A DNA stretch of 42,340 nt from a virus: positions 1-42,340 of IMG/VR virus record IMGVR_UViG_3300045110_000159; one strand, 5' to 3'. Made by a program: the position numbers and the translations under genes. The notes below the pieces were generated by a model. It searched no databases and had not been told where the DNA came from. It saw only the letters and a list, made by a program, of their open reading frames with translations. Shown here in pieces: positions 1 through 42,340 of this stretch. How positions within the stretch are numbered: the first letter of the stretch is position 1; the number at the start of each line of letters is the position of its first letter.

Positions 1-127
1 AACTGTCAAAACGTCCGACACGCCTGCGGAAGCGGGCACCGGGCCACTGACGATGGCAGAGGCGGTTGCCACCCTGCTGAAAGAGAGATCGGACCCCGCT
101 CCGGCACCCTCTCCTTCCGCCGAGAAA
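1..127. repeat. 127-bp terminal direct repeat, left copy
   Basis: Bases 1-127 are identical to 42214-42340. A repeat of exactly 127 bp at both ends is what a de Bruijn assembler run at k=127 leaves on a circular contig, so I read it as an assembly overlap and not as a biological terminal repeat. It lies inside the scaffold gene, with the reading frame intact across the joint, which supports a true circle or a circularly permuted molecule. Confidence 0.95.
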
Positions 128-1060
128 ACCCCGCCCGTTTCTCCACCCGAAGCGGTGGAAGACGACGAAGCCGGCGAGCAGACAATCGACACGCCTTCCG
201 ATGAAGGCACCGAACCTGCTGATACGGTCGAAGAAGTCCCAGAGTCCGAAGAGCCCGACGAGCCTGCGGCGGCGCAAGAGGAATCCGACGACCCTGAATT
301 CGAAGTTCAGGTCGCGGGCAAGCCTCAACGCGTCACGCTGTCAGAGCTAACGCACGGGTATCTCCGGCAACAGGACTACTCGCGCAAGACGGCCGACCTG
401 GCGGTCCATCGAAAGAGCTTCGATGGCGAGGTTGCCGATTTGCGTACGGAACGGGCGCAGTACGCCGAATTGCTGGTGTCCCTGCGGCGACAGATCAACA
501 CCTTCGGAGGCACTGAACCGAACTGGAATGCGCTGAAACAGCAAGACCCCATCGGCTACCTCGAAGCCAAAGAGGCGTGGCGTGACCAGCAAGCCAAGCT
601 GGACGCCATCAAGGTCGAGGAAGATCGGCTCGCCCGTGAGGCTCAGAAGGACCAGAACGCGAGACTTCAGGAGCTTCGTGGTCAGGTCGTCAACACGCTG
701 ATGGAGAAACTGCCGTCTTGGCGCGATGAACGGACCCGCAAGAGCGAAATTCGCGAACTTGTGGAGTTTGCCGAAACCTATGGCTACAGCGCAGAGGAAT
801 TGGGTAATGCGCCAATCGTTGACCCGCGTTTCATCTTCCTGGTGCGTGACCTGATGGTTGCGCGCAAGGGTAAAGGCACCGGGCCAATTGCCGCCAAACG
901 GGTTTCGCCAGTGCTGGTGAAGTCAATCTCGCGTGGACGATCTGTTCCCAATACGGACCCCAACGTAGGAAAGCGGTCTGCCGCTCAGGCAAAATTCAAT
1001 GAGAAGCCGAGCATCCAGAATGCCGTGGATGCCCTTCTCGCAGAGCGGGGAATACGATAA
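2..1060 (+). CDS. Capsid scaffolding protein (3' part; gene crosses contig ends)
   Basis: This gene begins at ATG 42206 at the right end and continues here in frame, giving a 355-aa protein; the ATG at 53 is internal codon 21. Residues about 40-105 are very acidic and low in complexity. They are followed by the segment GYLRQQDYSRKT and a long charged helical region with coiled-coil character, then a basic C-terminus. This acidic-then-GYxRQxDYxRKT layout is typical of scaffolds encoded just before the capsid gene in P22/T7/SU10-type podoviruses. It would assemble with the capsid protein to form the procapsid and then leave. It lies between the small gene at 41922 and the capsid gene, whose ATG follows this stop codon with no gap. 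Role is inferred from position and composition; sequence identity among scaffolds is low. Confidence 0.85.
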   Translation, partial: TVKTSDTPAEAGTGPLTMAEAVATLLKERSDPAPAPSPSAEKTPPVSPPEAVEDDEAGEQTIDTPSDEGTEPADTVEEVPESEEPDEPAAAQEESDDPEFEVQVAGKPQRVTLSELTHGYLRQQDYSRKTADLAVHRKSFDGEVADLRTERAQYAELLVSLRRQINTFGGTEPNWNALKQQDPIGYLEAKEAWRDQQAKLDAIKVEEDRLAREAQKDQNARLQELRGQVVNTLMEKLPSWRDERTRKSEIRELVEFAETYGYSAEELGNAPIVDPRFIFLVRDLMVARKGKGTGPIAAKRVSPVLVKSISRGRSVPNTDPNVGKRSAAQAKFNEKPSIQNAVDALLAERGIR

Positions 1061-2035
1061 ATGGCCATGGCAGCGGCAGATGCCGCCACGTACATCACCA
1101 CGGGTGCAAACAAGGCAATCGGTCAGCGCGAAGACCTGATCGATAAGATCACGCGCATCGACCCGACCGAATGCCCGTTTTACCAGGGCGCCAACAAAGC
1201 CGGTGCCGAAGCGATCTACCATGAATGGCAGGTCCAGGAGCTAGTCGCACCGGCCAAGAACGCCCAGCCCGAAGGGTTCAAGGCGGCGTATGTCAATCTG
1301 AAGCCTACCCTGCGGCTAGGCAATTACTGCCAGATCGCTTCGACCGACTGGTCCGTCAGCCGCTCGCTCAACGTCGTCAACAAAGCCGGTAGGGCGCGAG
1401 AGATTACCTATCAACAGCTTCTCAAAGGGCTGGAAATCCGCCGCGATATCGAAGTCTCGCTCACCGGCAAGACCGGCGTGCAGATCAAGAAAGGCACCGA
1501 CCCGCGTGAGCTTGCCTCGTTCCCTTCCTGGGCGGGCAATTTCAACGGCGGCGCCACCGGCACCCCACCCGTGGGCGATGGCACCACGGCGGGCACCGCG
1601 GGCACGCCGCGGGCAGTCTCGCTCGCCATCCTTGGCACGGCGATGCAAGCCGCCTTCGACAATGGCGGCAAGCCCGAGTTGATCATGGTGTCGAGTGCCC
1701 AGAAGCGTGCCATCTCGGCGCTGATCAACGTCGCCGGCACCGCCACGTCGGAATATCGCATCTCCGAAGTCAAGCCCACGGCCCTGATCGGTGCCGTCTC
1801 GGCCTGGCAGAGCGATTTCGGCGAGTTGCAGATCGTGCCGAACCGCTTCATGCCGGCGGGCTACGCCTTCGGCATCCAGCCCGGCTTTTACACCGTCGCG
1901 ACACTGCCCGAATCCAACTTTGTCGTAGACGAGTTGGCCAAGATCGGTGACGCCGACAACGGCATGGTGACATGGGAAGGGACGCTGCGCGTCGATGCGC
2001 CCAAAGCCCATTTCGTTATCGCTGACCTGTCGTAA
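1061..2035 (+). CDS. Major capsid protein (SU10/DUF5309-like)
   Basis: This 324-aa protein forms the head shell. The N-terminus (TTGANKAIGQREDLIDKI, then PTECPFYQG) and C-terminal half (PNRFMP, a GIQPGF segment, ESNFVVDELAKIGDADNG, then TWEGTLRVDAPKAH) fit the DUF5309/SU10 major head protein family, which has the HK97 fold. A Gly/Thr/Ala-rich stretch near residues 160-185 is probably a surface loop. Length is normal for the family. The ATG directly abuts the scaffold stop TAA, with GGGGAA as a ribosome site inside the scaffold gene. A 9-bp GC hairpin follows the stop codon. The scaffold-capsid-adaptor order supports the call independently. Confidence 0.93.
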   Translation: MAMAAADAATYITTGANKAIGQREDLIDKITRIDPTECPFYQGANKAGAEAIYHEWQVQELVAPAKNAQPEGFKAAYVNLKPTLRLGNYCQIASTDWSVSRSLNVVNKAGRAREITYQQLLKGLEIRRDIEVSLTGKTGVQIKKGTDPRELASFPSWAGNFNGGATGTPPVGDGTTAGTAGTPRAVSLAILGTAMQAAFDNGGKPELIMVSSAQKRAISALINVAGTATSEYRISEVKPTALIGAVSAWQSDFGELQIVPNRFMPAGYAFGIQPGFYTVATLPESNFVVDELAKIGDADNGMVTWEGTLRVDAPKAHFVIADLS

Positions 2036-2045
2036 CTCGCATGGA

Positions 2046-2067
2046 CCCTGCGCCGTAAGGCGCAGGG
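2046..2067 (+). promoter_or_regulatory. GNRA-loop hairpin after the capsid gene
   Basis: CCCTGCGCC at 2046-2054 and GGCGCAGGG at 2059-2067 form a perfect 9-bp stem closed by GTAA, a GNRA-type tetraloop. It sits in the 40-nt gap between the capsid stop codon and the next ATG at 2076. No T-run follows, so it is not a typical intrinsic terminator. It may stabilise the upstream capsid mRNA end or lower read-through. Confidence 0.6.
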
Positions 2068-2075
2068 GCACGCTC

Positions 2076-2396
2076 ATGGAACGCCGCCTCGTCTTCGACG
2101 ACACCGAACGCCAGATGCGCGTCTGGATCGGCTATGACGGCACGGAAGAATATTTCATCCACGAATCCTACGGCGCGCGTGACGTGGCTGCCGCGAACCG
2201 GGAATACGCCAAGGAAAACCCCAAAAACGTTCATGCGGGGAACACGCAGAAGCATATGGTCAAGGTCGCGGAATTGCCCTTGGCGACGTATATGTTTCTG
2301 CAAGAGCAAGGAATTCTAAGTGACAGCAAACGCTTCAAACGCTGGCTGAACGACCCCGATAACAGGTTTTTCCGCACCTATGACGGAAGGGTATAA
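2076..2396 (+). CDS. Conserved small phage protein after capsid, unknown function
   Basis: This 106-aa protein is soluble and charged, with no membrane segment or signal peptide. It ends with a run WLNDPDNRFFRT that I associate with small proteins encoded between capsid and connector genes in podoviruses; that association is from memory and gives no function. I chose ATG 2076, after the capsid hairpin, over an upstream in-frame start at 1995 that would overlap the capsid gene. Its stop TAA shares a base with the ATG of the adaptor gene at 2396 (TAATG), so the two are translationally coupled. A minor virion or head-completion role is inference. Confidence 0.8.
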   Translation: MERRLVFDDTERQMRVWIGYDGTEEYFIHESYGARDVAAANREYAKENPKNVHAGNTQKHMVKVAELPLATYMFLQEQGILSDSKRFKRWLNDPDNRFFRTYDGRV

Positions 2397-3100
2397 TGAG
2401 CGGCAGCACGTTAGAGATGTCCGACTACGCCGGCCTCCAGGCGGTGATCCTGGACTGGCTGGCGGATCGGGTGGAGCTATCGACGCGCATCCCGACTTTC
2501 ATCGCCCTGGCCGAGCGGCGGATGTACCGCCAGCTACGGGCGAAGGAGATGCAATCGAGGGCCGTGGCGATCTTGAATGAAGAATATGAGTACCTACCTT
2601 ACGATTTCATCGAAATCGTCTCTATTGCCGCGGGTTCGGGCAACAGCACGCCGGGTGGTCCGCAGCAGCGTGCGCGGTTGCGCGGCATGTCTAATGGGCA
2701 GTTGGAGAATGTCTACAGCAATTTTGGTGCACCTATAGCCTTGCCGCTGCCCGAGGCGTTTGCCGTCATCGGCAAGCAGATCAGGTTTGCCCCCAGACCG
2801 TCACCGCTGACCGGCCTGCCGGCGCAGATAACCGATCCGACGCTTTACCGTAATTTCGAGGCGGTCTATTGGCAGCGTTTTACGCCGCTGAGTGACGTGG
2901 CGCCGGTCAACGAAATCCTTGCCACCTACCCTGAACTCTACCTCTACGGCGCCTTGATCGAGGCTGAGCCTTACCTCGTCAATGACGAAAGGATCGGAAT
3001 CTGGAAAGGGTTTTGGGACGAAGCGGTGCGGGATATCAACAAGGCGGGCAATGAGGGTCGCTACGCTTCCTTTGGCCTTGGTACGGGGGCCTTTGCCTGA
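2396..3100 (+). CDS. Head-tail adaptor protein (SU10/P22 gp4-type)
   Basis: This 234-aa protein would form the ring under the portal that joins head to tail. The N-terminus ([12 protein letters not shown], then [17 protein letters not shown]) and C-terminus ([18 protein letters not shown], then [12 protein letters not shown]) match the pattern of SU10-type and P22 gp4-like adaptor proteins: an N-terminal helix pair, a middle beta region, and a C-terminal helical part. Length is usual for the family. It sits directly after the capsid and the small 106-aa gene, and its stop overlaps the ATG of the tail-fibre gene at 3100 by one base (TGATG). Confidence 0.8.
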
Positions 3101-5637
3101 TGCCCGATACTTTTCCCATTTCGACGCACCCGGCGCCGAAGCCTAAGCCGCCGTTTGGGCCGCGGCCTACGCCCTATCCCGGCAAGTTCGGCGTTGGCCA
3201 TAGGACCACATATTTTGCCGCGGTTCGTCCTGAGCCGATACCTGCCGGTTCATCCGAACTGATCGACCCTGACCCCAATATGGGAGGGGTGACGTGGTAC
3301 ACGCTTGAAGACGGCAGCATGATCCCTGGCGAGGGCACGTATATCGATATCGTCGCCATGAACATGCAGGCAGTCATTGACTGCGCCAACAACATCGACG
3401 CCATCATCGCCGCCTCCGGCCACGCCGCATCCGCGGCGCAGAGTGCGGCGGATGCGGAAGCGGCGTGGCAGAGTTTCAATTCGATGTGGTATGGGCCGTA
3501 TCCATCTCCACCGGCTCTGGACCCGTTCGGGGGTGCGCCGACGCCGGGCGACGTGTATTTCGACACGACGTTGGATGCGGTAATGGTCTACAGCAACAGC
3601 ACTTGGGTTCCGGTAAACGGCAACATACCGGGCGGTGCCGTCATCCAGGCTACGCCGCCCACGGCGAATCCAGGGACATTGTGGTGGGATTCGATTGGCG
3701 GGCAACTCTATATCCGTTACGATGATGGAAATAGTGCCGCTTGGGTGGCGGCGACGAATGAGTTGTCCGGTGGTGGGGGTGGCAGTGGGGGTGGTGGCGG
3801 CACGCCCAGCGATACCGCCCCGGCAATGGATGGAACTGCGGCGGCGGGTACGTCGGTATTGTATTCGCGTGGCGATCACATCCATCCGAGTGATACCAGC
3901 CGCTACGCCGCATCCAACCCATCTGGCTATCAAACCGCGGCGCAGGTGACGACGACACTCGCGCCCTATGCCTTGACCGCGAACACTCAGCCTCTTGATG
4001 GCGATCTGACCGCGATTGCCGCCCTGGCAGGCACGGGGCTGGCGCGGCGCACCGCTGCCAATACCTGGGCCACGGGCACGGCTGTCAGCAACGCCGAATT
4101 GGCAACCATGGCGGCTTTCACATTCAAAGGGAACAACACCGGAGGTGTCGCCTCTCCAACCGATGTCGATATCGCCGCCCTGACTACCAAGGCTTCCCCC
4201 GCCGGGACCGACTACCTGCTGGTGTCGGATCAGGCCGCATCCGGGTCGTGGAAAAAGGTGGCGATCTCGACCATGCCGGGGGCCAGTGGCGGCATCACCG
4301 AAGCGCCCAATGACGGGCTGACTTACGGGCGGAAAAGCCTGGGGTGGATTTCGATTTCGGCCAGCGGCGCGGCGCCAAGCAACGCCCTGCCGTTAATCAA
4401 CGGAACGGCCATTGCCGGCACGTCGCTGCTCTATTCGCGCGACGATCATGTGCATCCGACTGATACCAGCCGCTACGCTGCCGCTAACCCGTCCGGCTAT
4501 CAAACAGCCGCACAGGTCACGGCTGTTTTGCCCGTCGCCTCCAGCACCACGCCGCTCATGGATGGTGCAGCCGCCATCGGCAGCGGCACAACCTGGGCCA
4601 AAGCGGACCATGTGCATCCCGTCGATACGAGCCGCTACGCGGCAACCAACCCGGCGGGCTACATCACGTCCGCAAGCATTCCGGCATCGCTGCCTCCGTC
4701 AGGGGCCGCAACCGGCGATCTGACCGGAACCTACCCGGCGCCAACCCTGGTGACGACTGCGGTTGCCGCCGGCAGCTACACCTATACCGCGCTCACCGTA
4801 GACGCTAAGGGCAGGCTGACCGCAGCGAGCAGCGGCACCGCGCCACCCGCCGTGAACACCGTCACGACCCCGCTCATGGACGGCACCGCCGCCATCGGCA
4901 CGCTAGCCACATATGCGCGTCCCGATCACGTCCACCCGACCGACACCAGCCGATATGCGGCAACCAACCCGGCGGGGTACATAACCTCGGCTAGCATCCC
5001 GTCATCGCTACCGCCCTCTGGTGCTGCAAGCGGAGATTTGACCGGAACCTACCCCGCGCCGACACTGGTGACTACCGCCGTTGCCGCTGGTAGCTACACC
5101 AACAGCAATATCACGGTGGATGCCAAAGGCCGTCTTACAGCCGCAGCTAATGGTTTGCCTGGTGGTGCCGTGGTGCAGGATGCTGTACCCGCCTTCGCCA
5201 ACGGTAAACTGTGGTTCGATTCGGTCGGTGGTCAGCTTTATGTCGGGTTTGACGATACTACTTCGCAACAATACGTCCCTGCCACCAACCTGATAGGTGC
5301 CTCGCGCCTCATCACGGTCGGGCTGACGGGCGGCCTCACCGACAGCTTGCCAGTTGGAACTTTTGATTTGGGTCCGTTGCCCAACGGTGGAACCGTCGTC
5401 AACAGCTACGCGCATGTTGCCTCGGGCACGCTCACCTACACGGCGGCAATCGGGGCGCCGGGGTCATTGACCAACGTCACCGGCATGGTGGCGCTGACCG
5501 CCGCAACCACCACCAGCGACAGCGTGGGCACGGCAACGGCTCTCAACGTGCTCACCGCCGGGCAGCATCTCTGGGTCATCGTCGCCGGCACCGCAGCGCC
5601 GGGTGCGACCGTCTTCCTTACGGTAAGGGTGCCCTGA
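3100..5637 (+). CDS. Tail fibre / tail spike protein built of repeats
   Basis: This 845-aa protein is a probable host-recognition fibre. The first 60 residues are Pro-rich. Residues about 85-125 hold an Ala/Asn helix typical of the trimeric coil following the virion anchor in podovirus fibres. A Gly-rich linker lies near residues 224-235. A module of the form MDGTAA-GTS-YSRGDH-HP-DTSRYAA occurs four times (near residues 237, 430, 483 and 589). Two near-identical blocks [16 protein letters not shown] follow the last two copies. A third module ([17 protein letters not shown]) appears near residue 177 and again near 687. The last ~120 residues are beta-rich and probably carry the tip. Repeats of this kind form trimeric shafts in known fibres. 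Receptor is unknown. Confidence 0.85.
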
Positions 5638-5639
5638 TC

Positions 5640-6152
5640 ATGGCCGTTGTCCTCCAAGCCTTCCAGGGCATCCAGACCTTCACCATCACCAGCCTGAACT
5701 CGCTGGCATCATCGCTGACGGCGGGCTGGGGATCGGCAGCAGTGGACAACAGCGCCACGCTCTACCTCGATGCCTTCGTGCAGGTAAACCTTGCAGCGGT
5801 GAACACGGCACCCGCATCGCTGAAGGCCGTTTATGTCTACGCCTACGGCCTGACCGATCCGGCGGGGACGAACTACACCAATACAGGCGCCGCCAGCGGT
5901 GTGCCGGGCACACAAGGCGCGTTGACGTTCCCCGACATAACGGCAAACCCGGTCAATATGCCGCTCATCGGGGTCGTGCCGACCTCCGTGCAAAACATCG
6001 CAATGAACTCGCCGCCCTTCAGCGTGGCCAAGGCATTCGGCGGCTGGATGCCGCAGAAATGGGGCGTGGCCATCGTCAACGCATCCGGCGTCACCATCGC
6101 TGCGTCGGGTAATTCCGTCCAATACACCGGCATCTACAACACGGTGGTATGA
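5640..6152 (+). CDS. Probable virion surface protein, unknown function
   Basis: This 170-aa protein is rich in Ala, Thr, Val, Gly and Asn with alternating hydrophobic residues, as in beta-sandwich virion proteins. I see no catalytic motif, signal peptide or membrane segment. It starts two bases after the fibre gene stop codon and its stop overlaps the next ATG (ATGA at 6149), so it is translated within the tail-fibre block. Placement between a fibre and a lectin-like protein suggests a fibre accessory or tip protein, but that is inference. Confidence 0.7.
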   Translation: MAVVLQAFQGIQTFTITSLNSLASSLTAGWGSAAVDNSATLYLDAFVQVNLAAVNTAPASLKAVYVYAYGLTDPAGTNYTNTGAASGVPGTQGALTFPDITANPVNMPLIGVVPTSVQNIAMNSPPFSVAKAFGGWMPQKWGVAIVNASGVTIAASGNSVQYTGIYNTVV

Positions 6153-6982
6153 TGCGGTATCTCGCACGCGGTTCTGCACCAACGGTCGCAACGCAAGATC
6201 GTAGTGACCCGCTTGCGCGCGGTCTGGTGCTGTGGTTGCCGCTGACTGAACGCGCAGGAACCAGGGTGCGAGATGGCTCTGGCCTCGGTGCAAATGCCAC
6301 ATTGCAAGGGACCACCACATTTGTCGCCGATGGTCCTAACGGGTCGGCGGTAAATGTAACCGGTTTGTCGGGTAGCGGGGTCTACATCACGTCTAACGTC
6401 GGATATCAAACGCCGCTCGGGCCATCCACGCTGGCGATCTGGGTGTATTTTAACGACCCAACGATCCCCGGCAGCGGCTCTGCTCTTATCACCAAGGCTA
6501 TCAGCAACATCCCGGCGCCGTTCGACTGGTATGTTCATACCCACCAATTTAGCGTGCTGATGTTGGGAAATGGAACCAGTTATTCCCAAAGTAGCGGCAG
6601 CGGTTCAGGCGAGTATATCTTTCCCGCCCAGCAATGGATTCACCTGGCGGTAACGCTAGACAGCCCCAGCCTCACGGGATTCGTTGCGCATTATTACAAT
6701 GGCCGCTCTTACAGTTCCGGCAATGCGTCAATTCTGTCCGGGTCCGGCGTTCCGATTGACCAGGGGCAACCTTTGATCATCGGCAATCGCCAGGACAATG
6801 CCACGCAAGCCAACGCCAGATTTTCCGATGCACGCATCTACAACCGCGCGCTGACACCATCCGAAATCCGGATGCTCTACCTCGACGGGCTGCGGCCATG
6901 GCGGGCCAAGCCGCGCCCGGTCGTGCCAAAACCCGCCGCCGTAGCACCCGGCTACCGCGCCCGCGTTGTCAGGTGGAGTTAA
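6149..6982 (+). CDS. LamG/concanavalin-like lectin-domain virion protein
   Basis: This 277-aa protein probably binds sugars on the host surface. Residues about 25-245 fit the LamG_3 / concanavalin A-like jelly roll. The opening RGLVLWLPLTE, the strand LAIWVYF, the segment QQWIHLAVTLD and the ending NARFSDARIYNRALTPSEI-LY are the recurring landmarks of such domains in phage and bacterial proteins. The C-terminus is Pro/Arg-rich and basic (RPWRAKPRPVVPKPAA). No hydrolase motif is seen, so binding is more likely than cleavage. The ATG overlaps the previous stop codon. It belongs with the neighbouring fibre genes. Confidence 0.8.
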   Translation: MMRYLARGSAPTVATQDRSDPLARGLVLWLPLTERAGTRVRDGSGLGANATLQGTTTFVADGPNGSAVNVTGLSGSGVYITSNVGYQTPLGPSTLAIWVYFNDPTIPGSGSALITKAISNIPAPFDWYVHTHQFSVLMLGNGTSYSQSSGSGSGEYIFPAQQWIHLAVTLDSPSLTGFVAHYYNGRSYSSGNASILSGSGVPIDQGQPLIIGNRQDNATQANARFSDARIYNRALTPSEIRMLYLDGLRPWRAKPRPVVPKPAAVAPGYRARVVRWS

Positions 6983-6986
6983 CAAA

Positions 6987-8327
6987 ATGCTGGACTTTCC
7001 ATCATCTCCCAGCAACGGCCAGCAATTCACTGGACCAAACGGCATCGTCTGGATTTGGGATACCGCGAAGTGGGTATCTGGCAGCAGTACAAGCACGGCA
7101 TATGCACCAATCAACAGCCCGGCCCTGACAGGAAATCCAACCAGTGTCACGCCGCCGGTCAATGACTCGGATACGTCGATAGCCACGACCGCTTACGTAC
7201 AGGGGCAGGCGTCAAGCACGACGCCCAACATGGACGGGACGGCTGGCATCGGTGCCAGTTCAACATGGGCGCGGGCGGACCATACGCATCCGGCAATCAC
7301 GACCGTACCCAATCAGGCTGCCGGTGACGCTGACACCAGTATAGCAAATACCGCGTTTGTTGCCGCTGCTGTTGCGACGGCGTTGAACGACGTGGGCCGC
7401 AACCTCATCCACAACAGCATGTTTAATGTGCAACAAAGAGGCGTCGGTCCGTGGACGGCTTTTCTGAATTATACTGCTGACCGCTGGCAACTTGGCGGTG
7501 CGTCAGACGGAATAAGCGTTATCCTGACGCCGGTTGATGACACTTTTCGGACCTTAGTTGGCGACCAGCAGCCGAATACATTCCTGGCCGCCAATGTCAC
7601 CGGCAACGCTGGGGCGGGTGCGTATAGCACATTACAGCAGCCGATTGAGGGCTTGCGCCGTCTCAGCGGCAAGACCGTCACTTTGTCATTCTGGGGGGCG
7701 GTGACTTCCGGCACGGCGAAGCTCGGCATCAACTACCTTCAAGATTGCGGCACGGGTGGATCACCGTCACTGGCTGCATGGAACAGCACGACCGGGCAAT
7801 CCGTGACCCTTAGCACGACATGGACCCGTTTCAGCGTCACTACCGCAATCGCCAGCGCGGCGGGTAAGACCACCGGGACGAATGGTAACGACTGCACGCG
7901 CCTAGCCTTTGCGTTCTCGTCTGGGGCCACGAACAACACCCTATTCGGCGGCATCGGCGTGCAAACGGCAAACTTCTATTTCTGGGGCGTCCAGCTTGAA
8001 CTCGGCACCGTCGCCACGCCGCTCGAAAAGCTCGATCCGGTTACGCAACTGCAACAGTGCCAACGGTTTTTCCAGGTCGGGCACATTCTCTGGGGCGGAT
8101 ACGTCCCAACTGGTGCAATAGGCACGTTCTATGCCGCCGCAACGCTTTCGGTGCCAATGCGGGCGGTGCCTGCGACATTGGCGCTAGTCAACGATGTCTC
8201 GGCGAATTTCGGAACGCGGACCATCGCTGCCACCGGCCTGTCAACGGTCTATGTGTCCGCGCCGGTCGGCACGACAAATGCAAGCGGTGTCTTCAATACC
8301 GACTTCACCGCCAGCGCGGACCTATGA
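6987..8327 (+). CDS. Second tail fibre-like protein with C-terminal binding domain
   Basis: This 446-aa protein starts at ATG 6987, preceded by a good ribosome site (AGGTGGAG, 8 bases upstream); an in-frame TTG at 6966 lacks this. The first 30 residues (FPSSPSNGQQF, WIWDTAKWV) are the short beta module common at the start of phage fibre proteins. Two segments of the form D-DTSIA-TAYV/AFV near residues 58 and 117, and one copy of the MDGTAGIG-STWARADHTHP module near residue 80, link it to the larger fibre upstream. From NLIHNSMFNVQQRG (about residue 138) on, it resembles the carbohydrate-binding beta domain found at the end of many fibre proteins. Confidence 0.82.
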   Translation: MLDFPSSPSNGQQFTGPNGIVWIWDTAKWVSGSSTSTAYAPINSPALTGNPTSVTPPVNDSDTSIATTAYVQGQASSTTPNMDGTAGIGASSTWARADHTHPAITTVPNQAAGDADTSIANTAFVAAAVATALNDVGRNLIHNSMFNVQQRGVGPWTAFLNYTADRWQLGGASDGISVILTPVDDTFRTLVGDQQPNTFLAANVTGNAGAGAYSTLQQPIEGLRRLSGKTVTLSFWGAVTSGTAKLGINYLQDCGTGGSPSLAAWNSTTGQSVTLSTTWTRFSVTTAIASAAGKTTGTNGNDCTRLAFAFSSGATNNTLFGGIGVQTANFYFWGVQLELGTVATPLEKLDPVTQLQQCQRFFQVGHILWGGYVPTGAIGTFYAAATLSVPMRAVPATLALVNDVSANFGTRTIAATGLSTVYVSAPVGTTNASGVFNTDFTASADL

Positions 8328-8348
8328 ACATGGCAGAGGGGAACTAGC

Positions 8349-8588
8349 ATGTGTTTCTCCAGTGCGTGGCTGGTGTCGATGTTGGTCTGGCTCGTCATCA
8401 TTTGCGGCGTCGTCGCCATCCTCATGCTGCTCCTGCCAATCATCCTGGGCTGGCTGGGCTGGGCCGGCGACCTAGCGATGCGGGTGATCAGGATCATCGT
8501 CGCCATGATTATCATTATCTTCCTGATCTATTTCGTCTACGACCTCATCATGTGCATGAGCGGCGGTATGCCGAGGCTGCGGCCATGA
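8349..8588 (+). CDS. Small two-helix membrane protein, holin candidate
   Basis: This 79-aa protein is almost entirely hydrophobic: one membrane helix near residues 6-35, a short polar turn (GWAGDLAMRVIR), and a second near residues 47-70, ending in a short basic tail. The ATG at 8349 has GAGGGG upstream. Size, topology and position in a run of small late genes fit a holin, which would time lysis by forming membrane holes. No endolysin gene is nearby, which weakens the idea. A virion or superinfection-exclusion membrane protein is an alternative. The stop codon overlaps the next ATG (ATGA). Confidence 0.65.
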   Translation: MCFSSAWLVSMLVWLVIICGVVAILMLLLPIILGWLGWAGDLAMRVIRIIVAMIIIIFLIYFVYDLIMCMSGGMPRLRP

Positions 8589-8821
8589 GCGACCCTGAAC
8601 ACGATGCCATCCGCATGTTGCAACTGGAAAGCGGCGAGGGCGTCCCTTTCCGGCTGAGTTGGTATCAGCAAGACGATGCGGGGCAGTGGTTGCCATGGAC
8701 GCTGCTGATAAACGAGGAGGAGCACCAGCTTGTTCAGACCTACCAATCATCCGGGATAGCGACCCCCGAATTCGTGGCGCTAATTCGGCGGGGTGCTCCC
8801 GTAATGGATCCCGCGCCATGA
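8585..8821 (+). CDS. Small soluble late protein, unknown
   Basis: This 78-aa acidic, Trp- and Gln-containing protein has no recognisable motif or membrane segment. It starts at ATG 8585, overlapping the stop of the holin-like gene, and its own TGA overlaps the ATG at 8818. The tight ATGA coupling on both sides argues that it is a real gene. I do not recognise the family. Confidence 0.65.
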   Translation: MSDPEHDAIRMLQLESGEGVPFRLSWYQQDDAGQWLPWTLLINEEEHQLVQTYQSSGIATPEFVALIRRGAPVMDPAP

Positions 8822-8901
8822 GGCTGTCCGACCGCGCCCTCTACTACGCCGTCATCGCCCTCGCCTTCGCGGCGCTGTTCACCGCCGAGCTGCGGCTATG
8901 A
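8818..8901 (+). CDS. 27-aa single-helix membrane peptide
   Basis: This very short frame starts at ATG 8818, overlapping the previous stop, and ends at TGA 8899-8901 just before the next ATG at 8903. It encodes a basic start (MRLSDR), one hydrophobic stretch (about residues 9-22, YYAVIALAFAALF) and a short polar end. Perfect fit between neighbours and the clean membrane segment suggest a translated micropeptide, possibly part of the lysis or membrane group with the genes at 8349 and 8903. It could also be spurious. Confidence 0.45.
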   Translation: MRLSDRALYYAVIALAFAALFTAELRL

Positions 8902-8902
8902 G

Positions 8903-9247
8903 ATGGAAGAACAACCGCCCAAGCGCCCCAGTTGGCTCACCATCGGCGTGCTTGGTGCCGCAGCCTCAATCGCTGTCTACGTCTTCGTCATTGGATCGGA
9001 AATAGGCACTATGCGCCAACAGACTTCCGGCCATGAGTTACGCATCACGGCGCTGGAAACCCACGGCAGCGGCCCGGTGCAGACGGCGGCGGCGAAGGTG
9101 GAAGCCCTGACCAACCGGGCCGACCGGATTTTGACCGAACTCTTGGCGATGCAACAAAGGATCGCGGATTTGCAGGCCACGCAGCAAAGCCAGGGCGTCG
9201 TGCTCAACCGTCTTCAGGAAGATGTCGCCAAACAGGTTAAGCAATGA
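8903..9247 (+). CDS. Membrane-anchored coiled-coil protein (spanin-like or holin-associated)
   Basis: This 114-aa protein has a short cytoplasmic start, a single membrane helix near residues 12-31 (ending ..IAVYVFVIG), then a long charged helical region of about 80 residues with Leu/Ala heptad spacing. An N-in anchor with a periplasmic coiled coil is the layout of inner-membrane spanins (Rz-type) and of some holin-related proteins. No partner lipoprotein (o-spanin) is evident in another frame. The stop overlaps the ATG of the next gene (ATGA at 9244). Confidence 0.65.
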   Translation: MEEQPPKRPSWLTIGVLGAAASIAVYVFVIGSEIGTMRQQTSGHELRITALETHGSGPVQTAAAKVEALTNRADRILTELLAMQQRIADLQATQQSQGVVLNRLQEDVAKQVKQ

Positions 9248-9462
9248 ACGAACATCCAGAAGACCCGCCGGAAGGCGGCGACCCTAACGCCCCGCTGCCT
9301 GATGATGCGCCGCCACACGTCAAGGCGTTCTACGATACCGTGGGCAAACTGATCGAAGAGATTTCCGCGTCCGACCCCATCGCGGGCGAGGCCCTGACCG
9401 AAATATGGGACTGGATGCAAACGCACGTTCCCGAACGACTTTTGCGGCCCAAGCCCCAATGA
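9244..9462 (+). CDS. Small acidic late protein, unknown
   Basis: This 72-aa protein has an acidic, Pro-rich first third and a helical remainder (residues 26-60). No motif is recognised. It overlaps both neighbours by ATGA junctions (9244 and 9459), so it is part of a tightly coupled late operon. Function unknown. Confidence 0.65.
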   Translation: MNEHPEDPPEGGDPNAPLPDDAPPHVKAFYDTVGKLIEEISASDPIAGEALTEIWDWMQTHVPERLLRPKPQ

Positions 9463-9722
9463 ACGTCTTCGCCCCCACCCACCCTGCGACAACGCCGCCT
9501 GGCGCGCGCCTGTCCGTGACGCTGACGGCGGCGCAATGGCGGGTGATCGAACGGCAGTTGGGGAAGGGCAAATACCGGCACGTCAACCGGATCATGGAAG
9601 ATTTGCGGGCGCAACTGGCGCTGGCAGGGATGCGGGCGGTGCAAACAGAATCCGTGCAAGCCATAAATGGGTTGCCGAACCAGGTTGGACAGAGTGCCTA
9701 CAACAACTGGCCGGGGGCGTAG
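9459..9722 (+). CDS. Small late protein, unknown
   Basis: This 87-aa protein starts at ATG 9459, overlapping the previous TGA; an in-frame start at 9405 would overlap more of the neighbour and lacks a better ribosome site. The middle (LTAAQWRVIERQL, then YRHVNRIMEDLRAQLALAG) is predicted helical and basic; the end is Asn/Gln-rich. I recognise no family. Context is the virion/lysis part of the late operon. Confidence 0.6.
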   Translation: MNVFAPTHPATTPPGARLSVTLTAAQWRVIERQLGKGKYRHVNRIMEDLRAQLALAGMRAVQTESVQAINGLPNQVGQSAYNNWPGA

Positions 9723-9724
9723 CC

Positions 9725-9904
9725 ATGCCGAAGGGTGGTCGCATAATCCGCGTGGCGGGCAAGCCGATTGGCAAGGACGATGGCCTGATCCCGGCGCAGA
9801 AGGGCGAATACGTGATCCGCAAGTCCGCGGTGAAGAAACTTGGAACCAAAGTGCTGGATCAGGTGAATAAGGGCCGTCTACCACAGAGAAAAGGCAAACG
9901 CTGA
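9725..9904 (+). CDS. Small basic virion-type protein with GEYVIRK motif
   Basis: This 59-aa, strongly basic protein carries DDGLIPAQKGEYVIRKSAV followed by KKLG and a Lys/Arg tail. The pattern D-IPA-L--GEYV--K-AV--LG recurs in phage structural and tape-measure proteins, where it is a short folded tag of unknown role; here it makes up nearly the whole protein. It lies just before another small Gly/Lys-rich protein and the nozzle gene. Its stop TGA overlaps the next ATG (9904). Confidence 0.6.
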   Translation: MPKGGRIIRVAGKPIGKDDGLIPAQKGEYVIRKSAVKKLGTKVLDQVNKGRLPQRKGKR

Positions 9905-10209
9905 TGGGCTGGCATCGCAACAAAATGCACGCATACAAAGGTTATGAGATCGGTGGACTGATCGAGGGCACGCAACCGCTCGATCTTACCGACCCGAAGA
10001 TGAAGAAGATCATCGACGCGATCATGGCGGATTCAGGCGGCGACTCGAAGGCGTATATGGATTCGGGGGGCGATGCCGGCCTTGATTTCACTGATGATCT
10101 AAGCAAACGCACCAGTTCCGGCTCCGAAGGTGGGGGTGGCGGCGCTCTCGGCTTTTCCAAGGGCGGCAAGGTGCGCAAGACGCTGCCAGCGAAGAAGGGC
10201 AAACGTTAG
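9904..10209 (+). CDS. Small Gly/Ser-rich late protein, unknown
   Basis: This 101-aa protein has a helical part (residues 25-45, DLTDPKMKKIIDAIMADSG), a Ser/Gly-rich disordered middle including five Gly in a row, and a basic end (KGGKVRKTLPAKKGKR) that resembles the end of its upstream neighbour (RKGKR). The shared basic tail may reflect DNA binding or packaging with the virion. Its stop TAG overlaps the GTG start of the nozzle gene (TAGTG). Function unknown. Confidence 0.6.
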   Translation: MGWHRNKMHAYKGYEIGGLIEGTQPLDLTDPKMKKIIDAIMADSGGDSKAYMDSGGDAGLDFTDDLSKRTSSGSEGGGGGALGFSKGGKVRKTLPAKKGKR

Positions 10210-11687
10210 TGCCGCATGTGCCGCTTGCAAGCTGGACCCCTGACCAGGCCGAAATGATGAACGGCATGGTGAAGCCGTTGAACGCGGTCAGGACCAAGAC
10301 CGGCTGGCGTCCCATGCCGTCGTTGAAGCAGCTTTCCGTCACCGGCATCCCGGCGCCGGCCAATGCGCTGTTTCTGACTTCTGACCTGCAAGGCAACGAA
10401 CTGGTCTACGCCATCGGCGCCAATGGCAAAATCTGGCGCTACGACGCCGGGCCGCAAAACTTTTTCGACGTATCGCGCACAACGCCTGCGTATGCGGCCA
10501 ACCAGAACTGGACCGGAACGCGCTGGGCTAACAAATTCATCGTCGCCAACGGTTTCGACAAGTTGCAGGCGATTGATGTGACAGCCGGCACGGGGGCTAA
10601 ATTTGCCGATCTGTCGGCCACCGCACCTACGGCGCATTTCGTGACCATCGTGCGCGATCAGGTGATGGCGGCGAACATGGCCCTGGCCACGGACACCGGC
10701 ACGGCGGCGCCGAACCGCGTGGCCTGGAGCGCCATTGACGACGCTACCAACTGGACGCCGAATATGGCGACCCTGTGCGATTTTCAGGATGTGCCCGACC
10801 TTGGCGCCTGCCGCGGCCTGTGCGGCGGCAATTACGGCGTGGCGCTGTTCGAGTTGGGCGTCATCCGCATCACTTTCGTTGGCCCGCCGCTGATCTACCA
10901 ATTCGATAGGGTCGAGTTCGCTGTCGGATGCCTGACGCCGCGTTCGGTGGCGCAACTCGACGGCTCCGTATTCTACCTCTCCGAGTCAGGGTTTCAGCAA
11001 TTCGACGGTCAGAAATCGTTGCCTATCGGTAAGGAGAAGATCGACCGCGCCTTCTTCGACGACGTGAAGATCGAGAGCATCGACAAGATGTCGGCGGCGG
11101 TCGATCCGGCACAACGCCTGGTGGTCTGGTCCTATCCCGGTGCGCGCAGCGAGTTGGGCAAGCCGAATAAAATCCTGATCTATGACCCGCTGTTGCAGGA
11201 ATGGTCGTTCGGCATCATCGAGAACGATTGTCTCGGTGTGGCGGCACAGCCGGGCTACACGCTCGATGAACTCGACAGGTTCGGCACCGTCGATACGCTG
11301 GTCGCCTCGATGGATGACCGGATGTGGCGCGGCTCTACGCGCTTCCTGGCGGCGATGGTCGATGGGCAACTGAATAACTTCACCGGCCCGCCGCTCGATG
11401 CGCAGATGGATTCAACCATGTTCTCCGTCTCCCCGATGCGCCGGGCGATGCTGCAATCGGTTTATCCTGTCGTTGAAGGCGACAACGCCTCTGTCGAAAT
11501 TCAGGTATGGACCAAGGGCCGCGGTGAGATCGCATGGCATACCGGGCCGACATTGAAAGAAAACAATACTGGCTGGATCGGCACCAGGGCCGAGGGGCGC
11601 TACCATCGCATCAGGCTCACCATCACGGGCTACTGGAAGCACGCCACCGGTTTTGATTACATGGCTAAGCCGATGGGCTACCGTTGA
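10209..11687 (+). CDS. Tail nozzle / head-closure protein (P22 gp10-like)
   Basis: This 492-aa protein probably closes the DNA channel below the adaptor. It looks like a beta-propeller: repeated short beta blades with Trp-rich turns (KIWRYDAG, NRVAWSAIDDATNWTPN, FYLSESGFQQFDG, KILIYDPLLQEWSFG, DRMWRGS), as in P22 gp10 and the SU10 nozzle. The segment SESGFQQFDG followed by PIGKEKIDR is typical of these proteins. The translated frame begins at GTG 10209, which overlaps the previous TAG; no ATG exists near the conserved start. It precedes small and ejection proteins, as in related podoviruses. Confidence 0.82.
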   Translation: MPHVPLASWTPDQAEMMNGMVKPLNAVRTKTGWRPMPSLKQLSVTGIPAPANALFLTSDLQGNELVYAIGANGKIWRYDAGPQNFFDVSRTTPAYAANQNWTGTRWANKFIVANGFDKLQAIDVTAGTGAKFADLSATAPTAHFVTIVRDQVMAANMALATDTGTAAPNRVAWSAIDDATNWTPNMATLCDFQDVPDLGACRGLCGGNYGVALFELGVIRITFVGPPLIYQFDRVEFAVGCLTPRSVAQLDGSVFYLSESGFQQFDGQKSLPIGKEKIDRAFFDDVKIESIDKMSAAVDPAQRLVVWSYPGARSELGKPNKILIYDPLLQEWSFGIIENDCLGVAAQPGYTLDELDRFGTVDTLVASMDDRMWRGSTRFLAAMVDGQLNNFTGPPLDAQMDSTMFSVSPMRRAMLQSVYPVVEGDNASVEIQVWTKGRGEIAWHTGPTLKENNTGWIGTRAEGRYHRIRLTITGYWKHATGFDYMAKPMGYR

Positions 11688-11989
11688 TGGCCCGCGTCTC
11701 TTACAAGACGGTCAATGAGCACAGCACGCCGCGTGAAGTGGTCGAGTGCTTGCGCGGGGCGATGGAAGGCTCACTCAATATCGGCGGCACGGCCACGTTG
11801 AACGGCACGGAAACCATCATCCACGACACGCGGATCGGCGGGCAGTCGGTGTTGCAGTTCCAGGCGATCAACGCCGCGGGAGCGGCGATTGTGCCGACGA
11901 TTTGGGTCAAGAGCCGCGGCAAGTTCACCGCCACGGTAGACCACGCCAGCGCCGCTGCGGTGGGGGTGGAATATGTCGTACTTGGGTGA
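11687..11989 (+). CDS. Small beta-strand phage protein, head/tail accessory
   Basis: This 100-aa protein ends in WVKSRGKFTATVDHASAA followed by GVEYVVLG, a pattern shared by a widespread family of short phage proteins (SRGKGTFTLTHAN...YVVLG in others, from memory) encoded near tail genes. The whole chain looks like one beta sandwich. The ATG at 11687 overlaps the nozzle stop (TGATG). It ends inside the start of the next gene (overlap 17 bases). A capsid or tail decoration role is plausible but not shown. Confidence 0.7.
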   Translation: MARVSYKTVNEHSTPREVVECLRGAMEGSLNIGGTATLNGTETIIHDTRIGGQSVLQFQAINAAGAAIVPTIWVKSRGKFTATVDHASAAAVGVEYVVLG

Positions 11990-12368
11990 AGTGCCCCGTC
12001 CTGGCATGTCGCTGCCGCCGCGTTGGCGGGAGTTGGCGCCGCTGTTGCAGAACGCCATTGACCGGATGGACGGGTGGGCGAGCCTAGACCAAGTGTTGCA
12101 AGCGATCATGGATGACCGTGCCCAGTACTGGCCAGGCAAGGACACGGTGCTGGTGACGCAGATCATGCACTACGCCAAGCAAAAGTGCCTGCGGTTCAGC
12201 CTGATCGGTGGCCATAACGATGAAGGCTGGCAGTTGCACGACCGCGCTTTGGCGTGGGCGAAGACACAGGGCTGCACCAGCGCCGAAATTCTCGGCAGGG
12301 TCGGTTGGATCAGGAAGATGGGGCCGGATTGGCGCACGGTTGGCGTCATCCTGCGTCGGGAGTTGTAG
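11973..12368 (+). CDS. GNAT-like small phage protein
   Basis: This 131-aa protein has a C-terminal half (TQIMHYAKQKCLRFSLIGG, then AWAKTQGCTSAEILGRVGWIRKMGPDWRTVGVILRREL) fitting the pattern E-xGR-GW-r-l--w--v-v-l-k-L found in a family of podovirus proteins with a GNAT acetyltransferase-like fold. The acetyl-CoA loop (Q/RxxGxG/A) is not evident, so catalysis is doubtful. ATG 11973 lies inside the end of the previous gene. It sits just before the ejection proteins, as its relatives tend to do. Confidence 0.7.
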   Translation: MSYLGEVPRPGMSLPPRWRELAPLLQNAIDRMDGWASLDQVLQAIMDDRAQYWPGKDTVLVTQIMHYAKQKCLRFSLIGGHNDEGWQLHDRALAWAKTQGCTSAEILGRVGWIRKMGPDWRTVGVILRREL

Positions 12369-12371
12369 GCC

Positions 12372-13514
12372 ATGGGTGACTTCTTCGAGCCGAACACGGC
12401 GACCACGACGCAGAGCACGTCGGTCCAGCCATGGCAAACGGCGCAACCGTATCTCACGGGCATGTACCAGAGTGCCCAGAACCTTTACCAGCAAGGCTTG
12501 CCGGCATCATGGACCGGCAGCGTCAACGCGCCCTATTCACCGCAGACGCAGCAAGCGCAGGGCATGGTGCAGAACCTTGCCAATGCCGGCACGCCGCAGT
12601 TGGACAATGCGCTGAACTCGGTGGGTGGCATCGCGCAGGGGCAAAATCTCGGTGGCGGCAATGCGTTCTTGCAAAACCTGCTCTACGGCCAGGGCGGCAA
12701 CGGGGCGCAAGGTTATGCGCAAAGCCTGCAAGGCCAGTTTGGCGGCAACCCGGCTTTGGGCATGCTGTCGAACACGGCTGCCGGCTACGGCATGGGCCAG
12801 AATCCGTATCTGAACGCGATGTCAAATGCCGCCAACCAGACCACGACCAACCAATACCTCAACACCATCATGCCCGGCATCGAGAGCACGTTCAGCCAGG
12901 GCGGGCGCTATGGCGGGCATGAAGGCGGCGCGCTGGCGACACAGCAGAACACGGCGGCGATGCAACTGGGCAACACGCTCGGCAACATGAATGCCAACAT
13001 CTACGGCAATGCGTATTCGCAAGACATGAACCGGCAGTTGCAGGCGCAACAGAGCCTTGGCCAGCTTGGGTTAGGTATGCAGCAAAACCAGCTTGGCCTT
13101 GGCGGGTTGCTGACGCAGTTGCAGGGGCAGGGTATCAGTGGAGCGCAGGCGTTGAATGCCGGGCAGCAAGGGCAGGCAGGCACGCAACTTGCCGGTGCGC
13201 AATCGATACCGGGATTGATGCAGGGGCAATATATGCCTGCGAACCAACTCGGTCAGGTTGGCTCGCAGATCGACACGCGCTCGCAGGCCGATCTGAAAAA
13301 CCAGATCAACAACTATCTCTACCAGGGCGGTCAGGGGCAGTGGGGCCTGCTCAACCAGTTGAGCAACCTGATTTACAACAACCCTGGCAGCCGCATGACT
13401 TCGACCGACCAGACCATGACCACCCCATCCGCTTCCGATTTCCAGCAGGCGCTTTCCGCCGCCGGTTCCGTCGCCTCCATCGTCGGCAAAGTCGCCGGCA
13501 TAGGAGCCAAGTAA
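12372..13514 (+). CDS. Internal virion / ejection protein A (Gln-, Gly-, Asn-rich)
   Basis: This 380-aa protein has extreme composition: Gln, Gly, Asn, Ala and Leu dominate, with few charged residues. Residues 20-330 contain many short repeats (QGLP, QLGQLGLG, GQQGQ, GAQ-). Its C-terminus is Ala/Gly/Val-rich (AAGSVASIVGKVAGIG), as would suit membrane insertion. Gln/Gly-rich proteins in this place, followed by two very large proteins, form the DNA ejection apparatus of P22/SU10/T7-like phages. I assign the role from composition and gene order. Stop TAA is followed by the next ATG one base later. Confidence 0.75.
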   Translation: MGDFFEPNTATTTQSTSVQPWQTAQPYLTGMYQSAQNLYQQGLPASWTGSVNAPYSPQTQQAQGMVQNLANAGTPQLDNALNSVGGIAQGQNLGGGNAFLQNLLYGQGGNGAQGYAQSLQGQFGGNPALGMLSNTAAGYGMGQNPYLNAMSNAANQTTTNQYLNTIMPGIESTFSQGGRYGGHEGGALATQQNTAAMQLGNTLGNMNANIYGNAYSQDMNRQLQAQQSLGQLGLGMQQNQLGLGGLLTQLQGQGISGAQALNAGQQGQAGTQLAGAQSIPGLMQGQYMPANQLGQVGSQIDTRSQADLKNQINNYLYQGGQGQWGLLNQLSNLIYNNPGSRMTSTDQTMTTPSASDFQQALSAAGSVASIVGKVAGIGAK

Positions 13515-13515
13515 C

Positions 13516-16326
13516 ATGCAATGGCTCGATGATCTTTGGGGCAGCGTCTTCGGCAGCGGTTCGTCGGGCAACTCGACGGACATTACCGACTACAATCGTG
13601 CCGCCGATACAGGGCCGGGCGATGTCGGCATCCGACAGGTTGGCACGGGCGGTGCCGGTTCGCCTGGTTCGTCTTCTATTTCGCGCGATGCGACCGGCGG
13701 TTCGGCGCTGACGAATTCGAACTGGTCATGGCGCGACCTCGCTTCCGGCCTCGCGGCAGCGGGACAGGCGGCGGGTGCGGATAATCGTTATCTGCCGCCG
13801 GGGCTTGCAATCGGCGCGTTCGGTTCCGGCCTTGTTGGGGGAATGGACAAGGCGCAGGAAGACCGCATCAAGCTCGACATGGCGCAACGCCTGCAATCGG
13901 CGCAGGCGCAAAACCTGCTCGCCAGCGGCAAGCTGTCTGAAGCGCAGGCCGGCATGGTGCCGGACCAGGCCGCCTATGTCCGGATGCAGACGACGTATCA
14001 GGATTTGGTCAACAAGGGCTACGACAAGGAACTAGCAGCGCGCATTGCCGGCACTTACGCGCAGGCCGGTCTGGCCACTGCGCAGGCCAGCGCAGTGCCC
14101 AGCCAGATCGCCTTGAACGCGGCCGAAGCGGCACGGTCGCAGGCGCTCGCCAATGGGCAATCGGCGGTGGACGCCAACAACGCGGCGGAAGCGGCGTTCA
14201 AGCGTTCACAGGCCATGGCGCAGATGGCGCAGTTGAAACGCGACGAAGACTGGCGCCGGGAGAGATTGGGACTGCCGCCGCTTGATTCTGGCGGTTCGAC
14301 GGTATCGGATTTTGGCAATCGGTTGACGACATCGGAGAGCAGCGGCAATCCGAACGCGCAAACGCCAGTGGTGAAAGGCGGCACGGGCGGATACTCGGGT
14401 CTGCACCAGTTCGGCGCTCCGCGGCTGCAAGATTTGGGCTACTACACGATGGGTCCGGGCGACAAGGGGCCGGATGGCAAGTGGAACGGCGCCTGGACCG
14501 GCACGTTCCAGAACGTGCCGGTGGGCGAGGGCCAAAGCCCGGTCAAGACGATCCAGGATTTCATGGGCAACACGAATGCCCAGAACGCCGTCTTCACGCA
14601 CCATGTCAACGACATCGACAACCGTATCCGCGCCGATGGGCTGGACAAATATGTCGGCGCCACTTTGCCCGATGGCACGCCGGTCACGGTAGACGGCATG
14701 CGCGCTGCCGCCCATCTCGGCGGCTACCAGGGCATGAAGAACTATCTGGTGACGGGCACGGATAGCAGCGACCGGCTCGGTACCAAAGTCAGCGACTATT
14801 TCCGCAAGTTCGCTACTGGCGGCGGGGGCGGTGCGGCAGCACAAGCGGCACCAGCCGCATCGGTGACGACGCCCGCGCAGCGCGCCATCATGGGCGGTGG
14901 TGGTGCCCCTGGCGGTGGCTTTGGCGGGCTTGGTGGCACTGCCCCTGCGGCGGCACCAGCGGCGCCGTCTATGCCCGCCCCTGGTGGCGGCTTCGGTGCT
15001 CGTGTCGGCGCTCCGCTGACGCCCGCACAATCGGTGCTGAGTGGTGGGGGCGATGTGCTCGGGGGCATGCCGCAGCCGGTTCCAGGTTCGCCCGGCGCCC
15101 CGGCCGTCTTTGCCGGGCCAGGGGCACCCCCCGCGCCGCTGAACCCGCAGCAAGCCGTGTTGAGCAGCGGCGGCTTTGGTGGGCCGGGGCTTGAAGGTGG
15201 CGGCGGACCAGTGCCGCCCAATTTGGGCGGTAGCGTGCCGGCGGCACCCGCGGTGGCGCCTCCTGCACCACAAGCTGTACCGCAGCCTGCCGGCGTTGGC
15301 AGCGGGCTTGGGCTGAACTCGACCATCAACCAGATGCCCCCAGCGATACGGGCGAGCCTGGCGAACATGACCGCAGCGGAAGGGACGAAATACGTCGCCG
15401 AATGGGTCAGGAACCAGATCGGCCGCGAGATCACGCTACCGGCTGCGGAAGCGGAGAAGATGGGCATCCCCGGCACGTCCGGTTTCAACCCGGGCACGGT
15501 GCTGGCGATCACGCCGAAACTCGGCGGCGGGATGCCGGAGATCAAGATAACGCAGGCGGGCTTGCCACCCATGCAGCCGTTTGAACAGGAAGAAAAGCTC
15601 GCCAATTCGTTCAAAAACGACCCGGAGATCAAGGATTTCCCGAAGTCGAAGACGCATTTGGACACGATGAACAATCTGTACAACAAGTTCTTGACCAACC
15701 CATCGGGGGCGACGGGTGCGGCAATGGTCATCGAACTGGGCAAGATGATCGATCCGGCGCAAGTTGTGCGGCAGACCGAAGCCAACAAGATCGAAAGCAA
15801 CAGCGTCAGCCCGCGGGTGACCGAACTCTATAATCGGTTCAATTACAGTGGGGCTTCGATCAGTCCGGAGCAGGCACGTGATTTGCTGGACAACGCTTAC
15901 GTGTTGCACAGCGGAAGAATAGAGACGGTGGCGGATGCTGCTGACGCGATGCGTGAGCGTGCCCGGTCGTGGGGCGTCAACCCGAACAACGTGGTCAATC
16001 CAAAACTCTTCCCGCCTGATCTGAAGGCGAAGGCGTTGGAGGAGATGGAGAAGAACAAACCCGCACCGTTTGATCCGTCCAAAGCGCCAGCGATTTTGCA
16101 GCCGCCTCCGGCCAAGCCGCCGGTTGAACCGCCCAAGTCCAAATATACTGCCGACTGGGCCAATTCGTTCGAGAAACCAACTGATTTTGGCGCGGCACTG
16201 GGGACAATGCCGGTGCCCGATCTGTTGAGCATACCCGCGGCTGAAATCGAGAAGATGACGCAGCAACAGAAAAATATGGTGAACCGCGCGATCCGCGCGC
16301 GCACGGTAACAATGACAGGTCTTTAG
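13516..16326 (+). CDS. Ejection protein B with transglycosylase-like domain
   Basis: This 936-aa internal virion protein combines several parts. Residues 1-250 are Ala/Gln-rich and helical. Residues about 265-432 carry a peptidoglycan-hydrolase-like domain: TTSESSGNPNAQTPV, GGYSGLHQFGAPRLQDLG, then AAHLGGYQGMKNYL and DRLGTKVSDYFRKF. The SESSGN glutamate is the likely catalytic acid, as in phage lytic transglycosylases. Residues about 433-600 are low complexity Gly/Pro/Ala, a flexible linker. The rest is helical with a Pro-rich stretch near 850. It would be injected with the DNA and locally open the cell wall. It is the only wall-degrading domain I recognise in the genome. Confidence 0.82.
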   Translation: MQWLDDLWGSVFGSGSSGNSTDITDYNRAADTGPGDVGIRQVGTGGAGSPGSSSISRDATGGSALTNSNWSWRDLASGLAAAGQAAGADNRYLPPGLAIGAFGSGLVGGMDKAQEDRIKLDMAQRLQSAQAQNLLASGKLSEAQAGMVPDQAAYVRMQTTYQDLVNKGYDKELAARIAGTYAQAGLATAQASAVPSQIALNAAEAARSQALANGQSAVDANNAAEAAFKRSQAMAQMAQLKRDEDWRRERLGLPPLDSGGSTVSDFGNRLTTSESSGNPNAQTPVVKGGTGGYSGLHQFGAPRLQDLGYYTMGPGDKGPDGKWNGAWTGTFQNVPVGEGQSPVKTIQDFMGNTNAQNAVFTHHVNDIDNRIRADGLDKYVGATLPDGTPVTVDGMRAAAHLGGYQGMKNYLVTGTDSSDRLGTKVSDYFRKFATGGGGGAAAQAAPAASVTTPAQRAIMGGGGAPGGGFGGLGGTAPAAAPAAPSMPAPGGGFGARVGAPLTPAQSVLSGGGDVLGGMPQPVPGSPGAPAVFAGPGAPPAPLNPQQAVLSSGGFGGPGLEGGGGPVPPNLGGSVPAAPAVAPPAPQAVPQPAGVGSGLGLNSTINQMPPAIRASLANMTAAEGTKYVAEWVRNQIGREITLPAAEAEKMGIPGTSGFNPGTVLAITPKLGGGMPEIKITQAGLPPMQPFEQEEKLANSFKNDPEIKDFPKSKTHLDTMNNLYNKFLTNPSGATGAAMVIELGKMIDPAQVVRQTEANKIESNSVSPRVTELYNRFNYSGASISPEQARDLLDNAYVLHSGRIETVADAADAMRERARSWGVNPNNVVNPKLFPPDLKAKALEEMEKNKPAPFDPSKAPAILQPPPAKPPVEPPKSKYTADWANSFEKPTDFGAALGTMPVPDLLSIPAAEIEKMTQQQKNMVNRAIRARTVTMTGL

Positions 16327-18471
16327 ATGGCAGAGACAGCACCAGCACCGGCAGGCGCATCGACTGACGACATCATGCAGGCGATGGCGGAACTGCGCGC
16401 GCAAGTGATGCGCGCGCCGAATGTCGATAAGCGCACGGGCGCTGGATTGCTGGCGACGGCGGCGGTGGGGGCTGCGCCGACGCCAGAAGACGAGTTGAGC
16501 ACACTGCGGAAATACTACCCGGATGCGATGGCAATCGGGCAAGGCAACTACGTCTTCACGCATCCCGACACCAAGCAGCCGACTTTGTACAAGGCGACGG
16601 AGGGTGCCCATCCGCTGAACTGGGCCGCGCGAAACTTTCAGGAAGTTCCAGCCCTGATGGGCGGCACCATGGGGGCCATTGGCGGCGGCACGCTGGGCAG
16701 CATGGCCGGGCCGGCGGGCGGCATCGCTGGCGCCATAGGGGGTGCGGGTGTCGGCGGCACGGCGGGGCTGGAAGGCTACCGCGGCATGCTCGGCAAACTG
16801 CTTGGCACCGACGATACGCGCTCGCTTGGACAAGTCGCTACCGATGTAGGGGTGAACACGGTGCTTGGGTCGGCTGGCGAGCTTGTCGGCCGCGGGATAC
16901 CGGCTGCGGTGCGTGCCATCGCGCCTATCGTGGGCCGTGCGGAGCCGGGTGTGACGCGGGCGGCGGCAGACCTTGGCGTTGATCTTGGCGGCATGCCGGG
17001 GATGGTCACCGGGTCTACCGGGATCAACCGGACGATGGAGTTGTTGGGCACCAGTCCAACCGCTACGGGCCGGTTGGAAGCTGGTAAGCAGGCCACACGC
17101 GATTCGCTGACGGCAGCACAACAGCGGCTTGTGGGAGAGGTCGCTGGGGCGGGTTCGATACTGGGGCCGACGCGGGATACGGGCGAGGCGATGGAGAGGC
17201 TGCAAGCCGCGGCGCAGGGCAGCATCAACACCTATAACCGTACGCGACAGGCGATGGATATGGGCGTCGATGCGCTTGGCCAGGGGACCGTTGTGGTGCC
17301 GCATAACATCCAGAATGCGGTGACGCAGTTGCAGCGGAGTGTGGCGGAAGGGTCGCAAAATCTAGCGCCCACGGTCGCGGATGCGCTGGAATGGGGTCGC
17401 AACATCTTGGACCGTAGCCAGCAGAATGCGGCTATGGTGGGCCGGCCAGGCATCGATTTTTCGACTATGCGCAGCGAGCGCACGGCGTTGGGCGAAGCCA
17501 TCGATTTCAATCCGGTAACTGGGGCCAGACGGTCATCGTCAGCACAAAACGCCTTGACGACGATGTACAACGCGGCACGGCAAGACCTCCTGGATTCGGC
17601 GGGGCGGTCCAGCCCGGCCCTACAGCAAGCCCTGGCCGGACACGATGCGTTCGTGACCGCAGGGCGTGGGGGACAAGCGACGATGCGGCCCGGCGTTGGC
17701 GCCGGGCAGTACTTGACCGTCGATGAATTGGGCAAATTGGTTGAGAAAAATCCGTCCGACGCTTTCAATGCGATCACGCGAAATTCAATGAAATCGGGGC
17801 CTAATGGCGGCAACGGTGTCGAATTGATGCGGGCGCGCAATTCAGTTGACGACCAGACCTGGCGCGATTTTGCGGCGCATTATTTCGAAAGAATGTTCCA
17901 GCCCAACCCTGGCGTGGCCCAGACAGCCGGGCAGGTTGCGGGTACTGATCCGTTGAGCGGCATCGCTAATTTCTCGACCGCCTGGAACGGGTTGTCCGAT
18001 GGTGCCAAACGGGCATTATTCGATGGGTATCTGCCGCAGGAGACGCGCCAGAACCTTACCAGTCTGGCGACATTGGCGAACCAATATGTACGCGCCGGAT
18101 ACGCTGCGAACACTTCGCAAACGAGCAATTTGTTGATGGCGGGACGCCTGCTTATGGGGCCACTGACGGGGGCGGGCGTTGGTTTGGCATCGGGTGATCC
18201 GGGTGGTGCCGCTAAGGGCTTTGCGGTCGGGCTGACGCCGCTGGTGGCGGCGCCAATGGTCATGCGGCTGATGCAAAGCCCCGGGTTCACGCGCTGGCTG
18301 GCGAGTTCGGCCCGCGAGGTTGCGGCCAGTCCGAACCGCATCAGCACGACGCTGGGGCGGTTGGCGGCGATGCAATTCGACGCGCCAACCAAGCAGGCGG
18401 TGGATAAGTATATTCAGGCGGCACAGGCTAAAATAAGCGGCGCCAGCGCACCGGCAGGGGCAACACCATGA
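16327..18471 (+). CDS. Ejection protein C, large helical membrane-active protein
   Basis: This 714-aa protein follows ejection protein B directly (ATG next to its TAG). Residues about 108-150 form a Gly-zipper membrane segment (GGTMGAIGGGTLGSMAG and following GIAGAIGG). Residues about 600-660 are a second hydrophobic Gly/Ala region. Between them is a long helical region rich in Ala, Gln, Arg and Thr. Two membrane-active ends around a helical body fit the channel-forming ejection proteins of podoviruses (T7 gp16/P22 gp16 class by role; I see no sequence identity). Its stop overlaps the next ATG (ATGA at 18468). Confidence 0.72.
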   Translation: MAETAPAPAGASTDDIMQAMAELRAQVMRAPNVDKRTGAGLLATAAVGAAPTPEDELSTLRKYYPDAMAIGQGNYVFTHPDTKQPTLYKATEGAHPLNWAARNFQEVPALMGGTMGAIGGGTLGSMAGPAGGIAGAIGGAGVGGTAGLEGYRGMLGKLLGTDDTRSLGQVATDVGVNTVLGSAGELVGRGIPAAVRAIAPIVGRAEPGVTRAAADLGVDLGGMPGMVTGSTGINRTMELLGTSPTATGRLEAGKQATRDSLTAAQQRLVGEVAGAGSILGPTRDTGEAMERLQAAAQGSINTYNRTRQAMDMGVDALGQGTVVVPHNIQNAVTQLQRSVAEGSQNLAPTVADALEWGRNILDRSQQNAAMVGRPGIDFSTMRSERTALGEAIDFNPVTGARRSSSAQNALTTMYNAARQDLLDSAGRSSPALQQALAGHDAFVTAGRGGQATMRPGVGAGQYLTVDELGKLVEKNPSDAFNAITRNSMKSGPNGGNGVELMRARNSVDDQTWRDFAAHYFERMFQPNPGVAQTAGQVAGTDPLSGIANFSTAWNGLSDGAKRALFDGYLPQETRQNLTSLATLANQYVRAGYAANTSQTSNLLMAGRLLMGPLTGAGVGLASGDPGGAAKGFAVGLTPLVAAPMVMRLMQSPGFTRWLASSAREVAASPNRISTTLGRLAAMQFDAPTKQAVDKYIQAAQAKISGASAPAGATP

Positions 18472-19325
18472 CGATATGGAGCGACTACAAACCATTGCCG
18501 GCGGATAATGTCGCCGCCCCGCCGGTCGGTGCGCCGGAGGGCATGTGGCCCAGCGCCACCAACGATGTGCTCCGCGAAGTGATGAGCGTCATCAACCAGC
18601 TTGGCCAGCAAGTGACGGATACGTTCGCGGGCTTAGGCTCCATGGCCAACCAAAGCGCGGCCAATGTCAACATAACCGGCGGCACAATCAGCGGCGTCAC
18701 GATCTCCGGAAACGGTGGCGGTCTGACGAATTTGAACGCCTCTGCACTGGCCACCGGCACCGTGCCGGCCGCGCGCATGGCGGGCTACTACGACATCTCC
18801 GTGACCCAAGCGAATAACGCCAACACGGTGGGCGGCATCGCGCCTTCCAATATCGTTCCAGTTGGCACGATCACGGCTTGGTGGGGCAACCCGGCCTCGC
18901 TGCCTAGTAACTGGCATGTCTGCGACGGCACGGGCGGCACGCCTGATTTGCGTGACAAGTACCTGCGTGGTGTCGGCTCCGGCACGGGCTTCGGCAGTGC
19001 GTTCGGCTCCTATACCGGCAGCAGCGTTGCGGCGGGCAACCATAGCCACGGTGCAGCCACGGGGGCGCATACGCTGACGATTGCCGAGATGCCCAGTCAC
19101 ACGCATTCGACGCAGCAAGGTTGGGGCTACATGAACACCACCAGCCCCGCGGGCTACTTTGCTGGCACGGCTACGCTTACCGCGAACGGGCCGCTGGTGA
19201 TCGGTTCTACGGGTGGCGATCAGGCGCATACACATCCCATTGGCAATGATGGCACCCACAGCCACACCATCAACACCGACGCACCCCCGTCAGTCGGGGT
19301 GTACTGGATCATGCGGATGAGTTGA
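18468..19325 (+). CDS. Tail collar-domain receptor-binding protein
   Basis: This 285-aa protein is the last late gene. Residues 60-105 are a beta-helical shaft (ITGGTISGVTISGNGGGLTN, then ASALATGTVPAARM). Residues about 131-180 match the phage tail collar domain (PVGTITAWWG, LPSNWHVCDGTGGTPDLRDKYLRG). Four HxH pairs follow (residues 192-194, 211-213, and two near 255-266). In T4 gp12 such His pairs bind metal in the trimeric receptor-binding tip. The end SVGVYWIMRM is typical of this fold. It is probably a short tail fibre. The first attP-like repeat overlaps the last two bases after its stop codon. Confidence 0.85.
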   Translation: MTIWSDYKPLPADNVAAPPVGAPEGMWPSATNDVLREVMSVINQLGQQVTDTFAGLGSMANQSAANVNITGGTISGVTISGNGGGLTNLNASALATGTVPAARMAGYYDISVTQANNANTVGGIAPSNIVPVGTITAWWGNPASLPSNWHVCDGTGGTPDLRDKYLRGVGSGTGFGSAFGSYTGSSVAAGNHSHGAATGAHTLTIAEMPSHTHSTQQGWGYMNTTSPAGYFAGTATLTANGPLVIGSTGGDQAHTHPIGNDGTHSHTINTDAPPSVGVYWIMRMS

Positions 19326-19615
19326 TGCACCCTCGCTGCACCCTGTTTTCGCCGCGTGCGGTATCTGGATACCTGTCAAATACGACAAATTTGACAAGAC
19401 GTTTAATTTATGCCTTGAAATTCATCTTCGCTAAGCCATTGACGCGCAAGAAAAAAGCCAAAGATGTTTTTGACATCTTTGGCGTATGAGTTGGCCGCAC
19501 GACAACACCACCATCTGGGATATCAGCATTTTTTTAATTTAATTTGTTAGTGTTTTCAACGGCTTAAATGTTACGTATGCAGATGCACCCTCGATTTGCA
19601 CCCTATCTGCACCCT
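19326..19615. other. attP: Probable attP region: five TGCACCCT arm-type repeats around a candidate core
   Basis: TGCACCCT occurs in direct orientation at 19326, 19337, 19584, 19597 and 19608. Spacings of 11, 13 and 11 bp place the copies on about the same helix face. Between the two groups, TGTCAAAT (19374-19381) and ATTTGACA (19389-19396) are perfect inverted repeats separated by 7 bp, the layout of a tyrosine-recombinase core with a 7-bp overlap region. The integrase gene starts its 3' end just right of this region. Arm sites flanking a core next to int is the known architecture of phage attP. The exact core cannot be fixed without the host attB. Confidence 0.55.
19448..19483 (-). terminator. 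Intrinsic terminator downstream of integrase
   Basis: A perfect 10-bp stem (GCCAAAGATG at 19457-19466, CATCTTTGGC at 19474-19483) with a 7-base loop is followed, on the - strand, by a T-run (complement of AAGAAAAAA at 19448-19456). It ends leftward transcription from the integrase operon before it meets the late genes. On the + strand no T-run follows, so it should be one-directional. Confidence 0.85.
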
Positions 19616-19628
19616 AATTATATTTTTT

Positions 19629-20750
19629 TCAATCTCGGCCCCCTGAAATCAGGGTGCCCATCGCTGCCGCGATACCCTTCCCTGCACCCGGCAGACCCTT
19701 CAGATAGACGCCTGCCGTTACCCTTGGATTGCTATGCCCGGCCATGGCCGAGACGCCTCCCAAATCGCCGGTGATTTGCAACGCATGCGATATCATCGTG
19801 TGGCGCAGGAGATGCGGGTGCAGCTTGGCCACGCCGATCTCTTTCGCCTTGGTTTGCAGGTAGTGGCGCAGGCTGGACGGGTCTTGGATTTCGCCCTTGG
19901 CGTTCGGGAACACCAGCCGCTCCGGCCCCGGTTGCAGCCAGCGTTTCCACCGCCTGCGCAGCCGTTCCGCCGTCTCTACCGGCAAGGCGATCTCACGCCC
20001 GCTGCTCTTGGTCTTGGGCGCCCCCATGCGTGCGTCAACGCCGTAGCGGGCGTCGTGGGCCTGTTGGCGCACCGTGACCGATGGGTCCGGCCCATCGAAG
20101 CGTACGTCCTTCCATTCCAGCCCTAGCAACTCGGCCACCCGCATGCCGGTCGTTGCCAGCACATGCAGATGATCGGCCCAGTAGCTACCCTCGCTCAAAT
20201 CGAGCAAGTGCAGCAATTGCGCATGCGTCAGCGGCGTGCGCGGCGCCGAGACGCCTGCGGGCAGTGATATAGTCAGCAGCGGATTTTCTTTCAGCATCTT
20301 GCGCCGCAGGGCGATTTCAATCGGCTTGTTGAGCATCCGGAACACGCCCAAAATCGTGTTGGCGCCTGCGCCCTTCGCGGCCATGGTGTTTTTCAACCGT
20401 TGGAAATCGCCCCATTGCAGCCGATCAACCGGCGTGTCTTTCAGCACCGGGGCGACGTGATGGGCGATGCGGTCCATATAGGTGGCACGGGTGCGTGGTT
20501 TCAGCTTGTCGTTGGTGCGGTGAAAATCGCGGAGGTACTCGATAAAGGAGATATTGCCATTGACCGCAACCAGGCCAGGGTCGAAGGCGTGCGCCTGCTT
20601 GACCGCAGCCGCGACCGCTTCGTGTTCAGTCGGGCCGTGTCCATAAAAATCCTTGGGCTTGCCGCCCAAGCCGCCCACCCTTACCCGGGCCTGGAACCCG
20701 GCACCACGGGTCTTGATGACGGGCTTGCCGATCTTGCGCTCATGCGGCAT
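19629..20750 (-). CDS. int: Tyrosine integrase
   Basis: This 373-aa site-specific recombinase would catalyse integration and, with a helper, excision. The N-terminus (residues 1-60) is a basic arm-binding-type domain. Residues 66-160 form the SAM-like core-binding domain (FIEYLRDFHRTN, PRTRATYMDRI). The catalytic domain shows all expected residues: R204 in TTGMRVAELLGLEW, K246/K248 in PKTKSSGR, H313 and R316 in HPHLLRHT, H339 in GHSNPR and the nucleophile Y349. Length is normal. The start codon overlaps the end of the upstream gene by 11 bases, so the two are coupled. Repeats resembling arm sites and a terminator lie just downstream. Confidence 0.95.
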   Translation of the reverse strand: MPHERKIGKPVIKTRGAGFQARVRVGGLGGKPKDFYGHGPTEHEAVAAAVKQAHAFDPGLVAVNGNISFIEYLRDFHRTNDKLKPRTRATYMDRIAHHVAPVLKDTPVDRLQWGDFQRLKNTMAAKGAGANTILGVFRMLNKPIEIALRRKMLKENPLLTISLPAGVSAPRTPLTHAQLLHLLDLSEGSYWADHLHVLATTGMRVAELLGLEWKDVRFDGPDPSVTVRQQAHDARYGVDARMGAPKTKSSGREIALPVETAERLRRRWKRWLQPGPERLVFPNAKGEIQDPSSLRHYLQTKAKEIGVAKLHPHLLRHTMISHALQITGDLGGVSAMAGHSNPRVTAGVYLKGLPGAGKGIAAAMGTLISGGRD

Positions 20751-21246
20751 CGGTCATCTCCGGCTCGGCAGGCAGCGGGTACTTGCGTGGCCGTCCCCGG
20801 CGGCGGGGCATATCGTTCTTGCCGCTCAGCACGTCGGCCACGGCGGCGACGGTTTCGACGCGATTTTCGTCAATCGCCGCCAAAGCGTACAATGTCTCGA
20901 TTGATTTATGCGGCATGTCCTTATCATGTGCATCATCGACCAGATATCGCAGCGCCATGACCAGTCTAACCAGTGGCGGCATTTTCGGGTCGGAAGCATC
21001 GAGTGCGGATAGGGTGTTAATGGCCCGGTATATCTTTGTCATCGCCATACCGACGCGGGCGGCTTCGCCACCATCGTCATGCCCGAGACTGTCGATATGG
21101 AACCGCAGCACTTCACGTAGATGGGTGGAGAATTCCTGCCCATGCTGCGAGGCGTTCGCCTTCAATCGCGAGTATGTGATGCTATCCAGTTTGATCTGGT
21201 ATGTGTGGAAGTCTTTGTTGTGACTTTTTCGCAAGTTATCTGACAT
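20740..21246 (-). CDS. AT-hook protein with ribbon-helix-helix-like start, integrase partner
   Basis: This 168-aa protein lies directly upstream of int in the same operon. Residues 14-52 (YQIKLDSITYSRLKANASQ then EFSTHLREVLRFHI) look like a ribbon-helix-helix fold: one strand then two helices. Residues 60-145 are helical. Residues 147-156 (PRRRGRPRKY) form a classic AT-hook with the GRP core, which binds the minor groove of AT-rich DNA. The attP-like region has AT-rich stretches. I infer a DNA-bending or directionality role, or autoregulation; a copy of the AGGGTGCA sequence lies 52 bp upstream of its start. No family is recognised. Confidence 0.7.
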   Translation of the reverse strand: MSDNLRKSHNKDFHTYQIKLDSITYSRLKANASQHGQEFSTHLREVLRFHIDSLGHDDGGEAARVGMAMTKIYRAINTLSALDASDPKMPPLVRLVMALRYLVDDAHDKDMPHKSIETLYALAAIDENRVETVAAVADVLSGKNDMPRRRGRPRKYPLPAEPEMTDAA

Positions 21247-21565
21247 TGCTAAGCTGGTGCTTTTGGTCTGTTTGTTCAGGTTCGGTTAGGCGTGGCGAGG
21301 GTGCATCAAAAGCATTTAATTCCCTCACGCGAATTTGGTTTCAGGCGAACTCCTAGATAATTCGGCGAATCGTGTCGCGCACCGTTTATACAACGTGAAC
21401 GCATTTGACGAAAGCCCATATTTTTAGCTGCTGCATCTACCTATTTTTCGGCAGTACCACAGGCATTTTTCGTCGTTGACCAGCGTGGCGATTTAGTTAT
21501 GTTTTGGTTAACGACCTGCATATTCGTCGGCTTCGCCCTCCATACCAAAATCAGGGCCTAAGTTA
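21247..21565. promoter_or_regulatory. Divergent intergenic region between int operon and replication operon
   Basis: This 319-bp gap separates leftward integration genes from rightward replication genes. It is AT-richer than its surroundings. It holds one inverted copy of the attP arm sequence (AGGGTGCA, 21298-21305) near the int-operon side and a possible rightward promoter at 21476-21503. I found no convincing small gene or long palindrome in it. Confidence 0.6.
21476..21503 (+). promoter_or_regulatory. Possible sigma70-type promoter for the replication operon
   Basis: TTGACC at 21476-21481 and TATGTT at 21498-21503 are separated by 16 bp, close to the TTGACA/TATAAT consensus, and point at the gene starting at 21566. 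The -10 match is moderate. Confidence 0.4.
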
Positions 21566-21910
21566 GTGACATCGTTAAACAAACCCGTCCGCCCGCTGTA
21601 CTGCGAGGCGGTATTGGAGTACCGCAGTCTTTTTACCTCTGCGCGCAAGGCAGCCCAGTATGTCGGGCTGTCCCATCAAACAATTCTGGCCCGTGCCAAG
21701 GCGGGCAAAATACCGGGTGTCGTAACAGAAGGTAACAGGGTTTTAATTCCATGGCGGTGGGTGCAATTCCGCGCCATCAACGTTGAACGCAGCCTGCGCG
21801 GGCTGGTGCCGTTGGAATGGAAGGACGTGACTATTGCCAGCACGCCGGAGCAGTTGAAGGCGCTGGCGACGGGCGAGACGGACGACAACCTGCCGACCTG
21901 GGCGTGCTGA
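21566..21910 (+). CDS. Helix-turn-helix DNA-binding protein (excisionase/MerR-like fold)
   Basis: This 114-aa protein begins the rightward operon. Residues 25-66 (TSARKAAQYVGLSHQTILARAKAGKIPGVV, then RVLIPWRWV) fit the winged-helix HTH_17/excisionase-type fold: two helices followed by a hairpin ending in a Trp. Such proteins act as excisionases or as transcription regulators. Either is possible here: it is the first gene opposite the integrase operon, a usual place for a control protein. The start GTG 21566 is the best available; no clear ribosome site precedes it, so the true start could be a few codons away. Confidence 0.7.
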   Translation: MTSLNKPVRPLYCEAVLEYRSLFTSARKAAQYVGLSHQTILARAKAGKIPGVVTEGNRVLIPWRWVQFRAINVERSLRGLVPLEWKDVTIASTPEQLKALATGETDDNLPTWAC

Positions 21911-21911
21911 C

Positions 21912-23240
21912 GTGCCCGCGCTGTTGCCGCATCAGCCGATGGCGATCAATTGGTTGAAGTCGCACCCGACCGGCTACCTGGCCGGCGCTCCCGGCACCGG
22001 CAAGACGGCTGAGATCGTCTGTGCCGCCTGCGAAAGTGGTGCCGACAAGATACTCATCACGGCACCCGTTCCGGCCCTCTACCACTGGAAGCGCGAATTC
22101 GCGCGGTTCGGCAACCGCAGTGCGACGGTTGTGCGCAACGCCGATGATATCAAGACGGCCAAATCACCGATCTGGATCACTAATCCTGACCGGCTCTACG
22201 ACCAACGGTTCTTCAACGCGCTCAGGGCCGAAAGCTACGACCTGCTCGTAGCGGATGAGGCGCATGCGTATAAATCGCCTGCGGCCAAGCGTTCCCGGCT
22301 CATGTTGGGCAAGGGCGGGCTGGTGCATCGCGCCAAACGGCGCTGGCTCGCATCAGGTACGCCGATGCCGCAAGGGCCGCAAGATTTGTATTTACCGTTG
22401 CGTGTGCTGTGGCCCGACGTGATCGAAGGCATGAACCGCGATTCGTTTATCATGCAATATCACGTCCTTGCGGCTGATCGCGTCAAAATCCTTGGTGCGA
22501 AAAATATGCACCTGTTGCGCGCAAAATTGCAGCCGCACTTTCTTTTCCAGGGTACCGAGTTGCTGTCGTTGCCGCCGCTGCGCTTCGGCGTGATCCCGCT
22601 CGACCCGGCCGAGTTGCATTTTGAGCGTGAATTGCTCAAACGTGTTCTGCTTCTGGCTAAGGCGGAAATGTGGGGTGCGCTCAATGATCAAGACCTGATG
22701 GCCTTGGTGACGGAGACGCATTTTCACCTGTCTACTGCACGCGCCATGCTCGCGGAGGCGAAAGCGGTTCCAGTGGCCACGTCGGCCGCGGACAAGCTGT
22801 ATAGCGGCGCCGTCGATAAGATCGTCATTTTCTGCGACCATCTGGCGCCGTTGAAGCGGCTGCACACGATGCTGGCCGGCTTCAACCCGGTCGTGGTGAC
22901 GGGCGACGTAGGCGCACAGCGGCGTGACGATGCCGTTATCAAGTTTCAGTCCGACCCGGCTTGCCGGGTGTTCCTGTCACAGACCAGGGCCGGCGGCGTG
23001 GCGATCACGCTCACCGCCGCCGCCGAAGTCTGGTTCCTCGATTGCCCATGGAGTGCCGCCGATCTGATCCAGGCAGCTAAACGCTTGCATCGCATCGGCC
23101 AGATGCGCAGCGTGCTCGCGCGTGTCTGGACCGTGGGCGGGACGATTGACGATGCGGTCAGCCGCGTCGTGGCCAGAAAAGCGGGCATGGCCACCGCACT
23201 CGACAAAGCCTTGGTAGAGGGAGAACTACAATGGAGTTGA
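21912..23240 (+). CDS. SNF2-type DNA helicase/translocase
   Basis: This 442-aa protein is a superfamily 2 ATPase. Motif I is GAPGTGKT (residues 25-32), motif II DEAH (115-118), motif III SGTPM (148-152); the C-terminal lobe ends with QAAKRLHRIGQ (motif VI, arginines R391 and R394). HRIGQ is characteristic of SNF2/Swi2 proteins. Small SNF2 helicases are standard members of phage replication clusters with DUF2800, DUF2815 and a family A polymerase, as here. It probably remodels or unwinds DNA at replication or recombination intermediates. The GTG start lies one base after the previous stop. It overlaps the next gene by 10 bases. Confidence 0.9.
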   Translation: MPALLPHQPMAINWLKSHPTGYLAGAPGTGKTAEIVCAACESGADKILITAPVPALYHWKREFARFGNRSATVVRNADDIKTAKSPIWITNPDRLYDQRFFNALRAESYDLLVADEAHAYKSPAAKRSRLMLGKGGLVHRAKRRWLASGTPMPQGPQDLYLPLRVLWPDVIEGMNRDSFIMQYHVLAADRVKILGAKNMHLLRAKLQPHFLFQGTELLSLPPLRFGVIPLDPAELHFERELLKRVLLLAKAEMWGALNDQDLMALVTETHFHLSTARAMLAEAKAVPVATSAADKLYSGAVDKIVIFCDHLAPLKRLHTMLAGFNPVVVTGDVGAQRRDDAVIKFQSDPACRVFLSQTRAGGVAITLTAAAEVWFLDCPWSAADLIQAAKRLHRIGQMRSVLARVWTVGGTIDDAVSRVVARKAGMATALDKALVEGELQWS

Positions 23241-23791
23241 CGCTGACGATCACCGGCACGCAGGGCGAAGCCGGTGTGATTGCCGACGTGATCCGCGGCT
23301 TGCAGGGCAAGGTCACGGACATGGTGCTCGGCGTGAGCAAGGTCGAGAAGGTCGTGCATGCCAAGGCGGAAGCGCCGGTGAATGCTGACGGGCGCGCACC
23401 CGTTGACTATCAGGGGCAAAGCGCGCTCGCGCAGGCGCCTGCGGGAGAGCCGGATGAACCGGAGCGCACCACACCCGCAGCCGAAGGCGCCAAGCGGCGT
23501 GGGCGCCCGCCCAAGACCACGGCGGCGCTTCCCGTAGAGCAAGTGGCGATGCCGCTGCCGGAGCCGGATGACGAGGACTGGCTGACCCTGCAAGACTTCC
23601 GTAGCCAGGCGGTGCAATGGCTCAAAGCTAATCCGCATCTGAACGCGCATGCCACCGATGTCTTCACCAAGCATGTCGGCACCAATAGCGGGCAGTTGCA
23701 AGACGTGCCGCAAAGTGCACGTCGCCAGTTCCTTGCCGATCTGCAAGCCATCGCTCCGGCCCCGAACGGGGAAGCGCCGTCGTGGGGCTGA
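23231..23791 (+). CDS. AT-hook-containing protein of the replication operon, unknown
   Basis: This 186-aa protein has three parts: residues 1-50 a small alpha/beta unit (LTLTITGTQGEAGVIADVI, then DMVLGVSKVEKV); residues 51-110 a disordered Pro/Glu/Ala linker holding an AT-hook (KRRGRPPK); and residues 115-175 a helical end (DFRSQAVQWLKANPHL). The ATG has a good ribosome site (GAGGGAGA). The AT-hook suggests DNA binding. Its place between helicase and nuclease suggests an accessory replication role. It is the second AT-hook protein in the genome. I do not recognise the family. Confidence 0.7.
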   Translation: MELTLTITGTQGEAGVIADVIRGLQGKVTDMVLGVSKVEKVVHAKAEAPVNADGRAPVDYQGQSALAQAPAGEPDEPERTTPAAEGAKRRGRPPKTTAALPVEQVAMPLPEPDDEDWLTLQDFRSQAVQWLKANPHLNAHATDVFTKHVGTNSGQLQDVPQSARRQFLADLQAIAPAPNGEAPSWG

Positions 23792-24873
23792 CACTCACCG
23801 GGCACAACCTCTACTCGCCATCGGCGGCGCACCGCTGGATGGCATGCCCGGCATCGTGGGCGGCGGAACGGCTGGTGCCTGACCGCCCGCCCGGTCCCGC
23901 CGCGGCCGAAGGCACGGCGATGCACTCTATTGCCGCGAAGTGCATTGAGACAGGCATGGAACCCGACGAAGTGCTGGCCGAAGCAGCACCCCTACGCCTC
24001 TATACCGACCTGGTGCAGCGTGTCGCGGCACCCGCCGACAACGCCTTGTTCGTAGAGCACCATGTCAACGTCACGTCGGTGCATCCCGACCTTGGCGGCA
24101 CGGTCGATGCCGCTGTCTTAGAGCCGGACCATCTCACCGTCTTCGACCTGAAATTCGGCCAGGGCGTCTATGTGCCCGCGATCAACAACCCGCAGGCCGC
24201 GATCTACGCGCTGGGGATGCTCGATTACTTGCCGCAGCAAACGCAAGCCGCGGTCGAGGGCGTCAACATGGTTATCGTGCAGCCGCGCTGGCACGATGAG
24301 GATGACCGCGTGCGCGTCTGGGCCACGACCAAGACCGAATTGCACCAGTGGCGCGACGACATCTTGAAGCCCGCGATTGCGGCCACGCGCGCCAGCCAAC
24401 TGCGGTTCAACGCTGGCCCGCACTGCAAATTCTGCCGCTACCGGCACGTCTGTCCGACGCTTGAAGCGTACGAACGCCAGATCGTCACGATAGAGCAGGA
24501 CGGGCTGCCGAACGATATCCTGGCCGATCTGCTTCACGGCATCCCGCAAGTCGAAGCCCGCATCACGGCGCTGCGTGACCTGGCGCTTGACCGTGCCAAG
24601 CAGGGCCAGACCATCCCCGGCTACCGGCTGGAAGAGACGTATTCGCACCGTAAATGGCTGGACCCGCTCGCGACGGCATGGGCGCTGAACGATGCGGGCT
24701 TGGGCGATGCCGTTATTTATGAAACGAAACTGTATTCGCCCGCCTACATTGAAAAATTGCTGGGCAAGAAGCGGCTGGAACTGATGCCGGAGACGATCAA
24801 GGAAGTGACGGGCGTGAAACTGGTCGTAGATGCCAAGCCTAAAGTACCGAACCTGCCATCATGGGCAATATGA
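23782..24873 (+). CDS. DUF2800 PD-(D/E)XK nuclease (RecB/Cas4-like)
   Basis: This 363-aa protein matches the DUF2800 phage family. N-terminal SPSAAHRWMACPAS and EGTAMH, then LGGTVDAAV (D109) and VFDLKFGQG (D122, K124), and NPQAAIYALG (Q138) make up the PD-(D/E)XK core of RecB-family nucleases. One N-terminal cysteine (C22) and three C-terminal ones (C215, C218, C224 in CKFCRYRHVC) are arranged as in the Fe-S cluster of AddB and Cas4. A DNA end-processing exonuclease working with the adjacent ssDNA-binding protein is likely. The GTG start at 23782 overlaps the upstream gene's end by 10 bases. Confidence 0.88.
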   Translation: MGLTLTGHNLYSPSAAHRWMACPASWAAERLVPDRPPGPAAAEGTAMHSIAAKCIETGMEPDEVLAEAAPLRLYTDLVQRVAAPADNALFVEHHVNVTSVHPDLGGTVDAAVLEPDHLTVFDLKFGQGVYVPAINNPQAAIYALGMLDYLPQQTQAAVEGVNMVIVQPRWHDEDDRVRVWATTKTELHQWRDDILKPAIAATRASQLRFNAGPHCKFCRYRHVCPTLEAYERQIVTIEQDGLPNDILADLLHGIPQVEARITALRDLALDRAKQGQTIPGYRLEETYSHRKWLDPLATAWALNDAGLGDAVIYETKLYSPAYIEKLLGKKRLELMPETIKEVTGVKLVVDAKPKVPNLPSWAI

Positions 24874-24884
24874 AGGAGCAGACA

Positions 24885-25535
24885 ATGAGTTACGAAGACC
24901 TCAAACCAAACGTGCAGGGGCGCTTCCTGACCACGGGTGCGGTCATCCTGTCCTACCCGTTCCTGTTCACGCCCCGGGCGTTCCGCGACGATCCCGGCCA
25001 GGCGCCGAAATACAATGCCACGGCGCTGATCGATCCGTCCAAGCCCTACATGCGCGCCACGCTCGATGCCGCCAAGCTCGCCTGCGAGAAGGCTGCCGAT
25101 ACCAGTTCCAAGTTCTCGAAAGAGCAGTGGAAAGCATGGAAAGCCGCAGGCGCATTCTCCTGGCCGATCCAGGACGGCAACAGCAAGATCGATGCTGTCG
25201 GTTACAAGAACCGCTGGTTCATCCGCGCCAGCGCGGCGGCTGACCGCAAGCCGGCGGTGGTGGACCGCTACGGCCGGCCGCTGACGGACCAGCTTGAAAT
25301 CTACCCGGGCTGCATCGTCAGCATGAAACTCGAATTCTTCGGCTACAACTACATGAACATGAAACGTGGCGTGACCGCCGGCTTGTTCAGCGTGCAAAAG
25401 CTGGCCGATGGAGATCGTCTTGATGATAGGCCCGAAGACTGGGGAAATTTCCCATCCGTCGTTGATGACGACGATGCACCCGCCGTGGCTGGTCGTCGTG
25501 AAAGCGGCGCCTCTTCCGAACCTTCGTGGACATAA
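24885..25535 (+). CDS. DUF2815 single-stranded DNA-binding protein
   Basis: This 216-aa protein fits the DUF2815 family of phage ssDNA-binding proteins (OB-fold). Landmarks are RFLTTGAVILSYPFLFTPRAF, KYNATALIDPSK, an inserted helical part, KNRWFIRAS, then LEIYPGCIVSMKLEFFGYN and GVTAGLFSVQKL, with an acidic tail (VVDDDDAPA) as in other SSBs. ATG 24885 has AAGGAG eight bases upstream and was chosen over an in-frame ATG at 24861 inside the nuclease gene. The DUF2800-DUF2815-polymerase order is typical. It would coat ssDNA at replication forks and recombination intermediates. Confidence 0.88.
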   Translation: MSYEDLKPNVQGRFLTTGAVILSYPFLFTPRAFRDDPGQAPKYNATALIDPSKPYMRATLDAAKLACEKAADTSSKFSKEQWKAWKAAGAFSWPIQDGNSKIDAVGYKNRWFIRASAAADRKPAVVDRYGRPLTDQLEIYPGCIVSMKLEFFGYNYMNMKRGVTAGLFSVQKLADGDRLDDRPEDWGNFPSVVDDDDAPAVAGRRESGASSEPSWT

Positions 25536-25545
25536 GGAGATCAAC

Positions 25546-26064
25546 ATGAGCGTGCAGACAATCAAAGACTTGATCGATGCCGGTGCCGAACCCGTCATCA
25601 TCTTCGAAGCCCTGTGCCAACAGGAACGCTATGACGTGAATGAGGTAGCCTACCTGGCGGGCATTACCGCCAAGTTGCCGCCTGTCGTCAAGAACGTGCC
25701 GTATGCCGCACAGGAAGGCACCAACCTGACCTGCACGATGGGCGAGTGGGTGGGCGAGCCAACGTCATACGCCTATCAGTGGGAGGCGGATGGCGCCGCG
25801 GTTGGCACTGGCACGCCCTACGCCGTGACGGCTGCCGATAACGGCAAAGTCTTTACGTGCATCGTCACGGCGACCAACGCCAATGGCCAGACCGCAGCCC
25901 CGGCATCCAATGCCGTTACCGTCTCGGGTGCCGTCGTGATGGAAGCCCAAGCGGCGGCGCCGCATCACGAAGCACCTAAGGCCAAACACGAAGACACCAA
26001 GAACGATCACGGCGGACGGATGCCGTCCCGCCACGAAGAGCCGAAGAATAAGCGCGACTCGTGA
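25546..26064 (+). CDS. Ig-like domain protein inside the replication operon
   Basis: This 172-aa protein starts at ATG 25546 with AAGGAGA upstream; longer in-frame starts run through the SSB gene. Residues 1-45 form a helical N-terminus. Residues about 52-126 are an Ig-like fold with the classic cysteines and tryptophans (LTCTMGEWVG, YAYQWEADGAAV, DNGKVFTCIVTATNANG, SNAVTV). The last 45 residues are hydrophilic, rich in His, Lys, Glu and Pro. Ig-like domains in phages usually sit on virion surfaces, so its place between SSB and polymerase is odd. No signal peptide is seen. Its stop overlaps the GTG of the next tiny gene. Confidence 0.75.
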   Translation: MSVQTIKDLIDAGAEPVIIFEALCQQERYDVNEVAYLAGITAKLPPVVKNVPYAAQEGTNLTCTMGEWVGEPTSYAYQWEADGAAVGTGTPYAVTAADNGKVFTCIVTATNANGQTAAPASNAVTVSGAVVMEAQAAAPHHEAPKAKHEDTKNDHGGRMPSRHEEPKNKRDS

Positions 26065-26186
26065 CCCGAATGCGCCGCAGGCGACTGCGGCGCATTCGCA
26101 ACCGCCTGAAACCTTTCATGTGGCTGGCCTTACCCGCCGCCGCACTGGTGCTGGTTGTGCTTGGGTTGGGGTTTGGAAACCTGTGA
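26061..26186 (+). CDS. 41-aa Arg-rich single-helix membrane protein
   Basis: The frame opens with GTG 26061, overlapping the previous TGA (GTGA), and ends at TGA 26184-26186, eight bases before the polymerase start. The first 18 residues carry nine Arg and one Lys, followed by one membrane helix of about 20 residues (WLALPAAALVLVVLGLGFG). The positive-inside rule predicts N-in topology. A start at ATG 26070 is also possible. A 12-bp palindrome covers codons 3-13. Good fit between neighbours and a clean membrane segment make it a credible gene, but such a short frame needs proof. Confidence 0.55.
   Translation: MTRMRRRRLRRIRNRLKPFMWLALPAAALVLVVLGLGFGNL
26068..26097 (+). promoter_or_regulatory. 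12-bp perfect hairpin upstream of the polymerase gene
   Basis: GAATGCGCCGCA (26068-26079) and TGCGGCGCATTC (26086-26097) pair perfectly around a 6-base loop. No T-run follows, so it is not a usual terminator. It lies just inside the tiny Arg-rich gene and about 100 bases before the polymerase start, where it could slow ribosomes or adjust polymerase expression. Confidence 0.6.
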
Positions 26187-26193
26187 GGTTGAC

Positions 26194-28122
26194 GTGCTCT
26201 ACATCGATTATGAAACACGATGCAGGCTCGATCTCCGCCAGGTAGGCGCCTACCGCTACGTCGCCCATTCCTCATTCAAACCGCTGATCCTCGCCTGGGC
26301 CGAAGATGACGGCCCGGTGCGGGTGGTCGATATGCGCTGCCCCGAAGTCGCGGACGGCATGCGCGGCCTGTTCAGTTCCCAGCGTCACGCGCAGTGGGTA
26401 GCGCACAACGCTTCGTTCGAACGGCTGGTAACGCGCCGCCTGTTCCCGTCGCTTGGTGACTGCGACGATTACTGGCACGACACGCAAGCGCAGTGCCGCA
26501 TGTGCGGCCTGCCGCCCGACCTTGAAGGCGCCGCGGTGGCGTTGAACCTCTCCCACCAGAAAGACCCGCGCGGCAAAAAGCTGATCAAGCAGTTGACGCA
26601 ACCCGACAAAGACGGGCGGTTCATCGAAGACGAAGTGCTGTTCGCGCAGTTCATGGACTATGCCGGGATCGACGTGCATACGCTGCGGGCGCTGCACAAA
26701 CGCCTGCCGCCGCAGCCGCCGTACGAACGGCGCATCTGGCAATACGATTTGAAGTTGAACGACCGCGGCATCCGCATCGACCGCCCCCTTGTTGAGCGAG
26801 CGCAAGTGGTGGCGGAAGACACGGCGCGCGGCTTGAACCGGCGCATGCACGATTTGACCGGCGGCGCCATCACGACAACCGGCCAGATCGCCCGCATCTT
26901 GAAGCACGCCCGCGACAAGGGCGCCGCATTGCTGTCGCTGGGCAAGAAAGAAGTCGCGGCGCTCGATACGCAACCGGACGATGTGGCCGAACTCTTGAAC
27001 ATCCGCACGCAGGGGAGCCGGAGCAGTGTGCGTAAACTCGTCAAGATGCTGTCGCACGCTGGCAGCGACGACCGTCTGCGTGGAATGTTGGTCTATCATG
27101 GGGCGTCAACGGGCCGGCATTCAAGCCGCATCGTGCAGTTGCAGAACCTGCCCCGACCGTCCCGTGGATACGACGATATCAAACTTGGTATCGCGGCGCT
27201 GGAAACCGCCAACCACGTCTTGGTACAGTGGAGCGAAGGCGCACCGCTCGACGTAATCGCCGACTGCCTGCGCTCGATGCTGGTGCCGACTGACGGATGC
27301 CAGTTCGCGATCTGCGATCTGAACGCCATCGAGTTACGCGGTGCCGCATGGCTGGCCGGCGAACGCAAGATTGTCGAGACATTGGCGATGGGCGGCGACG
27401 TGTACTGCGACACCGCTTCCATCGTCTATGGTCGCCCCATCACGCCGCTCGATGAAAAAGAACGCTTCGTCGGCAAGACGCTGGCACTCGCCGCCCAGTA
27501 TGGTGCCAACGGGCTGCGCATCCGTGAGGCGTGCGCATCGGCCGGCATCGACCTGACCCAAGAATTCGCGGCGCGTGCGGTTTCCAGCTACCGCAACCGC
27601 TACGCCGCCATTCCACGCGCATGGAACGCGCTGGAAGAAGCGGCCAAGCTGGCCTGCGTCCATAAGGGGGGCATCTTCATTACCCACCAGACCGCCTGGC
27701 GCTGTGAGAAGGGCATGCTGCTGTGCCGCCTGCCCAGTGGGCGCTTCCTCTATTACATGCGCCCACGGGTCGAGAACGCAACCACGACTGGCAAGTCGGG
27801 CCTGCCGTTCACGCGCCCGACGCTGACCTATGAAGGCGTCAACTCGCAAACGCATCAGTATGGCGACATTCGCCTGTGGGGCAGCAAAATCTTCGAAAAC
27901 GTTGTCCAGGCGTTGTGCCGCGACTTCCTGATGGAAGGGTGTTTTGCGTTGGAAGACATCGGCTATCCCGTCGTGCTCATCGTCCATGATGAAGTCGTGG
28001 TCGAGCACCCCTCGCCCGATATCGGGCTGATCGAGCGGGTGCTGGCGGGGCCGAAATCATGGGCGCCGGACATGCCGGTGCAAGCGAAAGGAAAAGTAAG
28101 TGATCGCTACCGAAAAATCTGA
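26194..28122 (+). CDS. Family A DNA polymerase with 3'-5' exonuclease
   Basis: This 642-aa replicative polymerase starts at GTG 26194 with GAGG upstream; a longer frame from 26155 would have a non-polymerase start. Exonuclease motif I is DYET (D5, E7); motif II is VAHNASFERL near residue 68. Polymerase motif A is CDLNAIELRGAAW (near 374), motif B KTLALAAQYGANG (near 428), motif C VIVHDEVVVEH (near 596). All catalytic acids are present. It resembles the bacteriophage family A polymerases of DUF2800/DUF2815 clusters, shorter than E. coli Pol I and without the 5'-3' nuclease. It replicates the phage genome with the primase-helicase encoded downstream. Confidence 0.95.
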   Translation: MLYIDYETRCRLDLRQVGAYRYVAHSSFKPLILAWAEDDGPVRVVDMRCPEVADGMRGLFSSQRHAQWVAHNASFERLVTRRLFPSLGDCDDYWHDTQAQCRMCGLPPDLEGAAVALNLSHQKDPRGKKLIKQLTQPDKDGRFIEDEVLFAQFMDYAGIDVHTLRALHKRLPPQPPYERRIWQYDLKLNDRGIRIDRPLVERAQVVAEDTARGLNRRMHDLTGGAITTTGQIARILKHARDKGAALLSLGKKEVAALDTQPDDVAELLNIRTQGSRSSVRKLVKMLSHAGSDDRLRGMLVYHGASTGRHSSRIVQLQNLPRPSRGYDDIKLGIAALETANHVLVQWSEGAPLDVIADCLRSMLVPTDGCQFAICDLNAIELRGAAWLAGERKIVETLAMGGDVYCDTASIVYGRPITPLDEKERFVGKTLALAAQYGANGLRIREACASAGIDLTQEFAARAVSSYRNRYAAIPRAWNALEEAAKLACVHKGGIFITHQTAWRCEKGMLLCRLPSGRFLYYMRPRVENATTTGKSGLPFTRPTLTYEGVNSQTHQYGDIRLWGSKIFENVVQALCRDFLMEGCFALEDIGYPVVLIVHDEVVVEHPSPDIGLIERVLAGPKSWAPDMPVQAKGKVSDRYRKI

Positions 28123-28402
28123 CGGCATCATCACGCTTCACGACCGGAATACTGGCTCGATCCTGGTCAACCCGCACCAGATCGTTTCGGTGTTCTCAAT
28201 CGAGAACGGCAATGTGTGCGTGCTGGTGACAACGACGGGGCTGCGCTTCGAAGTGCGTATGCCGCTGGCGGCAATGCGTGAAATCTGGCTACGGGCATTG
28301 AGAGGGGAAACCGATGCACTACCTGATCCGCGAGATACGCCACCGCTTGATCTGGGCAGCCGGGCAAAAAAGCCGGCCGGTGCATCAGCCCAGTTCCGCT
28401 GA
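28100..28402 (+). CDS. Small replication-operon protein, unknown
   Basis: This 100-aa protein starts at GTG 28100, overlapping the polymerase end by 23 bases, with AAAGGA as ribosome site. Residues 7-65 are beta-rich (GIITLHDRNTGSILVNPHQIVSVF, VCVLVTTTGLRFEVRMPL), like a small barrel; the tail is disordered and Pro-rich. The wording 'bond' LVNPHQIVSV-- with a following V--TTG resembles short flagellar-FlbD-like or phage beta proteins but I make no assignment. It overlaps the next gene by 89 bases. Confidence 0.65.
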   Translation: MIATEKSDGIITLHDRNTGSILVNPHQIVSVFSIENGNVCVLVTTTGLRFEVRMPLAAMREIWLRALRGETDALPDPRDTPPLDLGSRAKKPAGASAQFR

Positions 28403-28565
28403 TACGGTCGAAGAAGCTGATCTGTTGGACAAGGCTAACGTCGCCGCATCGCCACGCGACCTGCCCGCAGGGTTGGAAGCGTTGGATGAAGTGCTGCTAT
28501 TGCCGCTGCGGCGCAGCGAAGTAGCGCAGTTCAGTGCAATCTTGGAACGGCTGGACAATGTGTGA
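28314..28565 (+). CDS. Small protein, unknown, overlaps both neighbours
   Basis: This 83-aa protein starts at ATG 28314 with GAGGGGA upstream and reads in another frame over the last third of the previous gene. The first 20 residues are basic and helical; residues 28-80 are acidic and Leu-rich (ALDEVLLLPLRRSEVAQFSAILERLDNV). No family recognised. The strong ribosome site and the continuing ATG-overlap chain argue for a real gene. Confidence 0.55.
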   Translation: MHYLIREIRHRLIWAAGQKSRPVHQPSSADTVEEADLLDKANVAASPRDLPAGLEALDEVLLLPLRRSEVAQFSAILERLDNV

Positions 28566-28884
28566 GTTCAAATTTACGGACGCGCAATGGGCGCAAGTGC
28601 AGCCCTATGTTCAAGTCTGGCGTAAGACGTTGCCGCTTTCTACGGATAGCGGCACCGGGCTGACATATCTGGATGTGGCTACGGATAAAACGTTGCGCGC
28701 ATTTATTGAAAACTTCATCACGCAAAAGCAGGGGGCGGAAATGCTGGAATCGCCAGCGCCGCAGGGCGTGCCAAATCGGCGCAACCGCATCGCGAAGAAC
28801 AAACGTCGGGCAATGAGCCTGGCGTGGCATCTGGAAAGGGCTGGGCTTCGGTATGATCCAGTCGCTACCGCTGACGAAGCATGA
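28558..28884 (+). CDS. Small basic protein before the primase-helicase, unknown
   Basis: This 108-aa protein starts at ATG 28558, overlapping the previous stop, and its own stop overlaps the primase ATG (ATGA at 28881). Residues 1-55 are mixed alpha/beta, residues 60-95 very basic (NRRNRIAKNKRRAMSLAWHLERAG). Basic character and position suggest nucleic-acid binding. I do not recognise it. Confidence 0.6.
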   Translation: MCEFKFTDAQWAQVQPYVQVWRKTLPLSTDSGTGLTYLDVATDKTLRAFIENFITQKQGAEMLESPAPQGVPNRRNRIAKNKRRAMSLAWHLERAGLRYDPVATADEA

Positions 28885-31427
28885 GTCTGCCCGATAACAG
28901 CTATGAAGATGCCGAACGCGCCATGCGGATGCTGTGCAGCGCGGGCTATGGCGGCGACGTTATACCCGTCATCCCCTACGGCGCTCCAATCGATCCGGCC
29001 AGCCGCATCGATGCCAAGGCATGCGGCAAAGCGCCGGGGGAACGGCTGCCTAATGGTGCGTGGAGGGGCCTGGCACATTGGCAGGCAATTGAGCCGACTG
29101 ACGACGTTCTGCGCGACTGGGCAAGCTGGCAGCCGTCGTGGGGCTTGCGCACGCGCCTCGTTCGCGTGATCGACATTGACGAAGACGACCCGACTTTGTG
29201 CAACGCGCTGCGCCGTGCGATTGAGAAGCAGTTGCTTGGCACTGCCCCGTTCAGGGGGCGCCCCGGCACGCCACGCGGCATGCTGTTCTACCGTGCCCCC
29301 AACGGCAGCGGGCGCAAGATAACGATACCATATTTGCATCCGGACGGTTCGGTTGGGCGGGTCGAGATACTCGGCGCCGGTAATCAGGCGCGCATCTGGG
29401 GCAACAGCGAAACGGGCTGGCCAATCTGGGAGCACGGCAACCTCTTCGACGTGGCCTGGCGCGACTTGCCGCCGGCCGACGAGGCTGAGATCGCCGCCGT
29501 CGTGCCGGTGATCCAGGCTACGTTGGAGCGGCATGGTTGCACGGTTCAGCAGCGCCAGGCGTCAACTGAAGATGGCCGCTTCCCGCTGGGCCACCCGGCC
29601 ATGATCGCCGCCGACAAGAACGAACTGGCCGAAGCGTTAAGGGCCATCCCGAACACGCGCACGCTCCAAGATGGACGGCCCAACCGCACCACGGACACGT
29701 ATGAGCGGGTCTTGACCATCATCGCCGCCGCGGTAGGCGGGTGCGGCGGCGACCCGGGCTGGATACTCAGAAACCTGGTGCCGTGGCTGCGGCAATGGCC
29801 GAACGAAGACGACTGGATCGAAGCCAAGATACGCTCATTCGACGGCGGCACGTCGGTAGGGGCCGACACGCTGTACTCATTCGCCAGGGGGTGTGGATGG
29901 CAACAAATCCTTCCCGACACTGTTGTCATTGAACAAAACGCGAACACTTCACGCCCAGTTGACGCAGAGGTACGGACAAATAGCGTTGCCGAAGCGTTCC
30001 CGGCCGCAGGGCTATTGGACGCGGCGCAAACCGACATGACGCTGGCCGAACGCATGGCCAATGAGATCGGCCCTGAACTGGCGCTGAACCCGCATAACCA
30101 GTGGGCGGTATGGGACGGGGCAACCCGCTTCGTCATCGGCATCCCTGCCGCCCTGCACCGCATCCGGCGCGTCGTGCGTCTGCTCTCGCGCAGGCTTGAA
30201 GGGACGCAAGCCCAGATCGCCAACATGGCGCGGTGGCTGGAAGACGAGAAGCGTGCCCGGGCCGTCTTAGCCGTGATGGAAGGCGCCTATATACGGCAGC
30301 CCTTCGATACCGACCCGCTGGCGCTCAACACGCCAGGCGGGCTGGTCAATCTGCGCACCGGACGGATGCGCGCCGCCATCCCGCATGATCGCGTCAGCAT
30401 GATCACGCCGGTAGCCCCCGACATGGGCAGTGAACCAACCCTGTTCTTGCAAACCGTGCTCGAAATCGTGTCGAAAGATTTGGGCAAGCTCAGCTTGCTG
30501 CTGGACTGGATGGCGCTGCAACTGCAAGGCGAGCGTGCGGTCGAGAAATGCTTGGTTTTGCAAGGCTTCGGGGCGAATGGAAAAAGCCTGTTGTGCGATA
30601 TCATCGTTGCCGTGCTGGGTCATCGAGCCGATGGCGGCTACGCCTACAGCACGATCCAGCCCGATATGTTCAGCCGCAGGCGTGACAACGAAGCGCGCCG
30701 AATGATGGCGGAACTGCAAGGTGTGCGCGCCGTGCTGTTCACGGAGACGCCCGACAACTGGAAGCCCAATGAAACCCTGCTCAAAGGGGCGATATCGGGG
30801 GAAGTCTCCGAAGCGCGCCGCATGTACGGCAACCCGGAAATGTTGGCATGGAAGGCGACCCTGACGTTCGCGACCAATGGCAGGGTGTCGTTCGAAGACG
30901 CCGAACACAACCTCCGCAGGCGCATCGTGTTCCTGCATCTGCGCGAGCAATTCGAATCGAACCCCGAGTTCCGTGCCCTTGTGCTGGCCGAGGCGCCGAA
31001 GATATTAGCCTATCTGATCACCCGGCTGGCCGAGTTGCTGAATGGACGGCCTAGCTTCTGGCGCCCACACACATGGGGTAGGGCCGACCATCTTGACCGT
31101 GCCGCGTGGCAGGCCGTCGAAACCGAGACGGCGGAAGAGTGGCACTATATCGACCCGATCCGTGCCGCCGTGATCGCCGTCGTGAAGAAAGCGGCGCCGA
31201 TGATGCACGTCATGTCAACCACACTGCACGACGCCGTGCAGAAGCATTTGGCACTGATGGCAGAGCAGAACGAAGAGATTGCCGAGATCGTCGAGACGCT
31301 GCCGTCCGACCTGTATCGCCAGATCGCCCGCATCGTTCGCGTCGAGTTCAATGTGCGCCCGGAGAATGTCCGCATAGGGCAGGACCAGGGCAAAGGCTAT
31401 CGCGGGCTGAAACTGGTGCAGAACTGA
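28881..31427 (+). CDS. Primase-helicase (AEP-type primase plus SF3/D5 helicase)
   Basis: This 848-aa protein combines a bifunctional primase-polymerase N-terminus (VRVIDIDEDD near residues 94-103 gives the catalytic DxD; the Gly-rich PGTPRGMLFYR follows) with a D5/P4-type helicase C-terminus. Walker A is GFGANGKS (562-569); Walker B is AVLFTETPD; TFATNGRVSFED serves as sensor, followed by LRRRIVFLHL with the arginine finger. Such fused enzymes open the origin and make primers in P4-like plasmids and many phages. Length is normal. The protein follows three small genes after the polymerase and ends in an ATGA-type overlap (TGATG) with the next gene. Confidence 0.9.
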   Translation: MSLPDNSYEDAERAMRMLCSAGYGGDVIPVIPYGAPIDPASRIDAKACGKAPGERLPNGAWRGLAHWQAIEPTDDVLRDWASWQPSWGLRTRLVRVIDIDEDDPTLCNALRRAIEKQLLGTAPFRGRPGTPRGMLFYRAPNGSGRKITIPYLHPDGSVGRVEILGAGNQARIWGNSETGWPIWEHGNLFDVAWRDLPPADEAEIAAVVPVIQATLERHGCTVQQRQASTEDGRFPLGHPAMIAADKNELAEALRAIPNTRTLQDGRPNRTTDTYERVLTIIAAAVGGCGGDPGWILRNLVPWLRQWPNEDDWIEAKIRSFDGGTSVGADTLYSFARGCGWQQILPDTVVIEQNANTSRPVDAEVRTNSVAEAFPAAGLLDAAQTDMTLAERMANEIGPELALNPHNQWAVWDGATRFVIGIPAALHRIRRVVRLLSRRLEGTQAQIANMARWLEDEKRARAVLAVMEGAYIRQPFDTDPLALNTPGGLVNLRTGRMRAAIPHDRVSMITPVAPDMGSEPTLFLQTVLEIVSKDLGKLSLLLDWMALQLQGERAVEKCLVLQGFGANGKSLLCDIIVAVLGHRADGGYAYSTIQPDMFSRRRDNEARRMMAELQGVRAVLFTETPDNWKPNETLLKGAISGEVSEARRMYGNPEMLAWKATLTFATNGRVSFEDAEHNLRRRIVFLHLREQFESNPEFRALVLAEAPKILAYLITRLAELLNGRPSFWRPHTWGRADHLDRAAWQAVETETAEEWHYIDPIRAAVIAVVKKAAPMMHVMSTTLHDAVQKHLALMAEQNEEIAEIVETLPSDLYRQIARIVRVEFNVRPENVRIGQDQGKGYRGLKLVQN

Positions 31428-31642
31428 TGCTCAAATTCCTGCCCGTTCAACGCCAAGAGCCAACGCTGGCGCCGACGCCGGAGGCGGCGTTGCGTGAACT
31501 GGAGCGGGAGTATCGGGTAAGGGAGCGGATATTCCGGCGGATGGTGGACCAAGGGATGATCAGGATGGAAAGGGCAGTCTTTCGGCAAGCGTGTTTGGAC
31601 ATGGCGATAGATGCGCTGCGGGGTTTACCAGCGGAGGAATAG
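31427..31642 (+). CDS. Small helical protein, unknown
   Basis: This 71-aa protein starts at ATG 31427, overlapping the primase stop (TGATG). Residues 17-65 are a charged helix pair (ALRELEREYRVRERIFRRM, then RAVFRQACLDMAIDALRG). Arg/Glu-rich helices suggest protein or nucleic-acid contacts. No family recognised. Confidence 0.6.
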   Translation: MLKFLPVQRQEPTLAPTPEAALRELEREYRVRERIFRRMVDQGMIRMERAVFRQACLDMAIDALRGLPAEE

Positions 31643-31643
31643 C

Positions 31644-32015
31644 ATGTCTTCGACCTTCAACCGCGAGCAAGGCGAACTAGCCAAGCAAGAGGGTATGGGG
31701 CGTGCGGCCCGCGGCGCCAACCCGGAATGGGTGGCGTTCATGTTGGCAGCCCTGATCGAAGTGGCCAAGCGGCAGCCCTTCTTCTTCACCGACGACATCG
31801 AGCGCATCCGCCTCGAACGTGGCGGGCCATCTACTCCTGAGCCACGCGCGATGGGGCCATTGATGAAGCGCGCCCAACGCGACGGCATCTGCGAGCTAAC
31901 GACGCGCTTCGTGACGAGTGCGCGCGTGATCTGCCATTGCGGGCAGAAACGGGTGTGGAAAAGCATGCTTTATAACAAGATCGATGCCGCATCCGACCCG
32001 GATTGGCCGAGATAA
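31644..32015 (+). CDS. Small protein at the end of the replication operon, unknown
   Basis: This 123-aa protein starts at ATG 31644 with GGAGG upstream. The middle and end (FFFTDDIERIRLE, PRAMGPLMKRAQRDGICEL, VICHCGQKRVWKS) fit a pattern I have seen in short phage replication-module proteins: ARA-G-L-RRA-R-GLI followed by a WKS/WRS motif. The function of that group is not known to me; a CHC cluster is too small for a certain zinc site. An AAAGCATGCTTT palindrome lies inside the gene at 31960-31971 and another just after its stop. Confidence 0.65.
   Translation: MSSTFNREQGELAKQEGMGRAARGANPEWVAFMLAALIEVAKRQPFFFTDDIERIRLERGGPSTPEPRAMGPLMKRAQRDGICELTTRFVTSARVICHCGQKRVWKSMLYNKIDAASDPDWPR
31960..31971. 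promoter_or_regulatory. Operator-like palindrome 1 (AAAGCATGCTTT)
   Basis: Perfect 12-bp palindrome within the last codons of the gene at 31644. It is one of four copies within 1.2 kb around the methyltransferase-regulator operon. Confidence 0.55.
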
Positions 32016-32028
32016 AAAGCATGCTTTT
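32015..32028. promoter_or_regulatory. Operator-like palindrome 2 (AAAAGCATGCTTTT)
   Basis: Perfect 14-bp palindrome filling the 13-bp gap between two convergent genes. It has no loop, so a terminator hairpin is unlikely; identity to copies 1 and 4 suggests a protein-binding site. Confidence 0.6.
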
Positions 32029-32271
32029 CTACGCCGCCTGCTTCTGCGGTACCGCAAGCCCTACCGCCTCACGTTGCCGATCAGACAATGCCTTGTCGGG
32101 CCAGCCATAGGTATCGATGTAGGCTGTGAGAATAGCGACCTGCTTCGGCACGCGCCGCCGCCTTCCGCTCCAATTGTAAATCGATTGATACCCCACGCCC
32201 AACAAGCGTGCGGCTTCGACCGGCCCCATGTGGTGCTTGTCCAGCCACGCCTTGAATTCTTCGCTTTTCAT
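32029..32271 (-). CDS. XRE/Cro-like transcription regulator
   Basis: This 80-aa protein is a compact helix-turn-helix regulator. Residues 4-50 (FKAWLDKHHMGPVEAARLLGVGYQSIYNWSGRRRRVPKQVAILTAYID) match the Cro/XRE pattern: GPVEAARLLGV forms helices 2 and the turn, YQSIYNWS the recognition helix. A Gln/Ala-rich tail follows. Its ATG overlaps the methyltransferase stop (ATGA on the - strand), so the two genes form one operon. Four AAAGCATGYTTT palindromes nearby are its likely targets. It could be the lysogeny repressor, a Cro-like protein, or an R-M-style controller for the methyltransferase; I cannot decide. Confidence 0.82.
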   Translation of the reverse strand: MKSEEFKAWLDKHHMGPVEAARLLGVGYQSIYNWSGRRRRVPKQVAILTAYIDTYGWPDKALSDRQREAVGLAVPQKQAA

Positions 32272-33149
32272 CGTTTCGTTTCCAATAAAGCATGTTTTTC
32301 CACGATTGCCCTGCCGATAAGTTCAGCGATCTGGGGCACGATGGCGTTGCCGAGCGCGATCAGGCGCCGGCGGCGTTCCGGCATCCCCTTGGCTACCGTC
32401 CGCGGCGTGCCCTGCTCCCAGTACTCAGCGGGGCGTTCACTTTGGTCCAGCCCTTCGGGTAGCCCATCAGCAATTCTACCCATTCCGGGTTCAGAACGGT
32501 TCCATGCGCCATCGAGCCATGATGCACTTCGCGTCCGAGCAAGGCGTTCGAGGGCACGTTGCGACAGGATCGGCTGTCGCCATCCTTCCAGTCGCGTGTC
32601 GTCGGCGTGGGCCACGATCCATATGCGGTCCCTCCGGTGAGGAGCGCCAATGGCGGAAGCGGGAATACAATGCCATTCCGCATCATAGCCGAGCGCAGCG
32701 AGTGCCCCGAGCACCTGGTCCAGTCCGCGAGCGCGAAGGGCCGGGACGTTTTCGATGACGACCCATTGCGGCGCGACTTGCCGAACGATGCGGAGCATGT
32801 CGCGCCATAAACCGCTGCGTGGCCCATCGATGCCGGCGTTGCGTCCGGCCACGGATATGTCCTGACACGGGAAGCCACCGCACACCACATCGATGCCACT
32901 TCGGACATCGAGTGTCTTAACATCATCATGGCATGGCACTCCCGGCCAATGTTTCGCCAGCACGGCGCGTGCGTATGGGTCGATTTCGCAGAAGCCCACC
33001 GTTTGCATTCCCGCACGTTCGAAGCCCAGCGAGAAGCCTCCGATGCCGCTGAACAGATCAAGCACGCGCAAGGGCCGGGCAAGCAGGCTGTCAAACACCT
33101 GGCTAACGTCCAGCCGCATACGTTCAAGCAAGGCGTGTGCGTGATCCAT
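32268..33149 (-). CDS. DNA (cytosine-5) methyltransferase, orphan
   Basis: This 293-aa protein carries the C5-methyltransferase motifs in order: I LDLFSGIGGFSLGF (30-43), IV GGFPCQDIS with catalytic C95, VI IENVPAL (E133), VIII PHRRDRIWIV (R172-R175) and X ALGNAIVP (265-272). The target-recognition part between about 185 and 255 is short. No cognate endonuclease gene is seen, so it is an orphan, presumably protecting phage DNA from host restriction or marking DNA. The ATG at 33149 has AGGAGG upstream. A palindrome sits 15 bases further upstream. It is first in an operon with the XRE regulator. Target sequence is unknown. Confidence 0.93.
   Translation of the reverse strand: MDHAHALLERMRLDVSQVFDSLLARPLRVLDLFSGIGGFSLGFERAGMQTVGFCEIDPYARAVLAKHWPGVPCHDDVKTLDVRSGIDVVCGGFPCQDISVAGRNAGIDGPRSGLWRDMLRIVRQVAPQWVVIENVPALRARGLDQVLGALAALGYDAEWHCIPASAIGAPHRRDRIWIVAHADDTRLEGWRQPILSQRALERLARTRSASWLDGAWNRSEPGMGRIADGLPEGLDQSERPAEYWEQGTPRTVAKGMPERRRRLIALGNAIVPQIAELIGRAIVEKHALLETKR
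32287..32298. promoter_or_regulatory. Operator-like palindrome 3 (AAAGCATGTTTT, imperfect)
   Basis: Differs from the 12-bp palindrome by one base, C to T. It lies 16 bp upstream of the regulator's start codon, inside the 3' end of the methyltransferase gene, where the regulator could act on itself. Confidence 0.5.
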
Positions 33150-33412
33150 TTTCCCTCCTGAACAAAAGCATGCTTTTTATGGAAATGGCAGCATTTCCGG
33201 CCGAAACACGCACAAACGGAAATGCAAAAATTTTCCAGCTTTCAAACCTGAACCATTTTCGGCCAAGTGGGTCAAATTTGGAAAATGGTTTCAGCATTCA
33301 GTGCTCTATCGGTATAGTGTTGGTATCGTAATGGTATGGAACGCCCCTGCGGCGCCCAGCCAAGCGGCGTTTTCGCAGCGTGTGGGCGTGCATGGGTCAA
33401 TGGTGCATGGCG
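33150..33412. promoter_or_regulatory. Control region upstream of the methyltransferase operon
   Basis: This 263-bp gap lies between two leftward operons. It contains the palindrome at 33164, GGAAATG/CATTTCC (33181-33198, 4-base loop), a 10-bp inverted repeat AACCATTTTC (33251-33260) with GAAAATGGTT (33281-33290), and three GGTAT repeats spaced 11 bp (33311-33337). The methyltransferase promoter should be here, but no -35/-10 pair stands out. I see no clear terminator for the upstream early operon. Confidence 0.6.
33164..33177. promoter_or_regulatory. Operator-like palindrome 4 (AAAAGCATGCTTTT)
   Basis: Perfect 14-bp palindrome, identical to copy 2, placed 15-28 bases upstream of the methyltransferase start and directly beyond its ribosome site. 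A bound regulator here would block transcription of the operon that encodes it. Confidence 0.7.
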
Positions 33413-33580
33413 CTACCGCATGTTTGCCAGCGCGTAGAGCGCGGCGAAAAACAGCCCTACCGCAGCCGCTTCGGACAACAGCATGAATGCCAGCACGCCT
33501 CCGAAGGAAGCGCCATTGCCCCGCGTCCATACGTACGCCACGGCGGCGTTACCCAACAGGGCAAGCAAGAGCGTGTTCAT
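33413..33580 (-). CDS. 55-aa membrane protein of the early leftward operon
   Basis: The frame starts at ATG 33580 with GAGGGA upstream and overlaps the preceding stop (ATGA on the - strand). It encodes 55 residues with two hydrophobic helices: residues 2-17 (NTLLLALLGNAAVAYV) and 29-52 (VLAFMLLSEAAA then LFFAALYALA), separated by a polar turn. It is the last gene of the operon. Small two-helix membrane proteins made early may act in superinfection exclusion; that is inference. Confidence 0.65.
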   Translation of the reverse strand: MNTLLLALLGNAAVAYVWTRGNGASFGGVLAFMLLSEAAAVGLFFAALYALANMR

Positions 33581-33798
33581 GGCTTTCCCTCTTCAAGTGT
33601 GCGCAAGCGCATGGCCATGCGGTTATGTTGCGTGTGCATGGCGCGAACCTCATTCACCAAGCCCGATAGCGTGCCGTCCACGCGCATAAGGATGGCCGTA
33701 GATACAACGGCATCCTCTTGCATGCTGCGGAGTTGGGTCAGGATTTGGGCTTGCTGTTCGGCTAGGAATTCAAGCGTGATGGGGTTGGGTACGGTCAT
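33577..33798 (-). CDS. Small coiled-coil protein of the early operon
   Basis: This 73-aa protein starts at ATG 33798, overlapping the previous stop (ATGA). It is almost wholly helical with heptad-like hydrophobic spacing (FLAEQQAQILTQLRSMQED, then VNEVRAMHTQHNRMAMRL). It has no membrane segment. A scaffold or inhibitor-type coiled coil is possible; I recognise no family. Confidence 0.65.
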   Translation of the reverse strand: MTVPNPITLEFLAEQQAQILTQLRSMQEDAVVSTAILMRVDGTLSGLVNEVRAMHTQHNRMAMRLRTLEEGKP

Positions 33799-34118
33799 GG
33801 CAGCAACCCTGCCGCTTTCAACATGCAATCCGGGATTGGATCAACGCCCGCGTTACGGAATAGCTGGACGGCCTGCGCATACGCCGCACGCTTGTCCGCC
33901 GCGGCTTGCGCATGTCCGGCCTGATAGAGGCGCCACTCTTCGTCCGGCATCTGGCCGTGCGTCATAGTTGAAATGTACAGGATACGACGTTCACAGGGCC
34001 GGCCCGCGTTCCCATCGGCCAGCCCTTTGCGAAAGTGTGGGCTGTCGGCATCGCGTTGAACGTAGGCAAGCCGCCCGGAGGCGGCTTGGGTAGGCTTAGG
34101 TATGCGCTTGAACCACAT
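33795..34118 (-). CDS. Small early protein, unknown
   Basis: This 107-aa protein starts at ATG 34118, three bases after the previous stop. A basic N-terminus is followed by helical, Ala/Gln-rich segments (EEWRLYQAGHAQAAADKRAAYAQAV). No motif recognised. It is part of the leftward early operon. Confidence 0.6.
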   Translation of the reverse strand: MWFKRIPKPTQAASGRLAYVQRDADSPHFRKGLADGNAGRPCERRILYISTMTHGQMPDEEWRLYQAGHAQAAADKRAAYAQAVQLFRNAGVDPIPDCMLKAAGLLP

Positions 34119-34121
34119 GGC

Positions 34122-34472
34122 CTACCCTTCCCCCTCTTCGGCATCGTCTTCCGGCCACGCGAAGAAGTCTTCCCCGTCCTGCCATTCCATGCCGACAGGG
34201 ATGAGCCAGCAATCGCCGTCCTGCCACACGAAGTACTTATGGCCATGCTCGTCCGTCACGACGGCATCGGCGCCTACATCCGTCCATGCGTCCCAATACA
34301 GCTCGTTGTCCGGCCCTTCGTCCAGAATAGCCCATGTGGCATCGTCAACGCCCGCAACGGCTTTCGCACGGTCGTTGAACGATGCGGCGAAATCGCGCGG
34401 GATGTAGATGCCGCGGGAGTCGCTGAGCCAAAGGAGGGGTTCGGGGCGGGTAGTGGATTTGGTGGGGTTCAT
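34122..34472 (-). CDS. Highly acidic early protein, unknown (possible DNA mimic)
   Basis: This 116-aa protein starts at ATG 34472; a longer frame to 34574 would overlap the previous gene. By my count it has 27 Asp/Glu against seven Lys/Arg, and many Trp. The pattern LLWLSDSRGIYIPRDFA, GPDNELYWDAW, then YFVWQDGDCWLI recurs in small phage and plasmid proteins of unknown function. High acidity is a property of DNA-mimic antirestriction proteins, but also of many other early proteins, so I only flag it. It ends in DDAEEGEG. Confidence 0.65.
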   Translation of the reverse strand: MNPTKSTTRPEPLLWLSDSRGIYIPRDFAASFNDRAKAVAGVDDATWAILDEGPDNELYWDAWTDVGADAVVTDEHGHKYFVWQDGDCWLIPVGMEWQDGEDFFAWPEDDAEEGEG

Positions 34473-34503
34473 GTTGTTACGCTTTCGTAATGGTTGTTGG
34501 CAT

Positions 34504-34845
34504 CTATGCGGCGCTGCGCATATGGAGCGATTGCAGTTTCCGCAGTTCGTGGCGCGCTTGTGCGCAGGCTTCACGGATCATGTCGCGAAAGTAGCCTCCG
34601 GGCGCCATGAAGTCTTCAAGCGAATGATAGGAGCATGCACCAAGGTAGTCGGCGCCTAACTCTTGACCGTCGTGGAGCACAAGCACGCGCGCAGTGAACC
34701 AATGCCAACCGCCCTCTTGTGCAAACATTACGCTTTCAGCATCTTCGAAGTGCCCTTCGGGGCTGTCCATCTCTTCGGTCACGTCAAGGGCTATCGTGAA
34801 GTTGCGTGTGTGGAACTGCCACACGCTTTCCCAATAGGTTTGCAT
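34504..34845 (-). CDS. Conserved small early phage protein, unknown
   Basis: This 113-aa protein starts at ATG 34845 with AGGAG nine bases upstream. The end (LGADYLGACSYHSLEDFMAPGGYFRDMIREACAQAR) resembles a family of short phage proteins with the pattern LG-C-Y-S--DF---GYFRDMI-EA---AR. Function is not known to me. It is moderately acidic and soluble. Confidence 0.65.
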   Translation of the reverse strand: MQTYWESVWQFHTRNFTIALDVTEEMDSPEGHFEDAESVMFAQEGGWHWFTARVLVLHDGQELGADYLGACSYHSLEDFMAPGGYFRDMIREACAQARHELRKLQSLHMRSAA

Positions 34846-34857
34846 CGTGTGGCGCTC

Positions 34858-35157
34858 CTACTCTTCGCGAAACGCGATGGCCACTTCGCGCCAATCGCAG
34901 CGCGCAAGGGCGGCGTTGATAAGGTCGCAAGTGAAGCCGGTAGTCGGCAGGTCCATGTACTCTTCGATCTGGCTGGACAGTTCGTGTGCTGCGGCATGCT
35001 CGTTGACTTCGGCGCGGCACAGTTCACGCGCCCATGTGTCGCTGTGTTGTTCATTGCTAAGCCACAGATGGACAAGCCAGGTCTCGCGGTTGGTCCATCC
35101 GTTGTACTCATCGGGGTTGGCTTTAGGGGCGGGGGTAGTGCCTGCGGCGTAGGTCAT
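34858..35157 (-). CDS. Early phage protein with WTNRETWLVHLWLSN motif
   Basis: This 99-aa protein starts at ATG 35157 and not at the in-frame 35250, which would run through the upstream gene. Residues about 16-34 contain GWTNRETWLVHLWLSNEQ, the signature of a widespread small family in phages, archaea and plasmids (possibly DUF7249; I recall but cannot verify that name). The rest is helical and acidic. Function is unknown; the family tends to lie among early accessory genes. A leader CTGAAAGAA precedes it, as at 35479. Confidence 0.7.
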   Translation of the reverse strand: MTYAAGTTPAPKANPDEYNGWTNRETWLVHLWLSNEQHSDTWARELCRAEVNEHAAAHELSSQIEEYMDLPTTGFTCDLINAALARCDWREVAIAFREE

Positions 35158-35191
35158 GTGAGGTTCTTTCAGTGTGTGAGGGGAGGTTAGG

Positions 35192-35479
35192 CTAAGCCGC
35201 ATTCCGTTTGACGAAATGCATATGCCGGGCGGCGATGTAGTCCAGCGCATCCAACATCAGGAAGTGCTCACGCTGCGCAATCGGCATGCCCTTGTGCATG
35301 TGGCTCGCGCGCCAGCCGCCCGTCGTGGTGCGGCTGCAAGAGCCAATCTGTTTACCATCGGCATCGAACAACCATAGGCTTGTCATGGTGACGCTTTCGT
35401 GCCGGCAACGGTCTAACCGCAGGTGTGACAAATATGCCTGTGCATCGGCAAGCTCAATATTCATTTCATCTTGGGTCAT
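35192..35479 (-). CDS. Small early protein, unknown
   Basis: This 95-aa protein starts at ATG 35479. The middle (SVTMTSLWLFDADGKQIGSCS) is beta-rich and the end helical and His-rich (REHFLMLDALDYIAARHMHFV). No family recognised. The leader (CACATACTGAAAGAA) is nearly the same as that of the next gene (CACACACTGAAAGAA), so both may share an expression signal. Confidence 0.62.
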   Translation of the reverse strand: MTQDEMNIELADAQAYLSHLRLDRCRHESVTMTSLWLFDADGKQIGSCSRTTTGGWRASHMHKGMPIAQREHFLMLDALDYIAARHMHFVKRNAA

Positions 35480-35508
35480 GTTTTGTTTCTTTCAGTATGT
35501 GACAGGGT

Positions 35509-35681
<173 letters not shown>

Positions 35682-35697
35682 GGGCATCGGCATTTCC

Positions 35698-35877
35698 TCA
35701 GACGGGGTATGGAAGTTTGCACAACAGCAAGCGCAAACGTGCTAGTTTGATACCAACTTTATCGCCGCGCTCTACCGCGCTTTCTTCTTTCTTGCGGGCT
35801 TGGATAAGCGCGCTGCGGATCATGCACAGTTCGTCATTATCCAGTTCCACACTGTAAGAAACGATAGTGTTGTCCAT
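35698..35877 (-). CDS. First small protein of the early leftward operon, unknown
   Basis: This 59-aa protein starts at ATG 35877 with AAGGGA upstream, about 30 bases after the predicted transcription start. It is helical and charged (LDNDELCMIRSALIQARKKEESAVERGDKVG). A longer in-frame opening to 36069 crosses the promoter and operator region and is rejected. Function unknown. Confidence 0.62.
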   Translation of the reverse strand: MDNTIVSYSVELDNDELCMIRSALIQARKKEESAVERGDKVGIKLARLRLLLCKLPYPV

Positions 35878-35916
35878 GTCGGCAGTCCCTTCGGGTGATT
35901 TGCTTCGGTAAGCGCC

Positions 35917-35945
35917 ATATGCGCAGGCGCCGGCCATGTTGTCAA
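35917..35945 (-). promoter_or_regulatory. Leftward early promoter
   Basis: On the - strand TTGACA (35945-35940) and GCATAT (35922-35917) are separated by 17 bp. The -35 is a perfect consensus. Transcription would start near 35908 and enter the nine-gene early operon. Confidence 0.6.
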
Positions 35946-35996
35946 CGTGTATAGATATCACGGGTTCGCGAGGCAGCCATGCGCAGGGGGCGGGGG

Positions 35997-36019
35997 CGTA
36001 ATTCGGAAAGCGAATTACG
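35997..36019. promoter_or_regulatory. 9-bp inverted repeat, operator candidate
   Basis: CGTAATTCG (35997-36005), five bases, CGAATTACG (36011-36019), perfect. It lies about 50 bp upstream of the leftward promoter's -35 and 130 bp upstream of the rightward one, in G-rich DNA. Half-site length and spacing suit a dimeric regulator. Confidence 0.55.
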
Positions 36020-36151
36020 GGGGCGGTTTGGGCTTTACAAACTTGTCGCATGCGGGAATGCCGTCCCAAGTCGCCACAGTTAAGTTATTGATTCTCTTTG
36101 TTTGATACGCATGGTACATATATAAGAGAGAGAAAGTAGTACAGGCTTGTG

Positions 36152-36180
36152 TAGACAGGCTGTGTAGACAAACCTATATA
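36152..36180 (+). promoter_or_regulatory. Rightward promoter of the RuvC-like gene
   Basis: TAGACA (36152-36157) and TATATA (36175-36180) are separated by 17 bp. The -35 lies in a duplicated TGTGTAGACA (36148-36157 and 36161-36170). Transcription would begin near 36187, 24 bases before the ATG. Confidence 0.55.
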
Positions 36181-36210
36181 AAGTCTTGGAACACGAAAAA
36201 TGCCGTCCCA

Positions 36211-36699
36211 ATGCGTCCCAAACCCGTGCCGTTGCGCGTGATCGGCGCCGATCCCGGGCGCTTTGGCGCGCTTTGTTGGTTGGAAACGGCAGAAAACGGC
36301 CAAACCGTGCGGTTGCTGCGCCAAATGCCGGACGATCCGGACGAATTGGCATATCTTTTGGCGCCATTTTCGCATTTATCGCTCGCATTAGAACAGCAAA
36401 TGCCGATGCCGCGGCAGGGTGTGGCCAGTGCCGGCAAACTAATGCACAGGGCTGGCGTGGTGCGTGGCGTGTGCGCAGGCTTAGGGCTGCGTGTGGTGCC
36501 CGTGTGGCCGGTGCAATGGCGCCGGCTGGCAAGGGTACCTATTGGTTCGGGCAAAGGCGTGGCGGTGGCGCTAGCGCGTGCTGTGCCGGGATTTAATGCG
36601 GCCGTGGTGGGGTGGCCAGCGCCCTTCATTAGCGGCGCCGCCGATGCGCTATGGGTGGCGCATGCCGGAATGCGGCTTGACGTATTAGGCAAGGGCTAG
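36211..36699 (+). CDS. RuvC-like Holliday junction resolvase
   Basis: This 162-aa protein has the RNase H-fold layout of RuvC-type nucleases: VIGADPGRFGALCWL (D14) as first strand, LALEQQMPMPRQGVAS (E61), then the conserved helical part HRAGVVRGVCAGLGLRVVPVWPVQWRRLARV, and ADALWVAHAG (D145). Phage RuvC-like resolvases share the GxDPG, the E-Q and the final DA-LxAxxG. It would cut branched DNA before packaging. It stands alone on the + strand after a divergent promoter region, away from the main replication operon. No strong ribosome site precedes the ATG; AATGCCGTCCCAA-type repeats overlap its start. Confidence 0.85.
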   Translation: MRPKPVPLRVIGADPGRFGALCWLETAENGQTVRLLRQMPDDPDELAYLLAPFSHLSLALEQQMPMPRQGVASAGKLMHRAGVVRGVCAGLGLRVVPVWPVQWRRLARVPIGSGKGVAVALARAVPGFNAAVVGWPAPFISGAADALWVAHAGMRLDVLGKG

Positions 36700-37004
36700 G
36701 ATATCCGATATTGACGCATTATCGGTTTGACGTATTTGACAGTTTCATCAATGGCTTATGCACCCGGCACCCTCGCCGCACCCTGCAACCGCGCGGGCTG
36801 GCCGGCGTGCGCTCGCGACCTGGCTGCAACCGCAGCGTGTGGAGGGTGCGCGCCGCAACCCCAGGTTGCCCCCCGCCCTTCGCGACCACCCCCAAGCTGG
36901 ATCGGCGGCGACCACCACATTCGCACCGCTGTCAAAAATCCTTGGCGTCAATTGTGCCAAAAATTTTCTGGATAAAAATTATCAGCAACGTCAAGATCGT
37001 CAAC
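36700..37004. other. 305-bp non-coding gap with repeats
   Basis: No credible gene is seen here. It holds TTGACGYATT repeats (the first inside the RuvC-like gene at 36677; then 36711 and 36727), a GCACCCT pair at 36767-36785 that nearly copies the attP arm pair, and C/G-rich DNA with short imperfect palindromes. An extended frame from 36711 leading into the small gene at 37005 is Arg/Pro-rich and looks non-coding. Confidence 0.6.
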
Positions 37005-37109
37005 ATGCAGTTCGAAGGTTGGAGATTTTGGCTGCGGGTAGCTGCTCTTGTCGGCTGTGCGTTTGCGCTCGTAATCGGTGCGTTTCTGGCCGGTCGGTAT
37101 TTATCCTGA
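37005..37109 (+). CDS. 34-aa single-helix membrane protein
   Basis: ATG 37005 to TGA 37109 gives 34 residues: an amphipathic start (MQFEGWRFWLR), a membrane helix (VAALVGCAFALVIGAFLAG) and a short end RYLS. The ribosome site is weak. It is a plausible small phage membrane protein, perhaps for immunity or exclusion, but may be chance. Confidence 0.4.
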   Translation: MQFEGWRFWLRVAALVGCAFALVIGAFLAGRYLS

Positions 37110-37374
37110 GCCGCCACCGGGCAAGGGCCAAGAGTTTCCCCTTGGCCCCCGCCCTACATCCGGATTATGCTGACCTTGACGCGGAAGCGCCAAAGCACGA
37201 TAATCAGGTGCAGGAGCAGACGATGATTACCCATCGTTTTGCTCCGGTTGGAGACGCCCGGCAGGACCACCCTGCCGGGTGTTTTCGTTCTAGCCTCCGC
37301 ACCGTTGGCTTGTAAACCCCTGCGGTTACGCCATCTGCTTGACTTTCCAGTCGTTTAGAGCGTTTCATCTCCCG
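37110..37374. other. Non-coding gap before the late operon
   Basis: Contains an 8-bp hairpin (GGGCCAAG at 37125, CTTGGCCC at 37141, 8-base loop) and the terminator at 37257. A late promoter is expected between 37290 and 37374; TTGACT at 37340 is a possible -35 but no good -10 follows at the right distance. Confidence 0.5.
37257..37289 (+). terminator. Rho-independent terminator upstream of the late operon
   Basis: CCCGGCAGG (37257-37265) and CCTGCCGGG (37271-37279) form a 9-bp stem with a 5-base loop, followed by TGTTTTCGTT. It should end transcripts from the RuvC-like gene and keep the late operon under separate control. Confidence 0.85.
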
Positions 37375-37794
37375 ATGAGCGATGCGACCATCCTCGACGC
37401 GCTGCCGATGCTGCCAGGCAACAGCCTCGCGGTTCCCCAGGATGTGTCGCTGGACCCGCCGCCCGACAGCCCCGGCAAGGTCTGGCGTGACGCCGTTCAT
37501 GCCGGGCTGCTCGACCATCCACGCCTGAACCCGGCCAGCATGCTCGATGCGCTGGCCGACAAGATGGAGCAGGGCGATGCGGTCGCGGTGTTCGCCGCCA
37601 TTGCCCGCACCCTGCCCAAAGAGGCCGAAAACGTCGCCACGCCGCAGCAATTCAACCATCTGATGCTGGTGCAACTGGTCAACAGCGCCCAACAGCGCGG
37701 TATCGACCTTGGAGCACTGCTAGAAGGGGCTGCGGTTGCGCCACAGGCGCCCATACAGGCTGCGGAGCCTCCCCTACCCGACTGGGCTAGGTAG
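37375..37794 (+). CDS. Candidate small terminase subunit
   Basis: This 139-aa protein precedes the large terminase. Residues 30-110 are helical (GKVWRDAVHAGLLDHP, ASMLDALADKMEQGDAVAVFAAIARTL, then FNHLMLVQLVNSAQQ); the ends are Pro-rich and disordered. I do not see the usual helix-turn-helix of small terminases, so the assignment rests on gene position only. ATG 37375 was chosen over an in-frame 37339 start; neither has a strong ribosome site. An inverted repeat overlaps its stop codon and could belong to a packaging site. Confidence 0.5.
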   Translation: MSDATILDALPMLPGNSLAVPQDVSLDPPPDSPGKVWRDAVHAGLLDHPRLNPASMLDALADKMEQGDAVAVFAAIARTLPKEAENVATPQQFNHLMLVQLVNSAQQRGIDLGALLEGAAVAPQAPIQAAEPPLPDWAR

Positions 37795-37832
37795 GGCTGT
37801 AGGGGCTTCTACGGGGCTTAAAATGCCCTACC
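37790..37832 (+). promoter_or_regulatory. Nested hairpin between the terminase genes
   Basis: GGTAGGGC (37790-37797) pairs perfectly with GCCCTACC (37825-37832). Inside, GTAG (37799-37802) pairs with CTAC (37809-37812). The outer stem includes the stop codon of the upstream gene. Packaging sites often lie in or beside the small terminase gene, so a pac/cos role is possible; a translational control structure is equally possible. Confidence 0.4.
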
Positions 37833-37923
37833 GCCTAACCGAACCTGCCAAAACAGCCGAAGCAGTTGCCGAGTAGGCCCTTCCAGCCGGCCCCGAGTGG
37901 GCTAATGCACTGCGTAAACGCTG

Positions 37924-39378
37924 ATGGCGGATGGGTTCTCCTCCCTCCTGACGCAGAAGCCCGACCTCGCCTCCGCGGCCCGCATGTGGTTGTGGAGCCG
38001 GAACCCGTACGCCTTCTGCGTCGAGTGCCTTGGCGTCACCCCCGAGCCGTGGCAGGCCAAAATCCTGAAGGCCATGAGCCAGGGCCATACCCGCATCAGC
38101 ATCCGCTCCGGCAACGGTGTTGGAAAGACGACCCTGCTGTCCTGGCTGACCATATGGTTTGCCGTTACCCGCTACCCGCAAAAAACGGTCGTCACTGCGC
38201 CTACGGCGCAACAGTTGTTCGATGCGCTGTGGGCCGAAGTCCGTAGGTGGCTCAAAGCCTGCCCCGCCTCGATTGCCGATCTGTTCGAAGTCACCTCCGA
38301 CCGCATCTTCCTGAAGTCCGACAGCGCCGCCTCCTTCGTCAGCGCGCGTACATCGCGTGCGGAACAGCCGGAAGCCTTGCAGGGCGTCCATTCCGCTAAC
38401 GTTATGCTGATCGTCGATGAAGCGTCGGGAGTTGCTGAGCAAGTGTTCGATGCGGGCCAAGGCTCTATGAGCACCCCGGGTGCGATCACGGTGCTGGCCG
38501 GCAACCCGCTGCGTTCGTCGGGCTTCTTCTACCGCACCCATACCGACATGGCCGACCGCTGGTATTCAGCGAAGGTCTCCTGCTTCGACAGCAAATACGT
38601 AGACCCGGCCTTCATCCGTGAGATGGCCGACAATTACGGCCCGGCTTCCGCACGCTACGCCGCCCGTGTCCTGGGCGAATTCCCGCTGCACGAAGAGGAT
38701 GTGCTACTCAGCCGCGAGATGGTCCTCGCCGCAACCACGCGCGAAGCCCCCAATTTGATGCGCGACGATTACAAGCGTGCGGTCTGGGGGCTGGACGTGG
38801 CACGTTTCGGCTCCGACGCGACGGTGCTGATCAAACGCTTAGGCCCCGTCATCAACGAACGCCCGATCATATGGCGTAACGTTGACCTGATGCACGTCGT
38901 TGGCGTCGTCAAGACCGAATACGACGCGCTCCCGATAGACATGCGCCCTTCCGCCATCTGTGTCGATGCGATTGGGCTTGGTGCGGGTGTGGCTGATCGT
39001 ATGGCAGAAATGGGCCTTCCCGTTCTTGCAGTCAACGTCAGCGAAAGTCCCACCACGGGCAGCCAGTATTATCGCCTGCGGGATGAACTCTACTGCCGCA
39101 CCCGCGACTGGTTCGCCACCCGCCAGGTGAGCGTTCCCGCCCACGACAAGCTGGTCGCCGACCTGACCGCGCTGAAATATCGTTACTTGTCCGATGGGCG
39201 GATCAAGATCGAGAGCAAGGACGAGATGCGCAAGCGCGGGCTTAGCTCACCCGACTGTGCGGATGCGCTCGCGATGTCCTTTTACGCCGGCAACGACGGC
39301 CCTGTAGGGTTTGCTACATCGTTTTCCGGAGGCCGGGTCGGCAACAAACTCAAATCAGATGTAGCGTGGGTGGTATAG
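37924..39378 (+). CDS. terL: Terminase large subunit
   Basis: This 484-aa packaging motor has an ATPase domain with Walker A SGNGVGKTT (62-70), Walker B MLIVDE (161-166) and a coupling segment near AGNP (192-195), and a nuclease domain with GLDVARFGSD (D291), CVDAIGLGAGV (D348) and SSPDCADALAMSF (D444/D447). All three acid positions of the RNase H-like nuclease are present. It pumps DNA into the procapsid and cuts it. Length is normal. It lies directly before the portal, one nucleotide from its ATG, as in most tailed phages. The 129 bases upstream contain a hairpin but no other gene I trust. Confidence 0.95.
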   Translation: MADGFSSLLTQKPDLASAARMWLWSRNPYAFCVECLGVTPEPWQAKILKAMSQGHTRISIRSGNGVGKTTLLSWLTIWFAVTRYPQKTVVTAPTAQQLFDALWAEVRRWLKACPASIADLFEVTSDRIFLKSDSAASFVSARTSRAEQPEALQGVHSANVMLIVDEASGVAEQVFDAGQGSMSTPGAITVLAGNPLRSSGFFYRTHTDMADRWYSAKVSCFDSKYVDPAFIREMADNYGPASARYAARVLGEFPLHEEDVLLSREMVLAATTREAPNLMRDDYKRAVWGLDVARFGSDATVLIKRLGPVINERPIIWRNVDLMHVVGVVKTEYDALPIDMRPSAICVDAIGLGAGVADRMAEMGLPVLAVNVSESPTTGSQYYRLRDELYCRTRDWFATRQVSVPAHDKLVADLTALKYRYLSDGRIKIESKDEMRKRGLSSPDCADALAMSFYAGNDGPVGFATSFSGGRVGNKLKSDVAWVV

Positions 39379-41919
39379 ATGGACAGTCCGTGGTCTTCGC
39401 CTCCGCCGTCCACCCCGCGCAAACCGCGCAAGATGTCTGCCGAAACGTTCCAGCGCGTGTTCAACCGCATGGTCGATCAGGCCGTCATGTTCCGCGACGG
39501 CTACCTGTCCGCTGATCGCGTCAAGCAATGGCGCTACTACAACGGCCAGGTAGACTCTACGCCGCGCAGGGGTCGAAGCTCCGTCGTTGCAACCGAAGTG
39601 GCCGACACCTGCGATGCCGCCCATGCGCAACTTCTCCGTGTCTTCGGCAACCCGCGCGGACTTGTGCAGTTCGTGCCTAGCACCGGAGCGGCGCAACAGC
39701 AGGCCGACACCGCCACCTCCTACATCTACCATCTGTTCTTCACGCAGAACCCGGGCTGGACCAACCTTTCCTCGTTCCTCTTGGACGCCTTAGTCGCGGA
39801 CGTAGGCATCTTCTTCCATCGTGCCGAGCCAAGCGAGCATGTCGAAGAAGAATTCTACATGGGCCTGACCGAAGACGAGTGCGATGCCTTAGCCGCTGAT
39901 CGTGACGTAACGATACTCAGCCGTGAAGAAGATACTGAAATGCTCAGCGACGTGCTGGGCAATCCCCTCGCCCCGGAAGACCCTGATGATAGCACGGACG
40001 ATGACGAATCGCAAGGGGAAGGGCTTCCACTTGCCGGAAGGTTGTCGCTTGCAGCGGCGCAAGGGGGCATGAACCCTGCCGCGATGAATGGGGCCGCAGT
40101 GGGAGTCCTGCCCCCTGCGGCTGGGCCGGCAGGCCCGGCGCCGCGCCTTGACGGCGCTCCATCTCCTATGGGTGGGCCACCGGGCATGAACGGGATGCCG
40201 CCGGGGCAGCCGCCCACGCCGCAACCTCCACCGCCTCCGCCGCCCCCTGCGCCTGCGCTATCTGAACCCCCGCCCCCACCGCCGCAATCGACCTACTCCA
40301 TTCGCCTCCTGCGGCGTAGCCAGGCGGTCAAGATCAAGGTCGATACCGTCAGCCCCGATGAATTCTTGATCGATGGCAGCGCCGAGAAAGTCTCCGAATG
40401 CAAGATCATGGCGGTCTACAGCGACCGCACCGTGGGCGACCTGACCGCGGCGGGCTTCAAGTGGCGCGATGTCGTCAAGCATGCCGCCCCGATGGGCCTG
40501 ACCGCGGAGCAGATGGCCCGCCAGCCCAAGCGCCAAGACACGTCCTTTTCTCAGTCCTCTGAAGACGCGACTACCTGGCCGATCCGCGTCATCGATGCCG
40601 CCGTGCGGATGGACGCTGACGGCGATGGCGTGCCTGAGATGTACCGCGTCGTGGCGGTGGGCAACGACTATGAAGTGCTGGAACGTGAGCGCATCGCGGA
40701 CTGGCCGTTCACGATTGGTTCCCCGTATATAATTCCGCATTCCCCCATCGGTGCGGGCCTGGCGCGAAAAGTCGTGGATTTGCAGGACCAGCAATCTTCG
40801 ATCATGCGTCAGCAGCTTGATTCTCTTTACGCTGCGGTCAATCCAAGATTTACGGCGGTTGAATCAGCCGTCAATCTTGACGATGCGACCGACGATGCGT
40901 TCGGACGAATTATACGGATTAGGCAGCCGAATGCGTTCATGCCGCTGAACGTCGAATTCGTCGGTGCGCAAGCATTTCCGATGATTGACAGATTAGACAA
41001 AATCCGCGAGTTCCGCACCGGCATCTCCCCCCAATCCGCCGGGCTTGATCCGAAGGCCCTGCAATCCAGCACCGAAACCGGCGTCAAAGAGATCGTTGAC
41101 GCCAGGACCATCCGCCTAGAGGCCGTTGCGCGAACGCTTGCGGAGACCGCGATTGCGCCGATGTTCAGCGCCCTGCTCAAACTCGCCGTGCGCTACCAAG
41201 ACCGGCAGATGCAAATCCATACCTCCGGCGGCTTCCTTTCGGTTGACCCGCAATCTTTCGACCCATCAATGGAATGTATCGCTATCGTCGGGCTTGGAAA
41301 TGGAACGGACCCGGAACGGTTGCAAGCCCTTGGCGCCGTCAAGAATACGCAAGAAATGGTTATGATGAAGCTGGGGCCTGCAAATCCGCTTAGCGGCATG
41401 CAGGAATACCGCAACACGCTGTCCGACCTGATCGCGCTGACCCCATACCGGCAAGTGGAGCGGTATTTTAAGCCGTTGCCCCCAAATATCGACCAGATCA
41501 TGCAACAACAGCAGCAAGCTCAGCAGCAAGCGGCGCAACAAGCCGCCCCTGGTGCCCCACAAGGCTCGCCGCAAACGGATGCCGCCAAGGCGCAGGCGAC
41601 GATGCAGAAGGCGCAGGCCGACATCCAGGTGCAACAGGCCAAGTTGCAGGCGGATGCGCAGGAAAGCCAGCAACGCATGCAGATGGAAGCGGCCCAGCAC
41701 GCGCAGGACATGCAGTTCCAGCAATGGAAAGCGCAGAAAGAGATGGAACTGGAGAAGCTGAAGGCGCTGATGCAGGTCGAGTTGCAACGCATGAAGCTCC
41801 AGGCCGACACCGCGGTCGATATGCACGAACTGCAAGCGGAAACGGCTTTGCGTGCCATCGATATCAAGCGTGGCATCAGCAAGTCGCCCAACATCGAGAA
41901 CCCTGATGCGGAGCACTGA
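39379..41919 (+). CDS. Portal protein with low-complexity insertion
   Basis: This 846-aa protein forms the twelve-fold DNA gate. Residues 20-190 and 305-690 fit SU10/P22-type portals (VKQWRYYNGQV, RSSVVATEVADTCDAAHAQLLRVF, later PHSPIGAGLARKVVDLQDQ, then LDDATDDAFGRIIRIRQPNAF). Residues about 194-305 are an unusual insert: an acidic stretch (PEDPDDSTDDDESQ) followed by Met/Gly/Pro-rich sequence with runs of eight and six Pro. Residues about 705-830 are Gln/Ala-rich and helical, probably the C-terminal barrel that extends into the head. It starts directly after the terminase stop. Above-average length is due to the insert and barrel. Confidence 0.9.
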   Translation: MDSPWSSPPPSTPRKPRKMSAETFQRVFNRMVDQAVMFRDGYLSADRVKQWRYYNGQVDSTPRRGRSSVVATEVADTCDAAHAQLLRVFGNPRGLVQFVPSTGAAQQQADTATSYIYHLFFTQNPGWTNLSSFLLDALVADVGIFFHRAEPSEHVEEEFYMGLTEDECDALAADRDVTILSREEDTEMLSDVLGNPLAPEDPDDSTDDDESQGEGLPLAGRLSLAAAQGGMNPAAMNGAAVGVLPPAAGPAGPAPRLDGAPSPMGGPPGMNGMPPGQPPTPQPPPPPPPPAPALSEPPPPPPQSTYSIRLLRRSQAVKIKVDTVSPDEFLIDGSAEKVSECKIMAVYSDRTVGDLTAAGFKWRDVVKHAAPMGLTAEQMARQPKRQDTSFSQSSEDATTWPIRVIDAAVRMDADGDGVPEMYRVVAVGNDYEVLERERIADWPFTIGSPYIIPHSPIGAGLARKVVDLQDQQSSIMRQQLDSLYAAVNPRFTAVESAVNLDDATDDAFGRIIRIRQPNAFMPLNVEFVGAQAFPMIDRLDKIREFRTGISPQSAGLDPKALQSSTETGVKEIVDARTIRLEAVARTLAETAIAPMFSALLKLAVRYQDRQMQIHTSGGFLSVDPQSFDPSMECIAIVGLGNGTDPERLQALGAVKNTQEMVMMKLGPANPLSGMQEYRNTLSDLIALTPYRQVERYFKPLPPNIDQIMQQQQQAQQQAAQQAAPGAPQGSPQTDAAKAQATMQKAQADIQVQQAKLQADAQESQQRMQMEAAQHAQDMQFQQWKAQKEMELEKLKALMQVELQRMKLQADTAVDMHELQAETALRAIDIKRGISKSPNIENPDAEH

Positions 41920-41921
41920 AT

Positions 41922-42179
41922 GTGGCCATTGATGTCATTACGCGCGGGCGCGAGGCCGAGCTTTTGGTGCAGCAACCTGCGTACAAGGCGCTTCTGCATG
42001 AACTGCGCGTCCGCGCTTTCGATCTCTGGGCCGACGCGCCATTTGGCGTAGAAGGCGACCCACACCGCCAACAGGCGCTTTCGTTAAAGATGGCGGCCGA
42101 AATGTTGGAAGCGGTGCCGTTGGGGTGGGTGAGCGAGGCGCGTGCCGTCCTGCGCCTCCGAGAAGATGCCGAACCATGA
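41922..42179 (+). CDS. Small protein between portal and scaffold, unknown
   Basis: This 85-aa protein starts at GTG 41922 (the overlapping ATG at 41920 is in another frame). It is helical: TRGREAELLVQQPAYKALLHELRVRAFDLW, then ALSLKMAAEMLEAVPLGW. Similar short proteins with RG-EAE-LL-NP-F---L--LR occur between portal and scaffold in podoviruses; their role is not established. It is 26 bases before the scaffold ATG. Confidence 0.75.
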   Translation: MAIDVITRGREAELLVQQPAYKALLHELRVRAFDLWADAPFGVEGDPHRQQALSLKMAAEMLEAVPLGWVSEARAVLRLREDAEP

Positions 42180-42205
42180 TGAACTTCTTGACAAGGCTTA
42201 GGTAA

Positions 42206-42340
42206 ATGTCTGAAACTGTCAAAACGTCCGACACGCCTGCGGAAGCGGGCACCGGGCCACTGACGATGGCAGAGGCGGTTGCCACCCTGCTGAAAGAGAG
42301 ATCGGACCCCGCTCCGGCACCCTCTCCTTCCGCCGAGAAA
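42206..42340 (+). CDS. Capsid scaffolding protein, 5' part
   Basis: ATG 42206 starts the scaffold gene that continues at base 2 on the circular molecule (codon 3 spans the joint). The upstream TTAGG is a weak ribosome site. The first 20 residues (SETVKTSDTPAEAGTGPLT) are missing if the gene is called from the internal ATG at 53. Confidence 0.88.
   Translation, partial: MSETVKTSDTPAEAGTGPLTMAEAVATLLKERSDPAPAPSPSAEK
42214..42340. repeat. 127-bp terminal direct repeat, right copy
   Basis: Identical to bases 1-127; one copy should be removed when the molecule is circularised. Confidence 0.95.

Follow-up and report, generated by a model that had tools for sequence, protein, structure and literature searches.

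A putative phage attachment site with split direct-repeat arms next to a divergent tyrosine integrase gene

Introduction

The integrase of phage lambda binds both arm and core sites in an attP that has arms on both sides and a 7-bp overlap (PMC4880445). Putative direct-repeat arms have been described in mycobacteriophages. In phage Pixie (Cluster K3), the attP next to a tyrosine integrase gene has five putative arm sites in direct orientation, two on one flank of the core and three on the opposite one; a sixth is inverted, and the 47-bp core overlaps a host tRNA gene. In phage CrimD, a putative terminator separates core and arms, and putative arm words vary even among close integrases (PMC3203893).

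The locus described here lies in a single virus record of IMG/VR (IMGVR_UViG_3300045110_000159), all 42,340 bp of which were analyzed and are referred to below as the window. It resembles the Pixie site in having putative direct arms in a 2+3 order beside a tyrosine integrase gene, the likeness being one of arrangement, and differs from it in lacking the sixth, inverted site and a tRNA core. Like lambda, it combines a tyrosine integrase predicted to be heterobivalent, for which lambda Int is a structural match, with putative arms on both sides. However, the two integrases are only about 16% identical, lambda's set of IHF, Xis and Fis sites was not recognized here, and the footprint is 290 bp, compared with 240 bp in lambda. 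The lambda arm word differs from TGCACCCT, the word repeated here. In the PDB, Tn1549 Int (6emy/6emz) of the Tn916/Tn1549 family is the closest match by both sequence and structure. The integrases of this family come from conjugative transposons, in which target choice is less strict, whereas the window is a phage whose portal and capsid are of the SU10 type. Measured against an attP of the lambda or Tn916 type, the R-K-H-R-H-Y integrase, the predicted N-terminal domain and the two-sided repeats are all present. The putative attP is ordinary in kind, and nothing about it falls outside known integration systems.

The phage genome and its integrase gene

The first and last 127 bp of the record (1-127 and 42214-42340) form a perfect direct terminal repeat, indicating that the phage genome is complete, at about 42.2 kb, and was probably assembled as a circle; the attP should therefore be intact. 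The genome encodes terminase, a family-A polymerase, a primase-helicase and an exonuclease, with polymerase and primase at 26-31 kb, away from the gap next to the integrase gene (int). The genes needed for orientation are:

1061-2035: SU10-type major capsid protein
19629-20750, - strand: tyrosine integrase, 373 aa (Pfam PF00589, E=3.7e-17; PHROG 1)
20740-21246, - strand: 168-aa protein with a weak ribbon-helix-helix (RelB-like) match, overlapping the int start and probably co-transcribed with int
21566-21910, + strand: candidate recombination directionality factor, excisionase-like HTH protein, first gene of the divergent rightward operon
39379-41919: SU10-type portal

A tail gene (18468-19325) and the int stop codon enclose a gap of 303 bp (19326-19628), which lies directly 3' of int and is AT-rich, with 41.6% GC compared with about 61% around it and in the window. 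Phage relatives recognized by portal or polymerase (L002, L003 and L110) do not extend into this region. A 55-aa ORF on the + strand (19322-19489) overlaps the tail-gene stop and spans both inverted repeats described below. It was considered as the 3' end of a host gene carried in attP and rejected for want of a convincing homologue.

Alignments identified the complete catalytic set of the integrase (R204, K246, H313, R316, H339 and Y349). Among 41 sequences, R204, H313, R316 and Y349 are invariant, and K246 and H339 are at least 90% conserved. Together with the Pfam match, this bears out the original prediction that the repeats adjoin a tyrosine integrase gene. An AlphaFold2 model built on 41 relatives (pLDDT 89.7) has a separate N-terminal domain (residues 11-56) ahead of the core-binding and catalytic domains. 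The predicted domain comprises strands 11-15, 18-25 and 33-39 and helix 42-56, and this three-strand-plus-helix fold is predicted to be arm-binding-like. In Foldseek, the top match was Tn1549 Int, followed by full-length lambda Int, in agreement with sequence profiles. Integrases that bind arm as well as core sites have this domain plan, as described for lambda (PMC4880445). The relatives of the integrase are distant (about 25% identity), and no close relative was found in IMG/VR, GTDB genomes, phages, plasmids or a further 398 + 9 genomes.

The 168-aa protein encoded next to int matched NF048017 with E=0.003, below the cut-off, and its structure model was too poor to use. A role as operon regulator or accessory factor is possible. 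The 21566-21910 protein matched TIGR01764 'excise' (E=1e-4, score 22.6, below the cut-off of 28.8) and HTH_17 (E=0.0013); it is the best candidate for a directionality factor. The two genes are separated by 319 bp.

A split array of direct repeats

The window contains six exact copies of TGCACCCT. Five are located inside the gap, all on the + strand, with the stop codon of the tail gene immediately preceding copy 1:

19326-19333, + strand: putative arm-type site, int-distal pair, copy 1 (TGCACCCT), exact match
19337-19344, + strand: putative arm-type site, int-distal pair, copy 2, exact, 11 bp from copy 1
19584-19591, + strand: putative arm-type site, int-proximal cluster, copy 3, exact match
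19597-19604, + strand: putative arm-type site, int-proximal cluster, copy 4, exact match
19608-19615, + strand: putative arm-type site, int-proximal cluster, copy 5, exact match
21298-21305, - strand: sixth TGCACCCT, in the 319-bp gap upstream of the 20740-21246/int gene pair

The five direct repeats in 2+3 order that had been predicted are thus all present on one strand, and repeated putative arm-type sites flank the presumptive core region on both sides. Helical-turn spacing holds only approximately. The start-to-start distances of 11, 13 and 11 bp correspond to 1.05, 1.24 and 1.05 turns.

The array is far beyond chance. Among 20,000 random sequences, generated by a first-order Markov model with the composition and length of the region, not one contained a non-low-complexity 8-mer with as many as four copies divided by a gap of more than 100 bp, whereas the region has five. 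Low-complexity words were left out of this comparison because a dinucleotide shuffle had given some 8-mers with five copies, probably A/T homopolymers.

The sixth TGCACCCT has 15 bp in common with copy 1 (TTGATGCACCCTCGC). It may allow the integrase or the 168-aa protein to control the int operon, or it may be there by chance. Integrase autoregulation is known for KplE1 (PMC2951348).

In IMG/VR, triplets of TGCACCCT were found in 21 contigs, mostly as simple tandem repeats, and in none of these was the triplet immediately beside an integrase gene as it is here. Three unrelated viral contigs, L093 (2275), L095 (430) and L109 (2322), have tandem or split TGCACCCT arrays near primase/helicase-type genes, which suggests another factor reading the same word.

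The same layout beside related integrases

As a control, we scanned 80 loci of related integrases, all distant (about 25% identity), without using the repeat word of the window. The layout was defined as a same-strand 9-mer occurring as a pair 9-14 bp apart, with another copy 120-320 bp away. Of the 35 regions directly 3' of int, 5 had this layout; none of the 76 regions on the 5' side and none of 678 control windows did. The layout had first been seen in a looser scan of the same loci and the criterion was tightened afterwards; the contrast of the 3' regions with upstream and control DNA is nevertheless clean. The other 30 of the 35 downstream regions were without such an exact-word layout, and some of them are likely to be integrated prophages or to have degenerate arms.

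In five IMG/VR loci (L010, L041, L042, L077 and L087), direct-repeat pairs 10-12 bp apart were present on both sides, or a pair on one side and a single copy on the other, in arrays that span about 240-290 bp directly 3' of int. An 8-mer scan recovered complete 2+2 sets, for example GTGTCAAC in L041 at 36 and 47 / 275 and 286 after the int stop and TGTCGTCA in L010 at 60 and 71 / 278 and 290. Read in the same way, the window has AGGGTGCA, the reverse complement of TGCACCCT, at 13, 24 and 37 / 284 and 295. A layout common to regions 3' of related integrases and absent from control DNA supports the reading of the repeats as arm sites.

Each of the five loci has its own arm word, unlike TGCACCCT. 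With every integrase having its own word, an unfamiliar one is to be expected and is not remarkable, and the unfamiliarity mentioned in the original prediction carries little weight. A partial tRNA, as expected for a core, lies between the arms in L010, L042 and L087 (in L087 it was read from the sequence by its T-arm motif), whereas an Rfam scan of the gap in the window found no tRNA or tmRNA fragment.

Elements between the arms

The DNA between the two arm sets contains the following elements:

19360-19373: palindrome GGTATCTGGATACC, adjoining IR1, read from the sequence
19374-19396: inverted repeat IR1, TGTCAAAT-ACGACAA-ATTTGACA, exact, 8-bp arms and 7-bp spacer, the earlier core candidate
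19457-19483: inverted repeat IR2, GCCAAAGATG-TTTTTGA-CATCTTTGGC, 10-bp arms and 7-bp spacer, alternative core candidate and candidate terminator hairpin in the int direction
19554-19566, + strand: weak IHF-like site TTTCAACGGCTTA with one mismatch, between IR2 and the int-proximal arms; 22 such sites occur in the window

The perfect inverted repeat with a 7-bp spacer that had been predicted is present as IR1. IR2 is longer and had gone unmentioned, as had the palindrome GGTATCTGGATACC. There are two candidates for inverted half-sites around an overlap of 6-8 bp, both with a 7-bp spacer. At least one 8-bp inverted repeat with a spacer of 6-8 bp was present in 373 of 20,000 random sequences, and at this chance rate of about 2%, IR1 alone is weak evidence. 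IR2 folds strongly, with an RNA fold z-score of -3.9 on the - strand, and a T run follows it when read in the direction of int; IR2 probably ends the int transcript. As for DNA bending between arms and core, the spacer is AT-rich and holds the single IHF-like site at 19554.

Searches for an integrated form

A comparison of attL and attR of prophages in host genomes had been proposed as a check. It was carried out and found no prophage, attB or attL/attR in any collection or in the bacterial genomes screened, a point against the predicted attP. When the core region was used to search for attB by BLAST, in 398 genomes of Pseudomonadota and 369 genomes at class level, the matches inspected were in unrelated genes or at chance level, and searches of phages and plasmids with the att region returned chance-level matches only. 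Exact searches of IMG/VR with IR1 and IR2 were without matches. IR1 with up to two mismatches was found in 0 of 696 genomes; with three mismatches there were three matches, all inside ordinary genes, and these were rejected. With no host found either, the negative results for attB and prophage weigh little.

Proposed mechanism and alternative explanations

We regard the gap at 19326-19628 as a putative attP of an uncultured temperate phage on which the integrase encoded at 19629-20750 acts, with a probability of roughly 0.8. The original prediction of an attP with arm repeats gains support from the adjacent integrase gene, the arm-binding-like N-terminal domain and the recurrence of the layout 3' of related integrases. 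The integrase would be a two-headed tyrosine recombinase, whose small N-terminal domain would bind the TGCACCCT repeats, two distal and three int-proximal, while the catalytic domain would cleave at a pair of inverted half-sites that lie between the arm sets with about 7 bp separating them. By bending, the intervening AT-rich DNA would enable a single integrase to contact an arm and a core site at the same time. Crossover into the host chromosome would fall within 19345-19583, and the arm geometry favours a position near 19470 (IR2) over IR1. IR2 would probably also terminate the int transcript, and excision would probably be directed by the excisionase-like protein encoded at 21566-21910.

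The position of the core was judged from distances. The anticodon loop is the usual crossover for tRNA-targeting integrases, and it was taken as the core position in L010, L042 and L087. On this basis, the core is 90-133 bp away from the proximal arms in these three, and 110-132 bp away from the distal ones. IR2 is similarly central, at 114 bp from the proximal and 126 bp from the distal arms, whereas IR1 is off-centre, at 199 and 41 bp, respectively. The spacing in the relatives, three comparisons only, fits IR2 and argues against IR1, and the original choice of IR1 as core is not upheld, since both of its distances fall outside 90-133 bp. From this analysis, a core near IR2 appears the best single candidate, at slightly under even odds. 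It is doubtful that crossover instead takes place in the same attP at IR1, with the 8-bp arms of this perfect repeat as core-type sites, ACGACAA as overlap and IR2 as terminator only. That arrangement would parallel CrimD, where a terminator between core and arms is known (PMC3203893), and L042 and L087, which have hairpins flanking the tRNA core on its int side; IR2 could indeed be just such a terminator. Besides its eccentric position, however, IR1 is a repeat of a kind that one random region in fifty contains, and it recurred in the genomes searched only with three mismatches and within ordinary genes. A core elsewhere in 19345-19583 takes up the rest of the probability. An unlikely variant is that the IR2 terminator hairpin itself (10-bp arms, 7-bp loop) forms the core and the phage integrates into the terminator of a host gene.

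Two further explanations would assign the repeats to another protein. The sixth TGCACCCT, located outside the region, counts against an attP in that it may be a sign that a regulator reads the word. The repeats would then be targets of a regulator or directionality factor of the phage, for instance the RHH-like 20740-21246 protein, and not of the integrase arm domain, in the manner of Cox-type proteins that are both regulator and excisionase, and the sixth copy, with its 15-bp match, does lie just upstream of the gene for this protein. Nevertheless, one extra exact 8-mer copy is about the chance expectation in 42 kb, the RHH assignment is weak, and the repeats flank the core region on both sides with the spacing of the putative arm sites beside related integrases, so that we consider a regulator as the binder quite improbable. 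It is more improbable still that the repeats are replication iterons and the gap a replication origin. The local drop in GC content would suit an origin, as would the TGCACCCT triplets in unrelated viral contigs, some of them near primase/helicase genes. Against this, the replication genes lie elsewhere (26-31 kb), the neighbours are a tail gene and the integrase gene with no initiator gene adjacent, and most of the arrays in those contigs consist of coding repeats or of tandem repeats without a break, unlike a split array beside an integrase gene; it is the split layout that recurs 3' of integrases.

Implications and further observations

The putative attP offers a testable site for a phage that is temperate, rare and uncultured and that has an SU10-type portal and a divergent integrase; the site could become an integration tool for the host once the host is known. 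On the unlikely variant with the IR2 hairpin itself as core, a functional terminator would be part of the attP, where a tRNA anticodon stem-loop is usual. More generally, arm arrays of direct repeats are recognizable 3' of related integrases even when no host sequence is at hand, and the spacing of the arm sets suggests the position of the core. The partial tRNAs make attB predictable for the phages of L010, L042 and L087.

Two observations concern other parts of the genome. A DNA cytosine methyltransferase gene (32268-33149, - strand, PHROG 363) lies on the strand opposite to most genes, and its nearest matches among plasmid records are from Shinella and Ca. Megaera. A short tandem array of TCAATCAA, with the 4-bp unit TCAA, is located at 35651-35680.
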